Shown here: positions 1-42,941 of the stretch, piece by piece
How the letters are laid out: each line of letters opens with the position of its first letter
Numbering within the stretch: the first letter of the stretch is position 1
From: an uncultured Bacilli bacterium
Lineage (GTDB): Bacteria > Bacillota_I > Bacilli_A > RF39 > UBA660
Reading direction: 5' to 3'
DNA length: 42,941 nt
Assembly (NCBI GenBank): GCA_944329375.1
Contig: CALVIB010000009.1
Span: 1 to 42,941, forward strand
Notes under the pieces: model-generated
What the model was told of the DNA's origin: nothing
Databases searched by the model: none
What the model saw: only the letters and a program-made list of their open reading frames with translations
Made by a program: the position numbers and the translations under genes

Positions 1-60
1 ACTCAAGTAAATTATTATTAAAACAAACATCACACCAATACCACTAATATGTTTGGTCAT
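1..60 (-). CDS. Partial N-terminus of a membrane-anchored or secreted protein
   Basis: An ATG at the complement of 58-60 follows a purine-rich ribosome binding site (AGAGAGGG, 6 bases upstream) and opens a frame that runs off the window edge. The 20 visible residues begin MTKHISGIG and continue into a hydrophobic run (VMFVLIIIYL), consistent with a signal anchor or first membrane helix. It lies downstream of metG on the same strand with a 105-base gap. The function cannot be told from this fragment. Confidence 0.5.
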   Translation of the reverse strand, partial: MTKHISGIGVMFVLIIIYLS

Positions 61-165
61 GTTTATCCCTCTCTAATTATTCGTCCAATTTAAGGATAAC
101 ATATGGCTTATTGTATAAGCAAGTAGTATTAAATTTTTTTTTGCGACATTTTACAACAATTTACG

Positions 166-1725
166 TTAATGAGGTAACTTTTTTGAAAATTCATTTTTAT
201 CTATTCTAGCAAATAATATTTCTGGTTTATTTAGAATAATTCCAGAATCCATACCTTCAAACGCTTTAGTAGAGTTTACTGAACGGTTTTGAGTATTTAA
301 CTGTTTGAATATTTTATCAGCTGTTTCTGGTAAGAAAGCTTGCAAGTAAACACTAGCTATTCTTATTGTTTCAAGTAAGTTATATAAAACTGTTTTTAGT
401 CTTTCTTTTTTAGTTTCATCTTTGGCTAAAATCCATGGAGTTGTCTCATCTATATATTTATTGCTTTTACGGCATAGTTCAATTATTTCTTCAATAGCTT
501 CAGCAACTTTGAATTTATTCATTTTTTCTTCTATTCTATCTCCTAATGTTTTTGCATTTTCTATTAAATCACTATCTATTTCTTCAAAATTTTCTGGTTT
601 AAATACTTCTCCATTAAAATATTTATGGGTCATACTGATAGTTCTATTTACTAAATTACCTAGGGTGTTAGCTAAATCTGAATTTATCCTATCAATAATT
701 AATTCATAACCAATATTTCCATCATAACCATATGGAATTTCATGAAGACAATAATATCTAATTGCATCTGTTCCAAATAGGTTAGCTAAATCATCAGCAT
801 ATAAAACATTACCTTTTGATTTACTCATTTTATCACTATCTGATGATAATATCCAAGGATGACCAAAAATATGTTTTGGCATTGGTAAGTCTAAGGCTTT
901 CAATATTACTGGCCAGTATATTGTATGAAATCTTAAAATGTCTTTACCAATTATATGAACATCGGCTGGCCAATATTTTTTAAATTCGTCTGATGGGTTA
1001 TCTGTATCATAACCTAGGAATGTTATATAGTTTGTTAAAGCATCTAACCAAACGTAGATAACGTGTTTTTCATCAAATGGTACTTTAACCCCCCAGTCAA
1101 ATGATGTTCTTGAAATACATAAATCTTCAACACCAGGTTTTATAAAGTTATTCATTATTTCATTTTTTCTACTTTCTGGGATTATGAAATCTGGATGAGT
1201 TTCAATATATTCTTCTAACCATTTATTATATTTACTTAGTTTTAAAAAGTAAGCTTCTTCGCTTGTTTTATGAACTTCTCTTCCACAGTCTGGACATTTA
1301 CCATCTACTAATTCTTTTTCGGTAAAAAATGATTCACAAGGCGTACAATATAAGCCTTCATATTTTCCTTTATAAATATCGCCATTATCATATAGTTTTT
1401 TAAATATTTTGGCAACTATTTCTTTATGATGAGGGTTAGTTGTTCTAACAAATTTATCATAGCTGATATTCATAATATCATCTACTTTTCTAACTTCAAG
1501 AGCAATTTCGTCGACATATTCTTGTTCAGTTTTACCTGCTTCTTTAGCTTTATTTTGAACTTTTTCTCCATGTTCATCGGTTCCAGTTGTAAATATTACA
1601 TCATATCCCATTAATCTTTTATATCTCGCAATTGCATCAGTTAATATTCCTTCATAGGTATTTCCTATATGGGGTTTAGATGTCGCATAAAATATAGATG
1701 TTGTTATATAAAATTTTGGTTTCAT
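166..1725 (-). CDS. metG: Methionyl-tRNA synthetase (short form)
   Basis: Charges tRNA-Met with methionine in the cytoplasm. The class I signature appears as HIGN near residue 20 and KMSKS near residue 300. Between them is a zinc knuckle with CTPC and CPDC pairs at about residues 127-147. At 519 residues it ends after the anticodon-binding helical domain and lacks the C-terminal EMAP-type tRNA-binding domain of the ~660-residue Bacillus enzyme, as in some other short MetG proteins. The start is well set by TAAGGAGG seven bases upstream and overlaps the stop of the DHH gene (ATGA). It is the last gene of a T-box-controlled operon, so it is the obvious candidate target of that control. Confidence 0.97.
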   Translation of the reverse strand: MKPKFYITTSIFYATSKPHIGNTYEGILTDAIARYKRLMGYDVIFTTGTDEHGEKVQNKAKEAGKTEQEYVDEIALEVRKVDDIMNISYDKFVRTTNPHHKEIVAKIFKKLYDNGDIYKGKYEGLYCTPCESFFTEKELVDGKCPDCGREVHKTSEEAYFLKLSKYNKWLEEYIETHPDFIIPESRKNEIMNNFIKPGVEDLCISRTSFDWGVKVPFDEKHVIYVWLDALTNYITFLGYDTDNPSDEFKKYWPADVHIIGKDILRFHTIYWPVILKALDLPMPKHIFGHPWILSSDSDKMSKSKGNVLYADDLANLFGTDAIRYYCLHEIPYGYDGNIGYELIIDRINSDLANTLGNLVNRTISMTHKYFNGEVFKPENFEEIDSDLIENAKTLGDRIEEKMNKFKVAEAIEEIIELCRKSNKYIDETTPWILAKDETKKERLKTVLYNLLETIRIASVYLQAFLPETADKIFKQLNTQNRSVNSTKAFEGMDSGIILNKPEILFARIDKNEFSKKLPH

Positions 1726-2651
1726 TTGTTTACCTCCTTAAAATTTTTAAATAATATTTTAGTTAATGTTTTAGTAAAATCTTTTGGCAAAGGACTACCA
1801 GATGCATCTTTGTGGCCACCACCACCATATTTGTTTGAAAAAACTGTTAGGTCGACTTTACCATGACCACGATAACTGATTTTTTTGGAAACATTTATAA
1901 CTACCGAAAAATCTAATTCTGGATGATTATCTATTAGATAATTTCCAAGTTGTGAACGATAATTTTCAGCATACACGACAGCTACTTTATAACCATCTAA
2001 AGTTCCTATTATCATTTCTTTTTCTTTTTCTTCTAAATATCTTTTTATTTCATCTTCTTTAATTTTTATAAGCATCTGTTCTTGCGGTCCATAAGTAAAT
2101 GTTTCGTGATTTTTTATATAATTTGTAAAATATTCGATATAATTTTCCACACCAAATAATTCAAATAAAGTTCTGATGTTTTCGGCATTTTTCCTATCTT
2201 CTTCAGATTTAAAGTCATATGTATCTATTAATCTAACATATTCTACCAATGTTCTAGTACTTTCTTTCTTTAATAAATCATTTGGATAATTTTGTATTAA
2301 GTAATTATAAAATAGGGAAGTTGCACTTTCTTTTCTATCTTTGCTTTCAGAAATAACGGTTATAAAATCATATTTGTTTAAGTGAAGAGTGCTGGCATGG
2401 TGGTCTAATATTATTATTTTGTTTTTAAAAGTTTCATTTTGATTAATTATTTCAGCCATTTCATCTGAAACATTTAAATCTAATATGTATATTCTATTAT
2501 ATTTTTCAATGTTTTCTTTTACTGTTTCATCCACTTCTTTTACTTCGATTAATTTTTTATCAAAGTTTTTAAAAGTTAAATTGGCTAAAATAATAGGTGT
2601 TACTCCATCATTATCTCCAATATGAGAAATTATTAATAATTTATTTTCCAT
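1722..2651 (-). CDS. DHH/DHHA1 family phosphoesterase (NrnB-like)
   Basis: A 309-residue protein of the DHH superfamily. The N-terminal metal site has SHIGDNDG (D13, D15), the DHH triad is in ILDHHAS at residues 83-85, and the C-terminal DHHA1 substrate motif is the glycine-rich GGGGHKDASG near residue 280. Relatives degrade short oligoribonucleotides (NrnA/NrnB) or cleave cyclic dinucleotide products; the short SH..D.DG opening and lack of extra domains resemble NrnB-type nanoRNases, but substrate is inferred only. It sits between dut and metG and overlaps metG by four bases, so translation is probably coupled. It ends with TGA, evidence that TGA is a stop here. Confidence 0.85.
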   Translation of the reverse strand: MENKLLIISHIGDNDGVTPIILANLTFKNFDKKLIEVKEVDETVKENIEKYNRIYILDLNVSDEMAEIINQNETFKNKIIILDHHASTLHLNKYDFITVISESKDRKESATSLFYNYLIQNYPNDLLKKESTRTLVEYVRLIDTYDFKSEEDRKNAENIRTLFELFGVENYIEYFTNYIKNHETFTYGPQEQMLIKIKEDEIKRYLEEKEKEMIIGTLDGYKVAVVYAENYRSQLGNYLIDNHPELDFSVVINVSKKISYRGHGKVDLTVFSNKYGGGGHKDASGSPLPKDFTKTLTKILFKNFKEVNK

Positions 2652-2660
2652 AATATCCCC

Positions 2661-3134
2661 CTAACTTGTACTTCCTATGCCACCAGTTCGGGCACTTTTT
2701 ATTTCTTTTTCATTATCTACGGTTAAATATTTAATAAATATTCCTTGCACAAATCTATCATTTGCTTTCAGGGTTATAGTTTCTTTTCCTTCATTTTGAA
2801 TAGCTATAAAGATATGCCCTTCATTATTTTCATTATTGTAGTAATCACTATCAATTATTCCAGTTTGGTTACACAATCTTAAATTATATTTAAAACCTAG
2901 GCTACTTCTAATATAAATCATTAATACTTCATCACTATTCATTTTTGCTTTAATTGCTGTTGGTATTTTTTTTATTTCATTTGGTTTTAAGGTAGTATCT
3001 TTTAAAATATGAAAGTCATATCCTGCACTTTGCTCAGTTGCTCTTTCAGGCAAGGTTATTTCATTATATTCTTTTTCGGTTAATTTTGTATCTTTTATAA
3101 ATTGTTCTAATGATATTTTTTCAAAATTTCGCAT
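2661..3134 (-). CDS. dut: dUTP diphosphatase (trimeric dUTPase family)
   Basis: Hydrolyses dUTP to dUMP and pyrophosphate, keeping uracil out of DNA and feeding dTMP synthesis. Conserved motifs are present in order: AGYDF (motif 1), RSSLG (motif 2), GIIDSDYYNN with the catalytic Asp (motif 3), RFVQGIF (motif 4) and RTGGIGSTS (motif 5, a variant of RGSGGFGSTG). I place the start at the ATG at 3134, just after AAAGGAGGG; the reading frame extends nine codons further upstream but that stretch is the U-run of the T-box terminator. The product is 157 residues, normal for the family. First gene of the dut-DHH-metG operon. Confidence 0.92.
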   Translation of the reverse strand: MRNFEKISLEQFIKDTKLTEKEYNEITLPERATEQSAGYDFHILKDTTLKPNEIKKIPTAIKAKMNSDEVLMIYIRSSLGFKYNLRLCNQTGIIDSDYYNNENNEGHIFIAIQNEGKETITLKANDRFVQGIFIKYLTVDNEKEIKSARTGGIGSTS

Positions 3135-3150
3135 ATTTCCCTCCTTTGTA

Positions 3151-3366
3151 TAAAAAAACATCCTTAGGATAAGGACGTTTATGAGCGTGGTACCACCTTA
3201 ATTTGTAAGATTTTCTTACCTTTAAACATATAACGGTGTTTGCCGCTTTAACCTACATATCGATTAGAGTGCTCCAGAGCCATTCCAAGTAGTTACCTTG
3301 TTTATTTCCACCATACATAAACTCTCTATAAAGTTACCTACTTTTCTTTCCTTCAGTGCATTTAAT
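3151..3366 (-). promoter_or_regulatory. T-box riboswitch leader with intrinsic terminator
   Basis: Read on the minus strand, the leader contains an AGAGAG box followed by GGTGGAAA (Stem I distal elements), the specifier-side block GGAATGGCTCTGGAGC, and the T-box AAGGTGGTACCACG. The T-box can form the antiterminator: AAGG pairs with CCTT and ACG with CGT around a seven-base UGGUACC bulge. The competing terminator is ACGTCCTTA, loop TCC, TAAGGATGT, then seven T. The bulge base after UGG is U, which requires a tRNA discriminator A (true of both Leu and Met tRNA). The specifier codon is not fixed by eye: CTC fits the usual position after GAATGG, while ATG overlaps GAATGG. Downstream genes are dut, a DHH phosphoesterase and metG. 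Confidence 0.93.
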
Positions 3367-3372
3367 GGTTTA

Positions 3373-3401
3373 ATTATAGCATGTTTCTATTTATGATTCA
3401 A
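3373..3401 (-). promoter_or_regulatory. Promoter of the T-box / dut-metG operon
   Basis: TTGAAT, 17-base spacer, TATAAT with an extended TG (TGCTATAAT). The predicted start, about 3366, is just ahead of the T-box Stem I. The -35 overlaps the last codons of the SpoVT-like gene. Confidence 0.75.
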
Positions 3402-3915
3402 TATGTTTGGCTAAAACTTTTGATAGGAGATTTATCATATCTATATTATTGGTGGTTAGTTCTTTGTCACTTATAACAATTATCGCACCTTTTTCATCAC
3501 CGCCAGCAATTATTGGGCTGATAATTATATTGCTATTTTCTGTTTTATCTTTTGTGATATTTATTTTTTTATTTTTTAAAATTACATTTTTTCTTTCATT
3601 CATATATTTTAGTATTGTTTCACTTATTTCTTCATTTATATATTTCTTTTTTAATGGTCCTGATATGCTTATAAATTTATCGGTATCGGAAAGCAAAACA
3701 TTTTCTTTTAAATATGTGTTTAATGTTTCAGTTATTGTATCGCTTAATTCGGTTAAATTACTTAATTCAGAGTATTTTTTTAAAATGATTTGGTCATCAT
3801 TCATAAATATTTCTAGATTTTCTCCATTTTTTATATGAAGTGTTTTTCTAATTTCTTTTGGAACAACGATTCTTCCAAGTTCATCTATTCTTCTTACTAT
3901 GCCAGCTAATTTCAT
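3391..3915 (-). CDS. spoVT: SpoVT-like AbrB-family transcription regulator
   Basis: A 174-residue protein with an N-terminal AbrB swapped-hairpin DNA-binding domain (LAGIVRRIDELGRIVVPKEI, residues 3-22, and on to about residue 48) and a C-terminal region of about 110 residues with a GAF-like pattern (ISGP..., NIIISPIIAGGDEKGAIIVIS). Length and architecture match SpoVT of Bacillus (178 residues) rather than AbrB itself (about 95). In Bacillus SpoVT modulates sigma-G genes in the forespore. In this window the neighbours are a T-box operon and a divergent pyrophosphatase gene, not mfd. Whether it has a sporulation role here is unknown. Start: ATG preceded by GAAAGAAGGG. Confidence 0.87.
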   Translation of the reverse strand: MKLAGIVRRIDELGRIVVPKEIRKTLHIKNGENLEIFMNDDQIILKKYSELSNLTELSDTITETLNTYLKENVLLSDTDKFISISGPLKKKYINEEISETILKYMNERKNVILKNKKINITKDKTENSNIIISPIIAGGDEKGAIIVISDKELTTNNIDMINLLSKVLAKHIES

Positions 3916-3966
3916 TTTTTCCCTTCTTTCTTAATTTTAGTATGAACTTAAATATTTAATTTATAC

Positions 3967-3995
3967 TTTAAATATAAAGAAAAAAATGATATAAT
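3967..3995 (+). promoter_or_regulatory. Promoter of the pyrophosphatase gene
   Basis: TTTAAA, 17-base spacer, TATAAT with extended TGA preceding (TGATATAAT). Transcription would start near 4002, only about 19 bases ahead of the TTG start at 4021. Confidence 0.6.
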
Positions 3996-4020
3996 TGTCC
4001 TTATGAAGGAGGAGATTTGC

Positions 4021-5637
4021 TTGAGTAAAGTTTTAATTTTTGGCCATCAAAAACCAGATACTGATAGTGTTACTGCTGCTTTGGTTTTATCTTATTTAAA
4101 AAATCAATTAGGTATGGACACAGAACCTAGAGTTTTAGGCGAATTAAATAAGGAAACTGAGTTTGTTTTAGATTATTTTAATTTTGATAGACCGAAGTTT
4201 TTAAATGATGTAAGATTACAAGTTAAAGATGTCGATTATACTAAAGATTGTTTCTTAAATGAAAATGATTCTATTTACAAGGGTTATAAATACATGAATG
4301 AAACAAGTATCGGAACTATTCCTGTGGTTGATAGTGAAGGTAAATATAAAGGTGCGGTTTCAATGAAGGATGTCGCAAGTAATTTGATTAATAATGATTT
4401 AAGAAAGATTGATACTTCTTATGATAATTTACTTGAGGCTTTAAATGGTAAAGAAATTTTAAGATTTGATAAGGAGATTAAAGGTACTATTATTTCACCA
4501 AGTTATAGAAGTACTACTTTTAAAGAAAATATTAAAATTGATAGGGATAGTGTTTTAATTACTGGTGATAGACATGCAATTATTGAATATGCGGTTGAAA
4601 ATAGTGCTTCTATTATCATTTTAACTAATGGGGTTAAGATGAAGAAGGAACATTTGGAGATTGCTAAAAAAAATCATGTAGATGTTATCAGTACTAAACA
4701 CGATGGTTTAACTACAGCTAATTTAGTTGTTTTGAGTAATTATGTTAAAACTAAGATGAAAACTAAAGATATTATTTATATTAATGAAAATGATGCTTTA
4801 GGAGAGGTTTTAGATTTAGCTAATAAGAAAAAATTTAGTAACTATCCAGTTGTTGATAATGATGGCAAATGTTTAGGTGTGTTTAGAATTAGTATGGCTT
4901 ATAGTCGTCATCCTAAACAAGTTATTCTAGTTGACCATAATGAAAAAGAGCAAAGTGTTATTGGACTTGATGAAGCTGAGATTATTGAAATTGTCGACCA
5001 TCATAAGATAGGTAATATTGGTACTAATATGCCAATTAACTTTAGAAATATGCCTTTGGGCTGTACTGAAACTATTTTATATTTGATGTTTAAAGAACAT
5101 AATATTAAAATTCCTAAGAAATATGCGGGTTTAATGATGTCTGGCATTATTTCTGATACTTTACTTTTAACTTCACCTACAACTACGGATGTTGATAGAG
5201 ATGCTTTAGAAGATTTAAGTAAGATTGCTGGTATAAATTATAGAGAATATGGTATGGAAATGTTTAAAGCTGGCTCTTCTATGGAAGGTATGACTATTTC
5301 TGAAATTATTCATGGAGATTTTAAAAACTTTATGGTGGATAATCAAAAAGTCGGAATTGGTCAAGTTTCAACTATGAGTACTGATGAAATTTTAAGTAAA
5401 CAAGATGAGTTTATTAATGAATTAAATGAAGAAGCTTCAGAAGGTTATACAGCTATTGCTTTATTTGTTACTGATATTTTGAAAAATGGCTCTTATATAT
5501 TCTTTAATGATAAAGCTAAAGAAATATTCTCTAATTCATTTGGAGTAGAGGATATTAATCAAGGACATTTCTTCGAGGGATTGGTTTCACGTAAAAAACA
5601 AATTGTTCCTAAACTTATGAATTATATGGATAATTAA
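4021..5637 (+). CDS. ppaC: Manganese-dependent inorganic pyrophosphatase with regulatory CBS/DRTGG insert
   Basis: Family II (DHH-type) pyrophosphatase, which hydrolyses pyrophosphate to phosphate and drives biosynthesis. The N-terminal metal site is GHQKPDTDS and the DHH motif is VDHHKIGNI; the DHHA2 domain follows. Between them is an insert of about 245 residues holding two CBS halves (SIGTIPVVDSEGKYKGAVS and NYPVVDNDGKCLGVF) flanking a DRTGG-type domain, as in the nucleotide-regulated CBS-PPases. I choose the TTG at 4021 as the start: an ATG lies at 4003, but the ribosome binding site AAGGAGGAG sits between them, six to seven bases before the TTG, and family members begin at SKVLIFGH. 538 residues. 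Its orientation is opposite to most left-arm genes and it has its own promoter and terminator. Confidence 0.94.
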   Translation: MSKVLIFGHQKPDTDSVTAALVLSYLKNQLGMDTEPRVLGELNKETEFVLDYFNFDRPKFLNDVRLQVKDVDYTKDCFLNENDSIYKGYKYMNETSIGTIPVVDSEGKYKGAVSMKDVASNLINNDLRKIDTSYDNLLEALNGKEILRFDKEIKGTIISPSYRSTTFKENIKIDRDSVLITGDRHAIIEYAVENSASIIILTNGVKMKKEHLEIAKKNHVDVISTKHDGLTTANLVVLSNYVKTKMKTKDIIYINENDALGEVLDLANKKKFSNYPVVDNDGKCLGVFRISMAYSRHPKQVILVDHNEKEQSVIGLDEAEIIEIVDHHKIGNIGTNMPINFRNMPLGCTETILYLMFKEHNIKIPKKYAGLMMSGIISDTLLLTSPTTTDVDRDALEDLSKIAGINYREYGMEMFKAGSSMEGMTISEIIHGDFKNFMVDNQKVGIGQVSTMSTDEILSKQDEFINELNEEASEGYTAIALFVTDILKNGSYIFFNDKAKEIFSNSFGVEDINQGHFFEGLVSRKKQIVPKLMNYMDN

Positions 5638-5660
5638 AGTGGTTGTTTAATCACTTTTTT
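5637..5660 (+). terminator. Intrinsic terminator of ppaC
   Basis: Perfect 8-bp stem AAGTGGTT / AATCACTT with a GTTT loop, followed by T-run; it starts on the last base of the ppaC stop codon. Confidence 0.85.
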
Positions 5661-5691
5661 ATTACGAATTTATGGTAATAATGTCAATAAT

Positions 5692-5720
5692 TTGGAATGA
5701 GGATATTTTACTAATATAAT
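5692..5720 (+). promoter_or_regulatory. Promoter of an orphan transcription unit
   Basis: TTGGAA, 17-base spacer, TATAAT. No recognised gene follows; the predicted transcript would run from about 5727 through a long hairpin (5768-5795) and a 42-codon ORF to the terminator at 6106-6137. Confidence 0.55.
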
Positions 5721-5767
5721 AGAGAAGGAACAAGTTGTTTGCTCTCAAAGCAATAACAATATAAATT

Positions 5768-5795
5768 ACTATTTTTGTGTTTACACAAAAATAGT
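5768..5795 (+). repeat. Perfect 13-bp inverted repeat (long hairpin)
   Basis: ACTATTTTTGTGT, two T, ACACAAAAATAGT. It is not followed by a T-run in either direction, so it is not an ordinary terminator. It sits about 45 bases after a good promoter, in the otherwise gene-poor stretch 5661-6105. Confidence 0.8.
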
Positions 5796-5854
5796 ATCTG
5801 CTGGTATGACTTCTTTGATTTTGATAATAATAAAATGAACTTCAAATACCTTTT

Positions 5855-5983
5855 ATGAAATTAAAAGACTTCTTTAAGAGAATTATTATTGTTAAAAACA
5901 ATATTAAAAGATGGAGAGATGATAAAGAAATTATTATGGGGATTACTGATTTTCTTTTAGATGAGGATAGTTTAAATTATTAA
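5855..5983 (+). CDS. Small hypothetical ORF, 42 residues, possibly a remnant
   Basis: ATG to TAA, beginning MKLKDFFKRIIIVKNNIKRW and ending LLDEDSLNY. Residue use is protein-like (amphipathic, lysine/isoleucine rich), but there is no clear ribosome binding site. Downstream, in another frame at about 6013-6067, is a short piece reading ITEFSRITGKNVSSLYNK that looks like part of a helix-turn-helix. The stretch 5661-6105 may therefore hold decayed gene fragments. I do not recognise a family. Confidence 0.2.
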   Translation: MKLKDFFKRIIIVKNNIKRWRDDKEIIMGITDFLLDEDSLNY

Positions 5984-6105
5984 TTATAATTAAAAATATA
6001 TAACTTTTGATTATTACTGAATTTTCTAGAATAACTGGAAAGAATGTTTCTAGTCTATATAATAAGTAAGGTTTTAAATATTTTATAGATAAAATAAGGC
6101 AATTT

Positions 6106-6137
6106 AAAAGACTCACTTAATTGTGAATCTTTTTTTG
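6106..6137 (+). terminator. Hairpin terminator, probably bidirectional
   Basis: AAAAGACTCAC, loop TTAATT, GTGAATCTTTT (10 of 11 pairs) followed by a T-run on the plus strand. On the minus strand it overlaps the stop of the small ORF 6113-6382, so it could end transcripts from both sides. Confidence 0.6.
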
Positions 6138-6382
6138 TTTTCTGCGTTTTTTAAGTATAGATTTGTTACTGCGTATGCTAAAGCGGTTCCACTAATGATA
6201 TATAAACCTGTTTTTATTGGCTCGTCAGCTATTTGAGAGAGTAATAAAGCAGTAGGGGATGTGATTATAGCTGTTTTTATATCGTTAGTAAATAATTTAA
6301 ATTTTTTTCCATACTTTTTATATTCTTGGCCGATGTTATTTGTTAAATTAATATTTACTTCTTTTGAATATTTTGTTTTAAT
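6113..6382 (-). CDS. Small membrane-protein ORF with apparent ATT start
   Basis: An 89-codon open frame ending in TGA. It has no in-frame ATG, GTG or TTG near its 5' end, and a TAA lies 36 bases upstream of the proposed start. A strong Shine-Dalgarno-like block, AGAGAGGGG, lies six bases before an ATT codon. The product reads as protein: a polar lysine-rich N-terminal third, then two hydrophobic segments (AIITSPTALLLSQIA and GLYIISGTALAYAVTNLYL) and a charged tail ending NKKRFTIK. I do not recognise a family. Either it uses a rare ATT (or ATA) start, as infC does, or it lost its ATG by mutation. Confidence 0.45.
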   Translation of the reverse strand: MKTKYSKEVNINLTNNIGQEYKKYGKKFKLFTNDIKTAIITSPTALLLSQIADEPIKTGLYIISGTALAYAVTNLYLKNAENKKRFTIK

Positions 6383-6427
6383 GGGTATCCCCTCTCTTTC
6401 CTTTTTGACTATATATTAGCAATTTTC

Positions 6428-6907
6428 TTACTTTATGTCAAATTTTTTTGTATTATTTTCAAATGTTTTTTCTTTTAAATATGTATTTGGAATAAAATGG
6501 ATGTTTTTAGGATTAGCTATTAATGCTTCTTCACACATCTTTTCGGTTTTAAATTTATCTGGAATATATTTAAAATTACTTTTAGGATTAGCATAGAATG
6601 CTATTTCACACATTTCTTTAGTTTTTATTTCATCTGGAATATATTTTAAAGCTGTTTGGGGTTTTAAGGTTATGGTTAATAGACAAAGTTCTAAGGTGCG
6701 GTAATGAATGGGAATTTCTGAAATATGACTTGGAGCATTTATGTTCATTAATTCTTCTTCATAATTCATTTTTAATCTTTGAATAACAAAGTTAAATAAT
6801 TTCCAAAAGTTTTCATCTTTATAATCAATATATTCTTCTGGCATTTTATACCATAATGTTGGTTTATTATATACTTCTTGGTAGTATTTTAGTTTCTCAT
6901 TTTTCAT
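6428..6907 (-). CDS. DUF4116-like repeat protein
   Basis: A 159-residue cytoplasmic protein with no signal or membrane segment. The C-terminal half carries near-repeats of about 26 residues: LKYIPDEIKTKEMCEIAFYA, FKYIPDKFKTEKMCEEALIA and a degenerate IHFIPNTYLKEKTFE. This periodic pattern resembles DUF4116-type alpha-helical repeats; I infer a protein-protein interaction role, with no defined partner. Its start overlaps the last codons of mfd (ATG within the mfd 3' end, 11 bases overlap), so it is probably translated from the pth-mfd mRNA. Confidence 0.6.
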   Translation of the reverse strand: MKNEKLKYYQEVYNKPTLWYKMPEEYIDYKDENFWKLFNFVIQRLKMNYEEELMNINAPSHISEIPIHYRTLELCLLTITLKPQTALKYIPDEIKTKEMCEIAFYANPKSNFKYIPDKFKTEKMCEEALIANPKNIHFIPNTYLKEKTFENNTKKFDIK

Positions 6908-9900
6908 TTAAATCATCCTTAATTGATTTTTTTAATATTTTTAAAAAGTCTAATAGATAATATACAAAATGTTTATCTAATTTTATGGTATCTAAGGTTA
7001 TGACTAATTTACCCATTTTAATACTAAATCTGAACATTCTAGATAGGTTAGATGTTTCAAAAAATAAGTTTTCTCCATCTATTTTATCAGTTAATTCTTT
7101 TTCTAAGGTTATTTCCACAGAATTTTTAGTTTGTCTGATATTTTGAATATTTAATTCTTTAGCTTCTTTTTCAAATAGTTCTTCATGCATATAGATTATT
7201 AAATCTTCTGATAAATTACCAAATCTATCTTCTAATTCTTGTTTTATTTCATTTAATGATTTATATGAATCAATACTACAAATTTTCTTATGAATTTCAA
7301 TTTTTAAATCTTCATCACTGACAAAGTTATCATTGATTGATGTAGCGACGTCGATTAGTGGTGGAGTATCTTTAATTTCTTCTTCTATCTTTTTACCTTT
7401 TAATTTATTTATTTCTTCATTAAGCATTTGAAGGAATAATTCTATACCTATACTATCGATGAAACCAGCTTGCTCAGAACCTAAGATATCGCCTGCACCT
7501 CTAATTGATAAATCACGCATGGCAATGGCAAATCCACTACCTAATTCGGTAAAGTCTTTAATTACTTTTAATCTTTTGGTAGCCACTTCGGTTAATATTT
7601 TATTTGGGGCATACATTAAGTAACAGTAGGCAATTTTATTACTTCTTCCAATTCGTCCTCTTATTTGATATAGCTGTGATAATCCAAATCTATCGGCATC
7701 TATAATTATTAGGGTATTAGCTGATTCAATATCGATTCCTGTTTCTATAATGGTTGTGCATAATAGAACATCATATTTTTTATTTGTAAAATCTATCATG
7801 ACATTTTCTAATTCGGTTTTATTCATTTGACCATGGGCTATACCTATTTTAGCTTCTGGCACTAATGATTCTAATTCTATTTTTTTACTTTCAATGTTTT
7901 CAACTCTATTATATAATACAAATACTTGACCATTACGAGCTAATTCTTTATAAATGGCATCTTTGATTATTTGTTTATTTTCGGCTAAGACGTATGTCTG
8001 AATAGGGTAGCGGTCTACTGGGGGAGTTTCAATTAATGATAGGCTTCTTATACCTGCTATTGACATTTGTAAGGTTCTTGGGATTGGTGTGGCAGATAAT
8101 GTTAAAACATCAACGTTATTTTTATACTTTCTAATTTTTTCTTTATGTTTGACACCAAATCTTTGTTCTTCATCTATTACTAGTAAACCTAAGTCTTTAA
8201 ATTTTACATCATCACTTAAAATTCTATGGGTACCAATTAATAAATCTATTTGACCTTTTTCTAATTTTTCTAAGGTTTCTTTGGTTTCTTTTGGAGAGAC
8301 AAATCTATTTAATAAGGCAATATCAACAGGAAATGTTTTGAATCTTTCTATGGCATTTTGAAAGTGCTGGGAAGAAAGAATGGTAGTTGGACATAAGATT
8401 GCGGCTTGTTTACCAGACATAATGGCCTTAAATATAGCTCTAAAGGCAACTTCGGTTTTACCATATCCAACATCACCGCATAATAATCTATCCATTGGTT
8501 TATCGGATTCCATGTCTTTTTTTATTTCTTCTGTTACTCTTAATTGGTCTAATGTTTCTTCGTATTCAAATTCTTTTTCAAATTCTATTTGTTCTTCAGT
8601 GTCTTTAGCAAAGGCATAACCTTTTTTAGATTCTCTAATGGCATACATTTTTAATAAATCTTCGGCAATGTCTTCAGCATGTTTCCTAGCTTTAGCTTTA
8701 GTTTTTTGCCATTCATGACTACCTAATTTATTTAATTTAGGTATAACGCCATCTTTTGAAGAATATTTTGTTATTAAATCTAGTTTTTCTACTGGAATAT
8801 AAAGTTTATCATTATCTCTATATGTAATGGTTAGATAGTCTTTTTTTAATCCGTTTTTTATTATTGTTTTTAAGCCATCATATCTACCTATACCATGGAT
8901 ACCGTGAACGACATAATCACCAATTTCTAGTTTGGTTATATCTTTTATTCTAGTACCATATTTGAATTTTGTTTTGTATGTACTTTCTTCTTTTTTATTA
9001 AATAATTCTTTTTCAGTGATTACTATATAATCATCAGTGATGAATCCACCGTTGATTTTTTTGACAATTATATTTATTTTTCCTTTGAATAATTCTTTTT
9101 CATTTGTATATGTGATATTTGGATTTTCTAAATATTCAATTAATTTATTTATTTGGTATCTATTATCTAAGCAAATTATGACATTTTTTCCTGTTTTTAA
9201 ATAGATGTTTAATCTTTCATTTATTTGATTTTTATCTTTTGGAAAGGCTTCTATATCAACTTTTTTATATATTTTTAAGTCTTTTGTTTTTTGATTATTA
9301 AATTCTTCAAAGATGATTGGACTTTTAGCTTTTACTTCATCTAATTCAAACATGTATTTTGTGTTTGCAGGCAGGTCAATACTTATATTATAATTAGTTA
9401 TTTCTTCTAATAATAGGTTGTAATTTACTGTAAGGGCATGGTAGTTATTATAAATGGTTATAGGGTTATTTAAGTAACCTTTGATATTAGTAACACCTTT
9501 TTCATGCTGCATTTCGTTATGTTTAACATCAAATTTATATTTTTCAAGTAGGGTTTCAGTATTTGGAAAGATATCTACTTCGTTTATTTTAGATATGGTA
9601 AGCTGATTTTCTACGTTGAATGTTCTTATTGAATCTATTTCGTCGCCCCAAAATTCTATTCTTACTGGGTTATCGCTATTGATGGGAAATATATCTATAA
9701 CATATCCACGAGTAGCTATTTCACCAGTCATGTTAACGGTTGTTTCTTTTCTATAACCTAAATCAAATAGTTTTTCTACTAGTTTATTTATGTCGATGGT
9801 ATTACCTACTTTTAATTTTATTTGACTTTGAATAAATTTTTGTTTTGATGGAAGATATCTTAAATAGCCCATTAAATTAGTAATTACTATGGCTTTTTCT

Positions 9901-10190
9901 TCTTTAATTATGGAGTTCATAGTTTCTAGTCTTGTTATTTTAAATTCTGGAGAAATGGCAATAGCAACACTGGTTATGAAATCATCCATGGGAAAAAACC
10001 ATACTTTGTCAGTATAGTGGGTAAGTGAGTTATAAATTAATCCTGCTTCATGAAGATTTGAAGTTACAAGGATAATTGAGTTATTTTCTTTTTTAAATTT
10101 TTGATAAATGTAGATGCTTTTTAGTTCATTATTTAAACCGATTAATTCTTTGCTTTCTACTTTATCAAATATTTTATCTAGGAAGGTCAT
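6897..10190 (-). CDS. mfd: Transcription-repair coupling factor
   Basis: Removes RNA polymerase stalled at DNA lesions and recruits UvrA for nucleotide excision repair. 1097 residues, slightly below the ~1150-1180 usual size. Seen in order: an N-terminal UvrB-like region, a CarD-type RNA polymerase interaction domain (IGDYVVHGIHGIGRYDG, near residue 420), the superfamily 2 translocase with Walker A GDVGYGKTEVAF near residue 573 and the DEEQ box (DEEQRFGVKHK) near 673, the motif ATPIPRTLQMS, the GRIGRS motif VI, the TRG region, and the C-terminal TRCF domain. It follows pth with a four-base ATGA overlap, a conserved Bacillus-type pairing. Confidence 0.97.
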   Translation of the reverse strand: MTFLDKIFDKVESKELIGLNNELKSIYIYQKFKKENNSIILVTSNLHEAGLIYNSLTHYTDKVWFFPMDDFITSVAIAISPEFKITRLETMNSIIKEEKAIVITNLMGYLRYLPSKQKFIQSQIKLKVGNTIDINKLVEKLFDLGYRKETTVNMTGEIATRGYVIDIFPINSDNPVRIEFWGDEIDSIRTFNVENQLTISKINEVDIFPNTETLLEKYKFDVKHNEMQHEKGVTNIKGYLNNPITIYNNYHALTVNYNLLLEEITNYNISIDLPANTKYMFELDEVKAKSPIIFEEFNNQKTKDLKIYKKVDIEAFPKDKNQINERLNIYLKTGKNVIICLDNRYQINKLIEYLENPNITYTNEKELFKGKINIIVKKINGGFITDDYIVITEKELFNKKEESTYKTKFKYGTRIKDITKLEIGDYVVHGIHGIGRYDGLKTIIKNGLKKDYLTITYRDNDKLYIPVEKLDLITKYSSKDGVIPKLNKLGSHEWQKTKAKARKHAEDIAEDLLKMYAIRESKKGYAFAKDTEEQIEFEKEFEYEETLDQLRVTEEIKKDMESDKPMDRLLCGDVGYGKTEVAFRAIFKAIMSGKQAAILCPTTILSSQHFQNAIERFKTFPVDIALLNRFVSPKETKETLEKLEKGQIDLLIGTHRILSDDVKFKDLGLLVIDEEQRFGVKHKEKIRKYKNNVDVLTLSATPIPRTLQMSIAGIRSLSLIETPPVDRYPIQTYVLAENKQIIKDAIYKELARNGQVFVLYNRVENIESKKIELESLVPEAKIGIAHGQMNKTELENVMIDFTNKKYDVLLCTTIIETGIDIESANTLIIIDADRFGLSQLYQIRGRIGRSNKIAYCYLMYAPNKILTEVATKRLKVIKDFTELGSGFAIAMRDLSIRGAGDILGSEQAGFIDSIGIELFLQMLNEEINKLKGKKIEEEIKDTPPLIDVATSINDNFVSDEDLKIEIHKKICSIDSYKSLNEIKQELEDRFGNLSEDLIIYMHEELFEKEAKELNIQNIRQTKNSVEITLEKELTDKIDGENLFFETSNLSRMFRFSIKMGKLVITLDTIKLDKHFVYYLLDFLKILKKSIKDDLNEK

Positions 10191-10756
10191 TGTATCACTT
10201 CCTTACTATTATATTTATTCATTAGGTTATCAAAGGACATTTCTAGATAATCTATTATTATGTCTTTTGATTTAGCAGTTACTTTTTCTAAAATGTCTAA
10301 TTCTTCTTTAGGCATTTTTCCAATAACATAATCTATTTTATCATGGTTTTTATTGCTTGAAATACCTAGTTTAATTCTTTTATATTCGTTTGAATGAAGG
10401 TGCAATTCAATGTTTTTTAAACCATTATGACCACCTGATGAACCTTTATATTTTAATTTTATTTTGCCTAACGGTGTGTCTAAATCATCACATATTATTA
10501 AAATATCTTCTAGGTTTATTTTGTAAAAATCTTTGAATTTTATTACAACTTCGCCAGATAAATTCATATATTTTTGAGGTTTTAATAAAATTATTTTTTC
10601 TCCTTTATAGTTAAACTCAGTATATAGGCCATTAAATTTTTCTTTAAATTCTAGGTTTTGACTTCTAGCAAATTTATCTATAAATTTAAAACCTGCATTA
10701 TGTCTTGTATTTTCATACTCTTTTCCTGGGTTTCCGAGTCCTACAATTAATTTCAT
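10187..10756 (-). CDS. pth: Peptidyl-tRNA hydrolase
   Basis: Releases tRNA from stalled or dropped-off peptidyl-tRNAs. Signature VGLGNPGKEYENTRHNAG includes the catalytic His; DDLDTPLGKIK and GSSGGHNGLKNI complete the active-site region. I start at the ATG at 10756 (MKLIVGLGNPG, GAAGAAGGTG about seven bases upstream); a GTG three codons earlier is possible but lies inside the ribosome binding region. 189 residues, normal for Pth. First gene of the pth-mfd unit. Confidence 0.96.
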   Translation of the reverse strand: MKLIVGLGNPGKEYENTRHNAGFKFIDKFARSQNLEFKEKFNGLYTEFNYKGEKIILLKPQKYMNLSGEVVIKFKDFYKINLEDILIICDDLDTPLGKIKLKYKGSSGGHNGLKNIELHLHSNEYKRIKLGISSNKNHDKIDYVIGKMPKEELDILEKVTAKSKDIIIDYLEMSFDNLMNKYNSKEVIQ

Positions 10757-10782
10757 AGATTTCACCTTCTTCGTGCATCAAC

Positions 10783-10812
10783 ATTATATCATATTTTAAT
10801 TTTTTTAGTCAT
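10783..10812 (-). promoter_or_regulatory. Promoter of pth-mfd
   Basis: ATGACT, 18-base spacer, TATAAT with extended TG (TGATATAAT). Lies in the 100-base divergent gap between pth and the SDR gene. Confidence 0.6.
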
Positions 10813-10856
10813 TTTTTTTATTTTTGAATAAACTATTTTAGAAAAGGGGAGAGAAT

Positions 10857-11798
10857 ATGAATGAAAAATTCGGCTGTGAAGGCTGCAATTTAAATGATAA
10901 TTATGGGCTTTTATATGTGAATGAATGTAATGATGGGATACTTGGAAAGGAATATAAAATTAAGGCAGCTCCACAATATCAAACAGTTCAGCCTGGTATG
11001 GAATATTTAATGGATCCTAAACCTATTTTTGATAATTCAAATTATAAAGGTAGTGGTAAATTAAAAGATAAAGTAGCGATTGTTACTGGTGGAGATTCTG
11101 GTATTGGTAGGGCTGTTTCTGTTTACTATGCGAAAGAAGGGGCAGTTGTTATTATTGTTTATTATAATGAACATGAAGATGCGGAATACACTAAGAGATA
11201 TATTGAAAGTTTTGGGGGCAAATGTTTTTTAATTTCTGGAGACTTAAAAAGTCCTGAATTTTGTAAGATGGTAATTAAAAATACTGTGGAAAAGTTTGGA
11301 AAGGTGGATATTTTAGTTAATAATGCTGGGGTACAATTTCAACAAAAAAAATTAGAGGATATCTCTAATGAACAATTTGATTATACAATGAAAACAAATA
11401 TTTATTCAATGTTTTATTTGACTAAAGAAGCTTTACCTTATATGCAAAATGGTTCTATTATTAATACAACTTCGGTTACTACTTTTTATGGAGAGCCTGA
11501 ATTAATTGATTATGTTACTAGTAAAGGAGCCATAGTTGGATTTACTAGGGCTTTAGCTACTAATTTAGCTACTAAAGGAATTAGAGTTAATGCGGTGGCA
11601 CCTGGCTATTTTTGGACTGCACTTCAACCTAGTTGCTGGAGTCCAAATAAAATTCCAACACTTGGTGCAGACAGTGATATGCGAAGATGTGCGAATCCTT
11701 ATGAAATTGCTTCTATTTATGTTTATTTAGCTAGTGATGATGCTTCTTATACAACAGGTCAAGTATTCCATATTAATGGTGGACAGTATAAAGGTTAG
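10857..11798 (+). CDS. Short-chain dehydrogenase/reductase, YhdF/GsiB-type
   Basis: NAD(P)-dependent oxidoreductase of the classical SDR fold. Cofactor motif VTGGDSGIGRAV, structural NNAG (LVNNAGVQ), catalytic Ser in TTSVT and YxxxK in YVTSKGA, with VAPGYFWT after it. The stretch before the Rossmann fold (QTVQPGMEYLMDPKP...YKGSGKLKDKVA) is the N-terminal extension typical of the stress-linked YhdF/YhxC/YghA group. Odd feature: the first 30 residues contain a CEGC pair and a further Cys (NECND), which is unusual for this group. Ribosome binding site AGGGGAGAG. It is convergent with rsmI and transcribed against the trend of the left arm. Substrate is not predictable. Confidence 0.88.
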   Translation: MNEKFGCEGCNLNDNYGLLYVNECNDGILGKEYKIKAAPQYQTVQPGMEYLMDPKPIFDNSNYKGSGKLKDKVAIVTGGDSGIGRAVSVYYAKEGAVVIIVYYNEHEDAEYTKRYIESFGGKCFLISGDLKSPEFCKMVIKNTVEKFGKVDILVNNAGVQFQQKKLEDISNEQFDYTMKTNIYSMFYLTKEALPYMQNGSIINTTSVTTFYGEPELIDYVTSKGAIVGFTRALATNLATKGIRVNAVAPGYFWTALQPSCWSPNKIPTLGADSDMRRCANPYEIASIYVYLASDDASYTTGQVFHINGGQYKG

Positions 11799-11827
11799 AC
11801 TTTATACTTTTTTAAGTAATGATTTAT

Positions 11828-11851
11828 AAAAAAATAAGGTTTTAACCTTAT
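11828..11851 (-). terminator. Terminator of the dnaX-rsmI gene string
   Basis: On the minus strand ATAAGGTT, AA, AACCTTAT followed by seven T; overlaps the rsmI stop codon. A wider pairing (TGATTTATAA / TTATAAATCA) also exists for the convergent SDR gene. Confidence 0.7.
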
Positions 11852-12684
11852 AAATCATGATACTCATTATATATTTTGCTTTTTGGAACGTTTCTTTCTT
11901 TAGCTACTTTTTTTATAGCTTCATTTGGAGTTAATCCATCTTCTATGTATAAACTAACATGTTTTTTTATAGATAAATTATTAAATGTTTCTTTTTCTTG
12001 GTTTCCTTCTACTACAATTACGATTTCTCCTTTAATGTTTTCCACAGTTTTAAGTAAGTTTTCCACAGTTTCACGGATAACTTCTTCATATTTTTTACTT
12101 ATTTCTCTAACAATAGCTATTTTTCTATTTCCTAAGATTTCATAAATATTATTTAATGTTTTTGTTAATCTATGAGGAGCTTCATAAAAAATAATAGGGT
12201 AGGGATTAGATTTTAAATTTTCTAATTCTTTTTTTCTTTTACTTTCTTTACTATTTAAAAATCCATAAAAAGTAAATGGTCCACCACTTAAACCTGACAT
12301 TACAACTGCAGGTATTAGGGCTGTTGGACCTGGTAAACATACAACATTATAGCCATTTTCAATAGCGTTTTTAACTAAAATATAACCTGGATCACTTATA
12401 ACAGGAGTACCTCTATCACTTACTATAGCAATATTTTTTCTTTGTTTTAAATAATCTATTTCTTTTTCTTCATTTTGACTTTCATTATATAAATGACTTG
12501 ATATTAATCTATTTTTTATTTCAAAATGATTTAATAATTGTTTAGTTGTTCTTGTATCTTCAGCAAATATTATATCTACTTCTTTTAAAATGTTTAAGGC
12601 TCTTATAGTTATATCTTCTAGATTACCAATTGGAGTTGGAACTATATATAAAGTAGGGGAGCCATCATAACTTTTTTGTATCAT
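11848..12684 (-). CDS. rsmI: 16S rRNA (cytidine-1402-2'-O)-methyltransferase
   Basis: SAM-dependent methyltransferase of the SUMT/tetrapyrrole methylase fold that modifies C1402 in the ribosome decoding site. Motifs: YIVPTPIGNLEDITIRA at the N-terminus, AEDTRTTKQLL, SDRGTPVISDPGY, and LPGPTALIPAVVMSGL. 278 residues, typical. Lies 11 bases after trmN6, in the same order as yabB-yabC of Bacillus. Confidence 0.96.
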   Translation of the reverse strand: MIQKSYDGSPTLYIVPTPIGNLEDITIRALNILKEVDIIFAEDTRTTKQLLNHFEIKNRLISSHLYNESQNEEKEIDYLKQRKNIAIVSDRGTPVISDPGYILVKNAIENGYNVVCLPGPTALIPAVVMSGLSGGPFTFYGFLNSKESKRKKELENLKSNPYPIIFYEAPHRLTKTLNNIYEILGNRKIAIVREISKKYEEVIRETVENLLKTVENIKGEIVIVVEGNQEKETFNNLSIKKHVSLYIEDGLTPNEAIKKVAKERNVPKSKIYNEYHDL

Positions 12685-12695
12685 TTTTTATCATC

Positions 12696-13415
12696 TCACT
12701 TAAAATATTTTTGGATTTCTTCGGTATAACTACCATCTTTATTATGACTATATAAAGGTGGGAGTATTTTTAATCCTTTTTTTCCATTTTTTTTACCTTC
12801 AATTAATAAAATATTGGCATCTTTGTTTTTACCTGGATAAACTAATCTAATTTTTTTTGGTTCAATATTATATTTTCTCATTGTAATTAAAATATCTATT
12901 AATCTTTCTGGTCTATGAACTAAACCTAAAGTTCCACCATTTTTCAAAAGTTTTCTAGCAATTTTTAAGATATCTTCTAAATTTAGTGTTACTTCATGTC
13001 TAGCAATAGTTTTATAGTCGTTTTTATTAAATTTTGATTTTTTTTTAACTTCAAAATATGGTGGATTACAAGTTATTATGTCATAAAATTCTGGAGTGGC
13101 ATTTTTATAATATTCTTTAATATCTTCATTAATTATTGTTATTCTATTTTCTAAATTGTTTAATTTTACTGATTCTTTGGCCATTTCGCTTACTTCTTTT
13201 TGAATTTCTAGACCTATAATATTAGCTGTTGTTTTTTGAGATATAATTAAAGGGATAGGGGCATTACCTGTACCAATATCTAAAATATTTTTTGTGCTTT
13301 CATTTATGGTAATAAAATTTGGAAGTAATACTGAATCTAAGGAAAAGTTAAACATTTCATTATCCTGAATTATTTTTAAATTTTCATAGCCCAATAAATA
13401 GTTAATTACTCTCAT
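12696..13415 (-). CDS. trmN6: tRNA1(Val) (adenine-37-N6)-methyltransferase family protein
   Basis: Rossmann-fold SAM methyltransferase with motif I LDIGTGNAPIPLI and the N6-adenine catalytic motif NPPYF, in the YfiC/YabB group. The N-terminal FNFSLDSVLLPNF is characteristic. The ATG at 13415 (MRVINYLLGYENL) is preferred; three codons upstream is a TTG. The start lies inside the last codons of ricT (14-base overlap), so translation is probably coupled. 239 residues. Target nucleotide inferred from the family. Confidence 0.9.
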   Translation of the reverse strand: MRVINYLLGYENLKIIQDNEMFNFSLDSVLLPNFITINESTKNILDIGTGNAPIPLIISQKTTANIIGLEIQKEVSEMAKESVKLNNLENRITIINEDIKEYYKNATPEFYDIITCNPPYFEVKKKSKFNKNDYKTIARHEVTLNLEDILKIARKLLKNGGTLGLVHRPERLIDILITMRKYNIEPKKIRLVYPGKNKDANILLIEGKKNGKKGLKILPPLYSHNKDGSYTEEIQKYFK

Positions 13416-14184
13416 TTTTATCAACTTCTATTATGCCATGTTCTGGAACATTTACCTTATATTTTTGATTTAATATATCTAAGCTAGTTATAGTTCCCTC
13501 TCCATACTCCGTATTAATTTTGTCGCCTATTTTTTTCATGTCTTTTTTATAACACTCGTATGTATCTTCTTCATATTTTAAGCAACACATTAGTCTTCCA
13601 CACACACCGTTAATTTTGCTGGGGTTTAAAGCTATATTTTGATTTTTAGCCATGTTTATAGAAACGGCATTTAAATCTTGTAAAAATCTAGCACAACATA
13701 GTTTTTGGCCACACGGACCATATCCTCCAACTTCTTTAGCTTTATCACGAATACCTATTTGTCTTAATTCGATTCTAACTTTATAGATTGATGCAAGTTC
13801 ACGTGCTAGTTCTCTAAAGTCAATTCTTGTATCGGATAAGAATCTAAAAATTAACTTATCTCTATCAAATGTATAACTAGCATCTATGATATGCATATTC
13901 ATATTATTTCTTTCAACTATTTTACGGCATACTCTTAAAGCTTCGGCTGAGTCTTTAAGGTTTTTTTTATGTTTTGTGAAATCATTTTTATTGGCAATTC
14001 TAATTATTTTTTTTAAATCTTTTTTAGGAGAATTTATTGCAATTTTTGGATTTATAACAGTTCCAAATTGAAGTCCGTGCTCGGTCTCAACAATTACTGT
14101 GATGTTTGGTTTTAAATTAAATTTTCCTGGATCAAAATAATAGACTTGTCCATAGGGTTTAAAATTAACACCGACAACTATCAC
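13402..14184 (-). CDS. ricT: PSP1-domain regulator RicT (YaaT)
   Basis: A 260-residue PSP1 protein. In Bacillus RicT joins RicA and RicF in an iron-sulfur-containing complex that governs RNase Y mRNA processing and phosphorelay-dependent development. Here the conserved cysteines are visible in GGYGPCGQKLCCARF and in NGVCGRLMCCLKYE, the cluster-binding pattern. The start is GTG at 14184, with GGAAGGAG eight bases upstream and a four-base overlap with the holB stop. Whether RicA/RicF partners exist cannot be seen in this window. Confidence 0.93.
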   Translation of the reverse strand: MIVVGVNFKPYGQVYYFDPGKFNLKPNITVIVETEHGLQFGTVINPKIAINSPKKDLKKIIRIANKNDFTKHKKNLKDSAEALRVCRKIVERNNMNMHIIDASYTFDRDKLIFRFLSDTRIDFRELARELASIYKVRIELRQIGIRDKAKEVGGYGPCGQKLCCARFLQDLNAVSINMAKNQNIALNPSKINGVCGRLMCCLKYEEDTYECYKKDMKKIGDKINTEYGEGTITSLDILNQKYKVNVPEHGIIEVDKNESN

Positions 14185-15122
14185 TTTATCACTCCTTCCA
14201 ATGTTATAAGTAATTTATCCATTAACAAATTTAGATTTATATTATATTTTATTAGTTCTTTTAATTCAACTATTTTATTTAATTTATAGCATATTTCATC
14301 TTGTGTGTTATTTTCGGCAATCGTTTTTATGTTATCATTTATTTCAAATATTTCTAATGGTTTATTTAGTTTATAATTTAATATATCTTTATAATAATTA
14401 ATCATTATGTCATAAGCCATTTCTGTTTCTTCTTTAGTTGTTATGTAATTATTCCATGTTTTTCCTACATAAAGTAGGGTATTCATATGATTTTTTTCAT
14501 AGTAATTTATGAAATCTATTACTTTAGTTATTTTTTCATCTAATGTGGTTTCATCTATTTTATTTGAATTGATTTGTTTTTTTAACTTTTCTAAATAATT
14601 TTGGGTGTCATCTATATTAGATGATTTTAATCTTAATATCTGGCATCTAGATCTTATGGTTGTTAAAACGCTATAGATATTATCTGTTATCAAAATGGCA
14701 ACTAGGTTATTATCTGGTTCTTCTAAAAATTTTAATATGGAATTAGCAGCAGATTTATTTAATCTATCAGCATGATTTATTATATAAATTCTTTTATTTC
14801 CAATTATGGCTTTAGTATTAAATTCTTTCTGAAGGTTTTGTAATTGTTCTTTTTTTATCCAAAGGCCATCTGGTTCAATTATTTCTATTTCTGGAAAGTT
14901 GCCAGAGTCTATAACTTCACATTGATGGCAATTACCACAGTTTTCTTTGGTTAGATTTTTTTTAGGGCATAAAAGTGATTTTACAAATGACATAACAAAA
15001 CTAAAAGTATCATAAAAACCGCCTGTTTCTATTAAATAGGCGTGAGAACATTTGTCATTTATTATGGCATTTTTTAATATTTGATATACAATAGGCTGAG
15101 AATTTTTATAACCATCTAACAT
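14181..15122 (-). CDS. holB: DNA polymerase III subunit delta'
   Basis: Clamp-loader subunit that works with DnaX to load the DnaN ring. AAA+ fold without a functional Walker A, as expected for delta'. A zinc-module pattern CPKKN...CGNCHQC is present near residues 52-68, followed by IINHADRLNKSAANSILKFLEEP and the SRC motif TTIRSRCQILRL. 313 residues. The tmk gene that precedes holB in Bacillus is missing here; bofA lies immediately upstream. Confidence 0.94.
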   Translation of the reverse strand: MLDGYKNSQPIVYQILKNAIINDKCSHAYLIETGGFYDTFSFVMSFVKSLLCPKKNLTKENCGNCHQCEVIDSGNFPEIEIIEPDGLWIKKEQLQNLQKEFNTKAIIGNKRIYIINHADRLNKSAANSILKFLEEPDNNLVAILITDNIYSVLTTIRSRCQILRLKSSNIDDTQNYLEKLKKQINSNKIDETTLDEKITKVIDFINYYEKNHMNTLLYVGKTWNNYITTKEETEMAYDIMINYYKDILNYKLNKPLEIFEINDNIKTIAENNTQDEICYKLNKIVELKELIKYNINLNLLMDKLLITLEGVIK

Positions 15123-15133
15123 CTTTTATCCTC

Positions 15134-15319
15134 CTAATATACTACAAGTCTTATTACAATTAAAAAAATAAATGCTGGTATACTAAAGATAGTAATTAAT
15201 AATATGGTAATTATGTTTATTGGAATTATGGCTGAGGCTGGAACTATGACGTTATAACCATATAACATGAAGAAACTCATGATAAGTTTTTTAAAAGTTT
15301 TAAATAATTTATTAAGCAT
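15134..15319 (-). CDS. bofA: BofA-like membrane protein (pro-sigma-K processing inhibitor family)
   Basis: A 61-residue protein, almost entirely two membrane segments (SFFMLYGYNVIVPASAI and NIITILLITIFSIPAFIFLI). The PIN..T.L....F.IPAF..L pattern matches BofA, and the locus directly after recR is the bofA site in Bacillus. BofA holds the SpoIVFB protease inactive in the mother cell during sporulation. Start at ATG 15319 with GAGGTG four bases upstream. Divergent at residue level, so the family call rests on topology, pattern and position together. Confidence 0.75.
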   Translation of the reverse strand: MLNKLFKTFKKLIMSFFMLYGYNVIVPASAIIPINIITILLITIFSIPAFIFLIVIRLVVY

Positions 15320-15357
15320 AAAACACCTCAATAAATTATATAGTTTTTAGTTTAATT

Positions 15358-15957
15358 TTATGAGATAGTTGTACGGTCCATAATAGCCATTTCTAAAGTT
15401 AATGGGTCGATGTAATCAATATCTGCTCCCATAGGAATTCCATGAGCTATTTTTGTTATTTTTACATCGGTATTTTCTAGCATTTTTCTAATGTATAATG
15501 CGGTTGTTTCACCTTCAACACTTGGTTTTATGGCTAAAATGACTTCTTTGATATTTTCTTCTTTTATTCTTTTAATTAATTTATCAATATGAATATCTTC
15601 TGGATTTATACCTTCTAATGGGGAAATTAAACCACCTAAAACATGATATACTCCTTTATAAGAGCCTATTTTTTCAAATAGGATTACATTTTTGCATTCT
15701 TCAACTACACATAGTGTTTTGGCATCGCGAGTTTGGTCTTGGCAAATTTGGCATAAATCGTCTTCAGTAAGACTTCCACATCTAGAGCAAGTTTTTATTT
15801 TTGTTTTACTATCTTTTAATGATTTACTGAATAAATCTATTATATCGTTATCCATATTTAAAGAGGCGAGTGCTAACCTTTCAGCTGTTTTTTCGCCTAT
15901 TCCTGGAAATTTTTTAAAACATTCTATTAGATTTAAAATTGTTTTTGGATAATTCAT
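15358..15957 (-). CDS. recR: Recombination mediator protein RecR
   Basis: Acts with RecO/RecF to load RecA on gapped DNA. Visible parts: the helix-hairpin-helix KFPGIGEKTAERLA, the four-cysteine zinc finger (CSRC...CQIC), and the TOPRIM domain beginning LCVVEE with the following VLGGLISPLEGI and IAHGIPMGADIDY. 199 residues, standard length. Start overlaps the ybaB stop (TAATG). Confidence 0.97.
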   Translation of the reverse strand: MNYPKTILNLIECFKKFPGIGEKTAERLALASLNMDNDIIDLFSKSLKDSKTKIKTCSRCGSLTEDDLCQICQDQTRDAKTLCVVEECKNVILFEKIGSYKGVYHVLGGLISPLEGINPEDIHIDKLIKRIKEENIKEVILAIKPSVEGETTALYIRKMLENTDVKITKIAHGIPMGADIDYIDPLTLEMAIMDRTTIS

Positions 15958-16253
15958 TAGAATAAACCTGGCATTCCTTTAGTATATTTGCCCATTTTTT
16001 GTTCAGTTTCATTATCTATTTGATTATTGGCATCATTGATTGCTACTAATATCATGTCTTGTAACATTTCGATGTCATCTTTTTCTAGATTATCAGCATC
16101 TATTTTTACTTCTATTACTTCTTTTGTACCTTTTACTTTTACTGTAACAAAAGAAGATTTTCCTTCAAATATTTTTTCATCAATTTGTTTCTTTTCTTTT
16201 AACATGTCGTTTTGTAATTTTTGAGCTTGTTTCATCATTGCTTGAATATTCAT
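15957..16253 (-). CDS. ybaB: YbaB/EbfC family nucleoid-associated protein
   Basis: Small dimeric DNA-binding protein, 98 residues, always encoded between dnaX and recR. Begins MNIQAMMKQAQKLQ and ends with MPGLF, as in the family, with the central FVTVKVKGTKEVIEVKID strand pair. Confidence 0.94.
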   Translation of the reverse strand: MNIQAMMKQAQKLQNDMLKEKKQIDEKIFEGKSSFVTVKVKGTKEVIEVKIDADNLEKDDIEMLQDMILVAINDANNQIDNETEQKMGKYTKGMPGLF

Positions 16254-16274
16254 TTTCTTTCCTTCTTTCTTTTT

Positions 16275-18032
16275 TTAATTATATTCAATTATATCTTCAA
16301 ACATTGTCTGAATATTATCTTTACTTTCTTCTTCTTTGAAGATATCTTCTAAGTTAAAATGTTCTTCTTTATAAATAAATGGTCTTAGTTTATTATTAAA
16401 TTCTTTTTTGATTGTTTCCCATTCATCTAAATAAGTTGCAATTAAATTATATTTTTTATTTAGAATTTTGGCAATAGTTTCTTCTAAATCTAATAAATTT
16501 TCATTAAATAAATCAGCTAATCTTTTTGTTTTATAGACAAATATTAAGTTTTCTTCACTAGCTGCTTTTAAAATTCCATCTAACAGCATTGAGGCACTAT
16601 TACTATAATCTGGGTCTAGCAATAAATCATTTAGTAATTCTAAGGATGGTTTTATGTTTCTCACTTCTTTTTTAGAAAAATGGGCGAGGGTATTATCTAT
16701 TCTTATTTTTTTGATATTTTCAATAGTGGATATTATTTTTTTATTTACTTTTTTCACAATTTGGTTTTGATTTTTTTGTTCTTGAATACTAGAAAATTCA
16801 TTGAATGTGTTTTTTTGTTCGTTTTTTGTTTGTATTTTTATATTTTTTTCCACATTTTTTTCAGTTTTTTCCACATTTTGAACTATTTTTGAAGGATTTT
16901 TAACATTTTCTGTTGAATTTGGTTTTATATATTGGATTTTTTGCTCGTTTTCCACTATATTTTTTGATTTTTCAGAAATTATTTTAATTATAGAAAGTTC
17001 AAACAAAAGTTTACTATTATTATTGTTTTTCATTTCAAATGAGTACTTATTTAGAATTTCAATTATATTAAACAACTCTTTTACACTAATTTTATTAGAA
17101 ATTTCTTCATAATTTTGAATATTTTGAGTTCTTTCTTTAAAATATTTTGGTGCTTCTTTAAATAATATAATATTTCTAGTGAAATTAATAAATTCTTCTA
17201 ATAGTTTTACAAAATTTTTTCCTTTTTCGTTATATTTATCTATTTTTTCTAGTATTTCATCTAATTGGTTTTCAATTATGTTTTCTAATAGTTCTTTTAA
17301 ATTTTTTTCTGTTAAGGTTCCATTAATTTCATGTATATCTTCGATTGTAATTTTTCCTTCAGTATAGGCTCTTGCTTGGTCTAACATACCAACTGAATCA
17401 CGCATTCCACCATCGGCTAGGGTAGCTATTTCATTTAAAGCATTAATATCTATATCTATTTTTTCTTTTTCAGCAATTTGTGTTAAGTTTTTAACTATTG
17501 CTTCATTACTTATTTTTTTAAAATCTAAGCGTTGACACCTTGAAAGAATTGTTTCTAGTACTTTATGGGGGTCTGTAGTTGCCAGTATGAATATTACATG
17601 AGCTGGTGGTTCTTCTAATGTTTTTAATAGAGCATTAAAAGCACCTTGAGTAAGCATATGAACTTCATCTATTATATATACTTTGTATTTACCATAAGCA
17701 GGTAATAAGTTAACTTTATTTCTAAGTTCTCTTATTTCATCTACACCATTGTTACTAGCGGCATCTATTTCTATGATATCACTATTATTTTCAATTGTAC
17801 AACTTACACATTTTCCACAAGGCTTACAATCTACTGGATTTTCACAATTTATTATTTTTGCAAATATTTTGGCAATGCTTGTTTTTCCTGTTCCTCTTGG
17901 TCCAGCAAATAAATAGGCATGATTAATTTGATTATTTTGGATGGAGTTTTTTATTATTTTTACGATAACATCTTGACCATATACATCATCTAATGTTTTA
18001 GGTCTATATTTTCTATATAATGCTTGATACAT
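16275..18032 (-). CDS. dnaX: DNA polymerase III subunits gamma/tau
   Basis: ATPase motor of the clamp loader. Starts MYQALYRKYRPKTL; the ATG at 18032 follows AGAGGTGG, so the 14 upstream in-frame codons are not used. Walker A GPRGTGKTSIAKIF, a zinc module (C....C..C..C in CENPVDCKPCGKCVSC), Walker B region DEVHMLTQGAFNALLKTLEEPP, and SRC motif SRCQRLDF. 585 residues. The tail from about residue 370 is lysine/asparagine rich and repetitive (NVEKTEKNVEKN), followed by a folded C-terminal domain likely to contact the polymerase. No clear slippery A-run was identified for making a separate gamma form. Confidence 0.97.
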   Translation of the reverse strand: MYQALYRKYRPKTLDDVYGQDVIVKIIKNSIQNNQINHAYLFAGPRGTGKTSIAKIFAKIINCENPVDCKPCGKCVSCTIENNSDIIEIDAASNNGVDEIRELRNKVNLLPAYGKYKVYIIDEVHMLTQGAFNALLKTLEEPPAHVIFILATTDPHKVLETILSRCQRLDFKKISNEAIVKNLTQIAEKEKIDIDINALNEIATLADGGMRDSVGMLDQARAYTEGKITIEDIHEINGTLTEKNLKELLENIIENQLDEILEKIDKYNEKGKNFVKLLEEFINFTRNIILFKEAPKYFKERTQNIQNYEEISNKISVKELFNIIEILNKYSFEMKNNNNSKLLFELSIIKIISEKSKNIVENEQKIQYIKPNSTENVKNPSKIVQNVEKTEKNVEKNIKIQTKNEQKNTFNEFSSIQEQKNQNQIVKKVNKKIISTIENIKKIRIDNTLAHFSKKEVRNIKPSLELLNDLLLDPDYSNSASMLLDGILKAASEENLIFVYKTKRLADLFNENLLDLEETIAKILNKKYNLIATYLDEWETIKKEFNNKLRPFIYKEEHFNLEDIFKEEESKDNIQTMFEDIIEYN

Positions 18033-18054
18033 TTTACCACCTCTATCAGTTATA

Positions 18055-18084
18055 ATTATATCACACTTATCCACAATAAAAGAA
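18055..18084 (-). promoter_or_regulatory. dnaX promoter containing a consensus DnaA box
   Basis: Extended -10 TGATATAAT (-10 at 18055-18060) just upstream of the dnaX ribosome binding site; no strong -35. A perfect DnaA box, TTATCCACA on the plus strand, lies at 18067-18075, inside the -35/-10 spacer, where bound DnaA would block polymerase. Confidence 0.55.
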
Positions 18085-18116
18085 AATAAGTTTTGTGTTT
18101 TTTTATATATAATTTC

Positions 18117-18521
18117 TTATTTTCTTTTGTTTTTGAAAAAGTTTTTTAATAATTGTTTATAGTTTTCCACATCCTCCATCTTGATTTGCATTGGGTCTGG
18201 TAAATTATGATGTTTTTCTTGTTTAGCTGTGTATATTATACACTTTATTCTTGCTTGCTTTATGGCTTCCATACACATATTGCATGGTTCTAATGTTGTG
18301 TATAAAGTACATTCGTTAAGATGCCATGTTTTTTTCTTTTTACAGGCTTTTTCTATTGCATTTATTTCAGCATGTTTAGTTATTTGATGTGTTTTTTCTC
18401 TTGTGTTATGTCCTTTTGATATTATTTTATTATTTTCAACAATTACAGCACCAATAGGAACATCATTTGTTTTTAAACTTTTTTTTGCTTCTTTTATAGC
18501 TATTTCCATATATTTATTCAT
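18117..18521 (-). CDS. tadA: tRNA-specific adenosine deaminase
   Basis: Deaminates A34 to inosine in tRNA-Arg(ACG). The zinc-binding and catalytic residues are in HAEINAIEKA and the PCNMC motif (TTLEPCNMCMEA). The start is ATG at 18521, preceded by GGAGG; an open frame continues 27 codons further upstream but that part is the SRP RNA gene and its terminator. 134 residues. tadA, SRP RNA and dnaX are neighbours in Bacillus too, in a slightly different order. Confidence 0.95.
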   Translation of the reverse strand: MNKYMEIAIKEAKKSLKTNDVPIGAVIVENNKIISKGHNTREKTHQITKHAEINAIEKACKKKKTWHLNECTLYTTLEPCNMCMEAIKQARIKCIIYTAKQEKHHNLPDPMQIKMEDVENYKQLLKNFFKNKRK

Positions 18522-18535
18522 AGATAACCTCCAAC

Positions 18536-18615
18536 AAAAAAGGTACACACACTTAGAGGTCCTTAAGGCTGCTATCTTCCGATTCTGACCTGATTCAGAC
18601 ATAAGTGTTGTACCA
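18536..18615 (-). ncRNA. ffs: Signal recognition particle RNA (small bacterial type)
   Basis: The minus strand carries the conserved apical domain GGTCAGAATCGGAAGATAGC followed by AGCCTTAAGGACC: GGAA tetraloop region, symmetric and asymmetric internal loops that bind Ffh. The ends pair: GGTAC with GTACC, and ACACTTA with TAAGTGT. A run of six T directly follows the closing stem and serves as terminator. About 73-80 nt, i.e. the short 4.5S-like form without an Alu domain. Confidence 0.96.
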
Positions 18616-18620
18616 AATAT

Positions 18621-18649
18621 ATATTACAATATTTATTGTAATTTATCAA
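18621..18649 (-). promoter_or_regulatory. Promoter of the SRP RNA gene
   Basis: TTGATA, 17-base spacer, TAATAT; places the start at the first G of the mature SRP RNA, seven bases downstream. Confidence 0.8.
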
Positions 18650-18687
18650 CGATTATTTTAGTTTTCCACAATAATTTTTATTTTTAA

Positions 18688-18703
18688 TGTTTCACGTGAA
18701 ACA
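18688..18703. promoter_or_regulatory. parS site 1
   Basis: TGTTTCACGTGAAACA, a perfect 16-bp palindrome matching the ParB/Spo0J centromere site, extended to 20 bp by flanking AA/TT. Confidence 0.95.
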
Positions 18704-18900
18704 TTAAAGCGACGAAAAAAATATTTTTGTTTTCAAAATAAAATATATTTAAAAAGGCTTACATTATTTTAATAATATTCTTATTATAAATAATTTGTAA
18801 GAGTTTCATGTTTTTGTTTAATATTTTGAATATTAATTTTTTTAATATAGAAAAATGTGCATAAGAATTTAGTTATCTAATTTCATTATGGTTTTAACAA

Positions 18901-18916
18901 TGTTTCACGTGAAACA
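18901..18916. promoter_or_regulatory. parS site 2
   Basis: Identical 16-bp palindrome, 213 bases from site 1. Confidence 0.95.
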
Positions 18917-19091
18917 TTGTTAAATATTAAAAAATATTATTTTAAATATTACCACTTTTATTAATATAATTATATTTTTTGTTTCAATTTTATAATATTT
19001 AGAATAGTGATAAAAATATTATTTATATAACTGACAATTATTATATATTATCTATTAATAAATAATATATATTACGAATATTTTGTTTTAA

Positions 19092-19107
19092 TGTTTCACG
19101 TGAAACA
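19092..19107. promoter_or_regulatory. parS site 3
   Basis: Identical 16-bp palindrome, 191 bases from site 2. Confidence 0.95.
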
Positions 19108-19286
19108 TTGTTAAATATTAAAAAATTATTATTTTAAATAATACCATTTTTATTAATATAATTTATATTTTTTTGTTTCAATTTTATAATATTTAGGATA
19201 TTGATAAAGATATTATTTATATAACTGACAATTATTATATATTATCTATTAACAAATAATATATATCACAAATATTTTTGTTTTAA

Positions 19287-19302
19287 TGTTTCACGTGAAA
19301 CA
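19287..19302. promoter_or_regulatory. parS site 4
   Basis: Identical 16-bp palindrome, 195 bases from site 3; followed by a weak DnaA-box-like TGTGGAAAA at 19310. Confidence 0.95.
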
Positions 19303-19506
19303 TTAAAACTGTGGAAAACACTTTTTGTTTTTAAAATATGTTATATTTAAAAGAGCTTACATTATTTTAATAATGATTTTATTATAAATTAATTTGTAAG
19401 AATTTTTTGTTTTATTTAATATTTTGAATATTAAATTTTAATTTTTTATTAGTATAGAAAAGGACTATAAGAATTTAGTTATCTAATTTCATTATAGTCC
19501 TAACAA

Positions 19507-19522
19507 TGTTTCACGTGAAACA
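19507..19522. promoter_or_regulatory. parS site 5
   Basis: Identical 16-bp palindrome, 220 bases from site 4 and only four bases beyond the gyrA stop codon. Confidence 0.95.
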
Positions 19523-19526
19523 TTAA

Positions 19527-21968
19527 CTAATTTTCTAAATTTTCTTCAGAAACTTCTTTATCTAGCAATGCAATACTACTTACTGTTTGATTATCTTTTA
19601 AGTGAATTAGTCTTACTCCTTGAGCAACTCTACCAGTTGTAGATATTTGTTCAACAGATAATCTTATGATAATCCCACTATTAGTTATTATCATAAGGTC
19701 TTCATCACCTTTAACTATTTTAAATGAGACAATATTTCCATTTTTTTCGGTAATATTTAAAGCTTTTACACCTTTACTTCCTCGGTGTGTCATTCGATAT
19801 TCGGTTATGTTTGTACGTTTTCCATATCCTTTTTCTGTTACAACTAAAATTTGTTCATCAGGATTGGCTATTTCACAACCAACACATTTACCATCATCTA
19901 AATCTATTCCTTTAACACCTGAAGCTGTTCTACCCATTATTCTAATTTCCTGTTCATTGAATCTAATCATACGTCCATTTGAAGCGGCAATTACTATTTC
20001 GTTTTCCCCAGTTGTCTTTTTAACTGAAATTAATTGGTCATTTTCTTTTAATGAAATAGCTATTTTTCCACTTTTTCTAATGTTTTCAAATTCAGATAGG
20101 GCAGTTCTCTTAATTAATCCATTTTGTGTACAAAATACAATATTATTATTTTCTTCATTTTGGTCTATTTTAAGCATTGCAGTTACTTCTTCATCTTTTT
20201 CAAAAGGTAATAAATTAACTATTGGTATACCTTTTGATTGTCTGCTATATTGCGGTATTTCATATCCTTTAACTCTATAAGCTTTTCCTTTGTTTGTGAA
20301 GAACATTAGGTAATCATGTGTTGTCATTGATATAAGTTTTTCCACAAAATCATTTTCATTTGTAGCCATTCCTTTAATGCCTACACCTCCACGATTTTGA
20401 GTTTTATATGTTTCACTAGTCATACGCTTAATATAACCTTTATTTGTTAAGGTTACAACGATGTTTTCCACAGGTATGAGTGATTCATCCTCAATATAGT
20501 CAATCGCTGTCATATCGATGTTTGTACGTCTCTCATCGCCATATTTATTCTTGATTTCTAACATTTCTTGTTTAATAATTTCTAATACTTTAGTTTCGGA
20601 TGCTAAAACTTCTTTATAATATTTTATTTTTTCTAATAAGTCATTTAATTCTGCTTCTATTTTATCTCTTTCTAAGCCAGTTAATCTACGTAATTTTAAT
20701 TCTAAAATAGCTTCTGCTTGAATATCTGTTAAACTATATTTTTCTATTAATTTAGTTTTTGCCTCTGTGTCTGTTTTTGCTTCTTTAATTATTTGAATAA
20801 AGTCATCAATATTATCTAGAGCTATTTTATAACCTTCTAAGATATGAACTCTTTTTTCAGCTTTATCTAAGTCAAATTTTGTTCTTCTTATAATAACTTC
20901 TTTTTGGTAATCAATATATTTTGAAATTATATCTTTTAAACCAAGTGTTCTTGGGGTATTATTATCTAACATTAAAAGGATTATTCCATAAGTTGTTTGA
21001 AATTGGGTATGTTTATATAAGTTATTTAAAACAACTTGTGGATTAGCATCTTTCTTTAATGTAATAGTTATTTTTATACCATCTTTTAAATCTGTATGAT
21101 AATCAGATATACCATCAATTACTTTTGTATGAACAAGCTCAGCAACTTTATCTTTTAAATCTGAAGTATTAACACCATATGGAACTTCATCAATAATAAT
21201 ATAATGGCGACCATTTTTTTCTTCAATTGTAGCTTTACTTCTAATAGTAATTGTTCCACGGCCTGTTTCATATGCTTTTTTAATACCACTATTACCTAAA
21301 ATAGTTGCACCTGTTGGAAAGTCTGGCCCTTTAATATATTGCATTAATCCATTTGTATCAATGTCTGGATTATCAATGTAAGCAATGCAACCATCAATTA
21401 CTTCTCCTAAGTTATGTGGTGGTATATTGGTTGCCATACCAACAGCTATCCCCATTGTTCCATTAACTAATATGTTTGGAAATCTAGATGGTAAAACTGT
21501 TGGTTCTTTTCTTGTTTCATCATAATTTGTTGTAAAATCAACTGTATTTTTATTAATATCTCTTAATAATTCTAAAGATATTTTTGCTAATCTAGATTCG
21601 GTATAACGCATGGCTGCTGCGCCATAACCTTCAATATTACCAAAATTTCCATGACCATCGATTAATGGATAACGATAACTAAAATCTTGAGCCATACGAA
21701 CCATAGCTTCATAAATACTAGAATCCCCATGTGGGTGATAATTACCCATTACTTCTCCGACTGTTTTGGCACTTTTTTTGTGGGGTTTATCTGGTGTATA
21801 TCCAGATTCATACATTGAATATAAAATACGGCGATGTACAGGTTTTAAGCCATCTCTTAAGTCTGGTAGAGCTCTTGATTTGATGACACTCATAGAATAT
21901 TCTATAAATGATGTTTCAATTTCGTTTACTATGTTATTTTCTTCTAATCTATCTCTTGTGTGATCCAT
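19527..21968 (-). CDS. gyrA: DNA gyrase subunit A
   Basis: Breakage-reunion subunit of gyrase, which adds negative supercoils with GyrB. N-terminal [20 protein letters not shown], quinolone-pocket helix [15 protein letters not shown] (the Ser is present), and the catalytic Tyr in [11 protein letters not shown]. The GyrA box appears as QNRGGVG in the first blade of the C-terminal beta-pinwheel, supporting gyrase rather than topoisomerase IV. 813 residues, normal. Follows gyrB by 12 bases and ends against parS site 5. Confidence 0.96.
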
Positions 21969-21980
21969 AGGTTTACCTCC

Positions 21981-25021
<3,041 letters not shown>

Positions 25022-25097
25022 GTTTTACCTCACTACCTATTTTCGTGCTACTAAATTTAAAATTATAGTATTCTACATACTCCTATACCTCATAACC

Positions 25098-25106
25098 ATT
25101 ATACCA
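25098..25106 (-). promoter_or_regulatory. Candidate recF-gyrB-gyrA promoter
   Basis: Extended -10 TGGTATAAT about 75 bases ahead of recF; the -35 is poor. It lies between the comK terminator and recF, where a promoter is expected. Confidence 0.45.
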
Positions 25107-25126
25107 CAAAATGGGCTTAAAAACGT

Positions 25127-25154
25127 AAAAATAGACAAAATATAGTCTATTTTT
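25127..25154 (-). terminator. Terminator downstream of comK
   Basis: AAAAATAGAC, 8-base loop, GTCTATTTTT: perfect 10-bp stem with the T-run in the 3' arm, starting one base after the comK stop. Confidence 0.75.
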
Positions 25155-25155
25155 A

Positions 25156-25617
25156 TTACAATTTTGCTTCATTTTTGCGACTTTTTAAAATTAAAAGTAA
25201 TTTGGTAGCTCTAAGTATTTGATTTTCAAAAGATTCATATGATACTTGAACTTCTATTTTTTGATTATTATCAAATAAAATTTGAACATTATTTCCAATT
25301 CTTTTATATTCATTAATATTATTTAAAGCAATCCATGTACAGTTGTTATTTTCATAAGATGCGGTTGGAAATAAAATTATTTCTCTTGTTTCTTCTATTA
25401 TTATTGGTAATTTGTATTTACTTCCTAAAGAATATTTTGAACCACTTAATCTTCCTTTAAAAGAACTACCATAATAAGCACAACTATTTTCGATTATTTT
25501 TTGAATTGGTAACATTACAGAAATATTATCTCTTTTTTCAATTACTATTGTTGAAAAGTCATCTTTTGGTATAAGAGCGCATGTTGAAGCATTAATTTCG
25601 TATTCTTCTTTAATCAT
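25156..25617 (-). CDS. comK: ComK-family competence transcription factor
   Basis: A 153-residue protein matching the ComK pattern: INASTCALIPKDDFSTIVIE at the N-terminus, SCAYYGSSFKGRLSGSKYSL in the middle, KLPIIIEE...IILFPTASYENNNCTWIALNNI after it. In Bacillus ComK is the master activator of DNA-uptake genes. Shorter than B. subtilis ComK (192), missing mainly the C-terminal tail. It occupies the place of yaaA/rlbA between dnaN and recF, which is unusual. It has its own terminator on either side. Ribosome binding site AAAGGAGG, directly preceded by a perfect 8-bp hairpin. Confidence 0.85.
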   Translation of the reverse strand: MIKEEYEINASTCALIPKDDFSTIVIEKRDNISVMLPIQKIIENSCAYYGSSFKGRLSGSKYSLGSKYKLPIIIEETREIILFPTASYENNNCTWIALNNINEYKRIGNNVQILFDNNQKIEVQVSYESFENQILRATKLLLILKSRKNEAKL

Positions 25618-25627
25618 AAATCCTCCT

Positions 25628-25645
25628 TTGTCTTTTTAAAGACAA
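25628..25645 (-). promoter_or_regulatory. Leader hairpin abutting the comK ribosome binding site
   Basis: TTGTCTTT, AA, AAAGACAA, immediately followed by AGGAGG and the comK start. Loop size is small; it may protect or hide the binding site. Confidence 0.4.
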
Positions 25646-25705
25646 CTCTCTTATACTCATTTATTTGGTCGAATTTTGTTTATTTTTGTCGATAAAGGTA
25701 ATTTT

Positions 25706-25736
25706 TTAAAAAAAAGAACTTTTTTAATAAGTTCTT
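25706..25736 (-). terminator. Terminator of dnaA-dnaN
   Basis: AAGAACTT, short A-rich loop, AAGTTCTT, then a run of eight T on the minus strand; overlaps the last codons of dnaN. Confidence 0.75.
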
Positions 25737-26845
25737 ATTGGTAATATTAGCTGTATTAAATCATCCGATTCTATATTTTTTAAAATTATTGGTTTAATTT
25801 CTCCATTGAACATTAGTTCTATTTCTTCTGATTCTAAAGCTTTTATTGATTCCATCATGAATTTTGAGTTAAAAGCTATTTTTATTTCACTATTATTATT
25901 TTTTTCCACAGTTATTTTTTCTTCTACATTTCCTATTTCTGGAATATTTGAAGATATAATAGCTTCATTATTATTTGTTTCAAATTTTATTGTGTTTTTA
26001 TCACTTTCGTTTGTTAATAGGGAAGCTCTATCAATAGCACTGTATAAATCATCATATTTTACTTTTAACGTTAATTCATAGGTTTCTGGTATTAATTTTG
26101 AAGTATCAGGATACGTTCCACTAATTAATCTTGTCATCATATTTATTTGGCCAAATTTAAATACTACTTTATTAGCAAATATATGCATTTCTAGGTTTTC
26201 TTCATCATCATTTAATAGTTTTACTAATTCATTTAAATTTTTAGTTGGAATAATGATATTAGAGTTTTCCACAGCATTATTTTCTAGAGTTATTTTTTTT
26301 ACAGCTAATCTATAAGAATCCGTGGCGGTACATTCTAAAGTATTTCCTTCTATTTTAAAGTTTATACCTGTTAATACTGGTCTTGTTTCACTAGTACTTG
26401 TAGCAAATGAAGTTTGACTTATAATTGTTTTAAATAGTTTTTGATTTAAGATAATAGGATTTTGATTAAATTCTAAGTCTAAATCTGGAAATTCATTTAC
26501 ATTACTACAATTTAGGGTAAATGATGAATTATTTGTTGTAATATATAATTTTGAATCAATTACTTCTTCAAGATTTATCATTTCATTTGGTAGTTTTCTA
26601 ATTATTTCATGAATATATCTTCCTGAAACTACAATTTCTCCTAATGTATCTATTTTTTCGATATTTTTTTTATCTATAAATGTTTTTATTGATATTTCAC
26701 TATCTGTACTCATTAAATATAAACCTTCTTCAGTTAATTCAAATTTTATACAATTTAAAATTGGTCTTAAATTTTTTGTGGATATTCCTCTTATTACATA
26801 GTTTAAATGTTCTAAGAGAATGTCTTGTTTAATTTCTAATTTCAT
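25724..26845 (-). CDS. dnaN: DNA polymerase III beta clamp
   Basis: Ring-shaped processivity clamp. MKLEIKQDILLEHLNYVIRGIS at its start corresponds to the family N-terminus; ATDSYRLAVKKI is the conserved domain-2 segment, and the C-terminal end LILPIRTY is the variant of the usual MPMRL hydrophobic-pocket tail. 373 residues. It lies 137 bases after dnaA with DnaA boxes in between. Confidence 0.96.
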   Translation of the reverse strand: MKLEIKQDILLEHLNYVIRGISTKNLRPILNCIKFELTEEGLYLMSTDSEISIKTFIDKKNIEKIDTLGEIVVSGRYIHEIIRKLPNEMINLEEVIDSKLYITTNNSSFTLNCSNVNEFPDLDLEFNQNPIILNQKLFKTIISQTSFATSTSETRPVLTGINFKIEGNTLECTATDSYRLAVKKITLENNAVENSNIIIPTKNLNELVKLLNDDEENLEMHIFANKVVFKFGQINMMTRLISGTYPDTSKLIPETYELTLKVKYDDLYSAIDRASLLTNESDKNTIKFETNNNEAIISSNIPEIGNVEEKITVEKNNNSEIKIAFNSKFMMESIKALESEEIELMFNGEIKPIILKNIESDDLIQLILPIRTY

Positions 26846-26982
26846 AAATTATTCCTCCTTTATTATTAATTTAATTTATTTTTTATTATTGATGTGGATA
26901 AGTGTGGAAAAGTATAACTTTACACTGAAAAATATAGTTATTTTACATGTGGATAAAATGTTTAAAAGTTTATTATTTTGCA
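26846..26982. other. Origin part 2: dnaA-dnaN spacer with DnaA boxes
   Basis: Perfect DnaA boxes TGTGGATAA at 26893-26901 and 26948-26956, and a one-mismatch box TGTGGAAAA at 26903-26911. All point the same way. In Bacillus the spacer between dnaA and dnaN holds the unwinding element of the bipartite origin; the AT-rich parts here fit that. Confidence 0.75.
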
Positions 26983-28326
26983 CTATTTAATTTGATTGAT
27001 TATTTTTGATATTTCTACTTCTAAATTTTTATCTTTTTTTAATTCTCTTTTTATCTTAGCAACTGAGTGCATTACTGTTGTGTGGTCTTTTCCACCAAAT
27101 TCACTTCCTATTTTTGGTAGAGATTCTTTTAAATGAATTCTACATATATACATGCCTATTTGCCTTGGTACGGCTATTTTAGATAATCTTTTTTTAGATT
27201 TTATATCTTCAACTGTAATATTATAATTGTTTGCAACTAACTGTATTACTTGGTCTATTTTATTTCTTGAGATAATGTTTTTTCCTATATAGTCTTTTAA
27301 GGCTTCTACGGCTAGTTCTAGTGTTATTTCAGAACCATTCATTATAGTAGCATATGCGAAGACTCTAGTCAAAGCACCTTCTAGTTTTCTTATGTCGGTT
27401 GTGCAGTTATTGGCAATATATTCTTTAACTTCTTCTGGTACAAAGCTACCAATTCCTTGGGCTTCTATTTTTTTATCCAATATGTCCATTCTAAGTTTAA
27501 AGTCGGGTGGTAATATGTCGATGGTTAATCCCCAGTTAAATCTTGTTCTTAATCTATCTTCTAATTTTTTTAAGTCATCTGGTGATCTATCAGATGATAT
27601 GATTATTTGTTTATTTTGTGTGTGTAATTCATTAAATGTGTTGAAAAATTCTTGCTGAGTCTTACTTGCTATTTCTAAATATTGAATATCATCTATCATT
27701 AAGACATCTATATCTCTATATTTTCTTTTAAATTTATCTACAGCTTTGAAATTACTTGTTTCACTTTTTCTATATATGTTTAAAAAATCATCGACAAATT
27801 TTTCACTAGTTACATATAATACTTTTTTGTTTGATGTTGCCATGATATAGTTTCCTATTGCATGCATAAGGTGGGTTTTACCTAAACCGCTACTACCATA
27901 TATAAATAGTGGATTATACATGGCGCCTGGTTTTTCAGCTACAGCCAAACCTATGGCTTTAGCAAATTTATTACTTTCACCAGATATAAAGTTATCAAAG
28001 GTGTATTTGCTATCAAGGCCACTTTCAAATATAGCTTCATTATTGTTTTCTACTTTAGTTTGGGGTTTATCTTCAGTTATTTCATCTGGTGTGACATATT
28101 TGAATTTAAAGATAGAACCAGTAACTTCCATAAATGTTTCTTTAATTATTTCTCCATAGTTTTCTCTTAAATGTTTTTTATGGACATCTAGTGGTACTTC
28201 TACTATGGCATATTCATTATTTAGGTCAATTAGTTTTGTGTCTTGAAACCATGTTTGAAATAAAACTGGTTTTAATTTTATTTCAATTTTGGATAAAAAA
28301 ACGGACCACATATTTTCTAAATCCAT
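26983..28326 (-). CDS. dnaA: Chromosomal replication initiator protein DnaA
   Basis: AAA+ initiator that binds DnaA boxes and melts the origin. Domain I at residues 1-75; short linker to about 105; Walker A YGSSGLGKTHLMHAI near residue 144; Walker B MIDDIQYL near 215; domain IV signature FGGKDHTTVMHSV near the C-terminus, the box-recognition helix. 447 residues, the usual length. Start ATG preceded by CGGGGGTAG. Transcribed away from rpmH. Confidence 0.98.
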   Translation of the reverse strand: MDLENMWSVFLSKIEIKLKPVLFQTWFQDTKLIDLNNEYAIVEVPLDVHKKHLRENYGEIIKETFMEVTGSIFKFKYVTPDEITEDKPQTKVENNNEAIFESGLDSKYTFDNFISGESNKFAKAIGLAVAEKPGAMYNPLFIYGSSGLGKTHLMHAIGNYIMATSNKKVLYVTSEKFVDDFLNIYRKSETSNFKAVDKFKRKYRDIDVLMIDDIQYLEIASKTQQEFFNTFNELHTQNKQIIISSDRSPDDLKKLEDRLRTRFNWGLTIDILPPDFKLRMDILDKKIEAQGIGSFVPEEVKEYIANNCTTDIRKLEGALTRVFAYATIMNGSEITLELAVEALKDYIGKNIISRNKIDQVIQLVANNYNITVEDIKSKKRLSKIAVPRQIGMYICRIHLKESLPKIGSEFGGKDHTTVMHSVAKIKRELKKDKNLEVEISKIINQIK

Positions 28327-28624
28327 ACTACTACCCCCGTTATAAATAATCTATAAACATTTTACAATAAATTTACATAATTTTCTATAAAAACTGTGGA
28401 AAAAATCGAAAAAAGTTATTAACAGACAAAAAATGTCGAATTTTAGTACTTTATGTAACGTTTCCACATAAATTGTGGATAATTATTTTTGCACATTTGT
28501 GCATAATTTATTTTTTTACACATATGTTGAAAAATAGAAAAATTGGTTTATAATATATGGAAATTTTATGTGGATATTTAAAGTGAATAATTTAAAAAAA
28601 TTTTTACTGTGGAAAACTTGAACG

Positions 28625-28653
28625 TTGATTTTTTGCTTATTTTTTGATATAAT
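28625..28653 (+). promoter_or_regulatory. rpmH promoter P1
   Basis: TTGATT, 17-base spacer, TATAAT with extended TG (TGATATAAT). Confidence 0.75.
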
Positions 28654-28686
28654 TATGGCAATTTTTTAACAAAATTTTGTTATTAA

Positions 28687-28715
28687 TTGACAAAGTTGTT
28701 TTTTATCTATATAAT
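28687..28715 (+). promoter_or_regulatory. rpmH promoter P2 (full consensus)
   Basis: TTGACA, 17-base spacer, TATAAT: an exact sigma-A consensus, the strongest promoter in the window, about 40 bases ahead of rpmH. Confidence 0.92.
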
Positions 28716-28754
28716 TTATAAAGCGATGTGAATTTAATTTAGGAGGTGTAATAG

Positions 28755-28880
28755 ATGTCTAAAAGAACATTTCAACCAAACACTCGTAAGAGAAGTAAGA
28801 AAATGGGATTTTTTGCGCGTATGGAAGCTGGTATTGTAAGTAGAAGAAGAAAAAAAGGCCGCAAGGTATTATCTCATTAA
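28755..28880 (+). CDS. rpmH: 50S ribosomal protein L34
   Basis: Encodes 41 residues, beginning [20 protein letters not shown] and ending [12 protein letters not shown], the L34 pattern (KRT.QP..RKR....GF.ARM...R.GRKVL). Slightly shorter than the usual 44. Very strong ribosome binding site TTAGGAGGTG. L34 sits on the exit side of the large subunit. First gene of the plus-strand rpmH-rnpA-yidC-jag operon. Confidence 0.97.
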
Positions 28881-28929
28881 TTTGCCACTGCTGGCGAGCA
28901 GTGGCTTTATTAGTAGTTTAGGAGAGTTT

Positions 28930-29274
28930 ATGAAGAAAATTAATATTGTTAAGGAAAATCGTGATTATAATAGAATTATTGAAAAAAATAAACCTTTTAG
29001 GTATAAGGATTATATTATATATATAGATAAAAGGGAATCTTCTATTTATAAGTTTGGTTTTTCGGTAGGTAAAAAAATTGGAAATGCGGTTGTTCGTAAT
29101 AAAGTTAAAAGACAAATTAAGGAAATTGTTTCACAAAATGACTATAAAAATGATTTTGATTGTATTATAATAGTTGGTAAAGGTATTTTAAATAGAAGTT
29201 TTAGTGAGATGAGTCAAGATTTGAATTTTGCTTTACGAAAACTTAATTTAGTAAAGGAGCGAAAAGATGCATAA
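28930..29274 (+). CDS. rnpA: Ribonuclease P protein component
   Basis: Protein partner of the RNase P RNA in tRNA 5' maturation. The RNR motif is GNAVVRNKVKRQIKEIV; FGFSVGKKIG precedes it. I start at ATG 28930 (MKKINIVKENRDYNRI), with AGGAGAG upstream; the frame is open for 16 further codons that cross the intergenic region. 114 residues. Its end overlaps yidC by eight bases. Confidence 0.96.
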   Translation: MKKINIVKENRDYNRIIEKNKPFRYKDYIIYIDKRESSIYKFGFSVGKKIGNAVVRNKVKRQIKEIVSQNDYKNDFDCIIIVGKGILNRSFSEMSQDLNFALRKLNLVKERKDA

Positions 29275-30280
29275 AAAAATTGGATTATTTTTATTGATAG
29301 GTGTTTTATCTTTATCTCTTACTGGATGTACTGAATATGTTAAGGATAAAGATGGTAATCCTGTGAAGGAAGCAACTACTGGACAAACACTTGCTTCAAA
29401 TATACTTTGTAAGCCAACTAATAAAGATGTTATTAAAACTTATAAGAAAAACAAGGTAGATATTGAAGATTTGCCAAAATGTGAAAATTTTACTCCAGCT
29501 TCTGGAGAATATGGTGGAATTTGGGAAACTATTTTTATTAAACCTTTAAGTTGGTTTATTATTAAGGTTGGAGAAATTCTTAGTAATTATGGTTTAGCTA
29601 TTATTGTTGTTACTTTGATTATTCGTTTAATTATTTTTCCTATTAGTAAAAAATCGGCTTTACAGTCTGAAAATATGAAGTTTGCTCAAAAGGATTTAGA
29701 GAGGTTAGAGCGTAAATACCGTGGACGTGAAAGTCAAGAAGACCAAATGATGAAAGCTCAAGAGATGATGGGGATTTATAAAAAATATGATATTAATCCA
29801 ATGTCGGGTTGTTTATTTGCTTTTATTCAAATGCCATTATTCTTTGCTTTCTTAGAGAGTTTGAATAGACTTCCTATTGTCTTTGAAGGTAAATTTTTAG
29901 GATTTAATTTAGGAATGAGTCCATTTGTTAAGTTATTTGGTGGAAATTTTGATTTTTCAGTATTTATGGATAGTTTTACTAATGGTGGATGGATTTATTT
30001 ATTACTTCCAATATTAGTTGCTTTAACAACATTCTTCTCATTTAGATTAAATTCTGGTGTTAGTAGTGGTAATGAAGAACAGATGCATCAGATGAAGGTT
30101 ATGATGAATGTAATGCTTGTATTTATTGTAATTACTTCATTTACAATGCCAACAAGTATTATTATATATTGGATAACTGGTAGTTTATTTACTATTATTC
30201 AAGCTGAAGTGATTAGGAGGATGAAGGAAAATGTTAAAGGTGGTACAAAAAGAATCAAAAAACAAAGAAGAAGCGCTTAA
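29267..30280 (+). CDS. yidC: Membrane protein insertase YidC (SpoIIIJ/OxaA type)
   Basis: Inserts and folds membrane proteins, with or without SecYEG. A lipoprotein signal peptide ends in LSLTGC (lipidated Cys 21). Then come the Oxa1 core segments: YGLAIIVVTLIIRLIIFPIS, with the conserved Arg needed for the hydrophilic groove, a cytoplasmic helical hairpin, CLFAFIQMPLFFAFLESL, and the last two helices around residues 245-315. The basic C-terminal tail (KGGTKRIKKQRRSA) is ribosome-facing. 337 residues; overlaps jag by 50 bases. Confidence 0.96.
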   Translation: MHKKIGLFLLIGVLSLSLTGCTEYVKDKDGNPVKEATTGQTLASNILCKPTNKDVIKTYKKNKVDIEDLPKCENFTPASGEYGGIWETIFIKPLSWFIIKVGEILSNYGLAIIVVTLIIRLIIFPISKKSALQSENMKFAQKDLERLERKYRGRESQEDQMMKAQEMMGIYKKYDINPMSGCLFAFIQMPLFFAFLESLNRLPIVFEGKFLGFNLGMSPFVKLFGGNFDFSVFMDSFTNGGWIYLLLPILVALTTFFSFRLNSGVSSGNEEQMHQMKVMMNVMLVFIVITSFTMPTSIIIYWITGSLFTIIQAEVIRRMKENVKGGTKRIKKQRRSA

Positions 30281-30845
30281 TAAGTGTTTAGAAGAATTGA
30301 ATGTTAATTCTAGCGAGGTTTACTTTTATATAGAAGAAAGTGCTTCTGGACTTTTTGGTAAGAAGAAATATACAGCTTATGTGGTAACTAAATATGATGT
30401 TAAAGAGTTTGTTAGGAATTTTTTAAATAACTTAGCTAATAATATGAATATTTCATTTAATATTGAAGTTAATGAAAAAGATGGTGTTATTTCAGCAATT
30501 ATTGTTACTGATGATAGTGCAATATTGATTGGTAAAGAAGGTAAGACATTAAATTCTATTCAAACTATATTGAGACAATCTTTGAGAAAATATGGTAATT
30601 TTGATATTAAGGTTAATTTAGATATTTCAGGTTATAAGTTAAAAAGGGAGAAAAATATTGAAAGAGAAGTTAGAAAACTTGCGAAAGATGTTTTGAAGAC
30701 TAAAATAGAAGCTAAGTTAGACCCAATGAATTCTTATGAAAGAAGAATTGTTCATAATCTCATTGCTTCTTATGATGGTTTAACTACTCAAAGTGAAGGA
30801 GAAGCTCCTAATAGATATGTAGTTATTAAGATTAAAGAAGATTAA
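30231..30845 (+). CDS. jag: RNA-binding protein Jag/KhpB (EloR)
   Basis: Three-domain RNA-binding protein that pairs with KhpA and links to cell elongation and division. Jag-N domain with the SGLFGKKKYTAYV loop (residues 36-50), KH domain with LIGKEGKTLNSIQTILRQS (the GxxG loop as GKEG), and an R3H domain with NSYERRIVHNLIA. 204 residues. The start lies inside yidC, behind a GGAGGATGAAGGA stretch; jag after yidC is the conserved order. Confidence 0.94.
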   Translation: MLKVVQKESKNKEEALNKCLEELNVNSSEVYFYIEESASGLFGKKKYTAYVVTKYDVKEFVRNFLNNLANNMNISFNIEVNEKDGVISAIIVTDDSAILIGKEGKTLNSIQTILRQSLRKYGNFDIKVNLDISGYKLKREKNIEREVRKLAKDVLKTKIEAKLDPMNSYERRIVHNLIASYDGLTTQSEGEAPNRYVVIKIKED

Positions 30846-30859
30846 GTTCTTCTTTTTTT
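30834..30859 (+). terminator. Terminator of rpmH-jag operon
   Basis: AAAGAAG, 8-base loop containing the jag stop codon, CTTCTTT, then T-run. Confidence 0.65.
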
Positions 30860-30937
30860 ATTAAATAGTGAAAATTATATACAAATTATATTTTATATAA
30901 TTTAATGTTAATATGTATTATATGTCATTAAAGTGTT

Positions 30938-30960
30938 AAGAAGATTAATTTCTTCTTTTT
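30938..30960 (+). terminator. Second terminator, near-copy of the first
   Basis: AAGAAGA, TTAATT, TCTTCTT, TTT. Resembles the jag terminator 100 bases upstream; the short interval between them has no ORF. Confidence 0.5.
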
Positions 30961-31014
30961 GTGTGTTTAAATACATTTATCAATGTGATATTATTTAAAA
31001 TAGGGTGGTGTGCT

Positions 31015-32496
31015 ATGAAAAAAGGTTTTAATAATGAAAAGTATGTTGAAATTCAAAGTAAGAAAATAAAAGAAAAAATAAAAAAGTTTGATAAACTATA
31101 TTTAGAGTTTGGTGGTAAATTATTTGATGATTATCATGCATCTAGGGTTTTGCCTGGTTTTGAACCTGATTCTAAGATTAAAATGTTACTTGAATTAAAA
31201 GATATTACTGAAATAATTATATGTATTAATGCTAAAGATATTGAAAGAAAAAAAATACGTGCTGATTATGGTATTACTTATGATATGGAAGTTTTGAGAT
31301 TAATTGACGAATTTCAAAATTTAGGTTTATCTGTTAATAGTGTTGTTATTACTTTATATACTGGTAAAGAGAGTTCTAAGAAATTTATTAATCAGTTAGA
31401 AAAAAGAAATATTAAAACTTATGTACATACGCCTACTAAAGGTTATCCAACTGATGTGGATGTAATTGTTTCTGATGAGGGATATGGCGCTAATCCATAT
31501 ATTAAGACTACTAAAAAATTGGTTGTTGTTACTGCTCCTGGTCCTTCTAGTGGTAAGTTAGCTACTTGTTTATCTCAACTTTATCATGAATATAAAAGAG
31601 GTGTTAAAGCTGGATATGCAAAATATGAAACTTTTCCTGTTTGGAATTTACCTTTAAAACATCCTGTTAATGTTGCTTATGAAGCGGCTACTGCTGATTT
31701 AAAGGATGTTAATATGATAGATTCATTTCATTTAGAAAAATATGGTATTACTTCTGTTAATTATAATAGAGATTTAGCTGTTTTTCCTGTTTTAAAGTCT
31801 ATTTTGCACAAAATAACTGGTGAGGATATTTATTATTCTCCTACTGATATGGGTGTTAATATGATAGGTTCTTGTATTGACGATGATGAGGCTATATGTG
31901 CGGCTAGTAGGCAGGAGATTATTAGAAGATATTATAAGGCTTTATGTGATTATAAAACTGGAGATGCTGATGAAGAGGTTTATAAAAGAATTAAAGTTTT
32001 AATGAATGAACTTGAAATTAATCCTTTAAAAGAAAGAAAAGTAATTGATGTTGCTAGAGATAAAAGTAGTAATGAAGATTTACCTGTTATTGCTATGGAA
32101 CTAGCTAATGGTAAAATTATTACTGGTAAGAAAACTGAAATATTGAGTCCTGCTAGTAGTTTGATTTTAAATGCAGTTAAAGAGTTGACTAAAATTCCTG
32201 ATGATGTTGATTTACTTTCTAAATCTGTTTTAGAACCTATTTTAAAACTTAAACCTTTAGGTAATCATACTTCTAACTCTTTAAATTTGGAAGAAGTTTT
32301 AATTGCTCTCAGTATTTGTTCAGCTACTAATCCTATTGTTAAAAGGGCTTTGAAAAATTTGAATAAATTATCTGGATTAGAAGCTCATGCATCTTTTATG
32401 GTTTATAATGGTGATTTAAATACTTTAAAAAGACTTAATATTAATTTAACTTGTGATCCTATATTTTATTCTAATAATTTATTTATGAGTGAATAA
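31015..32496 (+). CDS. DUF1846 (UPF0371) family protein
   Basis: A 493-residue cytoplasmic protein matching the DUF1846 family, which is widespread in Firmicutes and without an assigned reaction. Recognisable segments: FNNEKYVEIQSKKIKEKI, LEFGGKLFDDYHASRVLPGF, VVVTAPGPSSGKLATCLSQL with a phosphate-binding-like glycine/serine loop (PGPSSGK, near residue 184), and TDMGVNMIG. Start at ATG 31015 with GGGTGGTG upstream; an upstream in-frame ATG at 30961 lies in the preceding terminator tract. A candidate promoter (TTTAAA, 17 bases, TATTAT) lies just upstream. Confidence 0.88.
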   Translation: MKKGFNNEKYVEIQSKKIKEKIKKFDKLYLEFGGKLFDDYHASRVLPGFEPDSKIKMLLELKDITEIIICINAKDIERKKIRADYGITYDMEVLRLIDEFQNLGLSVNSVVITLYTGKESSKKFINQLEKRNIKTYVHTPTKGYPTDVDVIVSDEGYGANPYIKTTKKLVVVTAPGPSSGKLATCLSQLYHEYKRGVKAGYAKYETFPVWNLPLKHPVNVAYEAATADLKDVNMIDSFHLEKYGITSVNYNRDLAVFPVLKSILHKITGEDIYYSPTDMGVNMIGSCIDDDEAICAASRQEIIRRYYKALCDYKTGDADEEVYKRIKVLMNELEINPLKERKVIDVARDKSSNEDLPVIAMELANGKIITGKKTEILSPASSLILNAVKELTKIPDDVDLLSKSVLEPILKLKPLGNHTSNSLNLEEVLIALSICSATNPIVKRALKNLNKLSGLEAHASFMVYNGDLNTLKRLNINLTCDPIFYSNNLFMSE

Positions 32497-32504
32497 GACG
32501 GTAA

Positions 32505-32533
32505 TTTGTTTATCGTTTTATTTGTGTTATAAT
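32505..32533 (+). promoter_or_regulatory. Promoter of the HD-domain gene / mnmE
   Basis: TTTGTT, 17-base spacer, TATAAT with extended TG (TGTTATAAT), in the gap after the DUF1846 stop codon. Confidence 0.65.
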
Positions 32534-32557
32534 ATTTTAGAAGAAAAGGAGCTAATT

Positions 32558-33103
32558 ATGCGTAAAAAAGATATAACAAAAGAATTGGTTAATGATAAGG
32601 AATATTTGGATATTGTTGCTCCAATTTTGGATTCTAAAGAATTTTTAAAAAGAAAAGAATGGAAACATCATGAAAATTGTTCTCTTTATGAACATTGTTT
32701 AATTGTTTCTTATTTATCTTATAAAATTTGTAAAAAAAGAAATTGGAATTATAAGGATGCGGCTATTGGTGGTTTACTTCATGATTTTTATACTAAACCT
32801 TGGCAAGATAATCTGCATAAAAAAGTTTCATTTTTTAAACAACACGGTTTTGTTCATGCACATGAGGCAATGGAAAATGCTTATAAATATTTTCCAGAAC
32901 TTATGAATGAAAGGATTGCTAACATAATTGAAAGACATATGTTTCCGCTTAATATTATACCTCCTAAATATAAAGAGGGGTGGGTTGTAACTTATGCGGA
33001 TAAAAAACTTTCGATGGATGTTGTTGTTAACATTAAGGCTTTACCTAAATATTTGGGGTTAGCTAGAATTTTTTATAAAATTAAATTATTTTTTAAAAGG
33101 TAG
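32558..33103 (+). CDS. HD-domain phosphohydrolase
   Basis: A 181-residue protein with an HD metal-dependent hydrolase pattern: H in SLYEHCLIVSYLSYKI, the HD doublet in GLLHDFYTKPWQ, further metal-ligand histidines in HGFVHAHEAM and ERHMFPL, and a late Asp in TYADKKLS. Substrate cannot be predicted; relatives act on nucleotides or cyclic nucleotides. Start at ATG 32558 with AAAAGGAG upstream. It lies eight bases before mnmE and likely shares its transcript. Confidence 0.8.
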   Translation: MRKKDITKELVNDKEYLDIVAPILDSKEFLKRKEWKHHENCSLYEHCLIVSYLSYKICKKRNWNYKDAAIGGLLHDFYTKPWQDNLHKKVSFFKQHGFVHAHEAMENAYKYFPELMNERIANIIERHMFPLNIIPPKYKEGWVVTYADKKLSMDVVVNIKALPKYLGLARIFYKIKLFFKR

Positions 33104-33111
33104 GTGATATT

Positions 33112-34461
33112 ATGGATGATACTATTGCAGCTATTTCGACTGCTCAAGGTGTTGGTGCTATTTCTATTATTAGAGTGAGTGGGGAGGATGCTATTAAAAT
33201 TGTCAGTAAGATTTTTTCTAATAAGGGTTTTAATGATGCACCTAGTCATACTATTCATTATGGTTATATAATGGATGGTAATGAAAAGATTGATGAGGTT
33301 TTAGTTAGTGTTATGAGAGCACCTAAAACTTTTACTAAAGAAGATGTTGTAGAAATAAATGCTCATGGTGGTATTATGACTACTGATAAGATTTTAGAAT
33401 TATTATTGGTTAATGGATGTAGGTTAGCTGAACCTGGTGAATTTACTAAAAGGGCTTTTTTGAATGGTAGAATTGATTTAACTGAAGCTGAAGGTATTAT
33501 GGATTTGATTAATTCTAAAACTGATATTTCTAGAAAAATTGCTTTGAATCAAGTTGGTGGTAAGATTTCTTCAATGATAAGTTCTCTTAGAGATGAACTT
33601 GCTGGAATAATTGCAAATATTGAAGTTAATATTGATTATCCTGAATATGAAGATATAGAAGAAATGACTACTAGTAAAATTAAGTCTAATTTGAGTGATT
33701 TGGAAGATAAAATAAATAAAATATTTACTGAAAGTAAAAATGGTGAAGTTTTGACTAATGGTATTAAAACGGCTATTGTTGGTAAGCCTAATGTTGGTAA
33801 AAGTAGTTTACTTAATAGATTAATTGGTGAGGAAAAAGCTATTGTTACTGATATTCAAGGGACTACTCGTGATAGTGTGGAAGCTACTTTAAGAATTGAT
33901 AATTTAATTTTAAATTTAATTGATACAGCTGGTATTAGAGATACTGATGATTTGGTTGAGAGTATTGGTGTTGATAAGAGTATTCAGTTAATTAATCAAG
34001 CTGATTTGATTTTATTTGTTGTTAATTATAATGAAAAATTAACTGAAGAGGATAAAATTATTTTGAGTAGGTTAAAAGGTAAAAATTATATTACGGTTGT
34101 TAATAAATGTGATTTAGATAAAAAAATAGATGATAGTAATTTAGATAATGTTATTTATGTAAGTGCTTTAAAAGATATTAATATAGATGAAATTGGTAAG
34201 AAAATAAAAAATATATTTAATTTGGAAAAAATAGAAACTACTGATTTAACTTATTTAACTAGTGCGAGAAGTTTATCTATTTTAAGAAAGGTACTTGATA
34301 GTGTTAAAGAGGTTAGAAAAGGTATAGAAAATAATTATCCTATTGATATGGTGGAAATAGATTTAAAAGATATTTGGAACTTGCTTGGTAAGATAATTGG
34401 CGAAAGTTATGATGAAGAGTTATTAGATAATTTATTTAGTAGATTTTGTGTTGGAAAATAG
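33112..34461 (+). CDS. mnmE: tRNA modification GTPase MnmE
   Basis: With MnmG makes the 5-carboxymethylaminomethyl group on wobble uridines. N-terminal folate-binding domain (DTIAAISTAQGVGAISIIRV), G domain inserted in the helical domain with G1 GKPNVGKSSLLN, G2/G3 TTRDSVEA and DTAGIRDTDD, G4 NKCD, and the invariant C-terminal catalytic Cys in FCVGK. 449 residues, normal. Normally followed directly by mnmG; here 1.56 kb of accessory sequence intervenes. Confidence 0.97.
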   Translation: MDDTIAAISTAQGVGAISIIRVSGEDAIKIVSKIFSNKGFNDAPSHTIHYGYIMDGNEKIDEVLVSVMRAPKTFTKEDVVEINAHGGIMTTDKILELLLVNGCRLAEPGEFTKRAFLNGRIDLTEAEGIMDLINSKTDISRKIALNQVGGKISSMISSLRDELAGIIANIEVNIDYPEYEDIEEMTTSKIKSNLSDLEDKINKIFTESKNGEVLTNGIKTAIVGKPNVGKSSLLNRLIGEEKAIVTDIQGTTRDSVEATLRIDNLILNLIDTAGIRDTDDLVESIGVDKSIQLINQADLILFVVNYNEKLTEEDKIILSRLKGKNYITVVNKCDLDKKIDDSNLDNVIYVSALKDINIDEIGKKIKNIFNLEKIETTDLTYLTSARSLSILRKVLDSVKEVRKGIENNYPIDMVEIDLKDIWNLLGKIIGESYDEELLDNLFSRFCVGK

Positions 34462-34462
34462 T

Positions 34463-34491
34463 TTGCTTTAAAGTTAAAAATATGATATTAT
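34463..34491 (+). promoter_or_regulatory. Promoter of the candidate antitoxin RNA
   Basis: TTGCTT, 17-base spacer, TATTAT with extended TG (TGATATTAT), starting two bases after the mnmE stop. Confidence 0.6.
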
Positions 34492-34497
34492 GTATAT

Positions 34498-34608
34498 AGA
34501 TGAGAGTTTTCTCATATAATAAAAAGGAATATTCAATTCGCGATGTTGAATGTACCAATTATTTGTGTACACCTAAATCAAGCGTTTGCTTAAGTTAGGT
34601 GCTTTTTT
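34498..34608 (+). ncRNA. Candidate antisense/antitoxin small RNA
   Basis: Predicted transcript of about 110 nt between a promoter and a strong terminator, with no ORF. Hairpins seen: ATGAGA/TCTCAT near the 5' end, ATTCAA/TTGAAT (34531-34550), TGTAC/GTACA, and the terminator CACCTAA...TTAGGTG with an inner AAGCG/CTT-type stem, followed by GC and six T (34571-34608). It converges on the minus-strand peptide gene 34609-34686 and overlaps the 3' end of that transcript at the terminator. Confidence 0.55.
34524..34560 (+). repeat. Left arm of inverted repeat flanking the toxin gene
   Basis: Begins AAGGAATATTCA and ends GTTGAATGTACCAATT. The right arm (34714-34745), read on the other strand, begins with the same 12 bases and ends GTTGGGTGTGCCAATT (13 of 16 identical). 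Confidence 0.75.
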
Positions 34609-34686
34609 CTATTTAAATAATATTATGAATATTAAGATAAATAGAAGGGATATTATGGCATAGAGAGCTTTTTCTCTTTGAGTCAT
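34609..34686 (-). CDS. 25-residue hydrophobic peptide, candidate type I toxin
   Basis: ATG to TAG. The peptide starts MTQREKALYA and continues as one unbroken hydrophobic helix (IISLLFILIFIILF) with a final Lys: a single membrane span with charged ends, as in Fst, TxpA or Ldr toxins, though I do not recognise the exact family. The ribosome binding site GGAGGTGATG is excellent; a perfect 8-bp hairpin (CCAATTCT/AGAATTGG) lies just upstream and includes the first GG of that site, which may dampen translation as in Fst. It has its own good promoter and faces a convergent small RNA. Not found by length-filtered gene callers. Confidence 0.6.
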   Translation of the reverse strand: MTQREKALYAIISLLFILIFIILFK

Positions 34687-34713
34687 AAACATCACCTCCA
34701 ATTCTTTTGTGAG

Positions 34714-34745
34714 AATTGGCACACCCAACTTACTGAATATTCCTT
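34714..34745 (-). repeat. Right arm of inverted repeat flanking the toxin gene
   Basis: Minus-strand reading AAGGAATATTCA...GTTGGGTGTGCCAATT; forms the predicted 5' leader of the peptide mRNA. Inverted relative to 34524-34560. Confidence 0.75.
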
Positions 34746-34751
34746 AATATG

Positions 34752-34780
34752 GTTATAACAAATGGTTATATATTAATCAA
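34752..34780 (-). promoter_or_regulatory. Promoter of the candidate toxin gene
   Basis: TTGATT, 17-base spacer, TATAAC; the start would be near 34745, at the first base of the inverted repeat. Confidence 0.7.
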
Positions 34781-34852
34781 TATAAAAATATTTAGTTTAA
34801 ATATAAAAATGTTATATTCATGTTTTTAAAGTATGTATTTAGGAGGTTTATT

Positions 34853-35083
34853 ATGTGGAGTCCAGTTATTGAAGTTTGGGGTAAAAAGGATGTTGATTCA
34901 TCAGTAAAAGAAACAGATTCTATTGATAATGAGTTTGCTTATTTGGATGCTATTATACAAAAAATAGATATAGAAATAAATAATTTACAAGAATTAAAAG
35001 ATTATCTTATTCATATAAAAGGTTGTTTTAGTAAATCTCAAGAATTAGGAAAAAAGGTAAAACAACTTAATTTAAGAAAATGA
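34853..35083 (+). CDS. Small helical protein, partner of the ART-like gene
   Basis: A 76-residue protein starting MWSPVIEVWGKKD with TTAGGAGG upstream; an upstream ATG at 34820 is disfavoured because that ribosome binding site follows it. After an acidic stretch (residues 15-27) the remainder looks like one long amphipathic helix or coiled coil (DAIIQKIDIEINNLQELKDY...) with a single Cys and a basic tail (KKVKQLNLRK). No membrane segment or signal. No family recognised. It is 36 bases ahead of the interrupted ART-like gene and probably co-transcribed, so an antitoxin, chaperone or adaptor role is possible but unproven. Confidence 0.7.
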   Translation: MWSPVIEVWGKKDVDSSVKETDSIDNEFAYLDAIIQKIDIEINNLQELKDYLIHIKGCFSKSQELGKKVKQLNLRK

Positions 35084-35119
35084 TTTTAGAAAAATCATAA
35101 AATATTAAAGGAGTAATTT

Positions 35120-35950
35120 ATGAATAAAGAAAAATATATATTAACTTTAAAAGATAAAATAACTGATGAAAATACTAGAAATATAATTATTAATCAAATA
35201 GAAAATTATTATGAGGCTATTAAAAATTTTAAACCTGTTTATTGTGATTATAAAATAGGCGATAAAGTTTATTTAACTAAAGGAACTTTATTACATGGTA
35301 CATATAAAAATATTGATGGTTTAAAGCAAATTATTAAAGAAGGTCTTATCTCTAATCTTACTACTATAGGAAGAAATTCTAAATATAATTATACTGTTGG
35401 TGTTTGAAAGTTAAAAAAAGATTATTATTTAAGTGATTATATTAATTTTTATAGTGGTGCGACTATTATGTATTGTTCTTTTAATGATAAAAATATTACG
35501 GAAGTCATACCTTATAATAAAATGAATAATTTGTTATCTTTTGTTTCTAATTTTAATGGCCATGTGTGGGTTATGGAACAAACCAAAGAAGCTAGGTTTT
35601 TGCCTAGTTTAGTTCAAGATAGAGTGCAAATTGGAATAATTTTTAATGGAAATAATAAATATATTAAAAAAATGCTTAATTATGATATTTTGTCATTAGA
35701 TTTTGATGAAAATGATGTTAAAAATTTTATTTCACCTAGTTATTATGATAGATTTATAAAAGAAAGAAAAAATAAAAACGATTTTTTTACGGATAGGGAA
35801 AGCGCTATTATTTTTGGTATACCTAGTATTTTTATAGAAGGAATACTTGTTGGTAGAAAATATGAAAATAATGAGATTATTTTAAATGAAATTAAAAGTC
35901 TTTTACCAAATGCATATATTTGTAATTTAGATGGTGTTATTATTAAATAA
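35120..35950 (+). pseudogene. ADP-ribosyltransferase-like protein interrupted by one in-frame TGA
   Basis: One reading frame of 277 codons with TAA at the end and a single TGA at 35405-35407. The first part has GTLLHGTYKNIDGLKQIIKE, the His-Gly-Thr plus amphipathic helix pattern of the ART/PARP/Tpt1 fold; the last part has RESAIIFGIPSIFIEGILVG, where IEGILVG resembles the strand carrying the catalytic Glu. No frameshift occurs, and both sides keep protein-like coding; a Trp at the TGA (GV-W-KLKKDYYL) would fit well. TGA is a true stop elsewhere in the window, so this is either a recent nonsense mutation, a sequencing error, or read-through. Good ribosome binding site AAAGGAG. Family assignment is by motif only. 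Confidence 0.55.
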
Positions 35951-35954
35951 TTAT

Positions 35955-35980
35955 GTTAGTTTAATTGACTAACTTTTTTT
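35955..35980 (+). terminator. Terminator of the accessory module
   Basis: GTTAGT, TTAATTG, ACTAAC then seven T, right after the ART-like gene. Confidence 0.8.
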
Positions 35981-35993
35981 CTTGTTGTAGAAT
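35965..35993 (+). promoter_or_regulatory. mnmG promoter overlapping the terminator
   Basis: TTGACT, 17-base spacer, TAGAAT. The -35 lies in the terminator hairpin. It lets mnmG be expressed despite its separation from mnmE. Confidence 0.65.
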
Positions 35994-36019
35994 TATCTTT
36001 AGTATTTGGTGGTGATTTA

Positions 36020-37870
36020 ATGAATTATGAAGTTATAGTTGTAGGTGGTGGTCATGCTGGTTGTGAAGCTGCTTTGGCTACGGCGAGAAAAGGACATAAA
36101 ACATTACTTGTAACTGGAAATATTAATAATATTGCTGATATGCCTTGTAATCCATCTATAGGTGGTAGTGCGAAGGGTATTGTAGTTAGAGAAATAGATG
36201 CTTTGGGCGGTGAAATGGGAAATAATGCGGATAAGAGTTTACTACAAATAAAAATGCTTAATACTGCTAAAGGTCCTGCGGTTAGGTCTTTAAGAGCACA
36301 AGCAGATAAAATTACTTATCCTAAAAATATGATTAATACTTTGAAAAATACTGATAATTTAGATATTAAAGAAGCATTGGTTAAAGATGTTATTACACCT
36401 GATAATAAAGTTAGTGGTGTTTTACTTGAAAATGGTGAGATTATCAATAGTAAAATTGTTATTTTAACTACTGGTACTTATATGAATGCGGATATTATGG
36501 TTGGTGATACTAGACATAGAGAAGGACCTCATGGAGAGAAGCCATCTAATTATTTAAGTGATAATTTAGCTAAAAAAGGTTTTATTATTAAAAGATTAAA
36601 AACTGGTACTCCACCTAGAATTGATAAAAGTTCTATTGATTTTTCAAAGGCAAAGTTAGAAAATGGAGATAATGTTTATCATACTTTTAGTTTTGATAAT
36701 AAACCTATGTATGATATAGATAAACAAGTTCCTTGTTATTTGATTTATACTAATGACGAAACTCATAAAATTATTAGAGATAATTTAAATAAATCTAGTA
36801 TGTATGGTGGGCTTTCTGATATTAAAGGTGTTGGACCTAGATATTGCCCTTCTATTGAGGATAAGATAGTTAGGTTTAGTGATAAAGAAAGACATCAGTT
36901 ATTTTTAGAACCTGAAAGTTTATATTATGATGATATTTATTTACAGGGGTTTTCTACAAGTATGCCTTATGATGTTCAAGAAAAGATGGTGCATTCTTTA
37001 TCTGGTTTGGAAAATGCGAAGATATTAAAATATGCTTATGCTATTGAATATGATGCTATTTATCCAACGCAGTTAAAATTTAGTTTAGAGACTAAGTTGA
37101 TTGAAAATTTATTTACAGCAGGACAGATTAATGGAACTAGTGGATATGAAGAAGCAGCTTGTCAGGGATTAATGGCGGGTATTAATGCTTCTTTGAAACT
37201 AGAAGGGAAGGAGCCTTTTATATTAAGAAGGGATGAAGCTTATATTGGTGTTTTGATTGATGATTTAATTACTAAAGGTATAAGAGACCCTTATAGATTA
37301 CTTACTTCTAGAGCAGAATATAGGTTACTTTTAAGAAGTGATAATGCAGATTTGAGACTTAGAGATTATGGACATAAATTTGGTCTTATTTCAGATGAAA
37401 AGTATAATAGGTTTTTAAATAAGAAAAATGATATTCAAAAAGCTACTTTGGAATTTAAAGAAAAGAGATTAACGCCTAAAAATAATGATTATTTGATTAG
37501 TTTAGGTACTAAAGAATTAAAAGATGGTGTTTCTTTATATGATTTACTTAGAAGACCTGAAATTAAAGTTAATGATTTGGTTAGATTTTTGGATAATGAT
37601 TATAGTGATGAGGTTTTGGAGCAGGTTTCAATATCAGCTAAATATGAAGGTTATATTAATAAATCTTTAATTGAAGCTGAAAAGTTAAAGAAACTTGAAG
37701 ATAAAAAAATACCTGATAATATTGATTATGATGCTATGCATAATTTAGCTAGTGAAGCTAAACAAAAGTTAAAAGAAGTTAGACCTAATACTATTGGACA
37801 GGCTATGAGAATTAGTGGTGTTAATCCAGCTGATATTTCGATACTGACAATGTATATGAAAAGAGGATAA
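36020..37870 (+). CDS. mnmG: tRNA uridine-5-carboxymethylaminomethyl modification enzyme MnmG
   Basis: FAD-dependent partner of MnmE (also GidA). FAD-binding GGGHAGCEAALATARKG at the N-terminus, MPCNPSIGGSAKGIVVREIDAL, the TGTPPRID segment, FTAGQINGTSGYEEAACQGL, and TSRAEYRLLLRSDNADLRL. 616 residues, standard length. Weak ribosome binding site (GGTGGTG). Followed two bases later by rsmG. Confidence 0.97.
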   Translation: MNYEVIVVGGGHAGCEAALATARKGHKTLLVTGNINNIADMPCNPSIGGSAKGIVVREIDALGGEMGNNADKSLLQIKMLNTAKGPAVRSLRAQADKITYPKNMINTLKNTDNLDIKEALVKDVITPDNKVSGVLLENGEIINSKIVILTTGTYMNADIMVGDTRHREGPHGEKPSNYLSDNLAKKGFIIKRLKTGTPPRIDKSSIDFSKAKLENGDNVYHTFSFDNKPMYDIDKQVPCYLIYTNDETHKIIRDNLNKSSMYGGLSDIKGVGPRYCPSIEDKIVRFSDKERHQLFLEPESLYYDDIYLQGFSTSMPYDVQEKMVHSLSGLENAKILKYAYAIEYDAIYPTQLKFSLETKLIENLFTAGQINGTSGYEEAACQGLMAGINASLKLEGKEPFILRRDEAYIGVLIDDLITKGIRDPYRLLTSRAEYRLLLRSDNADLRLRDYGHKFGLISDEKYNRFLNKKNDIQKATLEFKEKRLTPKNNDYLISLGTKELKDGVSLYDLLRRPEIKVNDLVRFLDNDYSDEVLEQVSISAKYEGYINKSLIEAEKLKKLEDKKIPDNIDYDAMHNLASEAKQKLKEVRPNTIGQAMRISGVNPADISILTMYMKRG

Positions 37871-37871
37871 T

Positions 37872-38570
37872 ATGAATATAGATGAATTTAAAAATGAAGT
37901 AGAAAAATTAGGTATAATTGTTACTGAAGAAGAAATAAATAAATTAGAAAGATATTGCGAATTACTTAAAGAATGGAATGAAAAAATCAATTTAACAACA
38001 ATAACTGATAAAAAACAAGTGTTTTTAAAACATTTTTATGATAGTTTAACTATTGTTAAAATGATTGATTTGAATAAAGTTGATAGTTTATGTGATTTAG
38101 GAACTGGTGCAGGATTTCCTGGAATTGTGCTTAAAATATTTTTTCCTAATTTAAATCTTACTTTGGTTGATGCTCTTAATAAAAGAATTAATTTTTTAGA
38201 AATTGTTATTAATGAACTATATTTAAAAAATGTTACTTTGATTCATGATAGAGCAGAAGAATATGGAAAAAATAATAGAGAATGTTTTGATGTGATTACT
38301 GCTAGGGCTTTATCTAGTTTTCCCATTTTATTAGAGTATGGAATTCCTCTTTTAAAAGTTAATGGTCATTTAATTGCAATGCGTGGTTTAAATGATAGTA
38401 ATGATGGTATTAATGCTTTAAAAACATTAGATTCTAAAATTATTAATGTTTTGGAGTTTGAATTACCTTTTGAAAAGAGTCAAAGAACTCTTATAGATGT
38501 GATTAAGTTAGGCAAAACTTCTATGAAATACCCAAGAAGATATGCAGAGATAAAAAAGAAATCTTTATAG
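37872..38570 (+). CDS. rsmG: 16S rRNA (guanine-527-N7)-methyltransferase
   Basis: SAM methyltransferase (GidB). Motif I CDLGTGAGFPGIVLKI; TLVDALNKRINFL (motif II); D-x-I-T-A-R-A motif DVITARALSS, and the C-terminal KYPRR. The N-terminal KEWNEKINLTTIT is typical. 232 residues. Always beside mnmG in this neighbourhood. Confidence 0.96.
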   Translation: MNIDEFKNEVEKLGIIVTEEEINKLERYCELLKEWNEKINLTTITDKKQVFLKHFYDSLTIVKMIDLNKVDSLCDLGTGAGFPGIVLKIFFPNLNLTLVDALNKRINFLEIVINELYLKNVTLIHDRAEEYGKNNRECFDVITARALSSFPILLEYGIPLLKVNGHLIAMRGLNDSNDGINALKTLDSKIINVLEFELPFEKSQRTLIDVIKLGKTSMKYPRRYAEIKKKSL

Positions 38571-38576
38571 AATTGT

Positions 38577-38613
38577 AAAACAATATTTAAGTTTAGGCTA
38601 ATATTGTTTTTTT
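38577..38613 (+). terminator. Terminator of mnmG-rsmG
   Basis: AAAACAATATT, 12-base loop, AATATTGTTTT then T-run: 11-bp perfect stem. Confidence 0.85.
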
Positions 38614-38625
38614 GTGTAATTTTAG

Positions 38626-38654
38626 TTGAATTATTTCCCGAAAAATAGTATGAT
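38626..38654 (+). promoter_or_regulatory. parB promoter with a Noc-box-like site in its spacer
   Basis: TTGAAT, 17-base spacer, TATGAT. The spacer contains ATTTCCCGAAAAAT at 38633-38646, matching 12 of 14 positions of the Bacillus Noc-binding site ATTTCCCGGGAAAT. Confidence 0.65.
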
Positions 38655-38685
38655 AAAGTAAAAGAATAGAAGGGAGGGGTAGATT

Positions 38686-40329
38686 ATGTTCGAAAGTGGT
38701 CAGCTTACTGTTTTGAATATGAAAGATATTTTACCAAATAGGTTTCAACCACGTATTAGATTTGATGAAGAAAAGTTGGAAGAACTAGCTGAATCTATTG
38801 GTAAATACGGTGTTATTCAACCAATTGTTGTTAGGCCAGTTAGTAATAAGTTTGAGATTATTGCTGGTGAGCGAAGATACAAAGCTAGTAAACTTGCGAA
38901 TAAATCTACTATTCCTGCTATTATTATTAATCTATCTGATAAAGATAGTGAAGAAATTGCTCTTTTAGAGAATATCCAAAGACAAGAATTAAGTCCTATT
39001 GAAGAAGCCGTTTCTTATAAACGGATTTTAGACATGGGATATATTACTCAAGAAGGATTAGCTAAAAAATTAGGAAAATCTCAATCTACAATTGCAAATA
39101 AGATTAGACTTTTAAATTTAGATGATGAAGTTCAAAGTTATTTACTTAACAATAAAATTTCTGAAAGACATGCACGAAGTTTGCTTAGGATTCCTGATAA
39201 AGAAGCGCAGGTTCATATGCTTCATAGAATTGTTTCAGAAAGATTAACAGTTAAGCAGACTGATAGAGAAATAGAAAAAATAAAAGAAAAAATGGATGTA
39301 GAAAACAAAGAAGTGCAACCTGTGAATATAGAAATATCTAAAAATGAGCAAGTTAATAGTGAAAAAGATATTTTGAATAAACCTGATGAAATTGAAAGTC
39401 TATTTGATGATGACAATATAATAAAAGTTCAGAATGAAAGGGGAAAGAATATGGATATAGATAGAATTATGCGTGAGGCTAAGGATATTAATGTACAGGC
39501 ATCTGAAGCTCCTAAAGATATTTCTGGTTTAATGCATCCTAGTAATGATGTTCAAAGCAATTCAATTGTTGAAGATGATGTTAATCAATCTAATTTAGAA
39601 AATAATAGATTTATTAATGTTACGCCACAACCAGAAAATAAACCTGTTCAGTCTAGTCCAGTGCAAAGTAGTGGAGTTACTTTTGATAGTATGTTTAATC
39701 AACCTGTCAATATTACCCCTGCTTCTAGTAATATAGTGGAAAATTCAGGTGCAAATACTTTTGCTTCAAATGTTGCTCCACAGAATAATCAAGTTGTTAC
39801 ACATGCAGAGGTTAGTGGAATTCCTGAAATAGCTGTTTCTAGTGAAGAAGAAGTTTCAGATGATACTAAAAAAGTTATTTCATCTGCAGTTGCTGATGCA
39901 CTTAAGAGGTTTAATCAAAAGAAGGTTAAACAAAATGTTTCTTCTCAAAATGTTCAACCAAATGTTGGTTTAGTGCAATCTGTTCCTGAAGTGTTAGAAC
40001 CTGTTAATACTTCTATTAGTTCAGAGGTTAATCCTATACCAGTTAATAATGTAAATTTAGTACCAGAGTCTAGTATTCCAAGTACTGATATAATTGCTGA
40101 TGATTCATTAAATAATTATGAGGTTAATTCAGATAGTCAAGCTGAGACAATGGCTAGTGCGATTACCCAAGATGTTAAACCAGTTAATAATCAAGCTCAT
40201 TTTGCACAAATAGTTAAATTACTTAGAGAATGTGCAAATCAAATTGAACAAAACGGATATTATGTAAATGTTGATGAACTTGATTTAGGTAATCAATATA
40301 AAGTTACATTTACAATTAATAAGGAATAG
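38686..40329 (+). CDS. parB: ParB/Noc-type CTPase DNA-binding protein with very long linker
   Basis: Residues 1-200 are a standard ParB core: CTP-binding VIQPIVVRP and GERRYKA (61-67), ENIQRQELSPIEEA (95-108), a helix-turn-helix around 121-142 (TQEGLAKKLGKSQSTIANKI), then the KISERHARSLL helix. From about 205 to 500 the sequence is a low-complexity Asn/Ser/Val/Pro-rich stretch with no clear fold, ending in a short C-terminal domain of about 45 residues (FAQIVKLLRECANQIEQNGY). 547 residues is roughly double the usual 280-300. Position after rsmG is that of Noc; no amphipathic N-terminal helix as in Noc is seen, and five parS sites lie 19 kb away. No ParA gene is in the window. Confidence 0.9.
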   Translation: MFESGQLTVLNMKDILPNRFQPRIRFDEEKLEELAESIGKYGVIQPIVVRPVSNKFEIIAGERRYKASKLANKSTIPAIIINLSDKDSEEIALLENIQRQELSPIEEAVSYKRILDMGYITQEGLAKKLGKSQSTIANKIRLLNLDDEVQSYLLNNKISERHARSLLRIPDKEAQVHMLHRIVSERLTVKQTDREIEKIKEKMDVENKEVQPVNIEISKNEQVNSEKDILNKPDEIESLFDDDNIIKVQNERGKNMDIDRIMREAKDINVQASEAPKDISGLMHPSNDVQSNSIVEDDVNQSNLENNRFINVTPQPENKPVQSSPVQSSGVTFDSMFNQPVNITPASSNIVENSGANTFASNVAPQNNQVVTHAEVSGIPEIAVSSEEEVSDDTKKVISSAVADALKRFNQKKVKQNVSSQNVQPNVGLVQSVPEVLEPVNTSISSEVNPIPVNNVNLVPESSIPSTDIIADDSLNNYEVNSDSQAETMASAITQDVKPVNNQAHFAQIVKLLRECANQIEQNGYYVNVDELDLGNQYKVTFTINKE

Positions 40330-40332
40330 TTT

Positions 40333-41541
40333 ATGTTTAAGAATAAAGTTGATTGTTTAAATTGTCCAACTAAACCTTGCAATAAAGGATGTCCTTTAAA
40401 AAATGATATTCCTACTTTTATTAAATATTATAAGGAAGATAATTTTTTAAAGTCTTTTAGTGTGCTTAGTGAAACAACGGTTTTACCTTCTATTTGTTCT
40501 AGAGTTTGTCCTTTAGAAAAAATGTGTGAGGAAAATTGTGTTAGAAGATTAAAAGGTAAGGCTGTTCAAATCGGTTATGTAGAATCTGTAATTGGCGATA
40601 ATGCACTTAAAAAAAATTATCCTTTATTTGATGAGATAAATAAATCTAATAGTAAAAGTGTAGCTATTGTTGGAGCTGGACCATCTGGGCTTACATGTGC
40701 AGCTTTTTTGAAAAAATTAGGTTATGATGTAACAATATATGAAAAGCATGATTATTTAGGTGGACTTATTAGTCATGGCATTCCTGATTTTAGATTAGAT
40801 AGAGATATTTGTGAAAAAACTTTTAAAAAAATTATAGATTTAGGGATTAATGTTAAGTTTAATTATGAACTTGGTAAGAATATTTCTTTAAAAGAATTAA
40901 AAAATCATTATGATGCGGTATATTTAGGGTTTGGAGCAAATAATTCTAAAATACCTAATATTAAAGGAAAAAATTTAGATAATGTATATGGAGCTAATGA
41001 TTTTTTAGAAAGTAAGAATCAATTGGATTTAAAAGGAAAATCTATAATTGTTATTGGTGGCTCTGATACAGCTATGGATATAGCTAGAGTTTCTAAAAGA
41101 TTTGGTGGAAATGTTTTAGTCATTTATAGAGGTAATTTTAATAAAATGAAGGCGTTAAAGAGTGAATATTCTTTAGCTAAAAGTGAGGAAATTGAATTTC
41201 TTTTTAATACAAATGTTAAGCAAATTATTTCTAGTGGTAATAATTATAAAGCTTATTTATTTACTAATGATGGGTATAAGTTTATTTATCCTTGTGATTA
41301 TGTGTTTTTTGCAATCGGTTCTAAACCTGATTTAAAAGTATGTAGAAAATTAGGTATAAAATTAGATATTGATGGATATATTAAGGTAGATAAAAATCAA
41401 ATGACTTCATTAGCTGGAGTTTTTGCAGGAGGAGACATTATAAGAGAAAAAAATACGGTTGCGAATGCGGCCGCTTCTGGTAGGAAAGCAGCTTATAATA
41501 TTGATGCTTATTTAAAAAAGATTGACAAGAATATTAATTAA
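40333..41541 (+). CDS. GltD-like FAD/NAD(P)-dependent oxidoreductase
   Basis: Flavoprotein of the glutamate synthase small-subunit family. N-terminal Fe-S helical domain with cysteines in DCLNCPTKPCNKGC (9-21) and SRVCPLEKMCEENC; FAD-binding AIVGAGPSGLTCAAFLKKLG; NAD(P)-binding IVIGGSDTAMDIARV; C-terminal FAD motif LAGVFAGGDI. At 402 residues it is shorter than GltD (about 480), and no GltB large subunit is nearby, so the electron acceptor is open. It follows parB by only three bases, so it shares its message. Confidence 0.87.
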   Translation: MFKNKVDCLNCPTKPCNKGCPLKNDIPTFIKYYKEDNFLKSFSVLSETTVLPSICSRVCPLEKMCEENCVRRLKGKAVQIGYVESVIGDNALKKNYPLFDEINKSNSKSVAIVGAGPSGLTCAAFLKKLGYDVTIYEKHDYLGGLISHGIPDFRLDRDICEKTFKKIIDLGINVKFNYELGKNISLKELKNHYDAVYLGFGANNSKIPNIKGKNLDNVYGANDFLESKNQLDLKGKSIIVIGGSDTAMDIARVSKRFGGNVLVIYRGNFNKMKALKSEYSLAKSEEIEFLFNTNVKQIISSGNNYKAYLFTNDGYKFIYPCDYVFFAIGSKPDLKVCRKLGIKLDIDGYIKVDKNQMTSLAGVFAGGDIIREKNTVANAAASGRKAAYNIDAYLKKIDKNIN

Positions 41542-41573
41542 CTATAAAATGATAAACATCAGGAGGAATTGTT

Positions 41574-42416
41574 ATGCTTAAATTTACAAAAATGGAAGGT
41601 CTTGGCAATGATTATATATATGTAGATGTAATTAGTCAAAAGATTAATAATGTAGAAAAATTAGCTAAAAAATTTAGCGATAGGCATTTTGGAATTGGTT
41701 CTGATGGTTTGATTTTAATTGATAAAAGTGATAAAGCTGATTTTAAAATGAATATTTATAATTCTGATGGTTCGCAAGCTGAAATGTGTGGTAATGGAAT
41801 CAGATGTGTTGGTAAATATGTATATGATAAAAGATTAACTGATAAGACGGTTATTACTATTGAAACATTAGCTGGTATAAAAAAATTAGAATTATTTTTA
41901 GATAATGATAAGGTTTCTTTAGTTAAAGTAGATATGGGTGAGCCTATTTTAAAAGCAAATAATATACCTGTTATTAATTATAGTTTGAATAAGTCTTTAG
42001 ATGGAACGGAGTTTATTAAAACGAATGTTAATGGTTATGATTTAACACTTGTTTCTATGGGTAATCCTCATGCGCTTTGTTTTTTAGAAACTATAGATTT
42101 TGATATAAATGAAGTAGGACCTATTATAGAAAACGACAAGAATTTTCCTAATAGAATTAATGTAGAATTTATTAAAATAAAAAATACAAAGGAAATAGAT
42201 ATGCGTGTTTGGGAAAGGGGAGCAGGTGAAACTTTAGCTTGTGGAACTGGGGCATGTGCGGCTTTAGTTGCTAGTTATTTAAATGGATATACCGTAAGGA
42301 AAGTTATAGTTAATCTACTTGGAGGAAAATTAGAGATTGATTGGGATAAAGATAATCATATTTATATGACAGGACCTGCTAGAAAAGTTTTTGAAGGAAA
42401 AATTGATTTAAATTAG
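41574..42416 (+). CDS. dapF: Diaminopimelate epimerase
   Basis: Converts LL- to meso-diaminopimelate, for lysine and peptidoglycan. The two catalytic Cys motifs are present: [20 protein letters not shown] and [30 protein letters not shown] is the N-terminal signature. 280 residues. Ribosome binding site CAGGAGG. Its presence suggests a DAP-type cell wall or lysine synthesis, in contrast to wall-less Mollicutes. Confidence 0.96.
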
Positions 42417-42439
42417 ACATTTTTTGTGTCTAGTTTTTT
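42413..42439 (+). terminator. Terminator of parB-dapF operon
   Basis: TTAGACA, TTTTTTG, TGTCTAG followed by T-run; overlaps the dapF stop. Confidence 0.8.
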
Positions 42440-42469
42440 ATTTTTTTTATTTTTGATTTTTTCTCCGTG

Positions 42470-42475
42470 ATATAA
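42470..42475 (+). promoter_or_regulatory. -10 element ahead of the ABC ATPase
   Basis: TGATATAAT extended -10 (hexamer near 42470) about 24 bases before the start codon; the -35 is unclear in T-rich sequence. Confidence 0.45.
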
Positions 42476-42498
42476 TTATGTTAAAGGTAGATGATTGG

Positions 42499-42941
42499 AT
42501 GATTGAATTTAAAAAAGTATCAAAAGCTTATAAAAATAATACTGTTTTAAAAGATATTTCTTTTCAAATTGAAACTGGTAAATTTACAGTTTTAATTGGA
42601 GAATCTGGTTGTGGTAAGACAACTTTACTTAAGATGATTAATAAGTTAATTGTGCCTACTAAGGGAGATATTTTTATCGATGGAAAAAATATAAGAGAAA
42701 TAGATGATATTAAGCTAAGAAGAAGTATGGGATATGTTATTCAACAAACTGGTCTTTTTCCTCATATGACTGTTAGGGAGAATATTACAATTATTCCGAA
42801 AATTTTAAAGATGGATGAAGGTAAAATTGAGGAAGATACTTTGAAAATGATGGATATGATTGGTTTAGATGAATCTTTACTTGATAGATATCCTAGTGAG
42901 CTTTCTGGTGGGCAGCAGCAACGTATTGGAATTGCGAGAGC
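42499..42941 (+). CDS. opuCA: Quaternary-amine (glycine betaine/choline) ABC transporter ATPase, 5' part
   Basis: Open to the window end. Walker A GESGCGKTTLLKMIN, Q-loop VIQQTGLFPHMTVRENI, and signature LSGGQQQRIGIARA. The LRRSMGYVIQQTGLFPHMTV stretch and VPTKGDIFIDGKNI are typical of OpuCA/ProV/OsmV-type ATPases for compatible solutes. I start at ATG 42499 (MIEFKKVSK) because the ATG at 42478 overlaps the promoter. Transmembrane and substrate-binding partners would lie beyond the window. Confidence 0.85.
   Translation, partial: MIEFKKVSKAYKNNTVLKDISFQIETGKFTVLIGESGCGKTTLLKMINKLIVPTKGDIFIDGKNIREIDDIKLRRSMGYVIQQTGLFPHMTVRENITIIPKILKMDEGKIEEDTLKMMDMIGLDESLLDRYPSELSGGQQQRIGIAR

Follow-up and report, generated by a model that had tools for sequence, protein, structure and literature searches.

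How the start of replication is linked to the start of segregation in bacteria is still poorly understood. In most bacteria the parS sites are clustered within 5–40 kb, and scattered sites are found in few lineages, including Bacilli, with eight parS sites over about 0.75 Mb in Bacillus subtilis; separated parS sites are argued to cause SMC collisions (PMC8357415). Myxococcus carries 24 parS sites upstream of parAB (PMC3778016). As reviewed in PMC6399470, DnaA binds the parS region in Caulobacter, where low DnaA allows movement of the centromere without replication (Mera 2014, as cited there), the initiator RctB binds beside parS2 on chromosome II of Vibrio cholerae, and in B. subtilis DnaA is regulated by Soj, which in turn is controlled by ParB.

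Here we describe a compact array of parS sites near the origin of an uncultured Bacilli bacterium, found in the 42,941 nucleotides analyzed as one stretch (hereafter the window), which make up contig 9 of an AT-rich draft genome of 1.19 Mb in 48 contigs that is 81% complete. With the parS clusters of Caulobacter, Pseudomonas and Myxococcus this array shares the 16-bp consensus, the nearness to oriC and the grouping of several sites, but all of its sites are confined to a single 0.8-kb gap, from gyrA to ffs/dnaX and remote from parAB, and the array is often tandem-amplified and widely different between species. The sopC locus of plasmid F is a repeat centromere made of tandem units with one ParB site each, a likeness that is clearest in those relatives having units of about 38–79 bp, whereas the parS consensus and ParB are chromosomal here and the unit length is variable. 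The Spo0J/Soj–parS system of B. subtilis also belongs to class Bacilli and has in common with the present one a Soj/ParB pair, a noc gene after rsmG and a bipartite-looking oriC, but its eight sites are scattered while all sites here lie in one array.

As in the Caulobacter centromere, where DnaA enables segregation according to the review mentioned above, initiator boxes lie inside the array; unlike there, they keep two fixed directional gaps to parS, array-wide and in Bacilli. The rctA/parS2 locus of V. cholerae likewise has initiator sites adjoining a centromere, with crosstalk between replication and segregation, but its initiator, RctB, is not related to DnaA and is titrated by the locus (PMC6399470). 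Searching the literature for parS in tandem arrays gave nothing on point, and phased DnaA–parS pairs are, as far as our literature searches show, undescribed in Bacilli. We consider the compact array to be a variant of the known ParABS centromere, and the phased DnaA–parS pairs to be the part worth testing.

Results

The parS array and its surroundings

The array takes up all of the space from the gyrA stop codon to ffs/tadA (Table 1), with tadA, dnaX, ybaB and recR following in that order past ffs, and with gyrB, recF, a ComK homologue, dnaN and dnaA on the other side. It contains five exact copies of TGTTTCACGTGAAACA, compared with 0.2 matches at up to three mismatches expected by chance when the whole window is shuffled by dinucleotides. 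Each of the five lies in the same 20-bp palindrome, AATGTTTCACGTGAAACATT, with no difference over the 20 bp. These findings confirm an earlier note on this DNA, which had described five identical parS sites in 835 bp within nested A-B-B-A long repeats beside gyrA, and which had suggested that the spacers be aligned, that parS be counted elsewhere in the genome and that the locus be compared in relatives.

The start-to-start spacings of the sites are 213, 191, 195 and 220 bp. Alignment of the four window spacers upheld the nested repeat structure, with 165 of 194 positions identical for the outer pair (z = 14.7 versus shuffles) and 167 of 175 for the inner pair (z = 18.1), and with the similarity of A to B spacers not above that of shuffles. 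As B1 and B2 are 95% identical and A1 and A2 85%, the B duplication is the more recent. The location beside gyrA was also as the note had given it, with the array found 7.5–8.8 kb left of dnaA. Since the GC skew switches sign at about 28 kb and clusters of DnaA boxes are found on both sides of dnaA, the array lies about 9 kb from what is probably a bipartite oriC flanking dnaA, a closeness to the origin in keeping with a ParABS centromere.

Table 1. Features of the window discussed in the text, with positions counted from its first nucleotide
Feature	Position	Strand	Remarks
T-box leader	3168–3365	-	
dnaX	16275–18074	-	gene
tadA	18117–18522	-	likely true start at 18522, an ATG preceded by GGAGGT; listed ORF to 18602 overlaps the SRP RNA gene ffs
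ffs, small bacterial SRP RNA (RF00169)	18527–18624	-	array boundary away from oriC
DnaA box TTTTCCACA	18662–18670	+	toward parS1, 17-bp gap, 15–20-bp class of the genus
parS1	18688–18703	none	perfect 16-bp palindrome
Spacer A1	18704–18900	none	197 bp, 85% identical to A2
parS2	18901–18916	none	perfect 16-bp palindrome
Spacer B1	18917–19091	none	175 bp, 95% identical to B2
parS3	19092–19107	none	perfect 16-bp palindrome
Spacer B2	19108–19286	none	179 bp
parS4	19287–19302	none	perfect 16-bp palindrome
Spacer A2	19303–19506	none	204 bp
DnaA box TTTTCCACA	19310–19318	-	toward parS4, 7-bp gap, 6–8-bp class; minus strand reads TTTTCCACAGTTTTAATGTTTCACGTGAAACA
parS5	19507–19522	none	ends 4 bp from gyrA stop codon
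gyrA	19527–21968	-	array boundary on oriC side
ComK homologue	25156–25617		between dnaN and recF
Three DnaA boxes, dnaA–dnaN gap	26893–26956	-	one half of probable bipartite oriC
dnaA	26983–28326	-	domain IV with DHTTV box-reading motif intact
DnaA boxes upstream of dnaA	28395–28616	-	second half of probable bipartite oriC; sign change of GC skew here
Noc-type ParB paralogue	38686–40329	+	547 aa, specificity residues Q/K/N/R, after rsmG

ParB homologues and parS sites elsewhere in the genome

A ParB of 291 amino acids and ParA/Soj are encoded side by side on contig 25, and the gene for SMC is found on contig 2. Four residues decide between parS and NBS binding, with RxxG being the parS type (PMC7383237). 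The contig-25 ParB reads R/M/R/G at these four positions (R173, G201), in contrast to the Noc paralogue of the window, and the former is therefore the expected reader of the array; Noc, considered as a candidate reader, was ruled out by its residues, which are of NBS type. Of the parts expected of a ParABS centromere, parS sites above chance, a ParB of parS type and ParA beside ParB were found.

As for Noc, its site ATTTCCCGGGAAAT had no exact copy in the array or in 21 genomes of the genus, and close relatives have conserved an imperfect ATTTCCCGAAAAAT that lies 53 nt upstream of noc. The C-terminal half of the protein is a long, variable stretch of low complexity. TIGR04285, tried as a discriminator between Noc and ParB, failed here because both proteins fell below its cut-off. 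In other genera, NBS sites were seen in 15 of 27 loci (0.01 expected), and some composite repeats there combine parS with the Noc site ATTTCCCGGGAAAT, such as eight parS–NBS pairs at 44–46 bp from centre to centre in G057 (L219, 4586–6656) and a 79-bp unit holding both parS and NBS in G065 (L214, 19–400).

Counting parS throughout the 1.19-Mb draft (81% complete) gave the sites of the array only, with none elsewhere at zero, one or two mismatches, and no other parS cluster was found. Scatter of the Bacillus type over a large origin domain was thus not seen in this 81%-complete draft, in agreement with the view of the earlier note that the array is compact, origin-proximal and centromere-like, unlike the arrangement in Bacillus. 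The missing part of the genome could hold some parS sites, although the relatives argue against this.

Conservation of the array in relatives

The array is not peculiar to this genome but a trait common to the whole family. All of the intact loci, 24 of 24 in congeners and 28 of 28 in other genera, had 1–12 parS sites between gyrA and dnaX; the number of parS-like sites was 3–12 between gyrA and tadA/dnaX in the genus, and 1–11 per locus in the 28 other genera of the family. Inside the locus we counted 188 parS-like sites in the congeners and 119 in the other genera, while matches within two mismatches outside the locus numbered 14 and 18, respectively, compared with 14 and 17 for a control using the reversed pattern. 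With sites outside the locus at control level, the whole parS complement is found in one intergenic array. The earlier note had missed this family-wide occurrence, as well as the placement of DnaA boxes beside parS that is described below.

The array is 0.8 kb long here, and those of relatives reach about 2 kb. In relatives the parS sites are spaced 22–357 bp apart with no helical phase, and some species have tandem units of about 38, 43, 48, 55, 63, 73 or 78 bp, each unit carrying a single site. The long repeats of the spacers are duplications local to the species, and between-species homology of spacers masked for parS was not above shuffles (blastn with unmasked spacers was dominated by AT-rich and parS matches). 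The parS sequence is invariant, and the spacers turn over completely between species. This combination of fluid spacers and constant sites points to selection for the sites and for their clustering rather than for a 200-bp repeat.

Three sites at spacings of about 200 bp were found in 11 of 291 genomes of the family. Among the genomes of 84,980 species, 85 stretches had three or more sites spaced in this way, and as these were spread over many phyla, dense parS clusters do exist elsewhere. Very dense clusters noted in other phyla had 23 parS sites in 1.7 kb of a Deltaproteobacteria MAG (L132) and 30 in 8 kb of Thermosporothrix hazakensis (L184).

DnaA boxes beside the parS sites

Counting 9-mers in the arrays outside parS, we found TGTGGAAAA, which is the DnaA box TTWTCCACA on the opposite strand, in 19 of 21 species of the genus, compared with 0.8 expected. 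The TTWTCCACA box occurred 62 times in the array spacers of the genus (1.3 expected), in 18 of the 21 species. The placement of boxes within 30 bp of parS was analyzed in 29 genomes having 199 parS-like sites, and 66 such boxes pointed toward parS with only 1 pointing away. The gaps of the former were either 6–8 bp (n = 34) or 15–20 bp (n = 32), and never 9–14 bp; on the gyrA side the gap was 6–8 bp in 34 of 34 cases, and on the ffs side it was 15–20 bp in 32 of 42 and 6–8 bp in none of the 42. These two classes lie about one helical turn apart, with a Rayleigh R of 0.92 for phasing at 10.5 bp, a statistic that overstates independence since related species were treated as independent and few ancestral events are possible. 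The two classes may indeed stem from few such events, perhaps from two founding arrangements. There were 65 distinct box–parS contexts, in which the 25-bp flanks preceding the boxes had a mean identity of 37%, and the distance has thus been kept while the sequence drifted.

The window holds one box of each gap class, and both of the box forms, TTTTCCACA and TTATCCACA, also occur in the oriC clusters of this genome. Boxes inside the centromere, known from Caulobacter, are present here, beside parS. This pairing of box and parS is genus-specific. The pattern parS-N7..22-TGTGGA was found in 0 of 391 other genomes (a sample at phylum level, those listed being of the family or class), and boxes were not enriched in the arrays of other genera, with 5 found and 2.0 expected. 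Several congeners (G023, G026, G039, G040) have arrays without the composites, which are therefore not essential in the genus. In four Treponema MAGs (L151, L178, L170, L187), boxes point at parS at 15–27 bp, often 24–25 bp, and initiator–centromere pairing may hence have arisen elsewhere too.

Of the TTWTCCACA boxes in the genome, 22 of 81 are located at positions 11285–28616 of the window, mostly within genes and left of dnaA. This 17-kb box-rich stretch looks like a DnaA reservoir specific for the genus. The surroundings of gyrB, gyrA and dnaX are box-rich in any case, and a part of the enrichment within the array is therefore regional; the congeners have the same zone. Boxes outside the array have one main orientation, with 175 versus 16 in 19 congeners. 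Close pairs of boxes in the same direction were exactly 21 bp apart in 12 of 14 cases in the genus.

Discussion

The array is probably the single compact ParABS centromere of this chromosome, and in this genus it would serve as a platform for DnaA as well. From established ParABS biology, ParB would be expected to load at the five parS sites as CTP clamps and to slide or spread over the gyrA–ffs region, to recruit SMC and to be moved by ParA; judging from its anatomy, a single compact array would also give one SMC loading point next to oriC. DnaA at the boxes by parS1 and parS4 would be placed side by side with ParB, at 7 or about 17.5 bp and on one face of the helix. Such array-bound DnaA would most likely couple the state of the initiator to the centromere, either through the timing of segregation or of ParB loading, or through exposure of DnaA to control by Soj under stimulation by ParB. 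From the sites, their exclusivity to the locus, their conservation and the box–parS geometry we infer that ParB and DnaA would bind the array, touch and act on each other. The geometry of the boxes, together with the Caulobacter, Vibrio and Soj precedents, favours a coupling of replication and segregation at the array, for which we claim no direction.

Selection might maintain DnaA–ParB composite elements on one helical face and at fixed gaps, with the initiator either licensing the centromere or being reset by it, and we judge the chances for and against this proposal to be about even. Directional and phased distances between box and parS, kept across species amid turnover of the surrounding DNA, would constitute evolutionary evidence for direct coupling. 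If the composites are what they seem, they would represent a second and independently evolved coupling of DnaA to a centromere, and their geometry would lend itself to tests at the level of single bases. This lineage of Bacilli, in which one centromere takes the place of scattered sites, also fits with the argument from SMC collisions (PMC8357415).

With 22 of the 81 boxes at 11–28.6 kb, titration is a serious rival. The array would then be a plain compact ParABS centromere, and its boxes would belong to a zone near the origin that titrates DnaA and has no dealings with ParB, as could be suggested by the location of these boxes mostly in genes and by the similar distribution in congeners. However, boxes outside the array run one way (175:16) whereas those of the array run both ways and face parS by 66:1, and only two gap classes are seen while linkers and flanks drift, for which reasons we find this explanation rather unlikely. 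It could also be that a protein other than DnaA reads the boxes next to parS, for example a genus-specific centromere or nucleoid factor, since TTTTCCACA is commoner than TTATCCACA in the loci of the genus (217 versus 34). Yet the two forms both fit the DnaA box and occur in the oriC clusters, and DnaA retains its DHTTV motif, so that a different reader must be regarded as improbable.

The proposal of the earlier note that regular spacing of about 200 bases could favour ParB clamp loading or condensation agrees with the four spacings of 191–220 bp here and with the 85 comparable stretches found among other genomes. It fails on the orthologous arrays, since spacings of 22–357 bp without periodicity rule out a functional 200-bp spacing as well as helical phasing between parS sites, and since so few genomes of the family have a triple at about 200 bp; we give a role of the spacing in setting the distance between ParB clamps very little credence. 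Least credible of all is that the array arose by unselected repeat expansion or as an artefact of assembly. The spacers are local duplications and many contigs of relatives break within the array, but parS stays invariant where the spacers turn over completely between species, and the locus is conserved across a whole family of genera. Collapse or expansion during assembly, which the note had named as a possible refutation, is unlikely, because a single contig runs through the array and reaches unique genes at either end, the copies of the repeat are not identical, and arrays are present at the same locus in more than 40 independent assemblies from relatives.
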